Below, in pieces: positions 1 to 64,000 of a stretch of 64,000 nt of DNA. Numbering within the stretch: the first letter of the stretch is position 1; the number at the start of each line of letters is the position of its first letter. The stretch is from Bacilli bacterium (GTDB lineage: Bacteria; Bacillota_I; Bacilli_A; RF39; UBA660): assembly GCA_017941235.1 (NCBI GenBank), contig JAGAWU010000028.1, positions 1-64,000 on the forward strand. The letters run 5' to 3'. The position numbers and the translations under genes were made by a program. Below the pieces are notes generated by a model. That model searched no databases and was not told the DNA's origin. It saw only the letters and a list, made by a program, of their open reading frames with translations.

Positions 1-999
1 AAACCAATACAGGAAAAACATTTACTAGCTAAGAAAAATGGAAGTACTCCAACAAAAGAAACATATAAAGTAAGAATAGAGTATAGAAATGATGAAAGTA
101 TTAATCCAAGCGATTTAGATGATACTGATAAAACATTCTATTTCAAATTTAGTGTTAACTATGTACAAGCAGATGATACAGCAATAGATTCACATCCTAG
201 TGCAATTCATTATATTACGAGACAAAATGAAGGACAAATAACACCAGGAGATGTAATAGGAATAGGAGAAACAGAAGACTTCTATGTAATAAGTAGTAAT
301 GCAGAAAAAACCGTATTACTTGCAAAGTACAACTTGTTAGTTGGAAATGAATCGGATGATTGGGGAAATACATTCACACCAATTCCAACAACAGCACAAG
401 GTTATGGCTTACAAAGTGTAGATGCTATAGGATATGGAAACCATGAATCATTTAAAGGAACAGTACCATTTTCATCAACAAACTATTGGATGAATGGAAA
501 TAACTTAATAAGTTCATATAATGAAAATGATACAATTTATCTTGATAATAGTGACGAAGGTGAATGGAACTGGCACTTTAAATATAGAAATGACGACTCA
601 GATGCGTATCCATATGTCTATGATAATACATTGACAACAGCTCCAGATTTTAGTAGTGAATGTGATGATTCAACAAATTGTTATAATACACCTGGGTATA
701 GTATAGCTTATTATGTAGAAGAATATAAAACAAAATTAATAGAAATGGGAGCACCTTCAACAATATCAGGAAGACTATTAACATATGAAGAAGCAGATGC
801 AGCAAAAACGATAGAAGATAATAGCAAATCAATAATATTTGATGAATATCAATCGTATTGGCTTGGTTCGGCTAGCGACGTCAACCATCTGCGAGTTGTG
901 TACTCTTTCGGATCATCCTTCGACTATGGCAGCTATGACAGTCGCTACTACTACTTCGGTGTCCGCCCGGTTATAGAAATCTCAACATCTGATATCTAA
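1..999 (+). CDS. Surface protein with DUF6273-like C-terminus and DGR-type variable region (5' partial)
   Basis: The frame is open from the first base of the window to the TAA at 997-999, so the gene starts upstream and the visible 332 codons are the C-terminal part. The first 75 residues look like a beta-rich extracellular segment (FKFSVNYVQAD). The rest follows the DUF6273-like pattern: a GIGETEDFYVISSN strand, a WMNGNN motif, then YWLGSA...FGVRPVIEI at the end. The last 37 codons (859-969) are unusually GC-rich and use AGC, GAC, TAC and GGC codons in place of the AT-rich codons of the rest of the gene. They match, at corresponding positions, an Asn-rich non-coding copy at 1181-1288. This is how a C-type-lectin-like target of a diversity-generating retroelement looks. 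Function is probably surface ligand binding. Domain name from memory; VR call moderately sure. Confidence 0.72.
   Translation, partial: KPIQEKHLLAKKNGSTPTKETYKVRIEYRNDESINPSDLDDTDKTFYFKFSVNYVQADDTAIDSHPSAIHYITRQNEGQITPGDVIGIGETEDFYVISSNAEKTVLLAKYNLLVGNESDDWGNTFTPIPTTAQGYGLQSVDAIGYGNHESFKGTVPFSSTNYWMNGNNLISSYNENDTIYLDNSDEGEWNWHFKYRNDDSDAYPYVYDNTLTTAPDFSSECDDSTNCYNTPGYSIAYYVEEYKTKLIEMGAPSTISGRLLTYEEADAAKTIEDNSKSIIFDEYQSYWLGSASDVNHLRVVYSFGSSFDYGSYDSRYYYFGVRPVIEISTSDI
859..969 (+). repeat. Variable region (VR) of a putative diversity-generating retroelement
   Basis: This segment encodes WLGSA at its start and FGVRP at its end, and aligns codon by codon with the template-like repeat at 1181-1288. 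Over the first 28 aligned codons I count 22 differences at template adenines (of 34 adenines) and 13 at other bases (of 50). The non-adenine changes lie mostly at third codon positions. Its 3' end, GTGTCCGCCCGG, corresponds to GTGTTCGCCCAA in the template and could be the initiation-of-mutagenic-homing site. The excess of changes at A supports adenine-directed mutagenesis. The non-A differences mean the template copied into this VR was probably a paralogue of the one in the window. Confidence 0.65.
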
Positions 1000-1070
1000 G
1001 CACGAAGTGCGCCAGGAACGAAATTTCGGAGAAATTTGCGTTTCACGTCCTTCTTGAGGGAAATTTTCTA
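1000..1070 (+). repeat. Inverted repeats just downstream of the variable region
   Basis: Immediately after the stop codon lie a short perfect hairpin (GCAC-GAA-GTGC, 1000-1010) and an imperfect longer one built from AGGAACGAAATTT and AAATTTGCGTTTCACGTCCT around 1014-1052. Hairpins or cruciforms directly 3' of the VR are a known feature of several DGR target genes and help retrohoming; that role here is inference. They could instead be weak transcription-termination structures, though no T-run follows the first. Confidence 0.35.
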
Positions 1071-1180
1071 AAAGAAAATATTCCCGAGAGGAGGAGAAAA
1101 GCTTTAAATATATCATTTTGATGTATACGGGGAAATACTAGAAAGTGACTCCTGGTTGATTGGTCTTCGTTTAGTGTGTT

Positions 1181-1288
1181 TGGCTTGGGTCGGCTAACAA
1201 CAATAACAACGTGTGGAATGTTAATAGCAACAACTCGAACTTCAACAACAACAACTATAACAATGATGGCAACTATGGTGTTCGCCCA
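1181..1288 (+). repeat. Template repeat (TR)-like AAC-rich copy of the variable region
   Basis: Read in the frame matching the VR, this stretch gives WLGSA, then a block of which about 18 of 27 residues are Asn (almost all AAC or AAT codons), then YGVRP. AAC-rich templates are the hallmark of DGRs, because adenine mutagenesis of AAC reaches many residues and never a stop. The frame is closed by TAG at 1172-1174 just upstream and TAG at 1304-1306 downstream, and has no plausible start or ribosome site, so the copy is non-coding as expected for a TR. The flanking VR-identical words (TGGCTTGG, TCGGCTA, GGTGT, CGCCC) anchor it. A decayed second target-gene end is the main alternative. Confidence 0.7.
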
Positions 1289-1371
1289 ACTTTTCATAAA
1301 ACTTAGGATTACGTAATTGATATTTGTAATGAGAAGATATGAAAAGCGAAAATTTCTAGAACTATAATGAC

Positions 1372-1400
1372 AAGAGAGAATTTTCTCTCTTTTTTATTTT
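1372..1400 (+). terminator. Rho-independent terminator after the TR locus
   Basis: AAGAGAGAA and TTCTCTCTT form a 9-bp inverted repeat followed by a T-rich tract. It would end any transcript carrying the template-like repeat and separates this locus from the next promoter at 1441. Confidence 0.75.
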
Positions 1401-1440
1401 AAAAAAATAAAGTAAAAAATATGTAAAATTATCGTAAATA

Positions 1441-1468
1441 TTGCAAAAAAATCTATTTCTGATATACT
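1441..1468 (+). promoter_or_regulatory. Sigma-A-type promoter
   Basis: TTGCAA at 1441-1446 and TATACT at 1463-1468 are 16 bp apart, about 30 bp upstream of the start codon at 1499. It follows the terminator at 1372-1400, so the gene has its own promoter. Confidence 0.6.
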
Positions 1469-1498
1469 ATAGTTAGGATAGTGTAAGGTGGTGAGTAT

Positions 1499-2662
1499 AT
1501 GGTAGTCGAATCTTTGAAATATAACTATGTTCGCGAATTTTTGCAAAAGTTACTGACTCAAGATAGATATAAAAAAATAACACCACCAGAATCTTTAATA
1601 GAAGACTACCATATTGGAGACCGAATAGCCTTCTTCTTAGGATTAGATGCAGTAATAAAATATGATCAAATAATAGGAGAAGAGAAATATTTAAATACAT
1701 ATGTAGAACAATTAGAAAGAATATTTAAAAAACTACAAAATGGCGAAGATATAAGAATAGGAATATATCAAGAACTTGGAAAAATAGTAAGTAAAAAACT
1801 AAATGTAGATATAGATAATCATAATGAAATAATAAGATATATATATAATAAATATATTGTAAACGGATACTTTTATTTTGGATGCTCATCAAATTATATG
1901 AATGAAATCGATTGTATTGGTATAAGAAAAGCTAGTTTTAAATTTGATGATAGACTACTAGAAATAAATAAAACTATAAATAAAATATCAAACAAAACTC
2001 TATTTTATAATGATAGAGTAACATTAACAGATGATATAACGGTATCATTATACTATGCATTTTTATCACCTAATTATATATCAAATTTAATTGGTAATTC
2101 TATGATTAGCAATAAGAAAAATGATTTAGAGTGTTTTTATAGAAAAGATATTGCCAAAATAAAAGAGTTACTTCTAAAAACTCTAAACTATTTAACAATC
2201 AATAATATGGATAAAATAACAATAATTAATAATTTTATAGATGTATATATGGAAAACATAAATTCAAAACCATGTATAGCACGTATAAAAAGATCTTGCT
2301 TTAATAAAGATAGTTTAAAAGACATAGAAAATATATTAATAAACAGAGATGATAACCTTGGTGAATTAATCGCACTTATACTTGAAAGTAGATACAGTAG
2401 TTTAAATATCGTAGAAGATATAATGCCTGAGAATATAGAAACAATCATACTGCCAACATATAATGAATTCTTAGTTGGAAAGAATAATTTTACACTTTTA
2501 CCATCAGAGATAAAAATAGACAAAGAAGATTTAGAAATAAATAATTCTATAGTATCAAATAATATGAAAGTTAATTCTTATGGTTCAGTTTCATTTGCAA
2601 TTATTGGTATTTTGCTTATAATAATTGGTGTACTTTTAAGTATTTTACTGAAAATATCTTAA
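1499..2662 (+). CDS. Hypothetical tail-anchored membrane protein
   Basis: A 387-residue protein I do not recognise. It is Lys/Ile/Asn-rich, with a mostly helical cytoplasm-like body, and ends in one hydrophobic segment (about residues 362-385, SFAIIGILLIIIGVLLSILL) with only a few residues after it, so it is probably anchored by its C-terminus. There is no signal peptide. The ATG at 1499 is preceded by an AAGGTGGTGA ribosome site. It stands as a single gene with its own promoter, 35 bp before fmt. No reverse-transcriptase motif (such as YxDD) is present, so it is not the missing DGR enzyme despite its position. Confidence 0.6.
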   Translation: MVVESLKYNYVREFLQKLLTQDRYKKITPPESLIEDYHIGDRIAFFLGLDAVIKYDQIIGEEKYLNTYVEQLERIFKKLQNGEDIRIGIYQELGKIVSKKLNVDIDNHNEIIRYIYNKYIVNGYFYFGCSSNYMNEIDCIGIRKASFKFDDRLLEINKTINKISNKTLFYNDRVTLTDDITVSLYYAFLSPNYISNLIGNSMISNKKNDLECFYRKDIAKIKELLLKTLNYLTINNMDKITIINNFIDVYMENINSKPCIARIKRSCFNKDSLKDIENILINRDDNLGELIALILESRYSSLNIVEDIMPENIETIILPTYNEFLVGKNNFTLLPSEIKIDKEDLEINNSIVSNNMKVNSYGSVSFAIIGILLIIIGVLLSILLKIS

Positions 2663-2697
2663 AAAAAGTATTATAATATAAATGAGCAGGTGATATT

Positions 2698-3630
2698 ATG
2701 ACAAAAATAGTATTTATGGGAACTCCAGATTTTAGTGTTCCTGTATTAGAAGGACTAATAGAAAATAAAGATTATGAAGTAATTGGTGTAGTTAGTCAAC
2801 CTGATAAAAAAGTTGGGAGAAAACAAATAATTACACCATCTAAAGTGTCAGAAGTAGCGCTAAAAAATAATATTAAACTATTTAGACCAGAAAAATTAAG
2901 AAAAGAGTATGAAGACATACTTGAAACAAAACCTGATATTATAGTAACATGCGCATATGGACAAATAGTACCAAAAGAAATACTTGATTTTCCAAAGTAT
3001 GGCTGTATAAATGTCCATGCATCACTTCTTCCAAAATATCGTGGAGGAGCCCCAATACATAAAGCAATAATTGATGGCGAAGAAAAAACTGGAATAACAA
3101 TCATGTATATGAATGAAGGTTTAGATAAAGGTGATATAATTTCTCAAAAAGAAATAAAAATAGAAGATACTGATACAACTGAGACAATGCATGATAAATT
3201 AAGCGTGCTAGGAAGAGATTTACTTTTAGAAACACTTCCTAAAATAATAGAAGGAACAATTAATCCGATAAAGCAAAACGAAGAAGAAGCAACATTTGCT
3301 CATAATATTTCAAGAGAAGAAGAACATATAGATTTTAATAAAAATACAAAAGATATATATAATCAGGTAAGAGGATTAAATAGTTTCCCACTAGCATTTG
3401 CAATACTAGATAATAAAGAATATAAAATATATAGTGGAAAAATTTCAGATGCTAAAAAAGGAACACCGGGAGAAATTATTAATATATATAAAGATGGTAT
3501 AGGAGTAAGAACTCTAGATGGTGAGTACATTATAACTGAATTAAAAGAAGAAGGAAAAAAGAGACTTCTTGCTAAGGATTATCTTAATGGAAAGAAAAAA
3601 GAAGATTTAATAGGGAAAAAATTTGAGTAG
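2698..3630 (+). CDS. fmt: Methionyl-tRNA formyltransferase
   Basis: Formylates Met-tRNA(fMet) with 10-formyl-tetrahydrofolate to make the initiator. The 310 residues match the family length. The N-terminal Rossmann domain opens with MGTPDFSVP. The catalytic region carries the signature VHASLLPKYRGGAPI (near residues 107-121, with the catalytic Asn and His in the NVHAS part). The C-terminal OB-like domain begins around residue 205. It heads a co-directional block (3639, rlmN, prpC, pknB, rsgA, rpe) that is conserved in Bacillota. The ATG follows a GCAGGTGA ribosome site. The initiator tRNA is encoded in the same window at 34230-34306. Confidence 0.96.
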   Translation: MTKIVFMGTPDFSVPVLEGLIENKDYEVIGVVSQPDKKVGRKQIITPSKVSEVALKNNIKLFRPEKLRKEYEDILETKPDIIVTCAYGQIVPKEILDFPKYGCINVHASLLPKYRGGAPIHKAIIDGEEKTGITIMYMNEGLDKGDIISQKEIKIEDTDTTETMHDKLSVLGRDLLLETLPKIIEGTINPIKQNEEEATFAHNISREEEHIDFNKNTKDIYNQVRGLNSFPLAFAILDNKEYKIYSGKISDAKKGTPGEIINIYKDGIGVRTLDGEYIITELKEEGKKRLLAKDYLNGKKKEDLIGKKFE

Positions 3631-3638
3631 GTGATACA

Positions 3639-4394
3639 GTGTTTAATTTTAAAAAAAATAAAGAAAAAGATGAAAATAAATATAATGGATTAGCTAATTA
3701 TAAAGGCGATCCATTTACAAGACAGCTATTTTTCTTTGGCTTCTATTTCGTGTTCTTTTTAATAATAATTATTTTATTAAGAACTGGATATAAAAGAAAT
3801 GCTCAAAATCCTAGTGAATTAAAAACAGGATATGATGCAGACTATAGTTTTTCAGAATTATTTGAGCAAAACTATCATTTTGTATATAAAGAGAATATAA
3901 ATGGCATTGAAACCAAATATGAAGGAGATTCACTTGAACAAAATATGGAATTTGCAAAAAGTGGACTACCTGCAACTGAATATATAAAATATAAAGATAA
4001 GTTTTATATTAAAGATAATAATTTACTAACTTGGAATGAAACAATAAATCCAATTAGTTTTTATCCTTTTGTATTACCTAGTAATTTAAAAAGAATAATA
4101 AATAATGGAGAATATATATCATATATTACATATATGAATATAAAAGAAAAAGATTTTAATTATGAAATCTCAAACAATAGTATTAGAAAAATACTAGATC
4201 TAGAAGAAATTCCAAATGATGAATCAAAAACAAAATTAGTAGTAAAAACAGAAGAAAATAAAAAAATAAAAACAATAACATTAGATTTAACTGATTATTA
4301 CAAAACACAAGATATTACAATTAATCAATATATAATTACAATTAGTTATTCTAAAATAGGAAAAATAGAAGAGATAACTAATCCAATAAATTAG
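3639..4394 (+). CDS. Hypothetical single-pass membrane protein
   Basis: A 251-residue protein starting at GTG 3639, 8 bp after fmt and behind a GAGTAGGTGA ribosome site. A charged, Lys/Asn-rich N-terminus (about residues 1-28) is followed by one strong transmembrane segment (LFFFGFYFVFFLIIIILL, about residues 31-50). A roughly 200-residue hydrophilic domain, probably outside the membrane, follows. No signal-peptidase site or known domain is recognised. In many Bacillota this slot between fmt and rlmN is held by rsmB (16S rRNA methyltransferase); this protein has no methyltransferase motif and is not a diverged copy. Function unknown. Confidence 0.65.
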   Translation: MFNFKKNKEKDENKYNGLANYKGDPFTRQLFFFGFYFVFFLIIIILLRTGYKRNAQNPSELKTGYDADYSFSELFEQNYHFVYKENINGIETKYEGDSLEQNMEFAKSGLPATEYIKYKDKFYIKDNNLLTWNETINPISFYPFVLPSNLKRIINNGEYISYITYMNIKEKDFNYEISNNSIRKILDLEEIPNDESKTKLVVKTEENKKIKTITLDLTDYYKTQDITINQYIITISYSKIGKIEEITNPIN

Positions 4395-4423
4395 CTTATT
4401 TCTTTTTTGATTAGAGGTTTAAT

Positions 4424-5440
4424 ATGATATACGATTTAACAAGAGAAGAATTAGAAAAATATTTCTTAGATAATAATGACAAAAAATTTAGAGCAGAACA
4501 AGTTTTTAAATGGTTATATCAAAAGAAAATAAAAAAATATGAAGAAATGACAGATATAAAAAAGGAAACTTTAGAAAAATTAAATAATGATTTACCGATA
4601 GAAAGAGTAAAACTTGTTAATGTTGAAAGAGATAAAGATGTTAATAAATACTTATTTAAATTAAAGGATAATGAACATATTGAAGCAGTACTTATGAGAC
4701 ATGATTATGGAAATAGTATATGTGTATCAAGTCAAATTGGATGTAACATGGGATGCAAATTCTGCGAAAGTGGAAGAAGAAAAAAGATTAGAAATTTAAC
4801 TAGTGGTGAAATAGTTACACAAGTGCTTGAAGTAGAAGAAGACATAAAAGAAAGAATTACACATGTAGTAGTAATGGGAATTGGTGAACCATTTGACAAT
4901 TATGATGAAGTCATAAGATTCTGTAAAATAATTAATGACCCTAAAGGACTTGCAATTGGAAGTAGACATATAACAATTTCAACATGTGGAATAATTCCAA
5001 AAATTAGAGAATTTTCAGATTTAGATATGCAAATAAACTTAGCAATAAGTCTTCATGCACCAAACACTGAATTAAGATCAAAAATTATGCCAATCAATAA
5101 AGCATATCCATTAAATGATTTAATGAAAGAAATAAAAAAATATGTAGAGAAAACTAATAGAAGAGTAACTTTTGAATATATTTTATTAAAAAATGTTAAT
5201 GACACAGAAATTCATGCAAAAGAATTAGCTAAACTACTTAGAGGTATAAATTGTTATGTAAACTTAATTCCATATAATGAAACAGAAAATATAGAATATG
5301 AGCGCAGTAATATGTTTCAAATTATGAAATTTTATGATATACTAAAAAAAGAGAATATAAATGTAACAATCAGAAAAGAGTTTGGCTCGAAGATAAGTGC
5401 TGCATGTGGACAACTTCGAAGCAAGAAGGAGGAAAAATGA
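4424..5440 (+). CDS. rlmN: 23S rRNA (A2503-C2)/tRNA (A37-C2) methyltransferase RlmN
   Basis: A radical-SAM enzyme that methylates C2 of A2503 in 23S rRNA and A37 in some tRNAs. The 338 residues show the cluster motif CNMGCKFC (about residues 107-114), the glycine-rich GIGEPFDNYDEV segment, the methyl-carrier/catalytic Cys region and the C-terminal SAACGQL containing the second essential Cys. An N-terminal helical accessory domain (FRAEQVFKWLYQKK) is typical of RlmN and Cfr; the gene context and this motif set favour RlmN over the resistance enzyme Cfr. The last four bases overlap the next start (ATGA, 5437-5440), indicating translational coupling to prpC. Confidence 0.95.
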   Translation: MIYDLTREELEKYFLDNNDKKFRAEQVFKWLYQKKIKKYEEMTDIKKETLEKLNNDLPIERVKLVNVERDKDVNKYLFKLKDNEHIEAVLMRHDYGNSICVSSQIGCNMGCKFCESGRRKKIRNLTSGEIVTQVLEVEEDIKERITHVVVMGIGEPFDNYDEVIRFCKIINDPKGLAIGSRHITISTCGIIPKIREFSDLDMQINLAISLHAPNTELRSKIMPINKAYPLNDLMKEIKKYVEKTNRRVTFEYILLKNVNDTEIHAKELAKLLRGINCYVNLIPYNETENIEYERSNMFQIMKFYDILKKENINVTIRKEFGSKISAACGQLRSKKEEK

Positions 5441-6177
5441 AATCCTTTTATTTAACAGATGCTGGAAAAGTTAGAGATCATAACGAAGACAGCGTAATTA
5501 TAGTTAAAAATGAAAATGATGAATACTTAATGGCTGTTGCAGATGGAATGGGTGGACATTCTGCGGGAGAAGTAGCTAGCTCAATAGCAATAGGCTATCT
5601 AGGAAAGCACTTTCAAGAAACTTTCTTAAGCCCGTCAAAAGCAGATGCAGTTGAATGGATAAGAAATAGTGCAAATGAAATTAATTCTTTAATCTTTCAT
5701 CATGAAAAAACACATCCTGAAAGTAAAGGGATGGGAACAACATTAGTACTTGCAATTGTAACAGAAGCATATATATTATTTGGTAATATTGGTGATTCAT
5801 CAGGATATGTTATAAAAGAGAATAAACTTCATAAAGTAACATATGATCATACATTAGTTAATTTACTAGTTAGTGCAGGAGAACTTACAAAAGAAGAAGC
5901 AAGTACTCATCCAAAGAAAAATGTACTTATGAAAGCATTAGGAGCAAATGATCCAATCGAAGTTGATGTGTTTGACTGTGATATGGAAATAAGTCAGGTA
6001 ATGCTTTGTAGTGATGGACTAACAAATATGCTTGATAATAGTCAAATAGAAAAAGTATTATTAAGTGAAGGAACTATTGAAGAAAAGGTTGAACGATTAA
6101 TAATGAAATCTAATAATCGTGGAGGAACAGATAATATTTCAATAGCTTATTTAGTACGTGAAGAAGGTGAATTTTAG
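5437..6177 (+). CDS. prpC: PP2C-type Ser/Thr protein phosphatase (PrpC/Stp)
   Basis: Metal-dependent phosphatase that reverses PknB phosphorylation. The 246 residues hold the PP2C motifs in order: RDHNEDS, VADGMGGHSAGE (metal-binding Asp), GMGTTLVLA, GNIGDSSGYV, CSDGLTNML and RGGTDNISIAYL. The ATG at 5437 is chosen over an upstream in-frame start at 5404 because GAAGGAGG lies just ahead of it and homologues begin at this point. It overlaps rlmN by 4 bp and pknB by 1 bp. The kinase-phosphatase pair sits together in nearly all Bacillota and controls cell-wall growth and division. Confidence 0.94.
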   Translation: MKSFYLTDAGKVRDHNEDSVIIVKNENDEYLMAVADGMGGHSAGEVASSIAIGYLGKHFQETFLSPSKADAVEWIRNSANEINSLIFHHEKTHPESKGMGTTLVLAIVTEAYILFGNIGDSSGYVIKENKLHKVTYDHTLVNLLVSAGELTKEEASTHPKKNVLMKALGANDPIEVDVFDCDMEISQVMLCSDGLTNMLDNSQIEKVLLSEGTIEEKVERLIMKSNNRGGTDNISIAYLVREEGEF

Positions 6178-7970
6178 TGATAATAAAGGGGCAAAAAATA
6201 AATGAACGTTACGAAGTAGTTCGTAGTATTGGTGAAGGTGGAATGGCAAATGTTTATTTAGGATATGACACTATTCTAGATAGAAACGTTGCTATTAAAG
6301 TTTTACGTGGTGATTTATCTGGCGATGAAAAGTTTGTAAGAAGATTTCAAAGAGAAGCTCTATCAGCTTCAAGCTTATCACATCCTAATATTGTAGAAAT
6401 GTATGATGTTGGAGAAGATAATGGAATCTATTATATAGTAATGGAATATGTTGAAGGACAGACTCTAAAACAATTATTAAAAAGAAGAGGAAATTTAACT
6501 CTAAGTGAAACAATAGATATAATGTTACAATTAACAGATGGTATGGCTCATGCCCACGATAGTTATATTATACATAGAGATTTAAAACCTCAAAATATAA
6601 TGATTCAAGATGATGGCCAAATAAAAATAACTGACTTTGGAATTGCAATGGCATTAAATTCTACACAATTAACTCAAACAAATTCAGTAATGGGTTCTGT
6701 TCATTATTTACCTCCAGAACAAGCTACAGGTAAGGGTTCAACAATTAAAAGTGATATATATTCAATGGGAATAATTTTCTATGAATTATTAACAGGATCA
6801 CTTCCATTTAAAGGAGAAAACGCAGTAGAAATAGCACTTAAACAAATGAAAGAACCACTGCCAAGTTTAAGAGAAGATAATCCATCAATACCTATGAGTG
6901 TTGAAAATGTAATATTAAAAGCAACTGCTAAAAATCCTAAAAATAGATATAGTGATTCACGTGCAATGCATGATGATTTACTAACTGTGCTTGATGATAG
7001 CAGAATAAATGAAGAAAAATACCAGTATCCTTATCCAGAAAACGAAGATACTGCAAAAAACACTAAGAAAATAGAAGAGGCAAAAAAACAAGAGGAAGAA
7101 GAAGAAGAAATTGCTTCAAAAATAGAAGAAAAAGAAGATAAAAAGAGTAAAACAGTAATAATTATATTATCTATTGTCTTTATTGGTATATTATTAATCT
7201 TAATAGTAGTTGCACTTTTAATACCAAAACTTACTGAAGTAAAATCAGTAAAGGTTCCAGATGTACAAGGAATGACAGTAAGCAAGGCAGAAAAAAAATT
7301 AACTGATAGCGGATTTATAGTTGAAAGTAAAATAGAAACAGTAGCAAGTGAAAATGTTAAAAAGAATAGAATTGTAAAAACAGATCCTGAAAAAGGAAGA
7401 GTAGTGAAAAAAGGTACAAAAGTAACTTTATATAAATCTACAGGTGTTAAGACTTATGTCTTATTAAACTATGTCGAAAAAAATTATAAAGATAGTATGG
7501 TCGAATTAGAAGACTATGGATTGACAGTAGAAATAGCTAAAATAGATCCAGATGAAAATAATTGTAAATATATTGGTAAAGATGTAGTAGTTGAGCAATC
7601 ATTAGAAGAAGGTTCAAAAATTAAAAGCGGAGATAAAATAACATTTAAAATACTTAATAATGTTGAATTTCCAAATTGGTCTGGACAAGCTTCAAATGCT
7701 GCTTCTGAATGGTGCAATAAAAACTGCGTAACTTTAAATGTTGAATATCAAGAAACAAGTGATGCAAGTCAAGTTGATAAAATCATAAGTCAATCAAGAC
7801 CAAGCGGTTCAACAGTAAAAAATAACGATAGTGTAACAATCTATATAGGGAAAAAATCAGCTATTGTAGAAGAAAAAGAAAATAAAGAAGAAAAGAAAAA
7901 AGAAGAAGTAAAACCTGAAAATACACTTGAAGAAAAAGACAAAGAGAAAACTACAACACCAACAAATTAA
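6177..7970 (+). CDS. pknB: Membrane Ser/Thr protein kinase with PASTA repeats (PknB/PrkC)
   Basis: A sensor kinase for cell-wall state. The 597 residues comprise a Hanks-type kinase domain (residues 12-270): glycine loop GEGGMANV 19-26, catalytic Lys41, HRDLKPQN from about residue 133, DFG, and a PPEQ-type P+1 region. A Lys/Glu-rich juxtamembrane linker and one transmembrane segment (about 325-350) follow, then three extracellular PASTA-type repeats (from about 355, starting VPDVQGM) that bind muropeptide or lipid II in homologues. The third repeat has a Cys pair (WCNKNC). The tail is highly charged (EEK repeats, about 565-597). The start is GTG 6177, within the phosphatase stop (TAGTG), behind GAAGGTGA. 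Confidence 0.95.
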   Translation: MIIKGQKINERYEVVRSIGEGGMANVYLGYDTILDRNVAIKVLRGDLSGDEKFVRRFQREALSASSLSHPNIVEMYDVGEDNGIYYIVMEYVEGQTLKQLLKRRGNLTLSETIDIMLQLTDGMAHAHDSYIIHRDLKPQNIMIQDDGQIKITDFGIAMALNSTQLTQTNSVMGSVHYLPPEQATGKGSTIKSDIYSMGIIFYELLTGSLPFKGENAVEIALKQMKEPLPSLREDNPSIPMSVENVILKATAKNPKNRYSDSRAMHDDLLTVLDDSRINEEKYQYPYPENEDTAKNTKKIEEAKKQEEEEEEIASKIEEKEDKKSKTVIIILSIVFIGILLILIVVALLIPKLTEVKSVKVPDVQGMTVSKAEKKLTDSGFIVESKIETVASENVKKNRIVKTDPEKGRVVKKGTKVTLYKSTGVKTYVLLNYVEKNYKDSMVELEDYGLTVEIAKIDPDENNCKYIGKDVVVEQSLEEGSKIKSGDKITFKILNNVEFPNWSGQASNAASEWCNKNCVTLNVEYQETSDASQVDKIISQSRPSGSTVKNNDSVTIYIGKKSAIVEEKENKEEKKKEEVKPENTLEEKDKEKTTTPTN

Positions 7971-7988
7971 AATATAATTGGGGGATTT

Positions 7989-8816
7989 ATGAAAGGACAA
8001 ATAATTAGAATAATTAGAGATTTACACGTAGTAAGTTTTGAAAATAAAGAATATAGTTGCAAATGTAGAGGAAAACTTAGAAATAATAAAGTTGTTCCTC
8101 TAGTAGGTGACTATTGTATGTTTGATAAAGATAAATTAATTATAGAAGAAATATTACCAAGAAAAAATGAGTTTCAAAGACCACCTGTAAGTAATATTGA
8201 TCAAGGTATAATAGTAATAAGTATGAAAAAGCCAGATTTTTCAGTAAATTTACTTGATAAATTTATAATATCAATGGAACTTCATAAAATAACACCAATT
8301 ATTTGTCTAACAAAAGAAGATTTATGTACAAAAGAAGAATTAGAAAAAGTATATGACTATTTAGATTATTTTGAAAAAATAGGATACAAAGTTATATCTA
8401 ACAAAAATATAGAAGATATATTAAATATACTGCCAAATAAAACAACAGTATTAACTGGACAAACTGGAGCAGGAAAAAGTACATTACTAAATAAATTAAA
8501 TCCCGAATTAAAACTAGAAACTGGAGAAATATCAGAGGCTTTAGGAAGAGGAAAACATACAACTAGAGTAGTAAGTTTATTTGAACTTAATAATGGAAAA
8601 GTATTAGATACTCCAGGATTTTCAGCACTTGACTTTTTTGAGTTTAAAGAAGAAGAAATAAGAAATAGTTTCATTGAATTTAAAAAGTTTACCTGTGAGT
8701 TTAAGGATTGCTCACATACAAAAGAAAAAGAGTGTGTAATAAAAGAAAAAGTTAAGGAAAAAGAAATATTAGAAGAAAGATATAATGATTATATAAAATT
8801 TATAGAAAAGAGATGA
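7989..8816 (+). CDS. rsgA: Small-ribosomal-subunit biogenesis GTPase RsgA
   Basis: A circularly permuted GTPase that checks late 30S assembly. The 275 residues run: N-terminal OB fold (RGKLRNNKVVPLVGDYC), G4 motif LTKEDL, G1/P-loop GQTGAGKSTLLN (near residue 157), switch region GRGKHTTR, G3 DTPGFSAL, and a C-terminal zinc motif with Cys-X4-Cys-X-His spacing (CEFKDCSH) and a further Cys in KECVIKE. The G4-G1-G3 order is diagnostic. Directly after pknB, as in Bacillus, where PrkC phosphorylates RsgA. Ends in TGA, direct evidence that TGA is a stop here. Confidence 0.95.
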   Translation: MKGQIIRIIRDLHVVSFENKEYSCKCRGKLRNNKVVPLVGDYCMFDKDKLIIEEILPRKNEFQRPPVSNIDQGIIVISMKKPDFSVNLLDKFIISMELHKITPIICLTKEDLCTKEELEKVYDYLDYFEKIGYKVISNKNIEDILNILPNKTTVLTGQTGAGKSTLLNKLNPELKLETGEISEALGRGKHTTRVVSLFELNNGKVLDTPGFSALDFFEFKEEEIRNSFIEFKKFTCEFKDCSHTKEKECVIKEKVKEKEILEERYNDYIKFIEKR

Positions 8817-8820
8817 TGTT

Positions 8821-9444
8821 ATGTTAGTTTCAACTTCATTTTTGAGTTGTGAAAATCCAGCTAAAGATTTAAAAATTTTAAATGAAACTGATACTGACTT
8901 TATACATGTGGATGTAATGGATGGAATATTTGTTCCTGGAAGAACAATGCCTTTTAAAGAAGTAAAAAAAATATATAAATATACTTCTAAAAGATTGGAT
9001 GTTCATCTTATGGTAGAAGAGCCGTCAAAATTGATAAAAAAATTTGCAAATCTCAATTGTGAATTTATATCAATACATGTTGAAAGTGAAAATGTAGAAA
9101 ATAATTTAAAATTAATAAAAAAATATGCAATTAAAAGTGGTATAGCAATAAACCCTGAAACTGAAGTAAAAGAATTAGTGCCATATTTACCACTAGTTGA
9201 TATGATTCTTGTTATGAGTGTAACACCAGGACAAGGTGGGCAAACATTTATACCAAAAACAAAAAACAAACTTAAAGAAATTGCAAAACTTTTAGATGAA
9301 TATAAAAGTAAAGCAATAATAAGTGTAGATGGAGGAATTACTGATGAAACTAAAAAGAATTGTCCACAAGCATCTATTTTGGTTTCAGGAAGTTATATAG
9401 TAAAGAGCAGTAATTTTCAAGAAAGAATAAATTCGTTAAGATAG
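8821..9444 (+). CDS. rpe: Ribulose-phosphate 3-epimerase
   Basis: Interconverts ribulose-5-phosphate and xylulose-5-phosphate in the pentose phosphate pathway. A 207-residue TIM barrel with VSTSFLSC (strand 1), HVDVMDGIFVPGRTM (metal-binding His/Asp), LDVHLMVEEP (second His), MSVTPGQGGQ (phosphate loop) and SVDGGI (catalytic Asp). Slightly short against the usual 215-220 but all catalytic motifs are present. It is 4 bp after rsgA and so co-translated; thiN, which often ends this block, is absent. Confidence 0.94.
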   Translation: MLVSTSFLSCENPAKDLKILNETDTDFIHVDVMDGIFVPGRTMPFKEVKKIYKYTSKRLDVHLMVEEPSKLIKKFANLNCEFISIHVESENVENNLKLIKKYAIKSGIAINPETEVKELVPYLPLVDMILVMSVTPGQGGQTFIPKTKNKLKEIAKLLDEYKSKAIISVDGGITDETKKNCPQASILVSGSYIVKSSNFQERINSLR

Positions 9445-9454
9445 AGGTGATACT

Positions 9455-10252
9455 ATGAATGATAATAAAGAAAATATAAATGTAGTACCAACAGAGAATC
9501 CACAAACACAAAGTTTAAATAATGTAAACAGTGATGTAAATAGCACTGTAAGTAATACTGGAGATACTAATCAACAAAATGTAGGACAAATACCACAAGC
9601 TGTATCAACTGTAGCACCTGAGCCACAAGTAGTAACAACTCCATCTCCAGTTTTACCAGAACAAAATCAAACACAACCCCAAAATAATAAACCAGAGAAA
9701 AAAGAAGGTATATTTAAATATATCCTAGCATTTATTTTCTTGATAGCCTTTACGGGTTTTGTAATTTTTATACCTGAAATATCAAAATTTGTAAAATCAA
9801 AAATGAATCAAAATAATGGTGAAAAGACTACTGAGAACTTAATTGAGAGAGGTACGCTAATATGCCAAAAAGATAAATCAACAGATGAAACAGATTTTAA
9901 ATATTTATTAAAATATACATTTGATAATAAAAAACTATTAACCTCAAATTATGAAACTACAGTAGAAACTCTAGATGCAGACTTTTTAAAGCAGAAAACA
10001 GAAGAATGTAGTTTTATTATGGAAGCATCAAAAGAAATTAAAGGTATAGAAACAACTTGTAATAATAAAAATGGAATATTAAAAATTAATGAAGAATATA
10101 CAAATCAAGATATTGATAGAACAAACTTAACAGCATATACAGAAGCTGGTGGTACATATCCTGAGTTTGAATATGAACAAAATATATATGAAATCCAAAC
10201 TACATTAGTTAAACAAGGTTACGATTGCAAGGTTTCATCAATCCAAGAATAA
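9455..10252 (+). CDS. Hypothetical membrane protein with Asn/Gln/Pro-rich N-terminus
   Basis: A 265-residue protein with a low-complexity N-terminus (about residues 1-80, rich in Asn, Gln, Thr, Val and Pro), then one transmembrane helix (about 87-106, YILAFIFLIAFTGFVIFIP) and a roughly 155-residue extracytoplasmic domain containing several Cys (CQKDK, ECSF, TTCNN, YDCKV). The four Cys could form two disulfides. The N-terminus would be cytoplasmic. It is 10 bp after rpe and 2 bp before the double-psi-barrel gene, so the last two genes look like a functional pair. No known family recognised. Confidence 0.65.
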   Translation: MNDNKENINVVPTENPQTQSLNNVNSDVNSTVSNTGDTNQQNVGQIPQAVSTVAPEPQVVTTPSPVLPEQNQTQPQNNKPEKKEGIFKYILAFIFLIAFTGFVIFIPEISKFVKSKMNQNNGEKTTENLIERGTLICQKDKSTDETDFKYLLKYTFDNKKLLTSNYETTVETLDADFLKQKTEECSFIMEASKEIKGIETTCNNKNGILKINEEYTNQDIDRTNLTAYTEAGGTYPEFEYEQNIYEIQTTLVKQGYDCKVSSIQE

Positions 10253-10254
10253 TT

Positions 10255-10974
10255 ATGAAAAAGTTAATATATATTATATTTAGCTTTATAATGATTGTTA
10301 TATCTTTATACCTATGCTTACAACTTGATACAAAAAAATATAAAGTTGAAATTATAAAAAATAATGATTCATTAAACACTACTTTAATTAGAAAAATCAA
10401 AGTGGAAGAAAAAGAAATTACAGAGGATGAATCTAAAGAAATAGAAAAACAAGAAGAAGTAGATGAACCCAAAGCAGAAGAGAAAAAAGAAATAAAAGAG
10501 AAAAGAAAAACTGAACAAAATATTCAAAATGAGCAATTACAACCAGCATCTACAATAATAGAAGATCAACAGCCTAAACAAGAAGAAATAAAAACAGGAA
10601 CTATTGATAGTGTATATGTAGGATTAAGATTTACAGGAAGCATGAGTGCATATGGAAAAGACTGCTGTGGATCAAATCCTGGTATGACATCAAGTGGTTT
10701 TGATTTGAAAACCAGCCTATATTATTATGATTCAACTTATGGAAATCTTAGAGTTTTAGCATCAGACAGAAATTTCAAACTATATTCTGTTATAAAAGTA
10801 ACTGATCCTAGGGACGGAACATATAATGCAATTGTTTTAGATAGAGCTGGAAGTATAATTGGCTTAAATAAGCCTAAAAAATTTGATTTAGCTGTAGAAA
10901 GTGAAGCTTTTGCAGCAAATAATTATGGAATACATAGTAATATAACATTTGAAGTACTTAGAGTAGGAAGATAG
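10255..10974 (+). CDS. Secreted or membrane-anchored double-psi beta-barrel (RlpA/3D-like) protein
   Basis: The ATG at 10255, 2 bp after the previous stop, gives a clean N-terminal hydrophobic segment (LIYIIFSFIMIVISLYLCL); an earlier TTG at 10225 is less likely. A Glu/Lys-rich linker (about residues 45-110) leads to a C-terminal barrel domain: GSMSAYGKDCCG, then LYSVIKVTDP, AIVLDRAG and FDLAVESEAFA. This matches the layout of RlpA/3D-type barrels (small-residue-xYG near the start, conserved Asp near the end), which bind or cleave peptidoglycan glycans. Whether the catalytic Asp and His are intact cannot be judged by eye. Coupled to the upstream membrane protein; followed by a terminator. Confidence 0.6.
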   Translation: MKKLIYIIFSFIMIVISLYLCLQLDTKKYKVEIIKNNDSLNTTLIRKIKVEEKEITEDESKEIEKQEEVDEPKAEEKKEIKEKRKTEQNIQNEQLQPASTIIEDQQPKQEEIKTGTIDSVYVGLRFTGSMSAYGKDCCGSNPGMTSSGFDLKTSLYYYDSTYGNLRVLASDRNFKLYSVIKVTDPRDGTYNAIVLDRAGSIIGLNKPKKFDLAVESEAFAANNYGIHSNITFEVLRVGR

Positions 10975-11025
10975 TAATACTTGTAAAAAAATAAGTTTGG
11001 TGCTAATATACAAATTGTAACAATT

Positions 11026-11051
11026 AAAACTAGTAACTACTAGTTTTTTTT
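11026..11051 (+). terminator. Rho-independent terminator
   Basis: AAAACTAGT and ACTAGTTTT form a 9-bp stem with a 4-nt loop, followed by a T-run. It ends the fmt-to-barrel-protein block before asnS. Confidence 0.8.
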
Positions 11052-11073
11052 AAGATTAGAAAGAAGGAAAAAT

Positions 11074-12453
11074 ATGATAGATTTAAAAGATTTATTTAAC
11101 TCAATAAATAAATATATTGATAAAGAAGTAACACTTCAAGGATGGATTAGAAATCATAGAAAACAAAAAGAATTTGGATTTATAGATTTTTCAGATGGAA
11201 CAGATTTTAAACATATTCAAATAGTATATGACAATAAGCTTGATAATTTTAATGAAATAACAAAATATCACGTTGGAAGTGCAATAGAAGTAACAGGAAC
11301 AGTAGTTAAAAGTCCTAAAGAAAATCAACCAATCGAATTAGTGTTAAATGATGTAAAATTAATCGGCGATTGCCCTGAAGATTACCCAATTCAACCAAAA
11401 AGACATACTAGAGAGTTTCTAAGAGAACAGGCTTATTTAAGACCAAGAACAAATCTATTTCAAGCAGTATTTAGAGTAAGAAGCATAGCAGCTTTTGCAA
11501 TACATAAATATTTTCAAGAAAGAAACTATGTATATTTTAATGCTCCACTCATAACAGCAAGTGACTGTGAAGGCGCAGGGGAATTATTTAAAGTAACAAA
11601 TCTAGATTTAGATAATTTACCTAAAGTAGATGGAAAAATTGATTTTAGTAAAGATTTATTTGGTAAAAAAGCAGGTCTAACTGTTTCTGGACAACTAGAA
11701 GCAGAATCATTTGCACTAGCATATAAAAAGACTTATACATTTGGACCAACATTTAGAGCAGAGAATTCTAATACTAGAGTACATGCTAATGAATTTTGGA
11801 TGATAGAACCAGAAATAGCTTTTTGTAACTTAGAAGAGGATATGCACATAATGGAAGAAATGCTAAAATATGTAGTAAAATATGTTCTTGATAATTGTAA
11901 AGATGAAATGATATTCTTAAATGACTTTGTAGAAAAAGGATTAATTGAAAAGCTTGAAAAACTAGTTAAATCAGAGTTTAAAAGAATTACACATTATGAA
12001 GCAATTGAAATACTACAAAAAGCAGATAAGAAATGGGAATTTGAACCTAAGCAAGGTGAAGATATAGCTAAAGAACATGAAAAATATATCACTGAATATT
12101 TTGATGGACCAGTATTTATAACTGATTGGCCTAAAGATATTAAAGCATTTTATATGAAACAAAATCCAGATAATAAAACAGTAGCAGCAGTAGATTTAGA
12201 AGTACCAGGAGCAGGAGAAATAATGGGTGGATCGGAAAGAGAAGCTGATTATGATAAACTAATAAAAAGAATGAAAGAATTAAAAATGGATGAAAACAGC
12301 TTAGACTGGTATATAAATCTAAGAAAATATGGAAGTTGTCCACATGCTGGATTTGGTATGGGCTTTGAAAGATTACTTATATATTTAACAGGAATTGAAA
12401 ATATAAGAGATGTAATACCTTATCCAAGAACTCCAGGTAATTGTGAATATTAA
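11074..12453 (+). CDS. asnS: Asparaginyl-tRNA synthetase
   Basis: Class IIb synthetase charging tRNA-Asn with Asn. The 459 residues contain an N-terminal OB-fold anticodon-binding domain (VTLQGWIRNHRKQKEFGFIDFSDG cut short: GWIRNHRKQKEFGFIDFSDG), motif 2 (TFRAENSNTRVHANEFWMIE, FRAEN loop) and motif 3 at the C-terminus (GFGMGFERLLIYLTG). The ending VIPYPRTPGNCEY separates AsnS from AspS. Single gene between two terminators. Its substrate, tRNA-Asn(GTT), is encoded at 27747-27823. Confidence 0.96.
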   Translation: MIDLKDLFNSINKYIDKEVTLQGWIRNHRKQKEFGFIDFSDGTDFKHIQIVYDNKLDNFNEITKYHVGSAIEVTGTVVKSPKENQPIELVLNDVKLIGDCPEDYPIQPKRHTREFLREQAYLRPRTNLFQAVFRVRSIAAFAIHKYFQERNYVYFNAPLITASDCEGAGELFKVTNLDLDNLPKVDGKIDFSKDLFGKKAGLTVSGQLEAESFALAYKKTYTFGPTFRAENSNTRVHANEFWMIEPEIAFCNLEEDMHIMEEMLKYVVKYVLDNCKDEMIFLNDFVEKGLIEKLEKLVKSEFKRITHYEAIEILQKADKKWEFEPKQGEDIAKEHEKYITEYFDGPVFITDWPKDIKAFYMKQNPDNKTVAAVDLEVPGAGEIMGGSEREADYDKLIKRMKELKMDENSLDWYINLRKYGSCPHAGFGMGFERLLIYLTGIENIRDVIPYPRTPGNCEY

Positions 12454-12459
12454 TAAATA

Positions 12460-12487
12460 AGGAAAGTCAATACTTTTCTTTTTTTTT
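12460..12487 (+). terminator. Rho-independent terminator after asnS
   Basis: AGGAAAGT and ACTTTTCT pair over 8 bp (one G-U) around a CAAT loop, followed by eight T. Confidence 0.8.
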
Positions 12488-12522
12488 CAATAAATATATA
12501 ATTATAAAGTGGAGGATGCAAA

Positions 12523-14679
12523 ATGAATGAACAAATAATAGAAGAAATATCAAAAGAAGAAAACATATCAAGAAAGCAAGTAGAAACAGTATTACAATTA
12601 CTTAGTGAAGGAAATACAATACCATTTATTGCTAGATATAGAAAAGAAGCTACAGGGGCTTTAGATGAAGAAAAAATAAAGAAAATTGGTGATGTATATG
12701 AATACCAAGTTAATCTATTAAAAAGAAAAGAAGATGTTATTAGATTAATAGATGAAAAAGGTTTACTTACTGATGAATTAAAAGAATCAATAATGAAATG
12801 TAGTAAGTTAGTAGAAGTTGAAGATTTATACAGACCATATAAAGAGAAGAAAAAGACAAAAGCAACAGAAGCAATTAAAGCAGGTCTTGAACCACTTGCT
12901 AAAATAATAATGAGTTTTCCAGAAACAGGAGACGTTGACTCTTTATGTAAAAAATTTATAAACGAAAGTATTAAAACAACAGAAGAAGCAGTTACTGGAG
13001 CTAAATATATAATAGCAGAATGGATAAGTGATAATGCAAGTTATAGAAAATGGATTAGAGGGTATTTTTACAAAAATGGGGTAGTAACAAGTACATTAAA
13101 GAAAAATGCTGAAGATACAGGAAAAATCTATGAAATGTATTATGAATATAATGAACCAGTAAAATACATAAAACCACATAGAATATTAGCGTTAAATAGA
13201 GGAGAAAAAGAAAAAGTACTAACTGTAGGAATTGATGTAAACAAAGATGAAATAATTAGTTACCTAGAAAAGAAATTAATAAAAAACGAAAAAAGTTTTG
13301 TTAGTAAATATGTCAAAGAATCCATAGAAGATTCTTATAAAAGATTAATTGCTCCTTCAGTAGAAAGAGAAATACGAAGCGATTTAACTGAAAAAGGTGA
13401 AGAAGCTGCAATATATAACTTTGGTAAAAACTTAGAAGCTCTACTTCTAACACCACCAATGAAAGAACAAGTTGTACTAGCATTTGATCCTGGTTTTGTT
13501 AATGGTTGCAAATTAGCAATAGTTGATAAAAATGGAAAATATTTAGATAGTACAGTAATAAAACCATTCTTAAAAGGAAAAGAAGAACAAAATATCAAAA
13601 TCAGTAAAGAGATAGTAGCACAACTTATAAAAAAATATAATGTAGATATAATTGCAATTGGAAATGGAACTGCATCTCGTGAATCAGAAAAATTCTGTTC
13701 AGAAATGATAAAAGAATATAATCTTCCTTGTAAGTATGTAATAGTAAGTGAAGCAGGAGCATCAATTTATTCAGCTTCAGACCTTGCTATAGAAGAATTT
13801 CCTGATTTAGCAGTAGAAAAAAGAAGTGCAGTAAGTATAGGAAGAAGACTTCAAGATCCACTTTCAGAACTTGTAAAAATACCACCTGATGGAATCGGAG
13901 TAGGATTATATCAGCATGATGTATCACAAAGTAAACTAAGTAACAATCTAGATTTCGTAGTTGAAAAATGCGTTAATAGTGTAGGAGTAAACATAAATAC
14001 TGCAAGTAGATCACTATTAAAGTATGTTTCTGGAATTACTAAAAAAGCCATTGATAAAATAATAGAATATAGAGAAAAAATTGGAAAAATAACTTCAAGA
14101 GAAGAGATTAAGAAAAAGAAATTATTAAGTGAAAAAGCATATGAGCAAGCAATAGGTTTCCTAAGAATAGTAGATGGAGAAAACATTCTAGATAGAACTG
14201 CAATTCACCCAGAAAGTTACGATATAGCTTTAAAATTATTAGAAAAAATAGATAGTAATTTAAATGAAGTTGGAAGTAGCAAATTAATTGAAAAATTAGA
14301 AAGTATTAATATAGATGAATTATCAAAATTATTAAATACTGATAAATATACTCTTGAAGATGTTATATCAAACTTAAAGAAACCTAATTTAGATCCAAGA
14401 GATGAATATCCACAACCAATATTAAAAAGTGATATTTTAGATATTAAAGATCTAAAAATTGGAATGAAATTACAAGGAACAGTTAGAAATGTTGTAGATT
14501 TTGGTCTATTTATAGATATTGGATTACACAATGATGGACTAGCACATATTTCTAAACTAAGTAAAAATTATATAAAACATCCATCTGATTTATTTAGTGT
14601 AGGTGATATAGTTGATTGCTATGTTGAAGATATATCTCTAGAAAAAGAAAAAGTAAGTTTAACATTATTAGAAAATTAA
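12523..14679 (+). CDS. tex: Tex-family RNA-binding S1 domain protein
   Basis: A 718-residue nucleic-acid-binding protein of the Tex/YdcI family, linked to transcription and RNA handling. Domains in order: helical Tex N-terminus (FIARYRKEATGALDEEKI), YqgF-like RNase-H fold (about residues 320-450, AFDPGFVNGCKLAIVD), helix-hairpin-helix pair (about 490-560, VNINTASRSLL) and a C-terminal S1 domain (about 645-715, GTVRNVVDFGLFIDIG). Complete and of usual length. Preceded by a GGAGGATG ribosome site and isolated by terminators on both sides. Confidence 0.94.
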   Translation: MNEQIIEEISKEENISRKQVETVLQLLSEGNTIPFIARYRKEATGALDEEKIKKIGDVYEYQVNLLKRKEDVIRLIDEKGLLTDELKESIMKCSKLVEVEDLYRPYKEKKKTKATEAIKAGLEPLAKIIMSFPETGDVDSLCKKFINESIKTTEEAVTGAKYIIAEWISDNASYRKWIRGYFYKNGVVTSTLKKNAEDTGKIYEMYYEYNEPVKYIKPHRILALNRGEKEKVLTVGIDVNKDEIISYLEKKLIKNEKSFVSKYVKESIEDSYKRLIAPSVEREIRSDLTEKGEEAAIYNFGKNLEALLLTPPMKEQVVLAFDPGFVNGCKLAIVDKNGKYLDSTVIKPFLKGKEEQNIKISKEIVAQLIKKYNVDIIAIGNGTASRESEKFCSEMIKEYNLPCKYVIVSEAGASIYSASDLAIEEFPDLAVEKRSAVSIGRRLQDPLSELVKIPPDGIGVGLYQHDVSQSKLSNNLDFVVEKCVNSVGVNINTASRSLLKYVSGITKKAIDKIIEYREKIGKITSREEIKKKKLLSEKAYEQAIGFLRIVDGENILDRTAIHPESYDIALKLLEKIDSNLNEVGSSKLIEKLESINIDELSKLLNTDKYTLEDVISNLKKPNLDPRDEYPQPILKSDILDIKDLKIGMKLQGTVRNVVDFGLFIDIGLHNDGLAHISKLSKNYIKHPSDLFSVGDIVDCYVEDISLEKEKVSLTLLEN

Positions 14680-14700
14680 TGCTATTGCATTGATTTTTTT
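14675..14700 (+). terminator. Terminator overlapping the tex stop codon
   Basis: AATTAATGC and GCATTGATT-type arms (8 bp, one G-U) around a TATT loop start inside the last codons of tex and are followed by a T-run. Confidence 0.65.
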
Positions 14701-14746
14701 CTATTTTTTTGATTAAATATAATTATAATAGAAAGGAGTATGGGCT

Positions 14747-15886
14747 ATGGAGAAAGTTAAATCATTAAGTGAAAAACAAATTAAACTATTTAGATATTAT
14801 AGACTTTTTACTATATGGTTACTATCACTAGTATTAGGACTATCAATTTGGACTATAATGATAAATAATATTGATTGGAAATTTTCTGATGTTGTTTATC
14901 CTTTATTATCACTAATGATAATAGCTATTTCAGGAATGTATGCAAATGCAAATAATAATTTTTCAATATTTCATATAAGAGGATTAAGAATTACAAAGGA
15001 AAGGTTAACATCAATATTAATAGGTTTATTATTTCCAGTAGTATTTTTAATTTATATTATGGTAAATGATGAATCATTTATGGATTATGTTAACAATATC
15101 ACACTTCATAATTTTATAACACTAAGTGTATATGCGGTACCAGTATTTTTGTTTATAACACTTATCATCTATTTTGGATACCTATTAGTTGCACCAAAAA
15201 CAAAAAGAAAGAGTGTACCACAGTATAAAGAGGAAACAGAACTAAGTTTAGATTTTCATAAAAGAACAGCAATCAATATTGTATTATTATTTAGTTTTAT
15301 TTCAATTTGGACTAAAATAGCACTAGTGGATACATGGAAAGTTAAGAATATATTTGTAGAATTAATAGTAATTTTTGTAATATTTGCAATAAGAATAATC
15401 GCAAATAGAGATAATAAATTACCATGGAATTATAGACAAGGAAAAGCATTAGATAAAGTTTTCTTTATTTCACTTTTAATACCATATATATTAGTTATCG
15501 TTTACTATTTAATTAGTAGTAGTTTTAGATTAATAGTATCAACTTTAGAAATTAAAACACTAATATCAACTTTAATATATTTACTTCCATTATTTGTATT
15601 AGGTGCATTAACTATGGAAGCATTAATAAAATTCCAATCAAAAAGTAATAAGTTAAAAAAATCTGAGGTTAGAATTACAAAAAAAATGGCTAAAAGAAAT
15701 GAAAATATATTGCTAAGTATAGTAATAACAGCAATATTTATAATATTATTATTTATATACATAACAACAAAAATTTTAACTGATGTAGATTTAGAAATTC
15801 TATTACAAATATGGACAATATTAATTCCATTAAGTGTAATTATATATATTGTTATATATTATTCAGTAAAAGATATAAATAGATAA
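14747..15886 (+). CDS. Polytopic membrane protein of unknown function
   Basis: A 379-residue protein with about ten hydrophobic segments (for example residues 20-40, 50-66, 88-106, 122-150, 173-190, 200-218, 236-258, 265-288, 323-345, 352-372) separated by short Lys-rich loops. The overall plan resembles DUF4153-type or permease-like integral membrane proteins, but no signature was recognised. GAAAGGAG lies ahead of the ATG. It is a single gene between two terminators, so the neighbours do not suggest a role. Confidence 0.6.
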   Translation: MEKVKSLSEKQIKLFRYYRLFTIWLLSLVLGLSIWTIMINNIDWKFSDVVYPLLSLMIIAISGMYANANNNFSIFHIRGLRITKERLTSILIGLLFPVVFLIYIMVNDESFMDYVNNITLHNFITLSVYAVPVFLFITLIIYFGYLLVAPKTKRKSVPQYKEETELSLDFHKRTAINIVLLFSFISIWTKIALVDTWKVKNIFVELIVIFVIFAIRIIANRDNKLPWNYRQGKALDKVFFISLLIPYILVIVYYLISSSFRLIVSTLEIKTLISTLIYLLPLFVLGALTMEALIKFQSKSNKLKKSEVRITKKMAKRNENILLSIVITAIFIILLFIYITTKILTDVDLEILLQIWTILIPLSVIIYIVIYYSVKDINR

Positions 15887-15908
15887 CTATCATATGATAG
15901 TTATTTTT
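15883..15908 (+). terminator. Rho-independent terminator
   Basis: A near-perfect palindrome, ATAACTATCA and TGATAGTTAT, overlaps the last codon and leads into a T-run. Confidence 0.7.
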
Positions 15909-15909
15909 G

Positions 15910-15938
15910 TTGACATAAATAATTTGTTAAGATACTAT
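15910..15938 (+). promoter_or_regulatory. Sigma-A promoter
   Basis: A consensus TTGACA (15910-15915), a 17-bp spacer and TACTAT (15933-15938) lie just ahead of the DUF2185 gene, beginning at the tail of the previous terminator. Confidence 0.75.
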
Positions 15939-15957
15939 AAAAATGTTGGAGGATAAT

Positions 15958-16296
15958 ATGAAAAAGTTTAAAATAAATCCAAAGGATATAAAACAATTAC
16001 TAGATTGGGATGAAGCTAGTGGATGTATAGCAACAGATAAAATAGTAGTAGAAGGTTTCAAAGTAGGATATATGTATAGAGAAAAACCTAATCCTAATTA
16101 CCCAGATAGTGGATGGAGATTTTTTCAAGGAGAAGAATCAGATGAATATGTAAGTGATATAAAGAATTCTGGAATATATGATTTAAATACTATTTGTAAT
16201 TATGATCCATCAATAATACCATTATTAAAATCTCCTTATGGAACATGTTATTATAGAGATAAGATGGGAACATTTAGAGGAGAAAAATTAAAATAG
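15958..16296 (+). CDS. DUF2185 (Imm33-like) protein
   Basis: A 112-residue cytoplasmic protein with the family pattern GCIATDKIVVEGFKVGYMYR, then DSGWRFFQGEESDEY and IYDLNTICNYDPSIIPLL. DUF2185 is also listed as immunity family Imm33, but it occurs widely away from toxins and none is seen here, so an immunity role is not claimed. The ATG at 15958 is preferred over 15943 because GGAGG (15948-15952) sits right before it. It has its own consensus promoter and is 2 bp ahead of yqeK. Confidence 0.8.
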   Translation: MKKFKINPKDIKQLLDWDEASGCIATDKIVVEGFKVGYMYREKPNPNYPDSGWRFFQGEESDEYVSDIKNSGIYDLNTICNYDPSIIPLLKSPYGTCYYRDKMGTFRGEKLK

Positions 16297-16298
16297 TT

Positions 16299-16895
16299 AT
16301 GAAATATAGCATTGAAGAGTTAAAAGAATTTTTAAAACCATTAATAAGTGAAAAAAGATATAATCACAGTGTTATGGTTATGGAAGAAGCAAAAGAGTAT
16401 TTAAAAAAGTATGCAAATAATGATAGAGAATTCTATGAGAAAACCATAAGGGCAGCACTAATGCATGACATGGCTAAAGAAATGACACAAGAAGAAATAA
16501 AAGAATATATCAAAATTAATAGCATTGATTTAGATATAGACAATCCTGTTAATAAACCATTAATCCATGGAATAATAGGGGCAGATAAATGTATAAAAGA
16601 ATATGATTTTGATGAAGAAATGGCTAACTCTATCAGATGGCACACTACCGGAAGTACTAATATGTCTTTAATGGATAAAATTGTTTTTTTAGCAGATAAA
16701 ACTGGAAGAGAAAATCTTTTGCCTACATTAAAAAAAGTGAGAGAAAAAGCATTTATAGATTTAGATGAAGCAATATACTATTATATAGAAGAAAATATAA
16801 AAAGATTGAAAGAAAAGAATGCAACTATAAACCAAAAGTCTATAGAAACAAAGAACTATTTTTTTAAAAAATTAAATAAAATTACAAAATTTTAA
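16299..16895 (+). CDS. yqeK: YqeK-type HD-domain hydrolase
   Basis: A 198-residue HD-superfamily protein. Metal-binding residues: H in RYNHSVMV, HD in LMHDMAKEM, H in PLIHGIIGA, and H in IRWHTTGS, followed by D in FLADKTGRE. YqeK proteins hydrolyse diadenosine tetraphosphate symmetrically and usually lie near nadD; nadD is not seen here. Start and upstream stop are 2 bp apart, suggesting coupling to the DUF2185 gene. The C-terminal 40 residues are Lys/Asn-rich. Confidence 0.88.
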   Translation: MKYSIEELKEFLKPLISEKRYNHSVMVMEEAKEYLKKYANNDREFYEKTIRAALMHDMAKEMTQEEIKEYIKINSIDLDIDNPVNKPLIHGIIGADKCIKEYDFDEEMANSIRWHTTGSTNMSLMDKIVFLADKTGRENLLPTLKKVREKAFIDLDEAIYYYIEENIKRLKEKNATINQKSIETKNYFFKKLNKITKF

Positions 16896-16903
16896 AAAAA
16901 AGG

Positions 16904-16931
16904 TTGACAATAATATAATAGTTGGTATAAT
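16904..16931 (+). promoter_or_regulatory. Promoter of tRNA-Gly
   Basis: TTGACA (16904-16909), 16 bp, TATAAT (16926-16931), about 20 bp ahead of the tRNA. Both hexamers match consensus. Confidence 0.85.
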
Positions 16932-16951
16932 TATTATTGTCTACTTGATTT

Positions 16952-17025
16952 GCGGATGTAGTTTAATGGTAGAACCTCAGCCTTCCAAGCTGACTACGTG
17001 GGTTCGATTCCCATCATCCGCTCCA
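16952..17025 (+). tRNA. tRNA-Gly (TCC)
   Basis: Cloverleaf with acceptor GCGGATG, anticodon loop CTTCCAA reading TCC, T-loop TTCGATT and genomically encoded CCA. Its 3' end is repeated imperfectly at 18359-18370. Confidence 0.95.
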
Positions 17026-17132
17026 TTTGAAAATAAGTTACGGTACAATGTATTGTAACTTTTTATTTGTTTTATAATGTAAACACTTGACTACACCAGT
17101 CTAATATGATATTTTGTATACAGGTGATAACA

Positions 17133-17396
17133 ATGTTAAAGAAAGAAATATTAGAACAAGATAAAGAAACAATGGAATTGGAATATGAACTTATTTGTGA
17201 TTTTATTAAGTTAAGACATGAATTAGGTTTAACGCAACAACAAATGGCAGATGAAGCAGGAGTTATTAGAGAATTAATAGCTATTTTGGAAACAAGAAAG
17301 AAAACTCCACAAATAACTACTCTTATAAAGTTACTTAAACCATTTGGATATACAATTGGCATAAAAAAGATAGAAAAGGATAGTAAAAATGAGTAA
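17133..17396 (+). CDS. HTH (XRE-type) transcriptional regulator
   Basis: An 87-residue DNA-binding protein with a helix-turn-helix of the Cro/C1 kind: LRHELGLTQQQMADEAGVIRE cut short (LGLTQQQMADEAGV), then LAILETRKKTPQITTLIKLL. The ATG at 17133 is preferred to 17106 because CAGGTGATA precedes it. It overlaps the KilA-N gene by 8 bp, so the two are translated together and probably act as one module. The pair lies directly after tRNA-Gly, with an AT-rich lead and no integrase. Confidence 0.82.
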   Translation: MLKKEILEQDKETMELEYELICDFIKLRHELGLTQQQMADEAGVIRELIAILETRKKTPQITTLIKLLKPFGYTIGIKKIEKDSKNE

Positions 17397-18273
17397 AGAT
17401 GAAATAAAAACACAACTATTTGTAAAAGACAAAGTTATTAATGTAATAAGAGTTGATGACAAAGATTATATTTCTTTAACAGATTTGGCAAGGTATGCTG
17501 ATGAAGACGATCCAAGATATCCTATTCAAAACTGGATGAGAAACAAAGATGTTATTTCTTATCTAGGTTTATGGGAAAGCATTCATAATGAAAATTTCAA
17601 AGGTGTCGAATTCGACACGTTTAAAAATGAAGCTGGTAGTAATAAGTTTAAAATATCACCTCAAAAATGGATTAGAGAAACAAATGCAATTGGAATTATT
17701 TCTAAATCTGGTAATAATGGGGGTACTTATGCTAGAAGTGATATCGCATTAGAATTTGCAAGTTGGCTTTCTCCTGAATTTAAATTATATGTAATTCAAG
17801 AATTCCAAAGATTAAAGAAAAATGAAGCATATCAAAATAAAATAGATTGGCATGCTAATAGAGTTTTGGCAAAAGTTAGTTATGTCATCCATACCGACGC
17901 TATTAAGAGTATAATAGTTCCTACTTTAACAGAAAAACAAAAGAAATTTGTTTATGCTGAAGAAGCTGATGTTTTAAATGTTGCTTTATTTGGTATGACA
18001 GCTAAAGAATGGAGAGATAATAATCCTGATTTAGCAGAAGATGGAAATATAAGAGATTATACAGATTTACTACATTTAGTAATATTAAGTAATTTAGAAA
18101 ATATTAATGCTGAACTAATTGAAATGGGAATTCCACAATCTAAAAGATTAGTAAGATTAAATGAAACTGCAAAAAAACAAATGAAATTATTAAAGAAAAA
18201 TAAATCTTTTAAGAATTTAGAATATATTGAAAGTAATAATAATAAACAATTACTAATTGGCAAATATGATTAA
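17389..18273 (+). CDS. KilA-N domain protein
   Basis: A 294-residue protein. Residues about 15-135 form a KilA-N domain (YISLTDLARYAD, IQNWMRNKDVISYLGLWE, GGTYARSDIALEFASWLSPEF), a DNA-binding fold common in phages and mobile islets. The rest (about 150-290) is a helical region (LTEKQKKFVYAEEADVLNVALFGMTAKEW) seen in bacterial KilA-N proteins of unknown role. It overlaps the HTH gene upstream. Phage-like origin is inferred from the domain; codon use is similar to the neighbours. Could be a small defence or toxin-antitoxin-like unit, but nothing proves it. Confidence 0.82.
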   Translation: MSKDEIKTQLFVKDKVINVIRVDDKDYISLTDLARYADEDDPRYPIQNWMRNKDVISYLGLWESIHNENFKGVEFDTFKNEAGSNKFKISPQKWIRETNAIGIISKSGNNGGTYARSDIALEFASWLSPEFKLYVIQEFQRLKKNEAYQNKIDWHANRVLAKVSYVIHTDAIKSIIVPTLTEKQKKFVYAEEADVLNVALFGMTAKEWRDNNPDLAEDGNIRDYTDLLHLVILSNLENINAELIEMGIPQSKRLVRLNETAKKQMKLLKKNKSFKNLEYIESNNNKQLLIGKYD

Positions 18274-18298
18274 CATACCTATAAAAAGTTAGTATAAT
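18270..18298 (+). promoter_or_regulatory. Promoter of candidate sRNA
   Basis: TTAACA (18270-18275), a 17-bp spacer and TATAAT (18293-18298) begin inside the last codons of the KilA-N gene and point at a 95-nt stretch that has no ORF but ends in a terminator. Confidence 0.6.
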
Positions 18299-18303
18299 AT
18301 ACT

Positions 18304-18399
18304 CAGAAGATTGATTTATCAATCTAATATGTAGTAGTTGAAAGAACATTCGACTATTGCTCCATATGAATTTAACTAGTCTGAAAGGCTAGTTTTTTT
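18304..18399 (+). ncRNA. Candidate structured small RNA
   Basis: Between a good promoter and a terminator lie three successive hairpins and no ORF: a perfect 7-bp stem with TTTA loop (18308-18325), a 12-bp stem allowing G-U pairs (18331-18360, loop AGAACA), and the terminator hairpin (18374-18394, T-run after). The spacing and order promoter-hairpins-terminator are those of an independent small RNA. No known RNA family was recognised. It may belong to the HTH/KilA-N islet. An alternative is an elaborate 3' UTR of the KilA-N mRNA. Confidence 0.5.
18374..18399 (+). terminator. Rho-independent terminator
   Basis: AACTAGTCT pairs with AGGCTAGTT over 9 bp (one G-U), followed by seven T. It ends the candidate sRNA and/or KilA-N transcript. 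Confidence 0.75.
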
Positions 18400-18611
18400 A
18401 CAACTAACCCCATGCAGTAAGTTGGAAGTTATAGAATAGTTAAACTTTCTAATGACATTTTTATTACCTTAATATTTGATACAAAAAACAATAAAAATCG
18501 TATTAACTTGAAAAATGATATTAAAGAAGCCAAAGAAAAATCCAGATGAGAAATAATTACTTTTAATAAAAATGATAATATATTAAAATAGTATTAGAGG
18601 AGGAATACAAA
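18400..18611. other. AT-rich intergenic stretch, possible gene remnant
   Basis: No start-containing ORF or RNA is supported. The frame from about 18429 (SYRIVKLSNDIFITLIF...) is open for some 40 codons to the TGA at 18548, without a start codon or ribosome site, and could be a decayed fragment. A GAGGAGG ribosome site at its right end belongs to the next gene. Confidence 0.35.
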
Positions 18612-18806
18612 ATGAAAAAAAATACACCAAAAGAAGATAAAATATGCGCAATTTTGCACACTATATCATCTGTTTTGTTTTTGCTTTCTGGAATTTTATG
18701 CTTTATTTCCAAAAATAATATGCAAGGTGTAACATACTGTTCATTAAGTGTATGTTTTGGATCATTAGCAACTCTTTATTACAAAAAGTATAAAAATACA
18801 AAATAA
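18612..18806 (+). CDS. Small two-helix membrane protein
   Basis: A 64-residue protein after a strong GAGGAGG ribosome site. Two hydrophobic segments (about residues 15-32 and 38-55) are bounded by a Lys-rich head and a Lys-rich tail (YYKKYKNTK). No family recognised. It lies between the islet and a bidirectional terminator; the strong ribosome site supports it being a real gene. Confidence 0.6.
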   Translation: MKKNTPKEDKICAILHTISSVLFLLSGILCFISKNNMQGVTYCSLSVCFGSLATLYYKKYKNTK

Positions 18807-18827
18807 AAAACTCAATTAGAGTTTTTT
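18805..18827. terminator. Bidirectional terminator
   Basis: AAAAAACTC and GAGTTTTTT form a 9-bp stem serving both the small membrane protein (+) and the convergent zinc-ribbon gene (-). Confidence 0.75.
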
Positions 18828-19704
18828 ATTTTTTTAACTTAAAAGTTGTAACTATATCTTGATGATTTGTATTATTGTTTGAATTAACCGAAATATAATG
18901 AAGAACATCATACTCATCTTTAAAACACCAAGTTGTCATATATGATGATAATGTACTAAGATATGCCTGCTGTTTAATTGCCTTATATTGACCAACATTT
19001 ACTATTTCATAGCTAACATTATCAGCACCATAATTTTGAATACGAGATTTAACACTATCCGCATATTGATTTAAAGTATAACCTGAATTTTTAATAGCAT
19101 ACATTGTTAAGATATCAGAAGTTGAACCATAAGAATACTGAAGTGTATTATTATCAGAACTACTATATAAATTCCAGTCTTTACTGACTACCAAATAACC
19201 AAATTGATCATTACCTACTGTCTGATAATTTATATTTGAACCATTCTCATAATAATCCTTTAAATTATTATCATTACCATCATATTTTTGATTATCATTA
19301 TTAAATTTAAAAGAAAGGGCAATAATTAATCCTATTATAACAAGTAAAACCAATTCTAAAGCACAAGAAATAATACCTAAAACAAATCCTGCTGCTGTTT
19401 TATTAGTTTTCTTTTTATATGATGCACCCATACAAATTGCAACAATTGCACAAGGAAAAAATATAAATCCTAAAATACCAAATATTAAAGACTTTGAATT
19501 TAAATTTTCATAATTATTAGCAGGAACACTAGACATTAAAGTAACATTATTATTAGAAATATTATTGTTTAAACCTACGTCATTATTACTACTAACATTA
19601 CTATCAGAATTATTTTGCAAATTCTGATTTTTTATTTTATTTCCACAAAAAGGACAAAATGTACTATCATCCTCAATTTTACTACCACATTTACTACAAG
19701 TCAT
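18826..19704 (-). CDS. Zinc-ribbon membrane protein with PsbP-like extracellular domain
   Basis: A 292-residue protein. An N-terminal zinc ribbon has two Cys pairs (CSKCGSK and CPFCGNK, residues 3-23), then comes an Asn/Ser-rich linker, two transmembrane helices (about 72-92 and 102-130, DUF4190-like, with GASYKKK between them) and a C-terminal domain of about 135 residues starting near YLVVSKDWNLY, like the PsbP-type domain often found in such proteins. The ribosome site is AGGAGG. No partner gene is adjacent; the promoter faces typA divergently. Confidence 0.7.
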   Translation of the reverse strand: MTCSKCGSKIEDDSTFCPFCGNKIKNQNLQNNSDSNVSSNNDVGLNNNISNNNVTLMSSVPANNYENLNSKSLIFGILGFIFFPCAIVAICMGASYKKKTNKTAAGFVLGIISCALELVLLVIIGLIIALSFKFNNDNQKYDGNDNNLKDYYENGSNINYQTVGNDQFGYLVVSKDWNLYSSSDNNTLQYSYGSTSDILTMYAIKNSGYTLNQYADSVKSRIQNYGADNVSYEIVNVGQYKAIKQQAYLSTLSSYMTTWCFKDEYDVLHYISVNSNNNTNHQDIVTTFKLKK

Positions 19705-19773
19705 CTCAAAATCCTCCTATGGTAACATTATAGCTAATTTATTAAAAAAAGTATAGAAAAAAAAATAATAATG

Positions 19774-19782
19774 TGTTATAAT
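19774..19782 (+). promoter_or_regulatory. Extended -10 promoter of typA
   Basis: TGTTATAAT: a TG dinucleotide one base ahead of TATAAT, with only a weak -35, 30 bp before the typA start. Confidence 0.5.
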
Positions 19783-19811
19783 CTAAGAGCTTATGAAAAA
19801 GAGGTGTACTT

Positions 19812-21626
19812 ATGAAAAAGAGAAATGTTGCAATTATAGCACACGTTGACCATGGAAAAACAACACTTGTAGATGAAATATTAAAATCTTCAGGAATGTT
19901 CCGTGATAACGAAGATATGTCAAATGTATCAATGGATTCTAACCAATTAGAAAGAGAAAGAGGAATTACAATTCTTGCTAAAACAACAGCACTAGATTAT
20001 AATGATTACCGTATTAATATTCTAGATACTCCAGGTCATGCTGACTTTGGAGGAGAAGTAGAAAGAATAATGAATATGGTAGATGGAGCTATATTAGTTG
20101 TTGATGCTTATGAAGGACCAATGCCACAAACAAGATTTGTTTTAAAGAAAGCTTTTGAAGCTGGAGTAAAACCAATTGTTGTTATAAATAAAGTTGATAA
20201 ACCAAGTGCAAGATGTGGAAAAGTTCTTGATGAAATACTTGATTTATTTATTGAATTAGGAGCAGATGAAGAACAACTAGATTTTAAAGTAGTTTATGCA
20301 AGTGCTTTAAATGGTACATGTTCATTATCAGAAGATTTATCAACACAAACTCCAGGATTTAAAGAATTATTAGATTTAATAATTGAAGAAATACCAGCTC
20401 CAACAGGAAGTAGTGAAGAAGACCTTCAATTTCAACCTGCTTTATTAGATTATAATGAATTTGTAGGAAGAATTGGTATTGGTAGAATTGCAAATGGTAG
20501 ATTAAAGGTTGGACAAATGGTTTCATGTTGTAGATTAGATGGAACAATAAAACAATTTAGAATTCAAAAATTATTTGGATACTATGGATATAAAAGAATA
20601 GAAGTTGAAGATGCTGAAGCTGGTGATATAGTAGCAGTAGCAGGATTAAGTGATATTTCAGTAGGAGAGACTCTATGTAATGTAGGATCTGAAAAACCAC
20701 TTGAACCACTTCACATTGACGAGCCAACTCTTCAAATGACATTTGGTACAAATACAAGTCCATTGGTTGGAAAAGATGGAAAAATAGTAACAGCACGTAA
20801 AATTGAAGAAAGACTTTATCGTGAAACACAAAAAGATGTAAGTCTAAAAGTTGAACCATATACAAATGAATCATTCCTAGTTTCAGGACGTGGAGAATTA
20901 CACTTGAGTATTTTAATTGAAAATATGCGTCGTGAAGGATTTGAACTTGAAGTTAGCAAACCACAAGTAATTCTTAAAGAAGAAAATGGTGTTAAAATGG
21001 AACCATATGAAGAATTACAAATAGATTGTCCTGAAGATGTAGTTGGAAGTATAATTGAACAATTAGGACTTCGTGGTGCTAATATGGAAAATATGGCTAA
21101 TTTTGAAAATCAAGTAAGATTAATTTATACAATTCCATCACGTGGTTTAATAGGATTCTCAACAGACTTTATGACATTAACTCGCGGTTACGGAATAATG
21201 AGTCATACATTCAAAGAGTATAGACCAATGACAAGTTTAAATATTGGAGAAAGAAAACTTGGAGTTTTAGTTTCTATGGAAAACGGAGATGCAACCGCAT
21301 ATTCAATAGGTGGTCTTGAAGATAGAGGCGTTATGTTTGTAGAACCAGGTACTGAAGTTTATGAAGGTATGATTGTTGGTGAATGTAACAGAGATAACGA
21401 TCTTGCAATAAATGTAGTAAAAGGAAAGAACTTAAGTAACGTACGTGCATCTGGAAGTGATCATACAGTAGTATTAAAAAGACCTAGACCAATAACACTT
21501 GAATATGCACTAGATTATATAAATTCGGACGAATTAGTAGAAGTTACACCTAACCATATAAGACTACGTAAAAGAATATTAAACACAGAAGAAAGAAAGA
21601 AATTTGATTCAAGAAAAAATAACTAA
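19812..21626 (+). CDS. typA: Ribosome-binding translational GTPase TypA/BipA
   Basis: An EF-G-like GTPase for ribosome assembly and stress adaptation. The 604 residues show G1 AHVDHGKTT (residues 10-18), switch motif RGITILAK, G3 DTPGHADF, G4 NKVDKP, then domain II, the EF-G-like domains III and V (GRGELHLSILIENMRREGFE), and the TypA-specific C-terminal domain (RASGSDHTVVLKRPRPITLE and LVEVTPNHIRLRKR). Full length. A GAGGTG ribosome site precedes it. Single gene. Confidence 0.96.
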   Translation: MKKRNVAIIAHVDHGKTTLVDEILKSSGMFRDNEDMSNVSMDSNQLERERGITILAKTTALDYNDYRINILDTPGHADFGGEVERIMNMVDGAILVVDAYEGPMPQTRFVLKKAFEAGVKPIVVINKVDKPSARCGKVLDEILDLFIELGADEEQLDFKVVYASALNGTCSLSEDLSTQTPGFKELLDLIIEEIPAPTGSSEEDLQFQPALLDYNEFVGRIGIGRIANGRLKVGQMVSCCRLDGTIKQFRIQKLFGYYGYKRIEVEDAEAGDIVAVAGLSDISVGETLCNVGSEKPLEPLHIDEPTLQMTFGTNTSPLVGKDGKIVTARKIEERLYRETQKDVSLKVEPYTNESFLVSGRGELHLSILIENMRREGFELEVSKPQVILKEENGVKMEPYEELQIDCPEDVVGSIIEQLGLRGANMENMANFENQVRLIYTIPSRGLIGFSTDFMTLTRGYGIMSHTFKEYRPMTSLNIGERKLGVLVSMENGDATAYSIGGLEDRGVMFVEPGTEVYEGMIVGECNRDNDLAINVVKGKNLSNVRASGSDHTVVLKRPRPITLEYALDYINSDELVEVTPNHIRLRKRILNTEERKKFDSRKNN

Positions 21627-21683
21627 TTTAGTTGTTTTTTTTTGAATAATTAATTATAATGTAAATAAGGATAGGGTGATTAT

Positions 21684-22322
21684 ATGTCGAGAAAAAAGAA
21701 AGCACAAGAAGAATTAATGAAAACCCATGTACTTAATTTAAATGAGATTAGAGATGCTGAAAAAAAAGATAAAAAAGAAAAAATTAGAAAGATGCCAAAA
21801 AGAATTGTTTTTATTGGGATTATATTAATAATATCTGGTTTTTCTATCTCATCAGTTCTAGCATATATGAATGCCCAAAAAAGGAATCATATTACATATA
21901 AAAAAGATAAAAGTAAACTAACTTGTATTTCAAACTTAAATAATAATTACTATAAAACAAAAATACATACAGAAACTACCTATAGATTTGAAAATGGTAA
22001 ATTAGTAGAATCAGTATCAAAAGTTACAAATACGCCAGACGGAGAAATTAACTATTTAGAAATACTAAAAAATGATATAGTTGTAAACACTGCATATATG
22101 AATGATATATATGTAGATAAAAAAAATGGAGTAGATTATAAACAAAAAATGAATAATATAAATGAATTGTATATAGAATTCACTTTAAATTATAATTATT
22201 TTAAGGATATAACAAAACAATCTATAATAAATAATTATTGTAGAGTACCAATACACACAAATAAAGAAACATATAATGATGTAAAACAAAAATCAGAATC
22301 TACAGGAGCACTTTGTAATTAA
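21684..22322 (+). CDS. Hypothetical single-pass membrane protein
   Basis: A 212-residue protein with a charged, Lys-rich N-terminal 45 residues, a transmembrane helix (about 47-66, IVFIGIILIISGFSISSVLAY) and a roughly 145-residue extracytoplasmic domain with Cys at CISNL, YCRVP and the C-terminal LCN. Same plan (cytoplasmic tail, helix, small Cys-containing outer domain) as the protein at 9455-10252 but not an obvious paralogue. Ends in a strong terminator. Confidence 0.6.
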   Translation: MSRKKKAQEELMKTHVLNLNEIRDAEKKDKKEKIRKMPKRIVFIGIILIISGFSISSVLAYMNAQKRNHITYKKDKSKLTCISNLNNNYYKTKIHTETTYRFENGKLVESVSKVTNTPDGEINYLEILKNDIVVNTAYMNDIYVDKKNGVDYKQKMNNINELYIEFTLNYNYFKDITKQSIINNYCRVPIHTNKETYNDVKQKSESTGALCN

Positions 22323-22354
22323 AAAAAGTTGGGTTGATATCAATCCAACTTTTT
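22323..22354 (+). terminator. Rho-independent terminator
   Basis: AAAAGTTGGGTTGA pairs with TCAATCCAACTTTT, followed by T. A long, strong hairpin starting right at the stop codon. Confidence 0.8.
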
Positions 22355-22361
22355 TACATAC

Positions 22362-22389
22362 AAATAAAAAACTGCATATCATTATGCAG
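22362..22389 (-). terminator. Terminator of rpmB (minus strand)
   Basis: CTGCAT and ATGCAG arms (22372-22389) overlap the rpmB stop; on the minus strand they are followed by TTTTTATTTG. Confidence 0.6.
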
Positions 22390-22564
22390 CTATTTTATTT
22401 TGTTTATTAAGAGTTCTAATTTCTCTTGCTGTTAATCTAACTTTAGTACCATCTTCAAGTCTTACTACTTGTAGGTTTAATTTTCTTGCTCTATTAGAAG
22501 TATTTAAAGCATGTGAACGATCTCTTCCTTTTAAAGGTTTTCTATTAGTTACTTTAATTGCCAT
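22382..22564 (-). CDS. rpmB: 50S ribosomal protein L28
   Basis: A 60-residue ribosomal protein. The family core is present: RDRSHALNTSNRARKLNLQ followed by VRLEDGTKVRLTAREIRTL. The N-terminal Cys of many L28 proteins is absent (NRKP), so this is the zinc-free form. The ATG follows AAGGAGGGA on the minus strand. Monocistronic, with its own promoter and terminator. Confidence 0.9.
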   Translation of the reverse strand: MAIKVTNRKPLKGRDRSHALNTSNRARKLNLQVVRLEDGTKVRLTAREIRTLNKQNKIAA

Positions 22565-22599
22565 AATATTCCCTCCTTGTTAATTACATCTGCTTTATA

Positions 22600-22628
22600 A
22601 CTTTACCATAAAAACCTTATAAAGTCAA
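22600..22628 (-). promoter_or_regulatory. Promoter of rpmB
   Basis: On the minus strand TTGACT (22623-22628), a 17-bp spacer and TAAAGT (22600-22605) lie ahead of rpmB. Confidence 0.5.
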
Positions 22629-22755
22629 ACTTTTTTCACATTTTAACTAATATTATCACAAAATAGCAACAATAAATATTCAAGTATAAGACAAATATCT
22701 ATTTTTCTCTTTAAGAAAATAAATGTTAATGCTATAATTATAAAAGGAGGTAGTT

Positions 22756-23094
22756 ATGGCAAATAATATACGAATAAAAAGACTTAATCATGCTTTTATG
22801 GAAGAAATAAGTATGATACTTATGGAAGAAGTAAAAAATGAAGAATTAAAATTTGTAACTATAACTGATTGTGATATAACTAATGACTTAAGTTATGCAA
22901 AAGTATATTTTACAGTACTTGATACTTCAAGAAAAGAAACTGTTTTAAGAGAATTAAACAATAGTAGCTCTTTCATTAGAGGAAAACTAAGTGAAAGAAT
23001 AGAAATTAGACATACACCAGAATTAAGATTCATATATGATGAATCAATAGAGTATGGAGAAAAGATGGATAAAATTTTAGATAATTTAAAATAG
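22756..23094 (+). CDS. rbfA: Ribosome-binding factor A
   Basis: A 112-residue KH-fold protein that matures the 16S rRNA 5' end. Motifs: RIKRLNHAFMEEISMIL at the N-terminus, VTITDCDITNDLSYAKVYFTV and IRGKLSERIEIRHTPELRFIYDESIEYG. It is not next to infB or truB as usual. A strong AAAGGAGGTAG ribosome site precedes it, and an extended -10 (TGCTATAAT, 22730-22738) drives it. One base separates its stop from the next gene's leader. Confidence 0.94.
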   Translation: MANNIRIKRLNHAFMEEISMILMEEVKNEELKFVTITDCDITNDLSYAKVYFTVLDTSRKETVLRELNNSSSFIRGKLSERIEIRHTPELRFIYDESIEYGEKMDKILDNLK

Positions 23095-23106
23095 GTGGTG
23101 GAAAAT

Positions 23107-23823
23107 ATGATAGAACTTCACAACACTCAAGTGAATTACATACAATATGGTAGTGGTAAAGATGTAATTTTACTTCATGGATGGGGACAAAATATAGAAA
23201 TGATGAAACCAATTGGAGATAACCTATCTGATAAATTTAGAATTACTATAGTGGATTTACCAGGTTTTGGAGAAAGCCCAGAACCAAAATTTCCATGGAA
23301 ATTAGACGATTATATGGAAATGCTTGAAGAGTTAGTAGAAAAACTAAAAATTAAAAAGCCTATTGTAATAGGGCACTCATTTGGAGGTAGATTGGCAATC
23401 AGATATAGTAGTGAAAATATAGTAGAAAAACTAGTTTTATTTGGTAGTCCAGTAACTCTTGAAAAAAGTCCTACAGATTTAAAAACTAAAATACTAAAAA
23501 AGATGAAAACTCTACCAGGTATGAATAAAATTGGAGAATATATGAAAAAATATATAGGATCTAGAGATTATAAAAATGCCACTCCAACAATGAGACAAGT
23601 TCTTGTTAACACAGTAAATTTTGATTTATCTGAATATATAAAAAAAATTAAGTGCCCAACACTAGCAATTTGGGGAGATAATGATACAGAAGCAAGAATA
23701 GAAGATGCAAAATTAATGGAGAAAACAATGTTAGACTGTGGTTTAATAGTACTTCATGGAACACACTATGCATACTTAGAAAACTTAAATCAAGTTGTTA
23801 GTATCTTAAGAAAGTTTTTATAG
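23107..23823 (+). CDS. Alpha/beta hydrolase
   Basis: A 238-residue alpha/beta-hydrolase fold protein: oxyanion motif HGWGQN (near residue 23), nucleophile elbow GHSFGG (Ser near residue 91), acidic residue in WGDNDTEA and catalytic His in HGTHYAYLEN. Substrate cannot be told; a small lipid or ester is typical. The ATG at 23107 is chosen over GTG 23095 because GGTGGTGG lies just ahead of it. Placed before the membrane Mur ligase and ddl, in the same direction and with almost no gaps. Confidence 0.82.
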   Translation: MIELHNTQVNYIQYGSGKDVILLHGWGQNIEMMKPIGDNLSDKFRITIVDLPGFGESPEPKFPWKLDDYMEMLEELVEKLKIKKPIVIGHSFGGRLAIRYSSENIVEKLVLFGSPVTLEKSPTDLKTKILKKMKTLPGMNKIGEYMKKYIGSRDYKNATPTMRQVLVNTVNFDLSEYIKKIKCPTLAIWGDNDTEARIEDAKLMEKTMLDCGLIVLHGTHYAYLENLNQVVSILRKFL

Positions 23824-23832
23824 GTGAGAAAT

Positions 23833-25446
23833 ATGTTTGTTTTAATATCAATATTAGTAGTACTACTACTATTTGTAAAAAGTAAAAGAAGTTTGCACAT
23901 GCTGCAACAAAATTTATATAATGAAAATAATAGATATATAAAATGGAATATTAAAAATATTTCACAATTCTTAAATTTAGAAATAATAATAGTAATTTTA
24001 TCTTCTATAGCATTATTTGTTATGTATGACATGAGGTTATATAATTTGATAATTAAAATAACTATCTGTTTAATATATATAATTAGAATAATAAAATTAA
24101 GAAGTGATATGAAAAAGGAAAAAACAAAAAAGCCTTTAGTATATACAAAAAGAATAAAAAGATTAATTTTCACAACTAGTGTTTTATACTTAGTAGTATT
24201 AGCATTAATGTTCTTAAATAAAGATGAAGAAAAAACACTATGGATATTAACTTTAATTTTAACAACAAGTACTTACTTAAATCCTTTAATAGTATTTATT
24301 GCTAATATAATTAATAAACCAATAGAAAAATTAGTATATTTATATTACAAAACTAAAGCACAAAATAAATTAAAAAGTATGCCCAATTTAAAAATTATAG
24401 GTATTACAGGTAGTTATGGTAAAACAAGTAGTAAAAATATATTAAGTGATATATTAAATATAAAATATAATGCACTACCAACTCCTAAAAACTTAAATAC
24501 ATATAATGGATTAATTATGACAGTAAACAACAACATGGATAAGTTTACTGAAATATTTATAGCAGAAATGGGTGCATACGTAAAAGGTGAAATCAAAGGA
24601 CTATGCAAACTTGTAAAACCTCAATATGGTATTCTTACAAGAATAGGAACTGCACACCTTGAAAGCTTTGGTAGTGAGCAAAATATAATAGACGGTAAAT
24701 TTGAACTTATAGAATCACTGCCAAGTGATGGTGTAGGTGTATTAAATAGAGATGATCCTAAACAAGTTAACTATAATTTAAAGAATGATTGCAAAATACT
24801 TTGGATTGGAATAGATGAAGAAGATGTAGATGTAAGAGCAACAAATATAAAATGTTCTTACAAGGGAACTACGTTTGATGTTGTATTAAAAAATAGTGAT
24901 AAAAAGTACAAATTTGAAACAAAATTATTAGGAAATCACAATGTATACAATATTTTAGCAGGTATAGCATTAGGCCTTTATTTTGGAATAGATATGGAAG
25001 AACTAGTGATGGCAGTAAAAGGTGTTAAGCCAGTAGAACATAGATTAGAAATAAAAAGAATAGGCAACTTCTTCATGATAGATGATGCATATAATTCTAA
25101 TCCTACAGGTGCAGAAAGTGCTGTTAACGTATTATCAATGATGCCAGGTGTTAAAATTGTTGTTACCCCAGGAATGATAGAACTTGGAAAAAAAGAAGAT
25201 GAGTATAATGAAATATTTGGACAACAAATATCAGAAGTAGCTGATTATGTAGTTTTAGTAGGAGAGGAAAAAACACGTCCAATTTTACAAGGTTTAAAAA
25301 CTAAAAATTTTGATTTAGATAAAGTTGTGGTATATAATGATGTTAGGGAAGCATATAAATTTATAAATACAATATCAAGTAATACAGATAAAGAAGTTTA
25401 TGCATTATTTGAAAACGACTTGCCTGATACATATAATGAAAAATAG
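23833..25446 (+). CDS. murF: MurF-type Mur ligase with N-terminal membrane domain
   Basis: Predicted to add D-Ala-D-Ala to UDP-MurNAc-tripeptide. The C-terminal part (about residues 178-537) has the Mur ligase P-loop GITGSYGKTSSK, the substrate region TPKNLNTYNG, AEMGAYVKGEIKGL, TRIGTAHLESFGS and DDAYNSNPTGAESA, all MurF-like. The N-terminal roughly 175 residues are not the usual MurF substrate domain but several membrane helices (about 1-18, 45-65, 72-90, 115-135, 140-160). ddl, its substrate supplier, follows after 11 bp, which supports MurF. The start is ATG 23833 behind TAGGTGAG; GTG 23824 is less likely. Confidence 0.82.
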   Translation: MFVLISILVVLLLFVKSKRSLHMLQQNLYNENNRYIKWNIKNISQFLNLEIIIVILSSIALFVMYDMRLYNLIIKITICLIYIIRIIKLRSDMKKEKTKKPLVYTKRIKRLIFTTSVLYLVVLALMFLNKDEEKTLWILTLILTTSTYLNPLIVFIANIINKPIEKLVYLYYKTKAQNKLKSMPNLKIIGITGSYGKTSSKNILSDILNIKYNALPTPKNLNTYNGLIMTVNNNMDKFTEIFIAEMGAYVKGEIKGLCKLVKPQYGILTRIGTAHLESFGSEQNIIDGKFELIESLPSDGVGVLNRDDPKQVNYNLKNDCKILWIGIDEEDVDVRATNIKCSYKGTTFDVVLKNSDKKYKFETKLLGNHNVYNILAGIALGLYFGIDMEELVMAVKGVKPVEHRLEIKRIGNFFMIDDAYNSNPTGAESAVNVLSMMPGVKIVVTPGMIELGKKEDEYNEIFGQQISEVADYVVLVGEEKTRPILQGLKTKNFDLDKVVVYNDVREAYKFINTISSNTDKEVYALFENDLPDTYNEK

Positions 25447-25457
25447 GGAGGATTTAA

Positions 25458-26678
25458 ATGAAAATTAGAGTAGGAGTTATTTTTGGTGGAGAATCTACTG
25501 AACATGAAGTTAGTATTATTTCAGCAATTCAAGCCATGAATAAAATGAATGAAGAAAAATATGATATTATTCCAATATATATTACAAAAGATAGAGAATG
25601 GTATACTGGAGGATTATTAAAAGATATTGATTCATATCAAGATATTGATTTAATTAAAAAATATGCAACAAATGTAGTACTAATTGCAAAGGATAACAGA
25701 TTCATCTTACAAAAGAAAAAAGGATTATTTAAAAAAGTAGTAGATGAAATAGATATCTGTTTTCCAATTGTTCATGGTACAAATGTTGAAGATGGAGTAT
25801 TACAAGGATATTTACAAACTATTGGTGTTCCATATGTTGGTCCAAATTCATATGCAGCAGCTGTAGGACAAGATAAAGCATATATGAAGGCAATTTTCGA
25901 AAAAGAAGAATTACCAATAACTAAATATGTATGGTTCTATGATACAGATTATAAAAATGATCAAGAATCTGTATTAAAGAAAGTTTCTAAATTAAGCTAC
26001 CCACTTATAGTAAAACCAGCTACTACAGGAAGTAGTATCGGAATTAGTGTGTGTGAAGATGAAGAACAATTAAAAGAAGGTATTGATGATGCAATTACAT
26101 ATGATTCTAAAATAATTGTAGAAGAAAAAGTAGAAAATTTAAAAGAAGTAAATATAAGTGTACTTGGTAATTATGAGCATCAAAGATTAAGTGTAATTGA
26201 AGAGGTAATGTCAAAAGATAAATTCTTAACTTATCAAGATAAATATATAGGTGGAGGAAAATCTAAAGGAAAAATTGGAGTAAAAAGTGTACCTTCTGTA
26301 AAAGGTTCAAAAGGAATGCTTTCTGCTACAAGAAAAATACCAGCAGAAATATCTGATAAAGTAAAGAAAGAGGTAGAAGAAGTAGCAACTGCTGCATTCA
26401 AAGCATTAGGAAGCAGTGGATGCTGTAGAATTGATTTCTTAATTGATGAAAAGAAAAATAAAGTTTATGTAAATGAAATTAACTCAATTCCTGGTAGTTT
26501 AGCATTCTATTTATGGGAACCACTTGGAAAAGATTACACAGATTTATTAGAAGATATGATAAATATAGGTGTTAAAGATTATAAAAAGAGAAATAGTAAA
26601 ACTTATACATTTGATACAAACATATTAGAAGGATTTGCTAATAATAGTCTAAAAGGTGGAAAAGGGAAGTTAAAATAG
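25458..26678 (+). CDS. ddl: D-alanine--D-alanine ligase
   Basis: An ATP-grasp enzyme making the D-Ala-D-Ala dipeptide used by MurF. The 406 residues include GGESTEHEVSI (N-terminal), HGTNVEDGVLQGYLQ, GPNSYAAAVGQDKAYMK, the ATP-binding PLIVKPATTGSSIGI, EEKVENLKEVNISVLG and the metal/substrate segment CRIDFLIDEKKNKVYVNEIN, ending in SIPGS. Somewhat longer than the usual 350-370 residues because of insertions. It lies 11 bp after the murF-like gene. Confidence 0.95.
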   Translation: MKIRVGVIFGGESTEHEVSIISAIQAMNKMNEEKYDIIPIYITKDREWYTGGLLKDIDSYQDIDLIKKYATNVVLIAKDNRFILQKKKGLFKKVVDEIDICFPIVHGTNVEDGVLQGYLQTIGVPYVGPNSYAAAVGQDKAYMKAIFEKEELPITKYVWFYDTDYKNDQESVLKKVSKLSYPLIVKPATTGSSIGISVCEDEEQLKEGIDDAITYDSKIIVEEKVENLKEVNISVLGNYEHQRLSVIEEVMSKDKFLTYQDKYIGGGKSKGKIGVKSVPSVKGSKGMLSATRKIPAEISDKVKKEVEEVATAAFKALGSSGCCRIDFLIDEKKNKVYVNEINSIPGSLAFYLWEPLGKDYTDLLEDMINIGVKDYKKRNSKTYTFDTNILEGFANNSLKGGKGKLK

Positions 26679-26694
26679 TTTTCCATCTTTTTTT
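26652..26694 (+). terminator. Terminator overlapping the ddl 3' end
   Basis: AAAGGTGGAAAA (inside ddl) and TTTTCCATCTTT (after the stop) pair over 12 bp with one G-U, followed by T. Confidence 0.7.
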
Positions 26695-26715
26695 GCAGAA
26701 AAATGAGGAGTAAAA

Positions 26716-27270
26716 ATGAAAAAGATAAATTTAGATAATATAAAAAAATACTATTTAATATTCATGATGTATGCAGTATTTGGATGGTTATATGAAGTAT
26801 TCTTAGAAGTAGTAGTATACAAATGGGGATTCACAAATAGAGGAGTTTTATTTGGCCCCTATTGTCCTGTATATGGAGTAGGAGCATTATTGTTTATATT
26901 TTTGATATATCCATTAATAAAAGAAAGAACACTAAAGAAACAAATAATAATGATCCCTATAGTATTTATACTATGTATGTTAGTAGCAACTACAGTAGAA
27001 TTAATTACATCATATATATGTGAAATTTTTATGGGAAGTTGGCCATGGCAAACTTATGCAGATTATAAATATAATTTTGAGGCAAGAATTGCACTTTCAC
27101 CATCAATAAGATTTGGAATCGGAGGAGTAGCATTCCTATATATATTTGAACCATTATTTGAAAAAATGTTAAATAAATTATCAAAAAGGAAACTAAATAA
27201 AGTATTCTACATTGTACTAACAATATTTATGATAGACTTTATTTGGTTAATACTAAAGAAATTTATATAA
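26716..27270 (+). CDS. Putative ABC-transporter-type membrane permease (CmpB-like family)
   Basis: A 184-residue integral membrane protein with about five helices and the family signatures MYAVFGWLYEVFLE, NRGVLFGPYCPVYGVGALL and WPWQTYADYKYNFEARI. The family is labelled ABC_trans_CmpB in Pfam, but evidence for transport is thin and no ATPase is adjacent. A GAGGAG ribosome site precedes the ATG. Strong terminator follows. Confidence 0.75.
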   Translation: MKKINLDNIKKYYLIFMMYAVFGWLYEVFLEVVVYKWGFTNRGVLFGPYCPVYGVGALLFIFLIYPLIKERTLKKQIIMIPIVFILCMLVATTVELITSYICEIFMGSWPWQTYADYKYNFEARIALSPSIRFGIGGVAFLYIFEPLFEKMLNKLSKRKLNKVFYIVLTIFMIDFIWLILKKFI

Positions 27271-27294
27271 AAGTATAGAAATATACTTTTTTTT
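27269..27294 (+). terminator. Rho-independent terminator
   Basis: AAAAGTATA and TATACTTTT around GAAA, followed by T. Confidence 0.8.
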
Positions 27295-27296
27295 AC

Positions 27297-27326
27297 GCAA
27301 AAAAAAGAATGATATCAATCATTCTT
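27297..27326 (-). terminator. Terminator of tRNA-Lys (minus strand)
   Basis: A perfect 9-bp inverted repeat AAGAATGAT/ATCATTCTT (27305-27326), followed on the minus strand by a long T-run. Confidence 0.75.
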
Positions 27327-27335
27327 AAATTCAAA

Positions 27336-27413
27336 TGGTGTCCCCTTGCGGGCTCGAACCGCAGACCCACTGATTAAGAGTCAGTTGCTCTACCAACTGA
27401 GCTAAGGAGACAC
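27336..27413 (-). tRNA. tRNA-Lys (CTT)
   Basis: On the minus strand: acceptor GTGTCTC, anticodon loop CTCTTAA reading CTT, T-loop TTCGAGC, encoded CCA. A second tRNA-Lys with TTT lies at 33937. Confidence 0.93.
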
Positions 27414-27616
27414 ATAAAATCAATTACGTTTATGATTATAACACAAATAATTAAATTTGCATATATTTTTTTATAAAAAAAGTTTAAAAAAATAAAAAAT
27501 AAATTAATAAAACAAAAAAAATAAAAATAAACTATTAAAATAGTAAAAAAAAGCTTGATTTATTAACAAAATTGTTATAATATAATCTTGTCTTTTGAAA
27601 AAAAGCAAAATAGGTA

Positions 27617-27646
27617 TTGACTTTTTCAGAAGAAATATTATATACT
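27617..27646 (+). promoter_or_regulatory. Promoter of the Ile-Asn-Glu tRNA cluster
   Basis: TTGACT (27617-27622), an 18-bp spacer and TATACT (27641-27646) lie 20 bp before the first tRNA. Confidence 0.65.
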
Positions 27647-27666
27647 TTAGAAGTATCGTGTTAAGT

Positions 27667-27743
<77 letters not shown>

Positions 27744-27746
27744 GAT

Positions 27747-27823
27747 GCCTCAATAGCTCAGTTGGTTAGAGCACTTGACTGTTAATCAAGGGGTCCTAGG
27801 TTCAAGTCCTAGTTGAGGCGCCA
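27747..27823 (+). tRNA. tRNA-Asn (GTT)
   Basis: Acceptor GCCTCAA/TTGAGGC, anticodon loop CTGTTAA reading GTT, encoded CCA; 3 bp after tRNA-Ile. Confidence 0.95.
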
Positions 27824-27826
27824 TAT

Positions 27827-27903
27827 GGCGAGTTGGTGAAGCGGCTTAACACACTGCCCTTTCACGGCAGCATTCACGGATTCGAATTCCGTACTCGTCA
27901 CCA
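27827..27903 (+). tRNA. tRNA-Glu (TTC)
   Basis: Acceptor GGCGAGT/ACTCGTC (one G-T), anticodon loop CTTTCAC reading TTC, encoded CCA. Confidence 0.93.
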
Positions 27904-27913
27904 TTTTGATAAT

Positions 27914-27935
27914 AAACCTTGCTAGCAAGGTTTTT
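27914..27935 (+). terminator. Terminator of the Ile-Asn-Glu cluster
   Basis: AAACCTTG and CAAGGTTT around CTAG, then T-run. Confidence 0.8.
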
Positions 27936-27953
27936 ATTTTTGTTAAAAAGTAA

Positions 27954-27982
27954 TTGACATAATTGCATTTTTAGGGTACCAT
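27954..27982 (+). promoter_or_regulatory. Promoter of tRNA-Ser(GCT)
   Basis: Consensus TTGACA (27954-27959), a 17-bp spacer and TACCAT (27977-27982), 24 bp before the tRNA. Confidence 0.6.
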
Positions 27983-28006
27983 ATTAATGTCAATTGAAAT
28001 TTAAAT

Positions 28007-28097
28007 GGAGCAGTACTCAAGAGGCTGAAGAGGCGCCCCTGCTAAGGGTGTAGGTCGGGCAACTGGCGCGAGGGTTCAAATCCCTCCTGCTCCGCCA
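28007..28097 (+). tRNA. tRNA-Ser (GCT)
   Basis: Class II tRNA with a long variable arm, acceptor GGAGCAG/CTGCTCC, anticodon loop CTGCTAA reading GCT, encoded CCA. Confidence 0.95.
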
Positions 28098-28106
28098 TTA
28101 TGTTTT

Positions 28107-28130
28107 AACCATTCATAGAATGGTTTTTAT
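28107..28130 (+). terminator. Terminator after tRNA-Ser
   Basis: AACCATTC and GAATGGTT around ATA, then T-run. Confidence 0.8.
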
Positions 28131-28146
28131 TTTAGGTTGGTGAATT

Positions 28147-28989
28147 ATGAAAATAGTAGTAAAACAAGAAGGAGAACTATTAGATTATTTATTAAATAAT
28201 ACTGATATCTCTCATAAAAATATTAAAAAGTACTTAAAGAATGGTTTAATATATGTTGATGGTACTAGAACAACTAAATTTAATTATCCTGTACACAATA
28301 AATCAATAATAAAAATAGAAACAAAAAAGCAAAATATTGCAAGTCTACCATTTGATATTATTTATGAAGATGAAAATTTAATAGTAGTAGATAAACCAAG
28401 TGGACTTTTATCAATTGCAACAGCAAAAGAAAAAGAAGAAACCTGTTATCATATTGTAAGAGAATACTTAAAAAGTAAAAATAAAAATGCAAAAGTATTT
28501 GTTATACATAGATTAGATAAAGATACAAGTGGAATATTAATTCTTGCAAAAAATGAATACACAAAAAATTTATTCCAAAAGAATTGGGATGAGTATGCCA
28601 AAAAAAGAAGTTATATAGCAATAGTACATGGAAGAATGGAACAAGAAGAAAAAAGACTTGTATACTTTCTTAAAGAGACAAAAACAAATTTAGTATACAT
28701 TTCAAAAAATAATGATGGAAAAAAAGCAATTACAAATTATAAAGTAATAAAATCAAATGATGAGTATTCAAAATTAAATATAACAATTGAAACAGGTAGA
28801 AAAAATCAAATTAGAGTAAGCTTAGCACACATTAATCATCCAATTCTAGGAGATAAAAAATATGGCAATGATAAAGAAAAAAGATTATATTTACATGCTG
28901 ATAAATTAGAAATATATAATCCTATAGAAAAAAAGATAATGAAATTTATAAGTAAAACTCCTAATGACTTTAATAAAAAAATAAAATAG
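28147..28989 (+). CDS. RluD-family RNA pseudouridine synthase
   Basis: Isomerises uridine to pseudouridine in rRNA (exact site not predictable). The 280 residues have an N-terminal S4-like domain (VKQEGELLDYLLNNTDISHKNIKKYLK begins it) and the catalytic domain with IIYEDENLIVVDKPSGLLS, the active-site motif HRLDKDTSGILIL (catalytic Asp), GRKNQIRVSLAHI and HPILGDKKYG. Full length for the RluA/RluD class. The start lies between the tRNA-Ser terminator and a GGTTGGTG leader. Confidence 0.9.
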   Translation: MKIVVKQEGELLDYLLNNTDISHKNIKKYLKNGLIYVDGTRTTKFNYPVHNKSIIKIETKKQNIASLPFDIIYEDENLIVVDKPSGLLSIATAKEKEETCYHIVREYLKSKNKNAKVFVIHRLDKDTSGILILAKNEYTKNLFQKNWDEYAKKRSYIAIVHGRMEQEEKRLVYFLKETKTNLVYISKNNDGKKAITNYKVIKSNDEYSKLNITIETGRKNQIRVSLAHINHPILGDKKYGNDKEKRLYLHADKLEIYNPIEKKIMKFISKTPNDFNKKIK

Positions 28990-29008
28990 TGTATAAAAAA
29001 TTAAAAAC

Positions 29009-29038
29009 TCATCTTAATAAAATTAAGGTGATTTTTTT
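29009..29038 (+). promoter_or_regulatory. Hairpin sequestering the sigG ribosome site (also a possible terminator)
   Basis: TCATCTTAAT (29009-29018) and ATTAAGGTGA (29022-29031) form a 10-bp stem with an AAA loop and one T-G pair. The right arm contains the AAGGTG Shine-Dalgarno of sigG, and the T-run after it directly precedes the ATG at 29039. The same element can act as a terminator for the upstream gene. Bacillus sigG is reported to have a leader hairpin that limits its translation, so a regulatory role is plausible. Confidence 0.55.
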
Positions 29039-29815
29039 ATGTCAAAAAATAAAGTAGAGATTACAGGAGTAAACACTAAAGATTTAATAGTACTAACTAA
29101 TGAAGAAATGGAAACACTATTTAAAAAAGTAAAACAAAAAGACGAATTTGCTAGAAATATGTTAATAGAAGGAAATTTAAAACTTGTATTATCACTTCTA
29201 AAAAAATTCCAATCAAGATGTGATAATTTAGATGACTTGTTTCAAATTGGATGCATAGGACTTATGAAAGCTATTGATAACTTTGATTTATCATATGAAG
29301 TAAAGTTTTCAACATATGCAGTTCCGATGATTGATGGTGAAATGAGACGATACTTAAGAGATAATACAAGTCTTAGAATAAGCAGATCTTTAAAGGATAC
29401 AGCATATAAAAGTTTGAAATTTAAAGAAAATTATATAAAAGAAAATGGGAAAAGTCCAGATATTGAAGAAATAGCAAAAGCACTAGATATAAGTACTTAT
29501 GACGTAGTACTTGCTCTAGAATCATTAAAAGACCCTATAAGTATGTATGAACCAATATATAATGATGGTGGGGATACAATATATGTGTGTGATCAAATTG
29601 AAGATAAAAATAATAGAAGTGAAGATATGGAAATAAAACTTGCAGTAAATGAAGCAATAAATAATCTAAACGAAAGAGAACAATTCATATTAGATGAAAG
29701 ATTTGTAATAGGAAAAACTCAAGTCGAAGTAGCAGAAGAATTAATGATAAGTCAAGCACAAGTATCAAGGTTAGAACATTCAGCAATTAAACAATTAAAA
29801 AAAGTATTGCACTAA
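29039..29815 (+). CDS. sigG: Forespore-type sporulation sigma factor SigG
   Basis: A 258-residue sigma-70 family factor. It starts with the SigG-typical KVEITGVNTKDLIVL segment, then region 2 (LVLSLLKKFQSRCDNLDDLFQIGCIGLMKAIDNFD and TYAVPMIDGEMRRYLRD, each read in parts), region 3 (GKSPDIEEIAKALDIS) and region 4 (LNEREQFILDERFVIGKTQVEVAEELMISQAQVSRLE). The gene context supports SigG over SigF: ylmC/ymxH follows, as downstream of sigG in Bacillus, and no spoIIAA/AB precedes it. It directs late forespore genes. Its ribosome site is in a hairpin. Confidence 0.88.
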   Translation: MSKNKVEITGVNTKDLIVLTNEEMETLFKKVKQKDEFARNMLIEGNLKLVLSLLKKFQSRCDNLDDLFQIGCIGLMKAIDNFDLSYEVKFSTYAVPMIDGEMRRYLRDNTSLRISRSLKDTAYKSLKFKENYIKENGKSPDIEEIAKALDISTYDVVLALESLKDPISMYEPIYNDGGDTIYVCDQIEDKNNRSEDMEIKLAVNEAINNLNEREQFILDERFVIGKTQVEVAEELMISQAQVSRLEHSAIKQLKKVLH

Positions 29816-29835
29816 AATAGTGTGATATTTTTTTT
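29805..29835 (+). terminator. Terminator overlapping the sigG stop
   Basis: TATTGCACTA and TAGTGTGATA form a 10-bp stem with an AAA loop (two G-T pairs), then a long T-run. Confidence 0.75.
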
Positions 29836-29867
29836 CTTTAAAACATAAATATAAATTAGGAGGCAAA

Positions 29868-30098
29868 ATGAGACTTTCAGATTTACAAAATAAAAACTTA
29901 GTAAATGTAACCACAGGCAAAAATATTGGAAATATAGTTGATGTAAATGTAGATTATAATAGTGGAAAAATTAAAACACTAATAATAGAGTCAAAAGGAA
30001 ATACATTTAGTTTTTTTAATAGAGAAACAGATTTAGAAATAAAATGGGAGGATATAGAAAAAATAGGCGAAGATGTTATATTAGTAAACGTTAAATAA
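29868..30098 (+). CDS. ylmC: YlmC/YmxH family PRC-barrel protein
   Basis: A 76-residue PRC-barrel protein: MRLSDLQNKNLVNVTTGKNIG, VDVNVDYNSGKIKTLII and IKWEDIEKIGEDVILVNV. YlmC/YmxH proteins are small, widespread in spore-formers and often follow sigG, as here. Molecular role is not established. TTAGGAGG precedes the ATG. Confidence 0.88.
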   Translation: MRLSDLQNKNLVNVTTGKNIGNIVDVNVDYNSGKIKTLIIESKGNTFSFFNRETDLEIKWEDIEKIGEDVILVNVK

Positions 30099-30105
30099 AT
30101 GAAAC

Positions 30106-30134
30106 TTTACCTAAAAAAAAATAATTGATATAAT
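30106..30134 (+). promoter_or_regulatory. Sigma-A promoter
   Basis: TTTACC (30106-30111), 17 bp, TATAAT (30129-30134) just ahead of the small gene at 30150. Confidence 0.6.
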
Positions 30135-30149
30135 TAATATGGTGATAGA

Positions 30150-30425
30150 ATGAAAAATATTATTATAAATGATACTGAATATGAAATAATTGAAAATGTA
30201 GGAGATTGTATTAATAAAGATGAAATTGAATATTTATATACATCTTATTTTGAAAACTATGACTATATTTGTGGGGATTATTCTTATGATAAATTAAGAC
30301 TAAAAGGCTTTAATGATAAGGAAAATAAAAACTTTAACAAAATAAACAATATAGATAATTATGAAAAATATATAGAAGAATTATGTAGCTATAAATCAAA
30401 ACATTTTCTCTTAAAAAAGAAATAA
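30150..30425 (+). CDS. Small hypothetical protein
   Basis: A 91-residue soluble protein, rich in Tyr, Asp, Glu, Asn and Lys, with no membrane segment and no recognised domain. A good promoter at 30106 and a GGTGATAG ribosome site support expression. Nothing in the neighbours indicates its role. Confidence 0.55.
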   Translation: MKNIIINDTEYEIIENVGDCINKDEIEYLYTSYFENYDYICGDYSYDKLRLKGFNDKENKNFNKINNIDNYEKYIEELCSYKSKHFLLKKK

Positions 30426-30429
30426 AGAC

Positions 30430-30457
30430 TTGAAATAAATACAATATATGATACAAT
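30430..30457 (+). promoter_or_regulatory. Promoter of the DUF1292 gene
   Basis: TTGAAA (30430-30435), 16 bp, TACAAT (30452-30457) with a TG one base before the -10 hexamer. Confidence 0.5.
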
Positions 30458-30489
30458 TAATATGTATAATACAAAAGGGAGGATAAAAT

Positions 30490-30762
30490 ATGGGTGATAA
30501 AAAAATAATGTCTATAGTTAATGAGGATGGGCAAACTGAAGAAGTAGAAGTTATCCTTGCGTTTGAATTTAAAGATAATAAAAAAGAATATGTAGTATAC
30601 ACAAAAAATGAAAAAGATGAAAATGGAAATGTAACTGTATACGTATCGAATGTAGATAGAACAAATGAAGTACCAAGTTTGTTAGGAATAGATAGTGAGA
30701 GTGAATGGAATCGCATTAAAGATGTATTACGCGAATTATCAAACACTGATCCAGCTAAATAA
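30490..30762 (+). CDS. DUF1292 family protein
   Basis: A 90-residue acidic protein with the DUF1292 plan: IMSIVNEDGQTEEVEVILAFE, then KEYVVYTKNEKDENGNVTVYVSN and a C-terminal SEWNRIKDVLREL. In many Bacillota this gene (yrzB) is beside yrrK and yrzL; those are not seen here. Function unknown. GGGAGG ribosome site; 17 bp before the coiled-coil gene. Confidence 0.82.
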   Translation: MGDKKIMSIVNEDGQTEEVEVILAFEFKDNKKEYVVYTKNEKDENGNVTVYVSNVDRTNEVPSLLGIDSESEWNRIKDVLRELSNTDPAK

Positions 30763-30779
30763 TACAGGAGGTTATAAAT

Positions 30780-31850
30780 ATGAATATAGTTCAAATAAAT
30801 GATGAAATGATAAATAGAAATTTAGAAAATGCAAAACAAATTATTGAAATAAAAGATAAGGATTTTCCAGTAAGTGGACAATTAGTATCAAGAAAACCAA
30901 TTAGATTAAAAAAAGATAGCTTTGAAATGTTCAACCAAACTATGAGCAAATCAAATGAAGAATCAAAATTTTCTGAGTTATCTGAACAAGGTTATGATGA
31001 TGCATTTGTATCTGCAGTTGAAAAAACATATGAAGATAATGAAACTACGATTGAACCTATTAGTCTAGATGAATCAACTTTAAAAGACTTAGGAGAACCA
31101 GCAAGAGTAGATAATGAAGAAGAAATAAAAATAGAAAAAGAAGCAAATGAAGAATTACCTCAAATAGCTGGAATTATTTCAGATTCTGAAAATGAAGAAA
31201 AAGTTTTAGAAGAAAGAAAAGAATATGAAAATGAAGAAAATGTAGAACGTATTCAATCTTCAAATAGACCTGTCAGAAGTTTTGATGATTTCCAAGAAGA
31301 AAATAACGAAACAATCAAATCAACTGCAAAAATCAATCCTATTAATGCAGAATCAATATTTAAAGAAATAGAAAGAAAATCAGAAGTAGCAAGAAAAGAA
31401 TTAGAAACACCAGAATCAAATCTTAATTTAGCTGCAAGTGAAAAAAATAATGAAGAAAGCTATGAAAGCAGAGTTGCAAGACTAAAGAGAGAAATTGAAG
31501 AAAAGAGAAGACAACTTACTGAACAAAGAAAAATTAACGAAACAACAACTGGAACAATAGAAAGTCAAAAGAAAATTTTTGAGGCAGCACAAAAATCAGC
31601 AGCAGAATTAGAAGAAAGAAATAGACAAATTGAAGCAGATAATATTGCACAACTAGAAAGTCTATTTAGAGAAACAGAAGCTGAATATAAAGATGAAGTA
31701 ACAACAGCACAAAATCTTGAAGGAGAATTAACAAAAGTAGAAGCAGATGCTTCATTAGCAAGTAGTAGAGTAGAAGAACTACAAGCAATAAATGATTCTC
31801 TTATTAAATCATCAAGTGAAATAAAAGAAATTAAAGTAAAAGTTGCATAA
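30780..31850 (+). CDS. Coiled-coil hypothetical protein
   Basis: A 356-residue highly charged protein with no membrane segment. The first 60 residues may form a small folded part; about residues 90-200 are Glu-rich and disordered; about 215-350 is a long coiled coil (VARLKREIEEKRRQLTEQRK, AELEERNRQIEADNIAQLE). No known family. Co-directional with the DUF1292 gene behind an ACAGGAGG ribosome site; ends in a strong terminator. Confidence 0.6.
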   Translation: MNIVQINDEMINRNLENAKQIIEIKDKDFPVSGQLVSRKPIRLKKDSFEMFNQTMSKSNEESKFSELSEQGYDDAFVSAVEKTYEDNETTIEPISLDESTLKDLGEPARVDNEEEIKIEKEANEELPQIAGIISDSENEEKVLEERKEYENEENVERIQSSNRPVRSFDDFQEENNETIKSTAKINPINAESIFKEIERKSEVARKELETPESNLNLAASEKNNEESYESRVARLKREIEEKRRQLTEQRKINETTTGTIESQKKIFEAAQKSAAELEERNRQIEADNIAQLESLFRETEAEYKDEVTTAQNLEGELTKVEADASLASSRVEELQAINDSLIKSSSEIKEIKVKVA

Positions 31851-31875
31851 AGAAGATAATATCTTCTTTTTTTTT
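31849..31875 (+). terminator. Rho-independent terminator
   Basis: AAAGAAGAT and ATCTTCTTT around AAT, then T-run. Confidence 0.8.
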
Positions 31876-31918
31876 CATAAATAAGAATTATTAGCATATA
31901 GTAATAAGAGGAATAAAA

Positions 31919-32815
31919 ATGAAAAATATTATCGAATATTACTATAACTTTATAAGTATTACTATAACTAAAAAAAATAATAAAATGACATTCAAATATA
32001 ATAATAATGATTATAAAATAAGTGAAACTCTAAGAACAGAAGAAGAACTAAGAGAAATTTATACATTATTAATTAATAATAAGAAATATAACAAGATTAT
32101 ATTGACTAAAAATAATACTATTTCAATTATTAATAATAACAAAAAATATATTATACAAGAGATAAAGAATAATAATGGAGAAATAGATATAATAGATATA
32201 CTATCTAAGACTAGAATAAAAAATATAGAGAATTATAAAACTATAAGAAGAGATAATTGGTACAAGTTATGGACAGAAAAAATAGATTATATAAACTATC
32301 AAAGAACGCATATAAAAGGAATTAATCAAGTTTTAGATCAATATATCGATTATTATATAGGATTAGGAGAAAACGCGATAAGTTACCTTTTAGAGGCAAA
32401 TAATTCAAAGAAAGATGAACGAGACATTCCAGTTGTCTCTCATAGAAGAATAAATAGTTTAAAAAAAGAAGATTACTATGATGCTAATAATATAATATTA
32501 GATCATTATGTAAGAGATATAGCAGAATATCTAAAATACTTATTCTTTTTAAATAAAATAAATATACAGGATGTAGCAAAAATAATTAAAAATTTAAATC
32601 TAAGTGAATATGGATTTAGACTTCTATTTTGTAGATTATTATTTCCTACATATTTTTTTGATATGTATGAGCAAATTATAAATAATAACATAGATGAGAA
32701 AATAATAATAAATATAGTAAATAAAGCTAGTGAATTTGAAATGTTTCTAAAATTCATTTATAAAGAAGTAAATAAAAAAACTAGAATACCAAGTATAAAT
32801 TGGATATCTAGTTAA
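31919..32815 (+). CDS. YutH/CotS-like spore coat protein (putative)
   Basis: A 298-residue protein whose C-terminal half resembles the YutH/CotS kinase-like coat proteins: LGENAISYLLEA, VVSHRRINSLK, NIILDHYVRDIAEYLKYLFF and LSEYGFRLLFCRLLFPTYFFDMYE. The N-terminal half is much diverged and shows no kinase ATP-loop, so it is more likely structural. Proximity to sigG (2 kb) fits a sporulation role. The call rests on pattern memory. It overlaps the nifU-like gene on the other strand by 4 bp. Confidence 0.5.
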   Translation: MKNIIEYYYNFISITITKKNNKMTFKYNNNDYKISETLRTEEELREIYTLLINNKKYNKIILTKNNTISIINNNKKYIIQEIKNNNGEIDIIDILSKTRIKNIENYKTIRRDNWYKLWTEKIDYINYQRTHIKGINQVLDQYIDYYIGLGENAISYLLEANNSKKDERDIPVVSHRRINSLKKEDYYDANNIILDHYVRDIAEYLKYLFFLNKINIQDVAKIIKNLNLSEYGFRLLFCRLLFPTYFFDMYEQIINNNIDEKIIINIVNKASEFEMFLKFIYKEVNKKTRIPSINWISS

Positions 32816-33048
32816 TTTACTTTTCTAACTTCTTTTATTTCGGGAATTTCATTAATTAATAATTGCTCGATACCATCCTTTAGAGTCACATCAATTAATG
32901 AGCAATCAGCACAAGCACCACCAAACTTTAAATAACAAATATTGTTTTCGTATTTTACAAATTCAACAAATCCACCTTCACTCATTAAAAAAGGTTTTAT
33001 ATTTTCTAACTCATCATTTATTTTTTTTATAATTTCTTCGTCTTTCAT
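32812..33048 (-). CDS. NifU-like C-terminal domain protein
   Basis: A 78-residue single-domain NifU/Nfu-type protein that carries a transient Fe-S cluster: PFLMSEGGFVEFV, YLKFGGACADCSLIDVTLKDGIEQLL. The CxxC pair (CADC) is the cluster ligand. On the minus strand, convergent and overlapping by 4 bp with the coat-like gene. GGTGATAT ribosome site on the minus strand. Confidence 0.88.
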   Translation of the reverse strand: MKDEEIIKKINDELENIKPFLMSEGGFVEFVKYENNICYLKFGGACADCSLIDVTLKDGIEQLLINEIPEIKEVRKVN

Positions 33049-33105
33049 AATATCACCGATTATATTATATATTAAAAATGATAAAGGGTAAAGAAATATA
33101 ATTGT

Positions 33106-33134
33106 TTTACATAAAAAAATATAAGTGCTATAAT
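33106..33134 (+). promoter_or_regulatory. Sigma-A promoter with extended -10
   Basis: TTTACA (33106-33111), 17 bp, TATAAT (33129-33134) preceded by TGC. Ahead of the S1 protein. Confidence 0.75.
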
Positions 33135-33152
33135 ATGAAAAGAGGTGTTCTC

Positions 33153-33518
33153 ATGAAAGAATTAGAAATTGGAAGTATTTTAATAGGAAAGGTAACTGGA
33201 ATTGAAAATTATGGTATATTTGTTAATATAGATGATAAATATACTGGCTTAATTCACATATCAGAAGTAAGTGATAGATTTGTATCAGACTTAAATCATT
33301 ATGCTGAAATAGGGGAAGAAATCAGAGTAAGAGTAATTGATTTTGATGAAAGCAAGAAGCAAATAAAATTAAGTATAAAAGATTTAGATTACAGAATACA
33401 CAAAAAAAGAAATACTAAAATAGAAGAAACAGAAAAAGGATTCGAAACATTAAGAGTAAAATTACCTATTTGGATGAAAGAAAAATTATCAAAAATTGAA
33501 GAAAATGAGAATAAATAA
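33153..33518 (+). CDS. S1-domain RNA-binding protein (YugI/CvfD-like)
   Basis: A 121-residue protein with one N-terminal S1 domain (residues 2-75: GSILIGKVTGIENYGIFVNI, GLIHISEVSDRFVSD, VRVIDFDESKKQIKLSIKDL) and a basic tail. Members of this family (general stress protein 13, CvfD) bind the 30S subunit or mRNA and affect translation. The start at 33153 is chosen over 33102 because AAGAGGTGTT lies just upstream and the S1 fold starts there. Confidence 0.85.
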   Translation: MKELEIGSILIGKVTGIENYGIFVNIDDKYTGLIHISEVSDRFVSDLNHYAEIGEEIRVRVIDFDESKKQIKLSIKDLDYRIHKKRNTKIEETEKGFETLRVKLPIWMKEKLSKIEENENK

Positions 33519-33539
33519 CAAAAAAAGATAAAAATTCTA

Positions 33540-33568
33540 TTGACAAAGGCCAAATAAACTGATATATT
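33540..33568 (+). promoter_or_regulatory. Promoter of the ten-gene tRNA array
   Basis: Consensus TTGACA (33540-33545), 17 bp, TATATT (33563-33568), 20 bp before tRNA-Val. No other terminator or strong promoter interrupts the array before 34479. Confidence 0.8.
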
Positions 33569-33588
33569 TGTTTATGTCAACGGGTTTT

Positions 33589-33665
33589 GGGCGATTAGCT
33601 CAGTTGGTTAGAGCACCTGCCTTACAAGCAGGGGGTCATAGGTTCGAGTCCTATATCGCCCACCA
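33589..33665 (+). tRNA. tRNA-Val (TAC)
   Basis: Acceptor GGGCGAT/ATCGCCC, anticodon loop CTTACAA reading TAC, encoded CCA. First of the array. Confidence 0.95.
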
Positions 33666-33670
33666 TTAAT

Positions 33671-33746
33671 GCCGAAATAGCTCAATTGGTAGAGCAACTG
33701 ATTTGTAATCAGTAGGTTACGGGTTCAAGTCCTGTTTTCGGCACCA
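33671..33746 (+). tRNA. tRNA-Thr (TGT)
   Basis: Acceptor GCCGAAA/TTTCGGC, anticodon loop TTTGTAA reading TGT, encoded CCA. Confidence 0.95.
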
Positions 33747-33754
33747 TTTTTTTT

Positions 33755-33838
33755 GGAGAGGTAGCGAAGTGGCTAAACGCGACAGACTGTAAATCTGTTC
33801 CTTCGGGTTCGATGGTTCGAATCCATCCCTCTCCACCA
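33755..33838 (+). tRNA. tRNA-Tyr (GTA)
   Basis: Class II tRNA with a long variable arm, acceptor GGAGAGG/CCTCTCC, anticodon loop CTGTAAA reading GTA, encoded CCA. Confidence 0.95.
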
Positions 33839-33843
33839 CTGAT

Positions 33844-33918
33844 TGCCTCGTAGCCAAGTGGTAAGGCATCAGACTTTGACTCTGACATGCGCTAGTTCGA
33901 ATCTAGCCGAGGCAGCCA
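33844..33918 (+). tRNA. tRNA-Gln (TTG)
   Basis: Acceptor TGCCTCG/CGAGGCA (typical T1-A72 of tRNA-Gln), anticodon loop CTTTGAC reading TTG, encoded CCA. Confidence 0.95.
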
Positions 33919-33936
33919 TTATTTGTTTTTAATTTT

Positions 33937-34012
33937 GATCCGTTAGCTCAGTTGGTAGAGCATTTGACTTTTAATCAAAGGGTCTGGAGTTCGAATCTCC
34001 AACGGGTCACCA
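33937..34012 (+). tRNA. tRNA-Lys (TTT)
   Basis: Acceptor GATCCGT/ACGGGTC, anticodon loop CTTTTAA reading TTT, encoded CCA. Confidence 0.95.
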
Positions 34013-34015
34013 TGT

Positions 34016-34104
34016 GCCTGAGTGGCGGAATTGGTAGACGCACAGGACTTAAAATCCTGCGAGAATCAACCCTCGTGCCGGTTCAAGTCCGGCCTCAGGC
34101 ACCA
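34016..34104 (+). tRNA. tRNA-Leu (TAA)
   Basis: Class II tRNA, acceptor GCCTGAG/CTCAGGC, anticodon loop CTTAAAA reading TAA, encoded CCA. Confidence 0.95.
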
Positions 34105-34111
34105 TCTATAT

Positions 34112-34204
34112 GGAGGAATACCCAAGTCTGGTTGAAGGGACCGGTCTTGAAAACCGGAAGGTCGTGCAAGCGGCGCAGGGGTTCGAATCCCTTTTCCTCC
34201 GCCA
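34112..34204 (+). tRNA. tRNA-Ser (TGA)
   Basis: Class II tRNA, acceptor GGAGGAA/TTCCTCC, anticodon loop CTTGAAA reading TGA, encoded CCA. Confidence 0.95.
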
Positions 34205-34229
34205 TTATTTTTATTTAAAATTCTTACAT

Positions 34230-34306
<77 letters not shown>

Positions 34307-34308
34307 TT

Positions 34309-34385
34309 GGTCTCGTGGTGCAGCTGGTTAACACGTCTGCCTGTCACGCAGAAGATCGCGGGTTCGAGCCCCGTCGAGACCGCCA
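34309..34385 (+). tRNA. tRNA-Asp (GTC)
   Basis: Acceptor GGTCTCG/CGAGACC, anticodon loop CTGTCAC reading GTC, encoded CCA. Confidence 0.95.
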
Positions 34386-34390
34386 TATTT

Positions 34391-34466
34391 GGCTTCATAG
34401 CTCAGTCGGTAGAGCAAGGGACTGAAAATCCCTGTGTCGCTGGTTCGATTCCCGCTGGAGCCACCA
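34391..34466 (+). tRNA. tRNA-Phe (GAA)
   Basis: Acceptor GGCTTCA/TGGAGCC (one T-G), anticodon loop CTGAAAA reading GAA, encoded CCA. Last of the array. Confidence 0.95.
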
Positions 34467-34478
34467 GTAAGAAAGTAC

Positions 34479-34507
34479 AAAAAGTCTTTATATAAGGCTT
34501 TTTTTAT
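34479..34507 (+). terminator. Terminator of the tRNA array
   Basis: AAAAAGTCTT and AAGGCTTTTT (one G-T) with a TATAT loop, then T-run. Confidence 0.75.
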
Positions 34508-34533
34508 TTTATAATTAGTTTGAGGTAGATGAA

Positions 34534-35037
34534 ATGAAAGCTTATTGTAATAAATGTAATTATGAGTTTGAATATACTCCTAAAAGTATGAAAGATTTAG
34601 AAAACTTAAAATGTCCAAGATGTGAAGAAAAAGTATCGCCAAAAAGTAAAAAAACATACAAACAAAATGAAAAAGAAAAAAGAATAGATAATACCCTATA
34701 TACAATAATAAATATACTAAGAATATTTTACTTAATAGTTTCAATAATAGGGTTAATAGGGTACTTTATGGGAATAAAGAAAATACTTATTATATGTGCA
34801 GTAATATGTATAATAATTTATAGCATTGAAAGAATTTTTGACACTAATTATTTATGGTTATTGATACCTATAATAATTCTTTCATTTATAATTTGTTATA
34901 TTAAGCTAAATTTAGTAATTGATAGTATATTCTTAAGTATATGCATAGGTTTTGCTTTATCAACACTAATTAGAGAAGTATATTTTTTACTGCTAGATTT
35001 AATAATACTTATATCAAATAAAAAAAATAGGGACTAA
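34534..35037 (+). CDS. Zinc-ribbon membrane protein
   Basis: A 167-residue protein: an N-terminal zinc ribbon with two Cys pairs (CNKCNYEF at residues 4-11, CPRCEEK near 28) of the MJ0042-like kind, a Lys-rich linker, then about four transmembrane helices (roughly 52-72, 78-94, 100-120, 125-155). No known partner. Monocistronic between two terminators. Role unknown. Confidence 0.6.
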   Translation: MKAYCNKCNYEFEYTPKSMKDLENLKCPRCEEKVSPKSKKTYKQNEKEKRIDNTLYTIINILRIFYLIVSIIGLIGYFMGIKKILIICAVICIIIYSIERIFDTNYLWLLIPIIILSFIICYIKLNLVIDSIFLSICIGFALSTLIREVYFLLLDLIILISNKKNRD

Positions 35038-35052
35038 TTACTTAGTCCTTTT
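35031..35052. terminator. Bidirectional terminator
   Basis: GGACTAA and TTAGTCC around TTAC, T-run on the plus strand and a run of A upstream (T on the minus strand). Confidence 0.7.
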
Positions 35053-35072
35053 AATAATATCAAAAGTAACAA

Positions 35073-35098
35073 ACAAAAAAAACACTGTTTCCAGTGTT
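35073..35098 (-). terminator. Terminator of the minus-strand tRNA pair
   Basis: AACACTG and CAGTGTT around TTTC; on the minus strand it is followed by a T-run. Ends the Arg-Pro transcript. Confidence 0.75.
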
Positions 35099-35107
35099 AA
35101 TTTCAAA

Positions 35108-35184
35108 TGGTCGGGAAGACAGGATTTGAACCTGCAACCCCTTGGTCCCAAACCAAGTGCTCTACCAAGTTGAGCCACTTCCCG
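35108..35184 (-). tRNA. tRNA-Pro (TGG)
   Basis: On the minus strand: acceptor CGGGAAG/CTTCCCG, anticodon loop TTTGGGA reading TGG, encoded CCA. Confidence 0.94.
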
Positions 35185-35189
35185 AAATA

Positions 35190-35266
35190 TGGTGCGCTCG
35201 AAGGGATTCGAACCCCTGACCTTTTGGTTCGTAGCCAAACACTCTATCCAACTGAGCTACGGGCGC
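35190..35266 (-). tRNA. tRNA-Arg (ACG)
   Basis: On the minus strand: acceptor GCGCCCG against CGAGCGC, with one C-A mismatch at the fifth pair; anticodon loop CTACGAA reading ACG, which needs A34-to-inosine editing by TadA; encoded CCA. First gene of a two-tRNA transcript. Confidence 0.92.
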
Positions 35267-35297
35267 GAACGAATTCCCTTAATTTGAGAACACATAA

Positions 35298-35326
35298 ATA
35301 ATAACATAGTTATATAATATAGTCAA
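35298..35326 (-). promoter_or_regulatory. Promoter of tRNA-Arg/tRNA-Pro
   Basis: On the minus strand TTGACT (35321-35326), 17 bp, TATTAT (35298-35303), about 30 bp before tRNA-Arg. Confidence 0.7.
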
Positions 35327-35409
35327 GATGTTTTTTAAAATTATTAAAAATAAATAATAGTAGCACTCACTATATAAATATGATAATATTAAATAAAGGA
35401 GATGAAGTT

Positions 35410-35718
35410 ATGAACGAGAATTCTTATTTTGATGGAGGATTATTACAATTAATTGGATGGAGAATACTAGGAGGGCTAGTAACAACATTAACATTAGGAA
35501 TCTGTTTTCCATGGGCAATATGCATGATATATAGTTGGGAAGCAAAGCATACAATTATAAATGGTAAAAGACTAACTTTTGATGGAACAGCAGTGGGCTT
35601 ATTTGGTAATTGGATAAAGTGGCTATTGCTTACAATTATAACTCTAGGAATTTATTCTTTCTGGCTAGATATATCATTAAAAAAATGGAAAGTAAAGCAT
35701 ACACATTTTGCTAACTAA
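35410..35718 (+). CDS. DUF898-like small membrane protein
   Basis: A 102-residue protein: FDGGLLQLIGWRILGG, LTLGICFPWAICMIYSWEAKHT, GKRLTFDGTAVGLFGNWIKW and LGIYSFWLDISLKKWKVKHT, the repeated pattern of DUF898/YjgN proteins with two to three helices. The ATG at 35410 follows AAAGGAGATG; 35380 is too far upstream. Function unknown. Bidirectional terminator follows. Confidence 0.75.
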   Translation: MNENSYFDGGLLQLIGWRILGGLVTTLTLGICFPWAICMIYSWEAKHTIINGKRLTFDGTAVGLFGNWIKWLLLTIITLGIYSFWLDISLKKWKVKHTHFAN

Positions 35719-35749
35719 AAAAAATTAGAAATTAAATTTCTAATTTTTT
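35717..35749. terminator. Bidirectional terminator
   Basis: AAAATTAGAAAT and ATTTCTAATTTT form a 12-bp stem, with A-run before and T-run after; serves the DUF898 gene and the convergent ATPase gene. Confidence 0.8.
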
Positions 35750-37265
35750 ATTTGAAAATATTTTTTAAAATACTATTTAAAAACTTTCTTTCAACAGTAC
35801 TAGCTGCATTACCAACAAGTCTATCACCTAAACGTTCCATTTTTTTAGATTTTCTTGTTTTTTCTTTTTCTTCCACTTTCTTTTTTCTCTCTGCTTCCTT
35901 TTCTTCTTCTTTCTTTTTTCTCTCGGCTTCTTTTTCCTCTATAATTCTTTGTTTTTCTTCTTCAAGTTCTCTAGCTTTATTTTCTTCTTTTTGAGAAAGT
36001 AATTCATAAGCAGATTCATTATCAATTGCATCATCGTATTTTCCTAAAAGAGGGGAATTATTGATAATTTTAGAACGAGAAATATCATCAATAGCACCCA
36101 TTAAACTTTGAGGTGGAAGAATAGTAGCTCTTTCAACAATATCAGGTTCACCGGCATCATTTAAGAATGAAATAAGTGCTTCACCAGTTTTTAAGTTTCC
36201 AAGTACATCAGCAGTATCAAATTTAGGATTTGCTCTAAATGAATCAGAAACTGCTTTTAAATTTTTAAGTTCACTAGGTGTATATGCTCTCAAAGCATGT
36301 TGAATTTTATTACCAAGTTGAGCTAAAATATCATCAGGTATATCAAGTGGTGATTGAGAAATAAAGAATAAACCAATTCCACGTGATCTAATAAGTTTTA
36401 CAACTTGAGTAATCTTTTTTAATCTATAACTTGGCATGTTATCAAATAATAAATGTGCCTCATCAAAGAAGAATACCATTTTTGGTTTATCTAAATCACC
36501 AACTTCAGGACACTTTTCAAATAAAGTATTTAAAAGCCATAACATAAATGATGTATATAAATCTGGAGTTTTATATAATTCTCTAGCATCTAATACATTA
36601 ATATAACCACGTCCATCTACATCATTTCTTATGAAATCATTTATATCAAGTTCTGGTTCACCAAAAAATTTATCAGCACCACTTCTTTCAAGTGCAAGTA
36701 AACTTCTTAAAATAACACCAGTAGTTTGACTAGTTATATTACCATATTTAGTAGTATATTCACCCTTATTCTCTGAAATATATTGTAAAATCTTCTTCAA
36801 ATCTTTTAAGTCACATAGTTTTAAACCTTCATCTTCACTTACCTTAAAAATAATAGAAAGAGTAGTTTCCTGTGTCTCATTAAGACCAAGCATGATTGAT
36901 AAAACATCAGAGCCAATAGAAGAAGGTGTAGCTCTAGTGAAATGACCATTATCTCCAAAAACATCCCACAAAGTTACTGGATACTTTTTAAATTCAAAAT
37001 CAGAAATTTTTAAACTATCAAGTCTACCTGCAATATTTTCGTTGCTCTCACCAGGATATGCAAGTCCAGCTAAATCACCTTTAACATCAGCTAAGAATAC
37101 AGGCACTCCAGCATCACTTAGACCTTCAGCCATTACTTTTAGACTAACAGTTTTACCAGTACCAGTAGCACCAGTAATTAAACCATGTCTATTAAGTTTA
37201 TTTAACAATATGGATAATTCTTTATCTTCACTTTTACCCATTAAAATTTTATTATTTATGTACAT
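35748..37265 (-). CDS. HerA-like ATPase (DUF853 family)
   Basis: A 505-residue FtsK/HerA-superfamily ATPase: Walker A GATGTGKTVSLKV (from about residue 32), VFLADVKGDLAGLAYPG, Walker B KMVFFFDEAHLLFD and the sensor region VKLIRSRGIGLFFISQSPLDIP. It ends in a Glu/Lys/Arg coiled-coil repeat (EEKEAERKKK units, about 425-475) and a basic tail. The family is common but of unknown substrate; DNA translocation is inferred. Unlike VirB4/VirD4 there is no membrane anchor. Single gene, minus strand. Confidence 0.88.
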   Translation of the reverse strand: MYINNKILMGKSEDKELSILLNKLNRHGLITGATGTGKTVSLKVMAEGLSDAGVPVFLADVKGDLAGLAYPGESNENIAGRLDSLKISDFEFKKYPVTLWDVFGDNGHFTRATPSSIGSDVLSIMLGLNETQETTLSIIFKVSEDEGLKLCDLKDLKKILQYISENKGEYTTKYGNITSQTTGVILRSLLALERSGADKFFGEPELDINDFIRNDVDGRGYINVLDARELYKTPDLYTSFMLWLLNTLFEKCPEVGDLDKPKMVFFFDEAHLLFDNMPSYRLKKITQVVKLIRSRGIGLFFISQSPLDIPDDILAQLGNKIQHALRAYTPSELKNLKAVSDSFRANPKFDTADVLGNLKTGEALISFLNDAGEPDIVERATILPPQSLMGAIDDISRSKIINNSPLLGKYDDAIDNESAYELLSQKEENKARELEEEKQRIIEEKEAERKKKEEEKEAERKKKVEEKEKTRKSKKMERLGDRLVGNAASTVERKFLNSILKNIFK

Positions 37266-37360
37266 AATAATGCCTCCTCAGTATTATTATAACATGAACT
37301 TTTCAAAGATAAATAAAAATATGATATAATAAAAATATAATATAGAATAGGAGAATAAAA

Positions 37361-37927
37361 ATGAAAATACAATATAATTCAGTACTTATACTTACATATT
37401 TTTTTATATCACTAGTAGTTTTGATACTAAACTTTATCTCAAAAGATAAATTAAATAAACTATTATTCTCAAGTTATAGAAGTTCATTAGCTAATCCTTT
37501 AACATATATAAGACTTATTACCCATTCAATAGGTCATCAAGGATGGTCACATTTTATGAGTAACTTTTTATATATATTATTAATAGGTCCCATGATCGAA
37601 GAAAAATTTGGAACAAAAAATTTACTTCTAATGATGATACTAACTTCTTTAATAATTGGAATATTTAATTTTATATTTAGCAAAAAGAGAATACTTGGAG
37701 CAAGTGGAATTGTATATATGTTAATAACATTATCCTCAGCAGTTAATATAGAAAATGGAAAAATACCATTAACTTTGATACTTATTTGCTTATTTTATAT
37801 AGTTAATGAAATATTTAAATCTATATTTAAGAAAGATAATGTATCACATATATCACACTTTATAGGTGCTTTATGTGGAATAGTTTTTGTTTTTATACCA
37901 ATAGAAAAAATACTATTTTTTATATAA
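37361..37927 (+). CDS. Rhomboid-family intramembrane protease
   Basis: A 188-residue membrane protein with about six helices. Rhomboid motifs: GWSHFMSNFLYI (H and N of the L1/TM2 region), the nucleophile GASGIVYM (Ser near residue 114) and catalytic His in SHISHFIGALCG. Compact, without extra domains. GAATAGGAG ribosome site; monocistronic with terminator at 37941. Confidence 0.88.
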   Translation: MKIQYNSVLILTYFFISLVVLILNFISKDKLNKLLFSSYRSSLANPLTYIRLITHSIGHQGWSHFMSNFLYILLIGPMIEEKFGTKNLLLMMILTSLIIGIFNFIFSKKRILGASGIVYMLITLSSAVNIENGKIPLTLILICLFYIVNEIFKSIFKKDNVSHISHFIGALCGIVFVFIPIEKILFFI

Positions 37928-37940
37928 ATATTTAATAATG

Positions 37941-37967
37941 AAAAGTATAATATAAGTATACTTTTTT
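37941..37967 (+). terminator. Rho-independent terminator
   Basis: AAAAGTATA and TATACTTTT, 9-bp stem with a 7-nt loop, then T-run. Confidence 0.75.
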
Positions 37968-38064
37968 CTTTTGTAGTAATAAAATTAAAAATGTGGTAAA
38001 ATAAAATAAAAATTAATAAACTTGTTCTGATTAAAAACTGCATTTGAATTAGAGGTGAATAATT

Positions 38065-38949
38065 ATGGAATTAATAACAATTATTATCCCAGTATATAAT
38101 GGAGAAAATTATATAAAAAAATGTATAGACAGTATTCTAAAACAAACATATTCAAATTTTTTATTAATAGTCGTTGATGATGGTTCTAAAGATCATACAA
38201 GAGAAATAATCAAAGATTATGAAGATAATAGAATAAAATTTATTCATACAAAGCATTTTGGAGTGAGTAATGCAAGAAATATAGGAATTGATCAATCACA
38301 AGGGAAATATATAACTTTTGTAGATGCAGATGATGAAGTAGCTGAAGATTTCTTAGAAAGTTTAATAAATAATTTTGGTAAAAGCGTAGACCTTGCAATG
38401 TGTAGTTATTCTAAAATTTATAAGCACTATACAAAAAACAAAAATACAATATTCATTAATCAAAAAGAAGCATATAAATATATATTGAATAATAAAATAA
38501 GTGGTTATGTATGGAATAAATTATTTTTAAGAGATACTATAATAAAAAACAAAGTATATTTTTCAACAAAATTAAGTATGGGTGAAGATATGTTATTTGT
38601 CTCTGAATATTTAAAATATTGTAAAAATATAAAAGTTGATTTTAATAAAAAATATTATTATAGAAAAAATGAAAATCAGGTAACAAATAAATATGATGGA
38701 AATACTACTTCTGTACTGTTTAGTTGGGTTGCTCTAGAAAAAATATATGAGAAAAAATGTCCTGAAAAACTTATTGAAATAAAATATAGATATTTAAAAA
38801 AGAAATATGAGTTTGAAAAAATAATACAGGATTTTAATCCACCTAAAATGAAAATAGACTATGAAAAGTTTTCATTTTATCAAAAAATAAAATTAAAATT
38901 ACATAAAAGATTTGCCAAGATTATAGTTAAATCAAAAATAAAGAAATAA
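38065..38949 (+). CDS. Family 2 glycosyltransferase
   Basis: A 294-residue GT-A fold enzyme transferring a sugar from a nucleotide donor to surface glycan. Motifs: IIIPVYNGENYIKKCIDSIL, VVDDGSKDHT, SNARNIGIDQSQG and the metal-binding DxD in VDADDEV, with the later GEDMLFVSEYL. No membrane segment; C-terminus basic. It begins a run of surface-glycan-type genes before the pilus/secretion cluster. AGAGGTGA ribosome site. Confidence 0.88.
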   Translation: MELITIIIPVYNGENYIKKCIDSILKQTYSNFLLIVVDDGSKDHTREIIKDYEDNRIKFIHTKHFGVSNARNIGIDQSQGKYITFVDADDEVAEDFLESLINNFGKSVDLAMCSYSKIYKHYTKNKNTIFINQKEAYKYILNNKISGYVWNKLFLRDTIIKNKVYFSTKLSMGEDMLFVSEYLKYCKNIKVDFNKKYYYRKNENQVTNKYDGNTTSVLFSWVALEKIYEKKCPEKLIEIKYRYLKKKYEFEKIIQDFNPPKMKIDYEKFSFYQKIKLKLHKRFAKIIVKSKIKK

Positions 38950-38976
38950 TATGTTATTATAAGAAAGGTGATTATA

Positions 38977-39654
38977 ATGAAAAAAAGAATATGGAACATA
39001 GGATATATAGTAATAACAATAGTATTAATAGTTTTAATATCTTTACTTGGAATTAATTACTACAACAATAAACAATTAGAAAAAGAAGTAAAGAAGATAA
39101 AAGAAACAGACATTAATAACTATAAATATGATTCTAAAACAACAACATATTTTGAATATAAAAAAGTTGAAGTTGCTATAAAAGAATATATGAGAGATTA
39201 TTCGAACTATATAAACAAAATTAATTCGATAATTAATGAAGAAAATGTAAAAAATGTACTTTCTATAAACAATTTTGAAAAAGATGGAAAAGATTTTAAT
39301 AATTCAATATCCCTAATTAATAAAAAGAAAAAAGAATTAGAAGATGCAACTAACAAATTATATGAACTAAATAATGAGAATAAAATTCTAGAATATATTG
39401 AGAAAAAGAGTGTAAGTAAAAAATATAAGGATTTATATAAAAAATACATGTTTAATAAAGAAGATTTAGAAAATAACAAAGAAAAAATAAAACAATTAAA
39501 TGAAAAAGCAAATAATATATTAGATACTGATTTACAAGTATTAACATTATTAAAAAATAATAAAGATTTATGGAAAATTGAAGAAGGTAAAGTAGGTTTC
39601 TATTCAAATAATTTAATCAATCAATATAACGAATTAGTAAACAAATTAAAGTAA
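38977..39654 (+). CDS. Hypothetical protein with N-terminal anchor and coiled coil
   Basis: A 225-residue protein with an N-terminal hydrophobic segment (about residues 6-26, IGYIVITIVLIVLISLLGI) that could be an uncleaved anchor, followed by a Lys/Glu/Asn-rich, mainly helical coiled-coil domain. No lipobox. The ATG at 38977 follows GAAAGGTGA; the upstream GTG overlaps that site and is rejected. No family recognised. Confidence 0.6.
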   Translation: MKKRIWNIGYIVITIVLIVLISLLGINYYNNKQLEKEVKKIKETDINNYKYDSKTTTYFEYKKVEVAIKEYMRDYSNYINKINSIINEENVKNVLSINNFEKDGKDFNNSISLINKKKKELEDATNKLYELNNENKILEYIEKKSVSKKYKDLYKKYMFNKEDLENNKEKIKQLNEKANNILDTDLQVLTLLKNNKDLWKIEEGKVGFYSNNLINQYNELVNKLK

Positions 39655-39682
39655 AAACAAATAGTAAAATATTTGTTTTTTT
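39653..39682 (+). terminator. Rho-independent terminator
   Basis: AAAAACAAATA and TATTTGTTTTT around a 6-nt loop, then T. Confidence 0.8.
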
Positions 39683-39733
39683 ATTTTAAAAGATAATACA
39701 ATATGCTATATTAATAACAGATAGGAGAAAAAA

Positions 39734-41107
39734 ATGAGAAAAAAGATAATAACGACTGTATTTGAAGCAATAATTATTTTTTCTATGATATTTATCTATA
39801 ATACTTTTTTTTACAGTAATTATGATCATATAATAGATTTTACACATTGTTATAGTATAGCTAATGGATTAAAAATATATAAAGATTTTAATATAGTAGT
39901 AGGACCAATATATCCAATATTTATATCTATATTCTTAAAAATATTTGGTAAAACATTTCTAACTTTTAATTTAATTAATTCATTATTTGTAGTAATAATT
40001 TATCTCATAATAAAAAAGTTTAACAAGAATACACTAGCAATTTTAATTATATCGTGTTGTTGCTATGCATTAACTGCAAAGTATAATACATTTACTTTAT
40101 TACTGTTCTATATAATTTACTATATTGATAAAGGTAATAATAAATACAAAGATTATCTAATAGGATTTTTATTAAGTATTTTATTATTTACAAAAATAAA
40201 TGTAGGATGTGCACTTATTATTCCAACAATAGTATTAAATATAAAGAGCCCAAAAATTATATTAAAGAGATTTATACCATTTTTTATAACAAGTAGTATT
40301 ATAATATTTATAATGTGGCTAAAAGGCGTACTACCAGGATTTATTAATTATACATTGCTTGGATTAATATCTTTCACAAAAAATAGTAAATGTGATTTAA
40401 CAGTAGTACTTGTAATATTATCTGCTATATATATAATAAAAAATATAAAAAAAGATAAATACTTGATATATATGTTATGTTATTTAATAATATGTTACCC
40501 ACTATTTGAATCAGGTCATGTATTAATAGGAATATTTCCTACCATCATATATATGTTGGATAAGATGAACAAAAATAATGAAAAAAAAGTAAAATTAATT
40601 TCTTTAATTATAACTATAATTGTATTTGCACTATTAATTATTACAGAAAACCATAGAAATAATTATGATTTAGATATGAAAGTATTTAAATGTGAAACAA
40701 AATATTGTTCACATGATAAAATGTTAAATAAAGTTTTTGGATATGTTCATAGTTTTAATAATCATTTAAAAAAACAGAAGCAATATAGAATATTTAATTT
40801 TACATATGAAGCATATTTCTTCAAATTAGATATAAATGAAAAAGTAGATAAATATGATTTCATATGGGATGGAAACATGGGATATAAAGGCGAGAAAAAA
40901 ATTATTAAAGAGATAAATGATTATTGTAAAGATAACAAGTGTATGTTTATTATAAATAAGAGAAACATACATAATAGAAATAGATTTGATCAAATAAATC
41001 TTAGAATATTAAAATATGTTGAAGAAACATACAATGAAATTACTGATGATAATTATTTTAATAGTACATTTTTCTCTGTGTATACAAACGATAAAACATC
41101 TAATTAA
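39734..41107 (+). CDS. Polytopic membrane protein (GT-C glycosyltransferase-like)
   Basis: A 457-residue protein with about ten membrane helices over residues 1-310 and a soluble C-terminal part (about 315-457). The short first loop (DHIIDFTHCYSIANGLKIYKDFNIVVGPIYP) carries an Asp and the GPIYP pattern, like the first loop of GT-C glycosyltransferases where the catalytic acid sits. The substrate is unknown. Behind a TAGGAG ribosome site. A decayed partial copy of this gene lies directly downstream. Confidence 0.55.
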   Translation: MRKKIITTVFEAIIIFSMIFIYNTFFYSNYDHIIDFTHCYSIANGLKIYKDFNIVVGPIYPIFISIFLKIFGKTFLTFNLINSLFVVIIYLIIKKFNKNTLAILIISCCCYALTAKYNTFTLLLFYIIYYIDKGNNKYKDYLIGFLLSILLFTKINVGCALIIPTIVLNIKSPKIILKRFIPFFITSSIIIFIMWLKGVLPGFINYTLLGLISFTKNSKCDLTVVLVILSAIYIIKNIKKDKYLIYMLCYLIICYPLFESGHVLIGIFPTIIYMLDKMNKNNEKKVKLISLIITIIVFALLIITENHRNNYDLDMKVFKCETKYCSHDKMLNKVFGYVHSFNNHLKKQKQYRIFNFTYEAYFFKLDINEKVDKYDFIWDGNMGYKGEKKIIKEINDYCKDNKCMFIINKRNIHNRNRFDQINLRILKYVEETYNEITDDNYFNSTFFSVYTNDKTSN

Positions 41108-41121
41108 TAAAGGTGAAACAT

Positions 41122-41333
41122 ATGAAGAAAAAATATATAAAAATTATAATAGAATTTCTTATAGTATTTACATCAATTTTTGTATATAATACATTTGAAT
41201 ATAGTACCTATGACCATATAATAGATTTTACACATTGTTATAGTATAGCTAATGGATTAAAAATATATTAAAATTTATTAGAAAAGAATATAATAAAAAA
41301 ACAGATATTACATTAATAAAACAATCTTTTTAA
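41122..41333 (+). pseudogene. Remnant of a duplicate of the 39734 gene
   Basis: An ATG behind AAAGGTGA opens 49 codons that match the first 50 residues of the preceding protein (DHIIDFTHCYSIANGLKIY), with 54 nt perfectly identical (41215-41268 to 39827-39880), then stops at TAA 41269-41271. Just after, in another frame, KFIRKEYNKKTDITLIKQSF resembles the parent's C-terminus (KYVEETYNEITDD...). So a tandem paralogue has lost its middle and been shifted out of frame. Confidence 0.7.
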
Positions 41334-41370
41334 TATATAAAAATGATTAAAAATAATTAGGGAGAACAAT

Positions 41371-42843
41371 ATGAAAAAAAAGAAATTACTAGTTTTTACA
41401 ATAATTACAATTATAATACTGTGCATAGGTTTTACAAAAAAAAATCTAGGTGATAATAATGACTTGTTTTATTTCATAAAAACTGGTGAAGATATATTAA
41501 AGCACGGAATTAATTTTAAAGATTATCACTCATTTATAGATTTACCATATACATATCCACATTGGCTTCTATCAGTATATATATACTTAATTTATAGTAA
41601 AGCAGGTTTTTTAGGAATATATATTAACACTATTGCTAGTTACATATTATTAATTTTAAGTATATATTATGTTTGCATAAAAAGAACTAAAAACGAGTTC
41701 TTATCATCAATAGTATCAATTTTTTGTATATTTCCAATAGCACCATTTATATGCGCAAGAGGACATGTTTATTCAATGAACTTAATGATTTTTGAAATAT
41801 ATTTCATAAATAAACTTATAGAAACTGGTAAGAAAAAATATTCAATATATTTAATTTTAATATCACTACTAATTGCAAATATTCATGGTACATCATGGAT
41901 AATGACATTAATACTATTTTTACCATTTATAGCAGAGCATATAATATACTTAATTATGAAAAATAAAAAGAATAATGAGAATACTTTTTTTAGTGTTGAA
42001 AGAATTAGAAATATTAAATTATTAATGATAACATTTATAATATTTGCACTAATGGGATTATTAACACCTAGTAGAATCTGCTATACATACGTATTTAAAG
42101 TTATGCAGGGAAATAGCCTAAATTATATAAATGAGCACGCAAAAACTATTCCAATCAAACATCCATTTTTTATTATATATTTTATTTTATTATTTGCTAC
42201 AAAAAAGAAAATAAAGCTAAGAGATTTTTTCATGATTATGGGATTAACTATAATGGCATTGATGTCTACAAGGCACTTATTCTTTATATATACAATAGGG
42301 ATGATATATATTGCAAAAATCTCTAATGAATATTTAAAGGAAACAAATGATAATACACTAAATATATTAGAGAAAAAGATAATTAATAATAATATATTAC
42401 TTATAATGCTTATAGGATTTTTAATAATACCTGGAATATACAATTTTAAAGTTAACTTAAAAGATAAATATATATCGGAAAAAACATATCCAACACAAGC
42501 TGTAAAATATATAAAAGAAAACCTAGATTATAAAAATATAAGAATGTATAACAATTATAACATTGGAAGTTACTTAATGTTTAATGATTTAAAAGTAATA
42601 ATTGATTCAAGATGTGATCTATATTTAAATGAATTTAATAAAACAAATTTAAATATATTTGATGATATGACAAAAATATATATTAATTATGAAGAAAAAT
42701 TCAAAAAATATAATATGAGCTATGCATTAGTAGAAAAGAAAGAAACATTAAATTACTTTTTAGAAAAAGATAATAATTTCGAAAAAATATATTCAGATAA
42801 ATACTATATAATATACAAACAAAAAGCAGAAAATTCAAAATGA
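41371..42843 (+). CDS. Polytopic membrane protein (GT-C glycosyltransferase-like)
   Basis: A 490-residue protein with about eleven hydrophobic helices over residues 1-355 and a soluble C-terminal domain (about 360-490: YPTQAVKYIKENLDYKNIRMYNNYNIGSYL and VIIDSRCDLYLNE, each read in parts). The first loop has DNNDLFYFIKTGEDILKHGI with acidic residues and DYHSFIDLPYTYPHW, and the C-terminal part resembles that of membrane glycosyltransferase-like proteins. No exact family assigned. AGGGAG ribosome site; convergent with the thioredoxin lipoprotein. Confidence 0.55.
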   Translation: MKKKKLLVFTIITIIILCIGFTKKNLGDNNDLFYFIKTGEDILKHGINFKDYHSFIDLPYTYPHWLLSVYIYLIYSKAGFLGIYINTIASYILLILSIYYVCIKRTKNEFLSSIVSIFCIFPIAPFICARGHVYSMNLMIFEIYFINKLIETGKKKYSIYLILISLLIANIHGTSWIMTLILFLPFIAEHIIYLIMKNKKNNENTFFSVERIRNIKLLMITFIIFALMGLLTPSRICYTYVFKVMQGNSLNYINEHAKTIPIKHPFFIIYFILLFATKKKIKLRDFFMIMGLTIMALMSTRHLFFIYTIGMIYIAKISNEYLKETNDNTLNILEKKIINNNILLIMLIGFLIIPGIYNFKVNLKDKYISEKTYPTQAVKYIKENLDYKNIRMYNNYNIGSYLMFNDLKVIIDSRCDLYLNEFNKTNLNIFDDMTKIYINYEEKFKKYNMSYALVEKKETLNYFLEKDNNFEKIYSDKYYIIYKQKAENSK

Positions 42844-42863
42844 TTTGATTTTCTGCTTTTTAA
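42821..42863. terminator. Bidirectional terminator
   Basis: AAAAAGCAGAAAAT and ATTTTCTGCTTTTT form a 14-bp stem across the stop codon, with T-runs in both directions. It separates the glycan-type genes from the convergent lipoprotein. Confidence 0.8.
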
Positions 42864-42866
42864 TTA

Positions 42867-43262
42867 TTATTTTATATAACCAGCTTTTTTAAATATTTTT
42901 TCTAAAACATCTTTTGTTTGATCTCCACTGATTCTATACTCTGAAAGTTCTTTACCATTTTTAAAGAAAAGAACAGTAGGAGTACCAGTAACACCATATG
43001 ATTCACTTAATTTTTGATATTCAGCATCAGAAACATTAGTTAAATTAAGTTTAACATATTTTAAATTATTTTCTTTCATAAAACTAGAAAATACAGGTTC
43101 AAATGATTCACAATGACTGCAACCATTTTGCATCACTTCAACAATCATGCTTTCTTTATTCTTTATATTTTTCTCGAAAGTATCATAAGTAATAGTTCTA
43201 GTACATCCTGAAGTAAAAATACAAATAACGACTAGTAATAAAAATAAAATTTTCTTCTTCAT
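42867..43262 (-). CDS. Thioredoxin-like lipoprotein
   Basis: A 131-residue secreted thiol-disulfide protein. Signal sequence with lipobox (FTSGC, lipidated Cys near residue 20), then a thioredoxin fold with active site CSHC (VMQNGCSHCESFEPV) and the cis-Pro segment VTGTPTVLFFKNG. It would act outside the membrane on disulfides. It faces away from the Tad/T4SS cluster, whose products are unusually Cys-rich, and shares the intergenic region with it, so they may be functionally linked (inference). Confidence 0.88.
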   Translation of the reverse strand: MKKKILFLLLVVICIFTSGCTRTITYDTFEKNIKNKESMIVEVMQNGCSHCESFEPVFSSFMKENNLKYVKLNLTNVSDAEYQKLSESYGVTGTPTVLFFKNGKELSEYRISGDQTKDVLEKIFKKAGYIK

Positions 43263-43296
43263 AATAATTCTCCTAACAAAAAAATTATAACATATA

Positions 43297-43325
43297 TTGT
43301 TTATAAAAGCAAAATAAGATATAAT
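43297..43325 (+). promoter_or_regulatory. Promoter of the Tad/T4SS-like cluster
   Basis: TTGTTT (43297-43302), 17 bp, TATAAT (43320-43325), 25 bp before the first gene of the cluster. Confidence 0.6.
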
Positions 43326-43350
43326 ATATATAGAATAGGAAGGTGTAGAT

Positions 43351-44913
43351 ATGGTATTTAGAAAACCTTATGCATTTTTAATAAAGAATTTCAAAAAAAT
43401 ACATTTATTATTATTGCTATTATGGGTATATATATATTATAAAATGTATATATTAAAAGGTTTCGTAAGCGAATTTATAACATTTGGTACATACAATAAG
43501 AATTTAGAAGGTATAAGTACAAAAATAACAATTCCTTTTTATTTATCAATAATATTAGTAATAATAATATCTATTGCAATGCTAGTATTATTAATATATA
43601 AGAAAAAGCCCTGGAAAATATACTTAGCACCGATACTAGTATATATATTAATGATATATGGGTTAATATCGGTAACTAGCTTTTTTAATTCATATACAGT
43701 TATAACAAATGTATCGGATATATTTTTATCAAGAGACATTTTAAATATCGCAAGATTATTACAATACCCAGTATTAGCAATAATAATTATGCGTATTACA
43801 GGACTTGATCTTAAGAAATTTAAGTTCAACACAGATGAAGAATTCTTAGAATTAACTAATAAAGATAGAGAAGAATTTGAAGTAAGTATAAGTGTAGATA
43901 AAAATAGTTTTATAAGAACATATAGAAGATTAAAAAGGAATATTGGATATGTATATCAAGAACATAAACTTATTATAAATATAATACTAATTGCCTTATC
44001 GATAATTTTAATAGGATATACATATTATTTCTTTGGAATAAAAAATAAAACATATAAGCAAGGTGATATATATAGTGCTGGTATATATGATATACAAATA
44101 AATGATGTTTATATTACAGATAAAGATGCATCTGGAAATATAATAGAAAAGGGCAATAAATTTGTAATAGTAGTAGCAACTATAAAAAATAAAAGTAATA
44201 AAAAACAAAATCCTAATTTTAGCAGATATCACTTAATGAATAAAAATACAAATAATACAAACACAATTTATTATGATGATGATTTTAAAGATATCGGAAA
44301 AGGCATTTCATCAGATGATAATATTCAAGCTAATCAAACAAAAAAATTCATGTTAGTTTATAAAGTTCCAAAAGAATTAGAAAATAAACATTTTGCCCTT
44401 TATTATCAAGAATATAATGGAAAGAATGAAACTCACTTAAGAAAAATCAAGATTAATTATAAAGATGTAAGTAAAGTAGCAAAAAGTAAGAATTATAATA
44501 TGGAAGAAGAAATAATTTTTAAATTATTAAATAATACAGAAAAAGAAATCGTATTTAATACAGCTACATTTAATGATGCCGTTGAATATAATAAATATAC
44601 TTGTGATGGAATAAATTGTTTAATAGAAACGTTTAGCCAGAATGCACAAAATAACAAAAAAATATTAAAAATAGAATTTTTTTCATCTGATTTTGAAGGC
44701 AAAGAATTTATTGACTTTACTAAGCGATATGGTATAATAAAATATGTAGATAATGATAATAAAAAGCATGCTGAGACCATAGAAAGTGCCATAAATTCAG
44801 AGTATGAAGGTAAGGAAATATATATATTAACAAGTAAAGAAGTAGAAGCTGCAAAAGAAGTATATATTGATTATAAAATTAGAGATAAAGAGTATACAGT
44901 AAAAATAAAATAG
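43351..44913 (+). CDS. Multi-pass membrane protein with extracellular beta domains, first gene of the Tad/T4SS cluster
   Basis: A 520-residue protein. Four helices in the N-terminal 150 residues, a cytoplasmic stretch (about 155-205), a fifth helix (about 207-227, LIINIILIALSIILIGYTYYFF) and a large outer part. Residues about 240-370 look like an immunoglobulin-like DUF4352 domain (YDIQINDVYITDKDASGN, KFVIVVATIKNKSN, FMLVYKVPKE). Residues about 380-520 form a second domain with one Cys pair (CDGINC). Function unknown; position at the head of the cluster, 10 bp before the next gene, suggests an assembly or anchoring role. Confidence 0.55.
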   Translation: MVFRKPYAFLIKNFKKIHLLLLLLWVYIYYKMYILKGFVSEFITFGTYNKNLEGISTKITIPFYLSIILVIIISIAMLVLLIYKKKPWKIYLAPILVYILMIYGLISVTSFFNSYTVITNVSDIFLSRDILNIARLLQYPVLAIIIMRITGLDLKKFKFNTDEEFLELTNKDREEFEVSISVDKNSFIRTYRRLKRNIGYVYQEHKLIINIILIALSIILIGYTYYFFGIKNKTYKQGDIYSAGIYDIQINDVYITDKDASGNIIEKGNKFVIVVATIKNKSNKKQNPNFSRYHLMNKNTNNTNTIYYDDDFKDIGKGISSDDNIQANQTKKFMLVYKVPKELENKHFALYYQEYNGKNETHLRKIKINYKDVSKVAKSKNYNMEEEIIFKLLNNTEKEIVFNTATFNDAVEYNKYTCDGINCLIETFSQNAQNNKKILKIEFFSSDFEGKEFIDFTKRYGIIKYVDNDNKKHAETIESAINSEYEGKEIYILTSKEVEAAKEVYIDYKIRDKEYTVKIK

Positions 44914-44923
44914 GAGAATTGAT

Positions 44924-46708
44924 ATGGATAAGAAAAAAATAGTAAAATTTATAACAATTATCGTAGTAATAGCAGCAGTATTATTAATTGTGTGGTATAT
45001 AATATTAAATCCACTAATTGATTTTAATAAAAAAGAAAAGAAATTAGAAAATGCAGGTAAAGAATATTTCGAAAGGAACTCAAGTTTGCTACCTGAAGAA
45101 GGAGAAATAAGCGAAGTAAATTTAAGAACGTTGCTGGTTCAAAAATATATAACTGATATGAGAACAACATATGGTAAACAAAGTTGTGATGCAAAACAAT
45201 CTTGGGTAAAAGTAAAAAGAAAAGAAGGCAAATATACATATTATACAAATTTAGAATGTGGCTCCATGAAATCGACAATTGATAATGAAGGACCTACAAT
45301 TAAATTAAAAGGGAAAGAAGAAATAGAAATAGAAAAAGGAACTGAATTTAAAGACCCTGGTATTGAAAATGTATATGATAATACAGATGGTAAAATAAAA
45401 ATAGATAGTGTTACAGTAAAAGGAAAAGTAAATAGTAATGAAATAGGCAAATACACTATAACTTATACAGCGTATGATACATTAGAAAATAAAACTACAA
45501 TAGAAAGAAAAGTAAATGTAGTTCAAACTTTGAATAGAACAGTAAAAAAAGCAACAGATGAGGACAATATATATAAAGGTGCAGAAAACAACAACTATAT
45601 TGAATTTTCAAATATGTTATTTAGAATAGTAGGACTTAATTCAGATGGAACAGTAAAAATTGTAAGTGATGAACCGGTAGGTACTGTGAATTATGATGAT
45701 ATAAATAAATGGCTAAATGATTACTATTACAATCATTTAACAGATAAAGCAAAAGAATATATTGTAGAAAAAGAATTTTGCAGTAGCAAAGTAGATGAAA
45801 AAAATGTTAAAACTACAAAAAAATGTGATAAAAAAACAAAACAAAATGTAGGAATACTTTCATTGAAAGATTATAATGATACTTTAAAAGATGATTATAC
45901 ATATCTATATCCAAATAATGTAGCTTGGACTAGTGATTATAATTCGAATAAAGAATCTTGGATAACAAGTAAAAGATTAATTGATAGTAATTATAATTAT
46001 GTAAATTATATACCAATAAATAAAGAATATAATTTTGCATTATATCCTTCCATAAATTTAAAGAAAAATATAAAATTAACAAAAGGCGATGGAACCAAAG
46101 AGAATCCTTATGAATTTTCAAAAATTAAGCAAGCAAAAGCAGGAGAAAAGATTAATACTAGATATTCAGGTGAATATGTTGAATATGGTGGAATAATATA
46201 CAGAATTATTGGTACTGAAGGAAAGAATACTAAAATAATTTCAAATACTAATATTGGTGATATAAGAGTAAAAAGATCGCAAGTAGGTAAGAGTATTTAT
46301 AATCCAAAACAAAAAGATAGTATTGGTAATTATATAGAAAATGATTTAAGTAAAATGGTAAAAAATGATATTTTTATAAAAAAGGAAATCCAAGTCCCAA
46401 TATATAAAGATATAGCAACATACTCTGGAAAGAAAACAATTCAAAAGTATTCAGTTAAACTTTCAGCACCAAATATGTATGAAATGTTCAGCGGTGCAAG
46501 TGGAAATAGTAGTTCATCATATTGGCTTATTAATTCTTCAAAAAATAATGATATTAATTACCATGTTTCTGAAAACGATACTATTTATTATGATAAAACA
46601 ACGCCATTAAAAGAAGTTGGAGTTAGAATTACAGGATATTTAAGTGACGAAGTAACCATTGTTTCTGGAAAAGGTACATTAACTAAACCATACATATTAC
46701 AAAAATAA
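44924..46708 (+). CDS. Surface protein with pilin-like N-terminus, DUF5011-like and two DUF6273-like domains
   Basis: 594 residues. A hydrophobic N-terminal helix (about 7-27) is followed by a pseudopilin-like segment (LENAGKEYFERNSSLLPEEG). An Ig-like DUF5011-type domain follows (about 122-200, GPTIKLKGKEEIEIEKGTEF, KYTITYTAYDTLENK). Then come two tandem domains of the DUF6273-like kind: IEFSNMLFRIVGLNSDGTVKIVSD, and VEYGGIIYRIIGTEGKNTKII ending in SYWLINSS...GVRITG. The second ends like the DGR target at window start (YWLGSA...FGVRPVI), but has no AAC-like diversified core. Probably an exported adhesin or minor pilin. 10 bp after the previous gene. Confidence 0.6.
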   Translation: MDKKKIVKFITIIVVIAAVLLIVWYIILNPLIDFNKKEKKLENAGKEYFERNSSLLPEEGEISEVNLRTLLVQKYITDMRTTYGKQSCDAKQSWVKVKRKEGKYTYYTNLECGSMKSTIDNEGPTIKLKGKEEIEIEKGTEFKDPGIENVYDNTDGKIKIDSVTVKGKVNSNEIGKYTITYTAYDTLENKTTIERKVNVVQTLNRTVKKATDEDNIYKGAENNNYIEFSNMLFRIVGLNSDGTVKIVSDEPVGTVNYDDINKWLNDYYYNHLTDKAKEYIVEKEFCSSKVDEKNVKTTKKCDKKTKQNVGILSLKDYNDTLKDDYTYLYPNNVAWTSDYNSNKESWITSKRLIDSNYNYVNYIPINKEYNFALYPSINLKKNIKLTKGDGTKENPYEFSKIKQAKAGEKINTRYSGEYVEYGGIIYRIIGTEGKNTKIISNTNIGDIRVKRSQVGKSIYNPKQKDSIGNYIENDLSKMVKNDIFIKKEIQVPIYKDIATYSGKKTIQKYSVKLSAPNMYEMFSGASGNSSSSYWLINSSKNNDINYHVSENDTIYYDKTTPLKEVGVRITGYLSDEVTIVSGKGTLTKPYILQK

Positions 46709-46726
46709 GTATTTAAGGAGTAAAAT

Positions 46727-47518
46727 ATGAGTACAAAGACAAAAAAGAATAAACAATATGCAAGTATAATAACAGTACTTCTAATATTGATAAGTATACT
46801 CGCTATAGTGTCTATTAAAAAACTTATACCAATATATAGTATTAGCGATAGGACACAAAAAGTATTAAAAAAATCGCAAGAAGATGATACTGTATTTGCT
46901 TGGCTTAGAGTTCAAGGAACAAATATTGATTATCCTGTAGTATATTCCTTTACAGAAAAATTCAGAAATGAAGAATATGATTATGATTACTTATGGACAA
47001 ATAGTAATTCAACCACATTAAATGATAGGGTAATAGTTTGGGGACATAATATTAGAAATGTATCTTCACAACCATTAATAAATCAAAAGGAGTTTAATTA
47101 TTTCGAAAATCTTCCAAGCTTTTTATATTATGATTTTGTTAAAGATAATAAATATATACAATACACAATAAATAAAAAGAATTATCTATATAAAATATAT
47201 TCTGTATCAATGGTAGATAAAAATGAGTTTAGCAATAATGAAAATATGAATAAAGAGGATAAAGAAGAATATATCAAAAAAACAATAGAAGAGAGTTACT
47301 TTGATTTTGATGTTGAAGTAGAACCAAATAAAAAAATAATTACATTAGCAACTTGTACAAGGTTTGGAGGTAGTAAAGATGTAATAATTAAAATAGATGG
47401 TGTAATGGTAGATGAAAATGAAAAAGTATTAAATTACAAAGTAAAAAAGAAAAAACAATATGAAAAGATTGAAAAAACAATGAAAGGAGATGGAGATTAT
47501 GATAAAGAAGAAGCATAA
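46727..47518 (+). CDS. srtB: Class B sortase
   Basis: A 263-residue membrane transpeptidase: N-terminal helix (about residues 12-33), then TVFAWLRVQGTNIDYPVVYS, catalytic His in VIVWGHNIRN, catalytic Cys in TLATCTRFG (near residue 207) and the Arg in TRFGG three residues on. The order and long insertion between His and Cys are class B. It would anchor a protein to peptidoglycan or join pilin subunits. No LPXTG-type signal was found in the visible cluster proteins. It overlaps the large Cys-rich gene by 20 bp. Confidence 0.9.
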   Translation: MSTKTKKNKQYASIITVLLILISILAIVSIKKLIPIYSISDRTQKVLKKSQEDDTVFAWLRVQGTNIDYPVVYSFTEKFRNEEYDYDYLWTNSNSTTLNDRVIVWGHNIRNVSSQPLINQKEFNYFENLPSFLYYDFVKDNKYIQYTINKKNYLYKIYSVSMVDKNEFSNNENMNKEDKEEYIKKTIEESYFDFDVEVEPNKKIITLATCTRFGGSKDVIIKIDGVMVDENEKVLNYKVKKKKQYEKIEKTMKGDGDYDKEEA

Positions 47519-50500
47519 ATTGGGGAAAATGGCTTTAACGATTACATTTTTGTTATTAGTGATAATTAGCTATAAAAATGTATATGCTGTAGAAGAAATA
47601 GAATTTGAATCCACTACTTGTGAACAAGACTATAGTGGAGATCAAAATGCAATAAAAAAATGTAAGCAAGATGCAAAATTGTGCTTTGAACAATTATATC
47701 CAAATAAGTTTTCTATTGATACAAAATTATCAGAAGATAAAACAAAACTTAAAATAATAGTTCAAAGTCAAGCAAATAAAGACTATACGTTTACGATTAA
47801 ATATGAAATAACTAAGGATGGAAATAAAATTCCACAAGAACCAAAAAGTATAACTGTACCTAAAAATGGAAGTTCTAATATTGAAATAGAAACTTTACTA
47901 GAACAATCAGGAACAGGTGATAATAGAGTTTCATCAGATATTGATATAAATATAACAGCAATTCTAGATGGACAAATAGAATATAAATACAATGATGTTG
48001 ATTGTAATAGAAAATTTGAAGCAACAGCTCGTGTTAAAATACCAGGCCTAAAAGTAGAAGGATTTGAAAATCCTGATATCAAAGAAGGCGGAATTTGTCA
48101 TAAATACTTAAATACTGATGCTGGATTATCAGTATCTGATATTCCAGAAACAGGAGCAGATGGAACAGAAAATAATTATAGAGATTTGGCAGATAAATAT
48201 AAATATTCAAATATTAAAAATATAGACGTTGGAAACAATAAAACTGGAGGTCAATTACTTCAAGAATTATATGGTTATTGTTTTCAACCTACAATAACAA
48301 AAAGGCAAACAAAAGAAGAAATAATTGAAGGATTATATTATGCAGCTAGAAGTATATATGCAAAAGAAAAAAAAGCAGGAACTACAACAACATGGACACC
48401 AACACCTGATCCAAAATATAAATACGTAGACAGCTTAGAAAAAGCTCTTAATTTAACATGTGATGCATTTAGTGAGAGTAATACAAGATATTTTTATCAT
48501 AATCTTCCTGAGTTTGATGGTGGAACTGTAAAATATCATTACAATTATAAAAATCCAGTATCGCAAACTGTATGTACTGTTCAATGTAGAGAATTATTAA
48601 CCATAACATATGGACCACCGGTTGCTGTACAGGCAGGATCATGCTTTCAATATGAAGTAAAAGTAGAAAGTAAAGTTGAATGTAACGCACAAGAAGTACC
48701 TAATTCAGAGCCTAAAATGAGTTTATATCAGGTATGTGAACCAATTCCAACATGTTGGTATAACCAACCACAATACAGAAATCAAGCTGGACCAAATGAA
48801 GAATTTGATTCATGTATTTTAGAAGAAGATGGTGGAAAATATACACAAAAAGCAATTAATAAGTGTTATAAGAAAGTATATGGTAATAATAAAATAAAGA
48901 AATCAAATGTAAACTTAGCATTATCATATGATTATAATGTAGTAAAAATGGCAAATACAATAAGTGAATGTGGTAATTATGATGCACCTGGTGGAAGTAA
49001 TGTTAATAATATATATAACGCATATAGAAGAGATGGATATCAAGCAGGATATTATACATCATCAAATGGTGGAGTAAATGTAGCTTGGCATCCATATGGA
49101 ACTGCAACATATAATGACACAAAAGGAAGAGAAATTAAAACATTATCAGGATGTTATTGGAACAGATATTCAAGATTCTATTTTCTAAATTATAATACAG
49201 CATTAAGAACAGTTGGTAATGATGGACATTACTCTTATCATTGGGGTTATGGATATGTTGATGATTTAAGCAAATGGAAGTATTATCCAGAAGCAGGAAT
49301 TAAGGTTGGATACGCTTGGGGAACAAGATGTAATGATATTTGTGGATATGACACTAGTACATGTAGAAATGGAGCATACTATAATGATGTTGCACCTAAA
49401 TCTGTAGCTGAGAGTGATCCAAGAACAAGTGCTAGAGATCAATATTATAAAGATTATAAAGCTTATGTTGAAGCACTAGAAGGATGTAAAGCAGCCGCAC
49501 AATGTAGTACAGAAACTTCAACATATAAAATGGTTGTTGATAGACTTTCAGAAGAAACAACTATATGTGAACCTGGAAACGAAGACAGTCAAAGTTGTTC
49601 ATCTTGGACCGATGCTAACAAAAGTAAAAGACAATGTAAATATAATACAAAAAATACAACAGATAATGGAGTAACAACACAATTGACTGGTGACCCAAAT
49701 AGAACATTTGGTGTACCAAGAAGTGTTTTGGAGCAATGTACTCCAGTAGAGGATGAATATAATTCTGTAGTAAGAGAAATCAGTGGTGTATGTACAGAAA
49801 TACCTGGAGATTCACAAGATTATAGAACAATTATTGGCTTCCCAGGAACATGGATTAAATCAAAATCACTTACATATAGACATAGAAAACCTTCAAATAC
49901 TGATGATTATGTTTTCAAACCAAATGAGTATTGTGTTGGTACTACTATTAATACAGTACATAAAGATTGGTATAAATGGGATACTTTAGAACAAAGATCA
50001 AGTGATACTTCATCAGTTAAAACAACGACTGAACTTGACTCTGCAGGTGAAAAAATTACAAAGGTTGATGGAAAATATAATATAAGAGCATTTATTGAAA
50101 CATTTGGAAAAGCAAATTGGAAATTTAATATTGAATGTTTCTATGCTGCTTGTAAAGACAAAGATTGTAACAGCAAAACAGTTTGTACGCCTGGAGATAA
50201 GGATTGTCCTCCTGGTGGAGACACTATATGCAAAAAAGGCGAGTGCCCTAACCCATCAGCATATGATACAAAGATAATTTCACTTGATGATTTATTCCCT
50301 ACAGAACAAAGTAGTTCAGGAGTAAAGAATGATAGCTTAAAAGAAATTAAACCTTCAAAACTAAACAATGTTAAGTCAAATGAAAATAATGTATTAAAAG
50401 TAGATAATAGCCAAAAAGCTGGAAGAAAAACTGGATTTAATTGGTCTTGTGATGCAACAACATTAATCATACCAGAGTATCCAATAACTCCAACAGCTTT

Positions 50501-50861
50501 AATAGCAAAAGTACAAACAAAATATGAACATGCAGAAGATGTTTATAAGGATAAAGCAGAAATAGATTTCCATGTAAAATTAACACCTGATAATATAAAA
50601 GCAATAAGAAAAGATAATAAAAATAGAGAAAACAACAAAAAAGATCCTTATATAACAGATACAGAGGACTACTCTGTATATCAAAATGATAAAAATAAAA
50701 TTAAATTTTATAATAGTACTTTTTTAACAACAAAAAATTTTGTTTCTGTATTTGAAGGACCACAAGAACATACATGTAATAATATGTTAAATGGAAAATG
50801 TGACAGTTATGACTATAAGCAATATATAAGTACTTGTGATAAATTAGGTGGAGGTGAATAA
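47499..50861 (+). CDS. Large cysteine-rich secreted protein
   Basis: A 1120-residue exported protein: Lys-rich N-terminus, hydrophobic core (MALTITFLLLVIISY) and a likely cleavage after NVYA (about residue 30). I count about 39 Cys, many in close pairs (CNDICGYDTSTC; CTPGDKDCPPGG; CKKGEC), far above the neighbours, with Tyr/Asn/Thr-rich sequence between. No transmembrane helix or LPXTG motif at the C-terminus (ends DKLGGGE). It may be a tip adhesin or shaft protein exported by the cluster. ATG 47499 is chosen over 47490 because AAAGGAGATGG precedes it. No family recognised. Confidence 0.7.
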   Translation: MIKKKHKLGKMALTITFLLLVIISYKNVYAVEEIEFESTTCEQDYSGDQNAIKKCKQDAKLCFEQLYPNKFSIDTKLSEDKTKLKIIVQSQANKDYTFTIKYEITKDGNKIPQEPKSITVPKNGSSNIEIETLLEQSGTGDNRVSSDIDINITAILDGQIEYKYNDVDCNRKFEATARVKIPGLKVEGFENPDIKEGGICHKYLNTDAGLSVSDIPETGADGTENNYRDLADKYKYSNIKNIDVGNNKTGGQLLQELYGYCFQPTITKRQTKEEIIEGLYYAARSIYAKEKKAGTTTTWTPTPDPKYKYVDSLEKALNLTCDAFSESNTRYFYHNLPEFDGGTVKYHYNYKNPVSQTVCTVQCRELLTITYGPPVAVQAGSCFQYEVKVESKVECNAQEVPNSEPKMSLYQVCEPIPTCWYNQPQYRNQAGPNEEFDSCILEEDGGKYTQKAINKCYKKVYGNNKIKKSNVNLALSYDYNVVKMANTISECGNYDAPGGSNVNNIYNAYRRDGYQAGYYTSSNGGVNVAWHPYGTATYNDTKGREIKTLSGCYWNRYSRFYFLNYNTALRTVGNDGHYSYHWGYGYVDDLSKWKYYPEAGIKVGYAWGTRCNDICGYDTSTCRNGAYYNDVAPKSVAESDPRTSARDQYYKDYKAYVEALEGCKAAAQCSTETSTYKMVVDRLSEETTICEPGNEDSQSCSSWTDANKSKRQCKYNTKNTTDNGVTTQLTGDPNRTFGVPRSVLEQCTPVEDEYNSVVREISGVCTEIPGDSQDYRTIIGFPGTWIKSKSLTYRHRKPSNTDDYVFKPNEYCVGTTINTVHKDWYKWDTLEQRSSDTSSVKTTTELDSAGEKITKVDGKYNIRAFIETFGKANWKFNIECFYAACKDKDCNSKTVCTPGDKDCPPGGDTICKKGECPNPSAYDTKIISLDDLFPTEQSSSGVKNDSLKEIKPSKLNNVKSNENNVLKVDNSQKAGRKTGFNWSCDATTLIIPEYPITPTALIAKVQTKYEHAEDVYKDKAEIDFHVKLTPDNIKAIRKDNKNRENNKKDPYITDTEDYSVYQNDKNKIKFYNSTFLTTKNFVSVFEGPQEHTCNNMLNGKCDSYDYKQYISTCDKLGGGE

Positions 50862-50864
50862 TAA

Positions 50865-51350
50865 ATGAATAAAGCGATGGTAACAATTGGTATTATACTA
50901 ATGTTTATCTTAGGTGTAGTAGCTATAAACCTAATTACATCTCAACAAACAGGACAAGAACTAGACTACTATCTATTAAAAGATACAACAGAAGCAGCTA
51001 TGCAAGATTCAATGATGACACTAGATTTTTATGGAGAAACTGGTTTAAATAGAATGGACAAAGAAAGATTTGTTGAAAGTTTTATTCGTAGATTCGCTGA
51101 TAGTGTAGATGCAACTAGAGATTATGATATTTACTTTGTTGATCTTAATGAAACACCACCAAAAGCAAGTGTTAGAATAGTATCAAAAAGTAATTATTTA
51201 AATAGAAATGAAGCAACTACAATTGATACTTCAGTTGATATGATTATAGAAACAACTTATCAAAATGATCAATATACAACAAATCTATTAGATCCAAATA
51301 ATCAAACAAGTACAAAAAATAAAACAGAAGAATTAAAAAAGGGGAAATAA
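50865..51350 (+). CDS. Pseudopilin-like membrane protein
   Basis: A 161-residue protein with an N-terminal hydrophobic helix (about residues 5-24, MVTIGIILMFILGVVAINLI) followed by an extracytoplasmic domain (about 27-145) with helix and beta pattern, like TadE/F or TadG-type minor pilins. No Cys. The start is 3 bp after the previous stop and the next gene follows after 3 bp, so it is co-translated. The role of minor pilin is inferred from context. Confidence 0.55.
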   Translation: MNKAMVTIGIILMFILGVVAINLITSQQTGQELDYYLLKDTTEAAMQDSMMTLDFYGETGLNRMDKERFVESFIRRFADSVDATRDYDIYFVDLNETPPKASVRIVSKSNYLNRNEATTIDTSVDMIIETTYQNDQYTTNLLDPNNQTSTKNKTEELKKGK

Positions 51351-51353
51351 AAT

Positions 51354-52142
51354 ATGAATAATATGTCCACAGGATTAAAAAAATTCTTATCCAATAAAAA
51401 TACAGTTACTATATTAGGTGTATTATTAATGGTAGTTGTAATTTATATTGGATATAATTGGAGAGTAAGTGTTGCAACAAATCCTATAGAGGTGCCATAT
51501 GCAAAAAGTACAATTTCTGCTGGTACTCAGATAACAGAAGATCAAGTAGGAATAATTGAAGTACCACCTGCAATGCTAGTAGGTGACGTAATAAGAGATA
51601 AGCAAGCTGTAGTAGGAAAATATGCGATGGCAGATACAGTTATACCAGTTGGTAGCTTGTTCTATTCACGTGCTGTATGTGAAGAGGAACAACTACCAGC
51701 AAGTATAATCTTAAAATATCCAAAAGGTTATGTATTATACTACATGCCTGTAAATATGCAAACTACATATAGTAATTCAATATATCCTAATAACTATATA
51801 GATGTTTACTTAAAAGCAGATTTAAAAGATGAAAACGGTAAATCATCACAAGTTACTTTTGGAAAACTACTAGAAAATGTTAAAGTTTTAGCCGTAAGGG
51901 ATGCAAATGGTAAAAATGTTTTCTCAAATGTAGATGAAAAAACAGTACCATCACAATTAATCTTTGCAGTACCAAAAGAATACTATTTATTACTAAAAAA
52001 AGCTGAATACCTAGGTAGATTTGATACACAATTATTACCAGTACCAACATCAGAAAGTTTAAAATCTAATCCGGGAGAACTAAGCTTATCAAGTGTAGAT
52101 TTACAAAACTTTATTAATAATCATACAACATATGCTAACTAA
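51354..52142 (+). CDS. CpaB/RcpC-like pilus assembly protein (SAF domain)
   Basis: 262 residues with an N-terminal helix (about 19-37), then a SAF-type domain (IEVPYAKSTISAGTQITEDQV, VGIIEVPPAMLVGDVI, VVGKYAMADTVIPVGSLFY) and a beta-rich C-terminal domain (YIDVYLKADLKDENG, VKVLAVRDANGKN) ending near residue 232. This is the CpaB/RcpC plan of Tad systems, which act between outer envelope and pilus. In a Bacillota it would line the outer face of the membrane. It directly precedes the CpaF-type ATPase. Confidence 0.82.
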   Translation: MNNMSTGLKKFLSNKNTVTILGVLLMVVVIYIGYNWRVSVATNPIEVPYAKSTISAGTQITEDQVGIIEVPPAMLVGDVIRDKQAVVGKYAMADTVIPVGSLFYSRAVCEEEQLPASIILKYPKGYVLYYMPVNMQTTYSNSIYPNNYIDVYLKADLKDENGKSSQVTFGKLLENVKVLAVRDANGKNVFSNVDEKTVPSQLIFAVPKEYYLLLKKAEYLGRFDTQLLPVPTSESLKSNPGELSLSSVDLQNFINNHTTYAN

Positions 52143-52188
52143 TAAAAAGAATAAAAAAAGAAAATAAAGGGATAGGGAAGTGAGATAA

Positions 52189-54000
52189 ATGAATGAAACA
52201 ATTTTTGATAAATTGGATTTCGGACCATTAAAACCACTATTGGATAATGATGATATTACAGATATATCTTATTGTAATGGGGGACAAATCTGGATTCGCT
52301 CACTTACTCAAGGATCTATCCGCGTTGAAATTCCAGGTTGTACTCAAGAGTTTATGGAAAAACTTGCATTCCAATGCTCTAATGTTATGGGTACAACCTT
52401 TAACAATGCAAAACCATTCTTAGATGCTGAAAGTAGTGAACTTCGTCTAAACTTTGTTCATCAATCAATAGCAACAAATGGTATAGCATGTGTTTTACGT
52501 AAGACGCCAGCAAAAATAAGACTTAATAAAGAAAAGCTTATGGAAGAAGATTACTTCACAAATGATATACATGACTTTTTAATAAAATGTGTTCAAGGTC
52601 ACTGTAATATAATGGTATGTGGAGAAACTGGTTCAGGTAAAACAGAGTTTGTTAAATATTTAGCAAGTCATACAAAAGAAAATGAAAAAATAATAACAAT
52701 AGAAGATACATTGGAACTTCACTTGGATAAAATTTATCCACACAGAGATATAGTTTCAATGAAAACTAATAATGTAGCAAGTTATTCAGATGTACTTGTT
52801 ACATGTATGCGTCAGAATCCAAAATGGATTCTATTATCAGAGGTACGTAGTGCTGAAGCAGTTAGTGCTGTACGTAACTCAATATCATCAGGACATAACA
52901 TTCTATCTACAATTCATGCTGATAAAGCAAGTGCTATTCCTTATCGTTTATATAGTTTGATGGAAACAGATCTTGACGTTGATCAGTTCTTAACTACTAT
53001 TTATCGTTATATTCAATTAGGAGTTCATATAAAAGCTTATTATAGTAAGAAATATGGAAAATTTCATCGTGAATTAGATGAAGTTACAGAATTTTATGTT
53101 GATGATAATAATAAATGTCAGTCAAATACAATATACAGGAAACTATTTGATAAAGAAGCTGTAATGGTAAAACCAAGTGCACATCTACTTGAATATCTAG
53201 CTAATCAAAACATAGATGTTTCCGATATAGTAGATCATTTAGGAAATGAAACATTAGAAGAAAAAGTAGAAGAGGCAAAAGAGGATAAAGACGATACTAC
53301 AATTCCACAAACAATAGCAAGCAAGCCTGTTCAACAAGAAGAGAAAAAAGTAGATGAAAAAGATTTAGGATATAGCGTTATGAGTGATCCTAGTGGTGAA
53401 AAATTAGAAACAGAACCACCAGCACCAAATACAATGTTTAATAGTAATAATAAACAAGAAAACATAGTTAATCAAAATGTAAATGTTGAAACACAGGCAC
53501 AAGTTCAACCTGAAAATCAAAATCAACAACAAACAATTGAAACACAGGCAGTAAACCAAAATATATTTCCAGAAAATCAAAGTATAGGTATTACACCACA
53601 AATAAATAATAACAACTTGGTTGGAAATATAAATTCAAATGAAATTGTTCATCCAATAAATAACAATAATAGCATAGAACAAACAAATATACTGCCACAA
53701 ACACCTACAGCACAAATATTTCCAGAAAGTAATTTAAATAGTGAAAATAATGTAGTTAATACAATGGAAAATACAACTAACAATATTAACGAAAGTGTCC
53801 AAACACAAAGTACTAATGTAGCACAACCACTACCACAATCAAATATCGGACTAGGAAATACCCTAATGAGTGGAAATAATCAAAATAGTTTATTTGATGC
53901 TAATAATAGTGATGTTAATAATGAAAATAATGTTAATGAAAAACCACAAGGAATTATTAATACATTAAGTGTTGATGACATATTAAATGGACAAGGTTAG
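52189..54000 (+). CDS. CpaF/TadA-type secretion ATPase with long Asn/Gln-rich tail
   Basis: A 603-residue cytoplasmic motor ATPase of the type II/IV secretion superfamily. N-terminal domain (DITDISYCNGGQIWIRS), Walker A GETGSGKTEF (from about residue 145), TIEDTLEL, RQNPKWILLSEVRSAEA and the His box STIHADKASAIPYRL. The ATPase core ends near 370. The remaining 230 residues are low-complexity, rich in Asn, Gln, Thr and Pro, with no family similarity, and are unusual for TadA. The tail repeats short Gln/Asn words and could be disordered or a docking region. Confidence 0.92.
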   Translation: MNETIFDKLDFGPLKPLLDNDDITDISYCNGGQIWIRSLTQGSIRVEIPGCTQEFMEKLAFQCSNVMGTTFNNAKPFLDAESSELRLNFVHQSIATNGIACVLRKTPAKIRLNKEKLMEEDYFTNDIHDFLIKCVQGHCNIMVCGETGSGKTEFVKYLASHTKENEKIITIEDTLELHLDKIYPHRDIVSMKTNNVASYSDVLVTCMRQNPKWILLSEVRSAEAVSAVRNSISSGHNILSTIHADKASAIPYRLYSLMETDLDVDQFLTTIYRYIQLGVHIKAYYSKKYGKFHRELDEVTEFYVDDNNKCQSNTIYRKLFDKEAVMVKPSAHLLEYLANQNIDVSDIVDHLGNETLEEKVEEAKEDKDDTTIPQTIASKPVQQEEKKVDEKDLGYSVMSDPSGEKLETEPPAPNTMFNSNNKQENIVNQNVNVETQAQVQPENQNQQQTIETQAVNQNIFPENQSIGITPQINNNNLVGNINSNEIVHPINNNNSIEQTNILPQTPTAQIFPESNLNSENNVVNTMENTTNNINESVQTQSTNVAQPLPQSNIGLGNTLMSGNNQNSLFDANNSDVNNENNVNEKPQGIINTLSVDDILNGQG

Positions 54001-54013
54001 GAAGGAGTAAATT

Positions 54014-54907
54014 ATGGAACTAATTCTTTTGTTAGGAATAACAATATTTATAATTATATATAGAAAAAAACAAGATAATGATACCAATCATTTTATTACA
54101 GATCAAGTTACAGTTCTTTATGAAAAGTTTGCTCCCTACTCATTCAAAAAAGTAAGAGAAAAAACAAAAGAACTAGGAAGAGAAATGAGTCCAAAAGAAT
54201 ATATTCTACAAGGAGCATTTCTTGGAGGATTTGCTGCAGTAATATCATATTTATATTTTTATAATCTAATAACAAGTATATTTTATGCAGTTGTAGCTAT
54301 AATGTTTGTTCCTTACTTATCATTTTTAAGATGTAAGAGAGTATATAGTGAGTTTATTTTTGAACAAATTCAAGTATATACAAGTAATACTATAATGGAG
54401 TTTGCAACAACTCAATCATTCGTTAAATCTCTAGAAGGTGTTAGAGAATCAGGACTTCTTGATGATCCAGTAGCTGGAGATGTAGACAGAGTTATAGAAT
54501 TAGCATATAAAAATGGTAGTATAGATGAAGGTATAGAATTCTTTAATAATCTTTATCCATACTATATAGTAAAAAATATGCATCAACTTTTCCTACAAAT
54601 AACAAAAGAAGGTGCACAAAACAGTAATGATAGTTTAGAGCAAATGCAACTTGATATAGATACATTAGTTGAAGGTGTATATAGAGATAGAATTGATAGA
54701 GCTAATTTCCACAAAAAATTTCTACAATTTGGTATGGTTTTATACATATTAGCTTTATTAGTACAATATTTACTTGGTCGAGAGTCATACATTATATTAC
54801 TTCAACGGTGGTATGTAAAATTCTTATTACACGCAATATTGATAATAAATACATACTTCCTAATAAATGGTGAAAAATATTATAATGAGAATGTAGGTGC
54901 TGAATAA
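54014..54907 (+). CDS. TadB-like pilus platform protein
   Basis: A 297-residue inner-membrane protein with a T2SSF/TadB plan: N-terminal helix (1-17), two helices around residues 72-104 and a pair near the end (about 235-255 and 268-290), with a conserved central helical domain (FATTQSFVKSLEGVRESGLL, ELAYKNGSIDEGIEFFNNLYPYY read in parts). It is the platform on which the CpaF ATPase acts. It overlaps the TadC gene by 1 bp (TAATG). Confidence 0.82.
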   Translation: MELILLLGITIFIIIYRKKQDNDTNHFITDQVTVLYEKFAPYSFKKVREKTKELGREMSPKEYILQGAFLGGFAAVISYLYFYNLITSIFYAVVAIMFVPYLSFLRCKRVYSEFIFEQIQVYTSNTIMEFATTQSFVKSLEGVRESGLLDDPVAGDVDRVIELAYKNGSIDEGIEFFNNLYPYYIVKNMHQLFLQITKEGAQNSNDSLEQMQLDIDTLVEGVYRDRIDRANFHKKFLQFGMVLYILALLVQYLLGRESYIILLQRWYVKFLLHAILIINTYFLINGEKYYNENVGAE

Positions 54908-55701
54908 TGCAAGGAATGGAAATATTATTTGTAATACTATTATTAATATTCATACTAACTTACAATAAGACAATCGACTTTAAAAAATTTATCATTGATA
55001 ATAATAAATTTTTTGAATTATTAAAAGAAGATAACTATGAATTCTTAGTATATTCAAAATATGGAGAAAATGTAGATGTAAATTTACTATTTCAAAAAAG
55101 AATAACCAATGCATTAACAGTAGCACTAGTATTTATGGTACTATTTATGGGAAAATTTTCAGCATTAAATTTTGTTATAGTAATAGTAGTTTTTTATGGA
55201 ATGTATAAACTACCATATATTCAATTAAATAGTTTTTATAAAAAACACTTGCATCAAATTGACTTAATGCTTCCATACTATTTAAAGGGACTAGAAATTT
55301 TAATTCAACACTATACAGTCCCAGTAGCACTAGCAAGAAGTATAAATGATGCTCCAAGTGTATTCAAACCAGGATTAAAGAAAATGATTGAAAGAATTAA
55401 TTCAGGTGATTCAACAGTTGACCCTTATATGGAATTTGCAAACACTTATCCAGTTAGAGATTCTATGAGAATGATGAGACTATTATATAGATTAGGAATT
55501 GGTTCACAAGAAAGAAAGCAAGATAGACTTATGATGTTTTCAAGAAGTGTATCAAATCTTCAAAACAAAGCTCGTGAAGTAAAATATAAAGAAAGACTTG
55601 ATAGGATGGAAGGAAAAACAATGACAATGCTTATATCAACAGGCATTGGAGTAATGCTTATTCTTCTAATAGCAATGATGAACATGTTTGGTTCAGTCTA
55701 A
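54907..55701 (+). CDS. TadC-like pilus platform protein
   Basis: 264 residues, second platform subunit: helices at about 6-19, 62-100 and 240-262, and the T2SSF-type central segment MLPYYLKGLEILIQHYTVPVAL and DSMRMMRLLYRLGIGSQERKQD followed by a basic helix. Typical of TadC. ATG directly at the TadB stop. Followed by a promoter and the pilin genes. Confidence 0.82.
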   Translation: MQGMEILFVILLLIFILTYNKTIDFKKFIIDNNKFFELLKEDNYEFLVYSKYGENVDVNLLFQKRITNALTVALVFMVLFMGKFSALNFVIVIVVFYGMYKLPYIQLNSFYKKHLHQIDLMLPYYLKGLEILIQHYTVPVALARSINDAPSVFKPGLKKMIERINSGDSTVDPYMEFANTYPVRDSMRMMRLLYRLGIGSQERKQDRLMMFSRSVSNLQNKAREVKYKERLDRMEGKTMTMLISTGIGVMLILLIAMMNMFGSV

Positions 55702-55725
55702 AAATGTAAAATACATTAATAATTG

Positions 55726-55753
55726 TTGAAAAAAATATATAGTATGATATAAT
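55726..55753 (+). promoter_or_regulatory. Internal promoter ahead of the Flp-like pilin
   Basis: TTGAAA (55726-55731), 16 bp, TATAAT (55748-55753) with TG two bases before the -10. Independent transcription of the pilin genes. Confidence 0.7.
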
Positions 55754-55782
55754 TAAATTATAATCGAGGGAGGAGGAATAAA

Positions 55783-55941
55783 ATGAAAGAAGCAACTGGA
55801 GAATTAAATATGACAGTAGTTACTATTATAGCAATAGCAGGAATTGCTGCATTCTTAACAGTATTCTTATGGCCAAATATAAAAAATAGTATAAGTAATC
55901 AATGGAATAATATTGAAAATAGTAATATGGAACAACCATAA
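55783..55941 (+). CDS. Flp-like pilin subunit (short)
   Basis: A 52-residue protein too short for most gene finders. The head is Glu-containing (MKEATGELNMT), followed by a single hydrophobic helix (about 10-30, VVTIIAIAGIAAFLTVFLW) and a short hydrophilic tail, as in Flp/archaeal-type pilins of Tad systems. It has a very strong ribosome site (GAGGGAGGAGG) and its own promoter, which fits a major subunit. The usual Flp processing motif (Gly before an Ala/Glu) is only partly seen (TGELN). It sits between tadC and two pseudopilin genes. Confidence 0.65.
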   Translation: MKEATGELNMTVVTIIAIAGIAAFLTVFLWPNIKNSISNQWNNIENSNMEQP

Positions 55942-55970
55942 AATTTGAAAAAATAAGGGAGCGATAAAAG

Positions 55971-56438
55971 ATGAAAGAAGGAATAGGAACTACATTCAAT
56001 TTATCACTTCTTTTTTATTTCATGTTACTAGTGGCAGGATTTGCACTTTTTGGAACAAATTACTACAGGGCATTTTTAGTAAAAAATAAAATGATTACTT
56101 TAATAGAACAATATGAAGCAAACTTTACTAATATTGCATTTAAAGAAAAAAGAGAAGAAACAATTAATAAAGTAGGATACAGGAAAAATGCACCATTAAC
56201 TCAAGATTCGTTAATAAGTGAAGGATGGAACTGTCCTAACGAAGAAGGTTGGTGTTATAAACTAGATAAACAAAATTACAATGAAAATAATTCCACAGAA
56301 GTTAAATGTGTTTATCAAGTTAAAACATTTGTAAGCACAGATATCCCCGTTATAAATAGATTGTTTTCAAGTTTTAAATTCTTTGAAGTAAATGGTGTAA
56401 CAAAAGAAATAAGAAGAAGGGATGGTTGCAGTAAATGA
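55971..56438 (+). CDS. TadE/F-like pseudopilin 1
   Basis: 155 residues: MKEGIG then an N-terminal helix (about 8-30, FNLSLLFYFMLLVAGFALFG), followed by an outer domain with Cys at WNCPNEEGWCYK, VKCVYQ and a C-terminal Cys. It shares MKEGIG, GWCYK and DIPVINR with the next gene, so the two are tandem paralogues. Likely minor pilin. Overlaps the next gene by 4 bp (ATGA). Confidence 0.7.
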   Translation: MKEGIGTTFNLSLLFYFMLLVAGFALFGTNYYRAFLVKNKMITLIEQYEANFTNIAFKEKREETINKVGYRKNAPLTQDSLISEGWNCPNEEGWCYKLDKQNYNENNSTEVKCVYQVKTFVSTDIPVINRLFSSFKFFEVNGVTKEIRRRDGCSK

Positions 56439-56893
56439 AAGAAGGAATAGGAAATACGGTAGTCATTTCTTTAGTAATGGTATTTATAGTTTTTATGAGT
56501 TCATACCTAGCGTTTACAATAAATTATAGTAAAGCATTTAAAATGAAAAGTAAGTTAATTGATGTAATACAAAGTCATAATAATAATATGAATGATGAAG
56601 AGATAGCTGTTGAAATGAATAATTATATAAATGAAATAGGTTATTCAACAAATTCTGAAACTATGCAAAGTAATTGTACAAATGCTGGGTATTCTGTAAT
56701 GGAAGGTGCAACTGGTTGGTGTTATAAAGAATTTTCAAGTGAAGTAAATGATGAAGGAAATGTAAGAAGATATGTAAAAATAAGAACATTTATATCTGTA
56801 GATATTCCATTTATAAATAGAATATTTAATAAAATTAGAGTTTTTACAGTTGAAGGGTCTACAAAACCAACTTATAGTCATTTAGAAAAATAG
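56435..56893 (+). CDS. TadE/F-like pseudopilin 2
   Basis: 152 residues, paralogue of the preceding protein: MKEGIGNT, an N-terminal helix (about 8-28, VVISLVMVFIVFMSSYLAF), an outer domain with SNCTNAGYS, TGWCYKE and VDIPFINRIFNK. One Cys pair (NC...WC) fewer than its sister. The start overlaps the previous stop, so the two are made in equal amounts. 12 bp before the TadZ-like gene. Confidence 0.7.
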   Translation: MKEGIGNTVVISLVMVFIVFMSSYLAFTINYSKAFKMKSKLIDVIQSHNNNMNDEEIAVEMNNYINEIGYSTNSETMQSNCTNAGYSVMEGATGWCYKEFSSEVNDEGNVRRYVKIRTFISVDIPFINRIFNKIRVFTVEGSTKPTYSHLEK

Positions 56894-56905
56894 TAAGGAG
56901 AACAT

Positions 56906-57904
56906 ATGAATGTAATAGTAGGAAATGAAAGGATGGATGAATTAGCAACTTTAGACGTTGATGTAATTAAAAGTATCAACGGTGTTTTTGATTCGGCCGA
57001 AATAGTATCTATCTTTAAAAACTTCTATTTCAATAAGATGATATTAGATGCTACAAGTGTAAGAGATTACTTAAATATCAACAATATTCAAAAGATTGCT
57101 AATGAATTAAATGCTAATAAAATAATAGTCTTTTTACCAAAAACAGAAGAAGTGTCGTCAAAAAGCTATTTGTCTGGATTAGTTAAAGCAGGAATTTATA
57201 ATTTTACAAATAATATAGAAGGAGTTAAGTATCTAATTACACATAGTAACACCTATGAACAAGTAGCTGCATTAGAACAAGAACAAGAACAAGTACAGGA
57301 ATTAACACAAACAGTACAAGAAAAAGTCGAAAGTGGTTGTAGAGTTTTAGGTATAAGAAATGTAACAGATCACGCTGGTGCAACAACATTAATATATATG
57401 CTAAAAAGAGAGTTAGAGAGAATATATGGTGAAACAGTATATGCACTTGAAGTAAGTAAACATGACTTACAATACTTTAATGTAAAAAACACAATAAGTT
57501 GTACTAAAGATTCTTTAATACCAACAATTAATAAATTATCTTCTGCCTCAATAATTTTAATTGATTTAAATGATTGCGAAGATGAATCAGCATGTGGAGA
57601 TATTTTATATTTAATAGAACCAAGTTCAATTAGATTGAATAAACTAATGAGAACAAATAGAAACATATTTAATGAATTAGTAGGTAAGAAAATTATATTA
57701 AACAAAAGTTTACTAACAGGAAAAGATATTAATGATTTTGAATATGAAGCAAAGACAAAAGTTTTCTATAATATGCCACCACTTGATGAAAGAAAGAAAA
57801 ATGAGCAAATAATGGGATTGATTGGTAATGTAGGATTAACAAATGTTAATAATACAAATAGTAAAAAAAGTAGTGGAAAGATACTAGGTTTATTTAGATT
57901 TTAA
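56906..57904 (+). CDS. TadZ/CpaE-like P-loop protein with degenerate Walker A
   Basis: 332 residues. N-terminal part (about 1-115) looks like the receiver-like ARD domain of TadZ, a linker follows with Gln/Glu-rich repeats (EQEQEQVQELTQTVQEK), then a ParA/MinD-like domain from about residue 146 (CRVLGIRNVTDHAGATTLIYMLKREL). The usual deviant Walker A lysines (KGGxGKT) are missing: the loop reads DHAGATT. ATP binding is therefore doubtful; it may work as a scaffold that positions the pilus. Adjacent to the pilin genes, as tadZ is in Tad loci. Confidence 0.75.
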   Translation: MNVIVGNERMDELATLDVDVIKSINGVFDSAEIVSIFKNFYFNKMILDATSVRDYLNINNIQKIANELNANKIIVFLPKTEEVSSKSYLSGLVKAGIYNFTNNIEGVKYLITHSNTYEQVAALEQEQEQVQELTQTVQEKVESGCRVLGIRNVTDHAGATTLIYMLKRELERIYGETVYALEVSKHDLQYFNVKNTISCTKDSLIPTINKLSSASIILIDLNDCEDESACGDILYLIEPSSIRLNKLMRTNRNIFNELVGKKIILNKSLLTGKDINDFEYEAKTKVFYNMPPLDERKKNEQIMGLIGNVGLTNVNNTNSKKSSGKILGLFRF

Positions 57905-57933
57905 TTGACAAAAATATAAAAATTAGATATTAT
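57905..57933 (+). promoter_or_regulatory. Strong promoter ahead of the VirB2-like gene
   Basis: Consensus TTGACA (57905-57910), 17 bp, TATTAT (57928-57933), 24 bp before the start codon. TAGGAGGAG at 57943 is an excellent ribosome site. Confidence 0.85.
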
Positions 57934-57957
57934 GTAATTAGTTAGGAGGAGTTTATT

Positions 57958-58302
57958 ATGACTGGCTTATTTGAAATATTAGATATAAATGACGGTTGTC
58001 ATGGATTATTACCAATTTTTAAAGTTATTAGAAAAGGAATTTTCCCTATAATATGGATTGGTATTCCTATTGTTCTAATTTTAATGGGAACTATTGATTT
58101 AGGTAAAGCAGTTATGGCTAGTGATGATAAAGAAATTAAAGCTGCACAAGGTAGACTTATTAAACGTGTAATTTATGCAGTAATAATCTTCTTTATGGTA
58201 ACAATCGTTTCATTAGTTATGGATCTTATCGGTACTGCTGATGATAATGATATAGAAGGCAATACTGATTGGCGTTCTTGCTGGGAAGCAGCAAAAAATT
58301 AG
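57958..58302 (+). CDS. VirB2/TrbC-like small membrane protein 1
   Basis: 114 residues with two hydrophobic helices (about 28-46, FPIIWIGIPIVLILMGTID, and 71-92, VIYAVIIFFMVTIVSLVMDLI) joined by a charged cytoplasmic loop (ASDDKEIKAAQGRLIKR), the plan of VirB2/TrbC-type pilins. Two Cys (DGCHG, RSCWEA) lie on the same outer face. It has its own promoter, a strong ribosome site and a terminator right after it, so it is expressed as a single-gene transcript. This suggests a high-copy structural subunit. Confidence 0.65.
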   Translation: MTGLFEILDINDGCHGLLPIFKVIRKGIFPIIWIGIPIVLILMGTIDLGKAVMASDDKEIKAAQGRLIKRVIYAVIIFFMVTIVSLVMDLIGTADDNDIEGNTDWRSCWEAAKN

Positions 58303-58329
58303 TAGCAATTAATATTGCTATTTTTTTTT
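58303..58329 (+). terminator. Terminator after the first VirB2-like gene
   Basis: TAGCAAT and ATTGCTA around a 4-nt loop, then nine T. It directly follows the stop codon. Confidence 0.85.
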
Positions 58330-58343
58330 GTTTTTGATATACT
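58315..58343 (+). promoter_or_regulatory. Promoter overlapping the terminator
   Basis: TTGCTA (58315-58320), which is the right arm of the terminator hairpin, 17 bp (including the T-run), TATACT (58338-58343). It would start the VirB6-VirB4 transcript 33 bp before the next gene. Confidence 0.55.
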
Positions 58344-58375
58344 AAAAATGGCAAATTATGTTTTGGAGTGATTAT

Positions 58376-58819
58376 ATGAAAAAAATATATTTAGTTATAA
58401 TTATTTTTATTTTGGCCCTTTCTATGCCATTTTCAGTAAGAAATGTCCATGCATTAGAAAAGATTGATTATACAAATAATAGTGTAAAAAGAGTTGATTA
58501 TGAAAATATTGATAATGATGATGCAAATTGCGAATATATTTTTGGCGATCCAAATGATGAAAAGTCAGTAGCATATATACTTCAAAAATTTTTTGATTAT
58601 ATAAAAATTATAGGACCAATACTTGTAATTATATTAAGTGGATATGATTTTGCAAAAAATGCCCTTAACTCTGATGCAGATAAAATGAAAAAAGCAACAA
58701 GTAAATTAGTTACAAGATTATTGTGTGCTGTAGGATTATTCTTTGTACCAATACTAACAAGTTTTATAATAAATTTAATAAATAATACATCCTATGAACA
58801 AACATGCGGTATAAAATAA
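58376..58819 (+). CDS. VirB2/TrbC-like small membrane protein 2 (with signal peptide)
   Basis: 147 residues: a clear N-terminal signal sequence (IYLVIIIFILALSMPFSV, cleavage likely after HA near residue 24), then an outer part with a Cys (NCEY), two helices (about 70-88 and 112-134, IKIIGPILVIILSGYDFAK; LLCAVGLFFVPILTSFII) and a final TCGIK. This is the classical VirB2 layout. The ATG at 58376 is chosen over GTG 58358 because TGGAGTG lies just before it and gives the proper signal peptide. Paralogous in plan to the gene at 57958. Confidence 0.65.
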   Translation: MKKIYLVIIIFILALSMPFSVRNVHALEKIDYTNNSVKRVDYENIDNDDANCEYIFGDPNDEKSVAYILQKFFDYIKIIGPILVIILSGYDFAKNALNSDADKMKKATSKLVTRLLCAVGLFFVPILTSFIINLINNTSYEQTCGIK

Positions 58820-58843
58820 TTTGATTAGGGGTGAAATAATTGT

Positions 58844-61069
58844 ATGAATAATGTATTTATAGTACATGGATGGGTACTTGATGCAATTAGACTAATATTT
58901 GCTGCAATTGATGGAATAATATATGAATTATTAGCCGCAGTAGTAGCAATATTCTATAATGTTGCAAGTGCACAATTGATTTCAGGAACAGTAATGCATG
59001 ACTTTTTCAGTAGAATTCAACTAGTTCTTGGAATAATTGTAATGTTTAAAGTAGCAACATCATTATTCATGGGAATAATGAATCCAGAATCACTTGGAGA
59101 TAAGAAGAATGGTTTTGGAAGTGTAATTAAAAGAGTAATAATAGTATTAATAATGCTAGTGTTAATAGTACCACTAGATATACCAGGTGTTGATATGGAT
59201 GACATCTCAGAAACTGGGCAGACAAGTTGGAATGCAAGACTTAATGCAAATGGTATAGCCTTTGGAACATTATTTGAACTTCAAGCAAGATTACTAAAAC
59301 AAAATACAATAGCAAAGCTTGTTTTAGGAGTTGATGGTTCAGAAGCTACAACTAATGAAACAGGATTAGAAAGTGGTCAAAATTTATCAAGAATAATATT
59401 TAAAAGTTTTTTTGTTATAGCAGAATATGATGGAGAACCAATTTGTGAAACATCTAGTGGTTCAAACCTTGAAAAAGCATATAATTTATATTTAGATGAT
59501 GATTCTACGGCAGGTGAATTGCTTAGTATAGTTAATTATACATGCGAAGATGGAGATGGAACTGTTGCTTCAATCTTCGATGCAATTGATTTTTTAGATT
59601 TATTTGATAGCGGTAATTTCTATGCATTTTCTTATTCATTCTTATTTTCAACTGTAGTAGGAATTTTTTGCGTAATTGTAATGATCTCATACACAGTAGA
59701 TGCAGCGATAAGATTGGTAAAACTTACAATACTATATTTAATCGCACCAATTCCAATATTAAGTTATATAGATCCAAAAACAGAAAAGAATTTTCATAAT
59801 TGGTTAAAAGTTGTAGGAAGTACATATTTGGATCTGTTTATAAGGCTCGCAATTGTATATATAATAATATTCCTAATTAGAGAAGTTGACAGTACATTAT
59901 TTAATGGTACTAATGACTTTTTAGCTGTAGAAGATGGAGTCGTAGGTGTATTCTCAAAAGTATTCATAATATTAGGTTTATTAATGTTTGCACGTGAAGC
60001 TCCTAAATTTATAACTGATACATTAGGACTTAAACAAACAAATGGATTATTTGGAGGTCTTACTAGTCTTATCGGTGGAGTATCTTCAAGTATTCAAGGA
60101 TTTAAAGCTAGCCAAGACTCTATGAAAAATAGACTTGATAGTAATGGAAATCCAATTAATCCACCTGAAAAATTTAGAAATAGAGCTAAGTCAGTTGGGG
60201 CTGGTTTATTAACAGGTATAGGAGGTATGAGTCAAACTTATACTACTTATGCGGGTGCAAAAGATAACAAGTTTAGATCTTCTTTAGATAAAATTAATAG
60301 TCAAAATGCTATAAGACGTGAAAATGCAATGCATGGTTCAACATTTGGAAGTGCACTTATGGCGCAAGGTATGCAAGATTTGACTGGTGATAGTAAATAT
60401 GACAGATTAAAGAGAGAGAAACAACAAATAGAAAAAGGAATTAAAAAGAAAGAAAGTGATCTTGCTGATAAAAAACAACAAGCTGCTCTTGTCAGTGGTA
60501 ATGCTAAGAAGATGAGTGATATTATTTCAAAAGCACAAGATACAGTTAAGAAAAAAGGTGCAGAGACAGTATTTGATGGTAAATTAACTAACTTGAAAGA
60601 TATTGAAGCAGCATATGAAGTTGGAAAAACTACAGGAAATTATACTTTCGAGGGCAAAACATATTCTGCTGCTGACTTTGGAAAATTATATTCAGATTCC
60701 ATTGATAATGCAGCCAATCTATACCTTGCTGGAAAAGCAACATTTGCAAATGGAGCTTCCATGAGTATTTCTCAAGAACATCAAGTATTGCTTGATCAAG
60801 CTCAAACTGCATTTACTGCAAATGGAGGAGCATTTAGTGAGTTAAAAGATGAAAATGGTAATTCTATTGCTGGAACAACAGATTATATCAAAGGATTTAA
60901 AACTGAAGCTGATAAACTAGTAGCTGAAGATTTAACTACACAAGCAGACCTTCAAACTGCACAAAATGCAATCGATGTAGAAAAGAAAAAACTTTCTGCA
61001 AAAGAAGCAGATTTGGAAAGAGCCAAAGCAGATCTACGAAATTCAGATGGTGGACGTGGCGGAAAATAA
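58844..61069 (+). CDS. VirB6/TrbL-like membrane channel protein
   Basis: 741 residues. The N-terminal 400 residues hold about seven to eight helices (for example 10-40, 52-80, 98-120, 262-295, 298-316, 325-350, 370-390) with a conserved loop, an arrangement of VirB6/TrbL. The C-terminal 340 residues are hydrophilic, helical and coiled-coil forming (DRLKREKQQIEKGIKKKESDL), with a Gly/Asp-rich end (NSDGGRGGK). It would be the translocation channel. Follows the second VirB2-like gene after 24 bp; precedes PrgI by 19 bp. Confidence 0.75.
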   Translation: MNNVFIVHGWVLDAIRLIFAAIDGIIYELLAAVVAIFYNVASAQLISGTVMHDFFSRIQLVLGIIVMFKVATSLFMGIMNPESLGDKKNGFGSVIKRVIIVLIMLVLIVPLDIPGVDMDDISETGQTSWNARLNANGIAFGTLFELQARLLKQNTIAKLVLGVDGSEATTNETGLESGQNLSRIIFKSFFVIAEYDGEPICETSSGSNLEKAYNLYLDDDSTAGELLSIVNYTCEDGDGTVASIFDAIDFLDLFDSGNFYAFSYSFLFSTVVGIFCVIVMISYTVDAAIRLVKLTILYLIAPIPILSYIDPKTEKNFHNWLKVVGSTYLDLFIRLAIVYIIIFLIREVDSTLFNGTNDFLAVEDGVVGVFSKVFIILGLLMFAREAPKFITDTLGLKQTNGLFGGLTSLIGGVSSSIQGFKASQDSMKNRLDSNGNPINPPEKFRNRAKSVGAGLLTGIGGMSQTYTTYAGAKDNKFRSSLDKINSQNAIRRENAMHGSTFGSALMAQGMQDLTGDSKYDRLKREKQQIEKGIKKKESDLADKKQQAALVSGNAKKMSDIISKAQDTVKKKGAETVFDGKLTNLKDIEAAYEVGKTTGNYTFEGKTYSAADFGKLYSDSIDNAANLYLAGKATFANGASMSISQEHQVLLDQAQTAFTANGGAFSELKDENGNSIAGTTDYIKGFKTEADKLVAEDLTTQADLQTAQNAIDVEKKKLSAKEADLERAKADLRNSDGGRGGK

Positions 61070-61088
61070 TCTATGGAGTGTGATATAA

Positions 61089-61406
61089 GTGAATAATTAT
61101 TTAATCCCTGCAAATACGAAGCAAGGACAACTAATATTTGGAGTTTTTAGACCTTTCGATTTAGGTCTACTAGCTTCAGGTGTAGTAGTAACACTATTAC
61201 TACTATTAGTTGTTCCTTTGACTTCCGTTGCTGCTACTATATTTACATTAGCCCCTGGTGTAATTTGTGGGATCTTGGTTTTACCAATTCCCAATTACCA
61301 TAATGTATTAGTAATAACAACAGAATGTTTATTATTTTTGACATCCCGTCAAAAGTATATATGGAAAGGTTGGTGTGCAATAAGCGATGAAAAAAAACAA
61401 GGTTAG
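61089..61406 (+). CDS. PrgI/VirB3-like protein
   Basis: 105 residues: AFN-like head (LIPANTKQGQLIFGVF), two helices (about 27-45 and 50-65), then an amphipathic tail (NVLVITTECLLFLTSRQKYIWKG). This is the PrgI family seen in Gram-positive T4SS loci next to VirB4. The start is GTG at 61089 behind ATGGAGTG; the tail overlaps the VirB4-companion gene by 20 bp. Confidence 0.8.
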   Translation: MNNYLIPANTKQGQLIFGVFRPFDLGLLASGVVVTLLLLLVVPLTSVAATIFTLAPGVICGILVLPIPNYHNVLVITTECLLFLTSRQKYIWKGWCAISDEKKQG

Positions 61407-61935
61407 TCCTTTTACAGAAGATTGGTTACCAATTAGAGATATTCAAAATGGTATGATTTTAACTAGTGATAAAAATTATGTTACAGGAGTTAAAATAACA
61501 CCAAGAAACATATTTATATTAGATAATGATATGCAAAATCATATATTGATAAGTTTAAAAAACTTTTACAACATGCTTGATTTTGAATTCTGGTTAGTAG
61601 TATCAGATAGACCAGTAGATATATCCGTATACATGTCACAGCTTCAATTACTTTATAATAAAGCAGCATCTCCTGCAATTAGAAAATTAATTGATCAAGA
61701 CATAGAAAAAGGTAAATCATTTATTAATAATAATGTAGTAGATACTGAATATTATCTTTTATTCAAAGATAAAAAACCAGATGATATAGCTAAGAAAATA
61801 AGATTAATGATTAACGGTCTAGCTAGTTGTGGATTAAATGCTTCACAAACCACAAATGAAGATTTAAGAATTATTTTAAATAACTTCTTAAATGGTGGAA
61901 AAGATACAGGATTTGGAGTAGTGATGCCAGTATGA
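61387..61935 (+). CDS. VirB4-associated companion protein
   Basis: A 182-residue soluble protein: DWLPIRDIQNGMILTSDKNYV, KITPRNIFILDND and VSDRPVDISVYMSQLQLLY. The pattern resembles the small protein or N-terminal domain that precedes VirB4 in Gram-positive conjugation systems. It contains no P-loop. The last four bases overlap the VirB4 gene (ATGA), so they are made together and likely form one complex. Its upstream end overlaps PrgI by 20 bp. Confidence 0.65.
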   Translation: MKKNKVSPFTEDWLPIRDIQNGMILTSDKNYVTGVKITPRNIFILDNDMQNHILISLKNFYNMLDFEFWLVVSDRPVDISVYMSQLQLLYNKAASPAIRKLIDQDIEKGKSFINNNVVDTEYYLLFKDKKPDDIAKKIRLMINGLASCGLNASQTTNEDLRIILNNFLNGGKDTGFGVVMPV

Positions 61936-63722
61936 GTAGAGGAATTAGAAGTGAACTTTCTCCAAAGAGTTTGGAATTTAAGTCAAGTGAGTTTTATATA
62001 AGTGATAAATATGCAACAATACTAAGTGTAATATCATATCCAGGTGCAATAATGCCAGGATTCCTATCAACACTTACAAACATTCCTGGTATTAAAGTAG
62101 TAGCAAAACACATTCCAGTACCTTTCTCAGTAATGTCAAAAATGCTTAATAAACAAATCGTAGAACTTGAAGATAGATATAAAAATGAGAAAGATGTAAC
62201 ATATAAAGAAAAAATAAGACAAGCAATGGAGAACTTACAATACTTCACATCAATGCTTGCAGCTAGTCAAGCTCGTATTTTTGATTTTCAACTTCACATT
62301 ATGATTACAGCAGATACAAAAGAAAATCTAGAATTAATGAAGACTAATGTTAGAAACTATTTAGATGCAATGGAATTAAGAGCTATTGCTTTAAGATTTG
62401 AACAAGAAAAAGTGTTAAAATCAATACTACCAGTATTCCCAAAACAAGATATTGAAGAAAGAATTGGAACACCAATTCCATCTCAAACAATAGCGGCAAT
62501 GTATCCATTTATATTTGATAGTATTAAAGATCCAGGACTTTCATGCCTATTAGGTGTTGATTTTTCTGGAGGAGTTATTTTGCTTAACCAATTCCTATAT
62601 CAAGTTAGAAAAGAAACAAACAGAAATAATGCTAACATGATAATACTAGGTACATCTGGTTCAGGTAAATCAACAGCCGCAAAACTACTTTTAAGAACAC
62701 ACATTAGAAATGGATGTCAAATAGTAGCAATCGACCCAGAAAATGAACTTGCTGAAATAACAAGAGCAATGGGTGGAGATACAATAGAAATAGGAAAAGG
62801 TGGAGAATTTGGTTTAATTAATCCACTTGAAGTAGTAGTAGATGCTGATGAAGAAGAAATAAAACAAGGACTAGGATACACAGTATTAACTAGAACTCTT
62901 CAAACATTAAAAGCATTTATGAAATATTATGATCCATCTATTCAAGAAGATGTTTTAACAATGTTTAGTGAAGTTGTACAAGATACATATAGACGTTTTG
63001 GAATAGATTACAATACAGATTTTTCAAAATTTACATCACAAGATTATCCAACATTAACAGATGTCTATGCAACTGTTAAAGGTAGATTAATGGCATTAAC
63101 AGATCAAACCCAAGAAAGAGATATCTTAGAAAGATTAGAATTAAAATTAAGACCACTAACTAAAGAATTAAAATTCTATTTTGATGGGCATACAACAATA
63201 ACATCAAAAAGCGATTTCATGGTATTTAATATTAGAGAATTAATGAATAGTGATTCAAATGTAAGAAATGCATTATTCTTTAATATATTAAAGTATGCTT
63301 GGGGATTATGTTTAAATCCAAATATTAATACAATATTAATGGTAGATGAAGCACACGTTTTACTAGGAGATAAAAATGCACTAGGAGCAGATTTCCTAGC
63401 ACAAATTCAAAGACGTGCTCGTAAATATAACACAGGAGCTATCATAATTACACAACAACCAAGTGATTTCTCAGACCCTTCAGTAATAACTCAAGGAAAA
63501 GCAATTTTCGACAATGCAAGTTATTACCTAATAATGGGATTAAAGAAACAAGCAACTGATGATTTAGGAAAACTAATAGACTTAAATGATAGTGAAAAAG
63601 AATCAATTAAACAATTTTCACAAGGAGAAGCACTCCTAGTATGTGGAAACAGAAGAATGCAAATAAATGTTGCAGTAACAAAGGATGAATTAGATTCGTT
63701 TGGTAGTGGAGGCGGATACTAA
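61932..63722 (+). CDS. VirB4-type T4SS ATPase
   Basis: 596 residues, complete. N-terminal domain (SPKSLEFKSSEFYISDKYAT), then Walker A GTSGSGKSTAAK (from about residue 239), the DPENEL motif after it (VAIDPENELAEITRAMGG), Walker B TILMVDEAHVLLGD (near 470) and the RAR/Q motifs (IQRRARKYNTGAIIITQQPSDF). It powers assembly and substrate transfer of the T4SS. Its start overlaps the companion gene. Shares the DEAH box with the HerA/DUF853 ATPase at 35748. Confidence 0.93.
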   Translation: MSRGIRSELSPKSLEFKSSEFYISDKYATILSVISYPGAIMPGFLSTLTNIPGIKVVAKHIPVPFSVMSKMLNKQIVELEDRYKNEKDVTYKEKIRQAMENLQYFTSMLAASQARIFDFQLHIMITADTKENLELMKTNVRNYLDAMELRAIALRFEQEKVLKSILPVFPKQDIEERIGTPIPSQTIAAMYPFIFDSIKDPGLSCLLGVDFSGGVILLNQFLYQVRKETNRNNANMIILGTSGSGKSTAAKLLLRTHIRNGCQIVAIDPENELAEITRAMGGDTIEIGKGGEFGLINPLEVVVDADEEEIKQGLGYTVLTRTLQTLKAFMKYYDPSIQEDVLTMFSEVVQDTYRRFGIDYNTDFSKFTSQDYPTLTDVYATVKGRLMALTDQTQERDILERLELKLRPLTKELKFYFDGHTTITSKSDFMVFNIRELMNSDSNVRNALFFNILKYAWGLCLNPNINTILMVDEAHVLLGDKNALGADFLAQIQRRARKYNTGAIIITQQPSDFSDPSVITQGKAIFDNASYYLIMGLKKQATDDLGKLIDLNDSEKESIKQFSQGEALLVCGNRRMQINVAVTKDELDSFGSGGGY

Positions 63723-63752
63723 TTCTTTCTTATTATAGAAGTAGGTGATTAA

Positions 63753-64000
63753 ATGAGCAGTGAAAACAAGAATTCAAAAGATCCTAATTTAACAAAAGAA
63801 GAGCAAGAACAAGCTTCTGCACAGAAAGCTGGAGAATTGGCTGGAAGAGCAGCCCTTGATTATGCTACAGGTGGAAAATATGAACAACTAAGAAATGCAC
63901 CAGTTTTAGGTGCAGCTGCAAAAAAAGCCGAAGAAAAAATAGGTGATAAAGTAGGCAAAATAGATAAAGCTACTGGTGGAAAAATAGGAAAAATAGCAAA
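63753..64000 (+). CDS. Hypothetical protein, last gene of the cluster in the window (3' partial)
   Basis: ATG at 63753 behind GTAGGTGA, open for 82 codons to the window end. The visible N-terminus has no signal peptide. It is Lys/Ala/Gly-rich with repeats such as KIGDK, KIDKATGGKIGKIAK and an LDYATGGKYEQLRNAPVLG segment, like a flexible or repetitive cytoplasmic part. No family recognised. It follows VirB4 after 30 bp, so belongs to the same unit. Confidence 0.5.
   Translation, partial: MSSENKNSKDPNLTKEEQEQASAQKAGELAGRAALDYATGGKYEQLRNAPVLGAAAKKAEEKIGDKVGKIDKATGGKIGKIA

Follow-up and report, generated by a model that had tools for sequence, protein, structure and literature searches.

The 3′ end of a gene from an uncultured member of the Bacilli lies next to a non-coding, AAC-rich copy, and this raises the question of whether the two form a diversity-generating retroelement (DGR) in which the copy served as the template for the gene end. 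We addressed it in a 64-kb window at the start of contig C5 in the source genome (G000:C5:1-64000). The assembly of this genome (1.56 Mb, 57 contigs, 91% complete, 6% contamination) may mix strains. For comparison we used a genus relative, G001, whose contig C21 (Bacillales bacterium UBA7476) carries a complete DGR with an intact template repeat (TR); the other template-bearing comparison genomes were G002, G146 and G277.

A predicted DGR operon on contig C52

The initial annotation had described this locus as the footprint of a DGR, a reading that it tied to the presence of a DGR reverse transcriptase (RT) in the genome. Both an RT and an Avd protein were found, on contig C52, where the order is a variable region at the end of a target gene (VR2, C52:149-253), a template repeat (TR2, C52:469-573), a terminator-like stretch, a MutS domain I protein of 138 aa (MutS_I, E=1.5e-9), bAvd and RT. 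The RT is the sole RVT_1 match in the source genome, over the Pfam cut-off, and its translation contains the motif IGNMSSQ. In the PDB, the entry closest to it by sequence is 8ub7, 'Reverse transcriptase' (E=6e-29), which we take to be the Bordetella DGR enzyme. The bAvd protein matched PF22296 just over the cut-off (E=4.5e-10), and the Avd model NF033474 with E=1.8e-11, below that model's curated cut-off. TR2 and VR2 differ at 18 of 36 template adenines and at 1 of 39 other positions (P=1e-6). Judged by the RT, the Avd protein and this nearly A-only TR/VR pair, the genome encodes a DGR. An IMH-like end and a hairpin/cruciform 3′ of the VR are also found in this DGR, several VRs being without the hairpin. 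A gene of 337-339 aa follows the RT in both genomes (L002:2935-3945 and L030:7322-8341); it had no Pfam match over the cut-off, and a 93% identical copy is present on contig C35.

Plain divergence of paralogues, or low-complexity asparagine codons, could in principle produce a similar picture with no retroelement involved: the target genes do form a paralogous family, and VR1 and TR1, the gene end and the copy in the window, have many non-A differences. However, an operon of RT, Avd and MutS-like protein (MSL) is present, C-ending codons are confined to VRs, and non-A change is nearly absent from seven clean TR/VR pairs, in which pooled adenines were changed at 144/269 positions and other bases at about 7/283. 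The C52 operon and its TR2/VR2 pair rule this reading out, and we give it practically no weight.

Homologues of the RT occurred in 122 of 386 sampled genomes of the family, and in the best 27 RT loci fetched, bAvd was present in 27/27 and MutS_I in 23/27. Searches of IMG/VR for relatives of the RT, of the template word and of the target all came back empty, and the RT matched the ten best-scoring records of phages at 27-37%; on these grounds we rejected a viral origin. This DGR family is a common chromosomal one in uncultured Bacilli, with surface-type targets and a poorly understood MSL accessory. The genus relative has a second, more diverged DGR on its contig C62 (L075:5342-7200), with MutS_I, Avd and RT about 45-52% identical; its RT is followed by a stretch rich in AAC that resembles a template. 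In a distant Bacilli metagenome-assembled genome (L031:4257-5471), the 3′ end of the target is itself template-like (NNNVNNDNDLGVRPAFFKT) and stands directly before Avd and RT, so that a single stretch seems to have replaced the separate VR and TR.

The adjacent VR1 and TR1 as a candidate pair

The window target gene (1-999, + strand), recognised by family alignment, is an open reading frame of which 332 aa are seen, its 5′ end being cut off by the contig start. VR1 occupies its 3′ end (859-972, + strand), as delimited by the frame and the end words common to TRs and VRs, and includes an IMH-like 3′ homology word (GGTGTCCGCCC, 958-968, + strand), where identity stops when VR and TR ends are compared. 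The VR 3′ flank (1000-1148, + strand) is common to other VR genes, with 96% identity to contig C19 and partial matches to C35, C22 and C52. The AAY-rich template repeat TR1 follows at 1181-1291 (+ strand). This block is non-coding for the target, and we identified it as an A-rich template by comparing it with templates that precede the DGR RT operons of relatives; it and the TR belonging to the genus relative's complete DGR are nearly identical.

Our analysis reproduced the common frame and the end words (TGGCTTGGNTCGGCT ... GGTGTYCGCCC) that the initial annotation had noticed in the gene end and the non-coding copy. Its count of differences also came out exactly the same: in an ungapped comparison limited to the first 28 codons, differences fall on 22 of 34 template adenines and on 13 of 50 other positions (one-sided Fisher P=4.5e-4). 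Adjacency, frame, end words and this A bias could suggest that TR1 writes VR1 in cis with the help of a remote RT. When the required one-codon gap is included in the codon alignment, however, the differences become 24/38 at A and 17/43 at non-A positions (P=0.028), compared with 0-2 non-A mismatches in the five cis pairs of C52, G001:C21, G002, G277 and G146, and the spacer of TR1 carries a deletion. Despite the A bias, the 17/43 non-A mismatches and the one-codon length difference argue against a direct template-copy pair. We therefore consider a working cis pair very improbable and reject TR1 as the donor: by its mismatches and length, TR1 did not write VR1. Consequently, while the initial annotation was right about the kind of element, its pairing of 859-969 with 1181-1288 does not hold, since the lengths differ and the VRs that TR1 does fit lie elsewhere, on two other contigs (see below). 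The region 859-1288 is not a complete cis DGR, as VR1 was evidently not copied from TR1 and neither RT nor Avd adjoins the TR. A neighbouring AAC-rich copy alone is thus no proof of a donor-recipient pair.

VR1 itself has the codon signature of an AAC-rich template. C-ending codons make up 17/28 in VR1 and 21/286 in the remainder of the gene at 1-999 (third-base test, P=5.6e-11), and because such an excess is the mark of an AAC-rich template, we regard VR1 as a true VR on this signature. A TR matching it with A-only mismatches, which the initial annotation had suggested looking for, was not present among the templates compared: further genus and family templates showed 10-23 non-A mismatches plus 1-4 codon gaps, a count from which the out-of-frame G199 template was excluded. 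As a DNA query across the family, VR1 matched only the conserved VR ends. We infer that the template behind VR1 is now lost or unassembled.

Fragmentation of the assembly bears on these results. We counted eight DGR target genes in the source genome, and the contig ends of C19, C22 and C52 fall in or near one common target-gene sequence (ATGGGAGCTCCATCAACTATAACAGG). Since contigs break at this sequence, the numbers of target genes and templates are probably underestimated, and an intact TR1-like copy, or an RT upstream near VR1, may be missing from the assembly.

A hairpin downstream of many variable regions

A hairpin/cruciform-forming element (GGAACGAAATTTCGGAGAAATTTGCGTTTC; 1015-1044, + strand) lies 15 bp past the stop codon of the window target gene. 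It is conserved 3′ of 11 VRs and covaries, with double changes in 4/11 pairs, and the DNA fold of window positions 1000-1105 had a z-score of -3.3. No such hairpin was found at the VRs C22a, C22b, C19b, G001:C41, G001:C47, G002:C2 and G002:C25. The VRs sorted into those with and those without it included L028 (- strand, near 13692 and 2127), L077:2309, L078:1368, L079 (- strand, near 3464) and L080:3222. C22a and G001:C41 have no hairpin and yet are among the cleanest A-only copies, so either the hairpin is dispensable or these VRs were moved by recombination after they had been written.

TR1 fits remote variable regions and has a truncated spacer

Compared with TR1, VR C22a differs at 22/38 A and 3/43 non-A positions (P=5.5e-7), and VR C19a at 20/38 A and 4/43 non-A positions (P=2e-5). 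These patterns mark TR1 as a genuine template, of the type from which the VRs on C19 and C22 were written. Three of the non-A sites have T in TR1 but C in both VRs and in the intact TR of G001:C21, which implies that TR1 either descends from the template type that wrote these VRs and has since drifted, or that a sister copy wrote them.

The spacers 3′ of TR2 and of the templates of G001 (two), G002 and G146 align well and have three helices in common, with some double changes. In the BPP-1 phage of Bordetella, the spacer 3′ of the TR recruits bRT-Avd (PMC12875486). The first hairpin of this spacer, kept in the relatives, survives after TR1 and still folds (1291-1345, + strand). Alignment with the relatives' spacers places the junction of a deletion of ~80 nt at 1338-1352 (+ strand), between TGAAAA repeats; helix II is lost with it, as is one arm of helix III. 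An intrinsic-terminator-like site, which would end the TR1 transcript, is found at 1372-1391 (+ strand), and is followed by unrelated genes; RT, Avd and MutS genes are absent beside TR1. An Rfam search of window positions 800-1500 gave no match.

These features bear on whether TR1 could still be active as a satellite template, supplying the C52 RT in trans and rewriting the VRs on C19 and C22. Such activity would agree with TR1 giving the best fits to these VRs in the genome and with its intact first spacer hairpin, terminator and end words, but not with the C that both VRs share with the relative's intact TR at the three T sites of TR1, nor with the loss of conserved spacer, and we consider it rather unlikely. 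As no RT, Avd or MutS gene adjoins TR1 and ~80 nt of conserved spacer are missing, TR1 is probably a decayed copy, which would have lost its RT operon and then part of the RT-Avd-loading spacer, and is now probably inactive. Overall, we favour, with a probability of roughly 0.8, the interpretation that what the window carries is one RT-less cassette belonging to a multi-locus DGR of the chromosome, with TR1 probably decayed and the donor of VR1 lost or unassembled.

If the system works as characterised DGRs do, the complex of RT and bAvd encoded by the C52 operon, together with its MutS-domain-I partner, would copy the TR transcript and misread its adenines in the process. The resulting cDNA would then supplant the VR with which a target gene ends, whether that gene lies in cis or in trans; the recipients would be targets whose end words match and which usually also carry the 3′ hairpin.

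RT-less cassettes in related genomes

Template cassettes devoid of an RT recur in two relatives. The cassette on G001:C27 has a VR, a TR and MutS_I, and neither Avd nor RT. The template that fits its VR is the TR of G001:C21 (2/41 non-A) and not the adjoining one (13/43), while its own TR fits the remote VR G001:C41, with 14/35 A vs 1/43 non-A differences. On G146:C12, a TR with an intact spacer has an A-only partner at 19/35 A and 2/43 non-A positions and is followed only by a MutS_I-like remnant; the RT match of this genome lies on contig C2. PDDEXK_2-type nuclease genes were observed just 3′ of several VR genes or an RT-less cassette (at the end of L027, and on the - strand at L028:1-489 and L076:1-340); they form a multi-copy family located at contig ends.

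A broader and more tentative proposal, which we hold as possible though doubtful, is that the DGRs of this family are dispersed networks, in which one RT-Avd-MSL operon and several templates, some of them RT-less, rewrite shared surface genes in trans, with template switching. On this proposal, VR1 would have passed to a new template from one that is lost, and the RT-less cassettes would include templates kept in use as well as relics. With their intact, drifted and deleted spacers, these cassettes provide a natural series for studying template-RNA needs and trans action.

The target protein family

Complete paralogues of the window target are about 400-460 aa long and have a hydrophobic N-terminal segment, a middle domain and a VR near the C-terminus. 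The N-terminal segment is in line with the surface-type target proposed by the initial annotation, and we infer that the product is likely surface-anchored, with a variable C-terminal binding face. The middle domain is also found in other proteins of the source genome, in open frames of up to 2203 aa. On contigs C19 and C57 (L117, L118, L120), the target N-terminal domain recurs in open frames of 1355-2203 aa, which are likely other surface proteins.

The DUF6273 type, also proposed initially for the target, gave a weak match: the profile (PF19789) matched 2/13 family members (best E=0.0064) and did not match the window protein. We also considered whether the VR lies in a binding domain of the C-type-lectin fold; a PDB sequence search with the target C-terminal domain gave no match, and the AlphaFold model of the window target, built from a three-sequence alignment, was too poor to judge the fold (pLDDT 42). 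When the whole target was searched as a profile against the PDB, it returned weak matches to AbpX (E=0.005); these vanished with the N-terminal domain alone, and so we treat a TasA/camelysin-like domain as no more than a lead.

Comparison with known systems

The DGR of Bordetella phage BPP-1 (Mtd, Avd, bRT) resembles the present system in its RT and Avd homologues, its A-directed changes, the position of the VR at the target 3′ end, the structure-forming element past the stop codon, which is required in BPP-1 (PMC3240598), and the TR 3′ spacer (PMC12875486). In contrast, the system described here is chromosomal and not phage-borne, has several templates and dispersed targets, and differs in its order VR-TR-MSL-Avd-RT, with a terminator-like stretch after the TR and an extra MutS-domain-I protein. 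MSL (MutS-like, PF01624), named together with HRDC, is already known as a DGR accessory (PMC10053308); likewise, MutS_I here adjoins Avd and RT, as in most of the related loci fetched.

Remote writing also has parallels. Cyanobacterial remote variable proteins similarly comprise dispersed VR genes in one genome with few RTs, but unlike here their targets are mostly predicted to be cytosolic (PMC7517822). The part of the Treponema denticola report considered here describes remote targets and, as with VR1, a leftover VR matching a template that the strain no longer has; unlike here, an RT-less template cassette does not figure in that part (PMC4891356). Thiohalocapsa PB-PSB1 has several DGR loci, some incomplete, with documented trans activity, and the non-A sites of its VRs agree with TRs from different loci, as we observed; it differs in that active change is seen in population reads and in that its targets are putative conflict-system proteins, whereas those described here are of surface type (PMC10907252). 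Trans-writing and leftover VRs therefore already have published precedents, and the source genome, as its sequence indicates, adds a chromosomal DGR from uncultured Bacilli that has several templates, several targets and the accessories MSL and bAvd.
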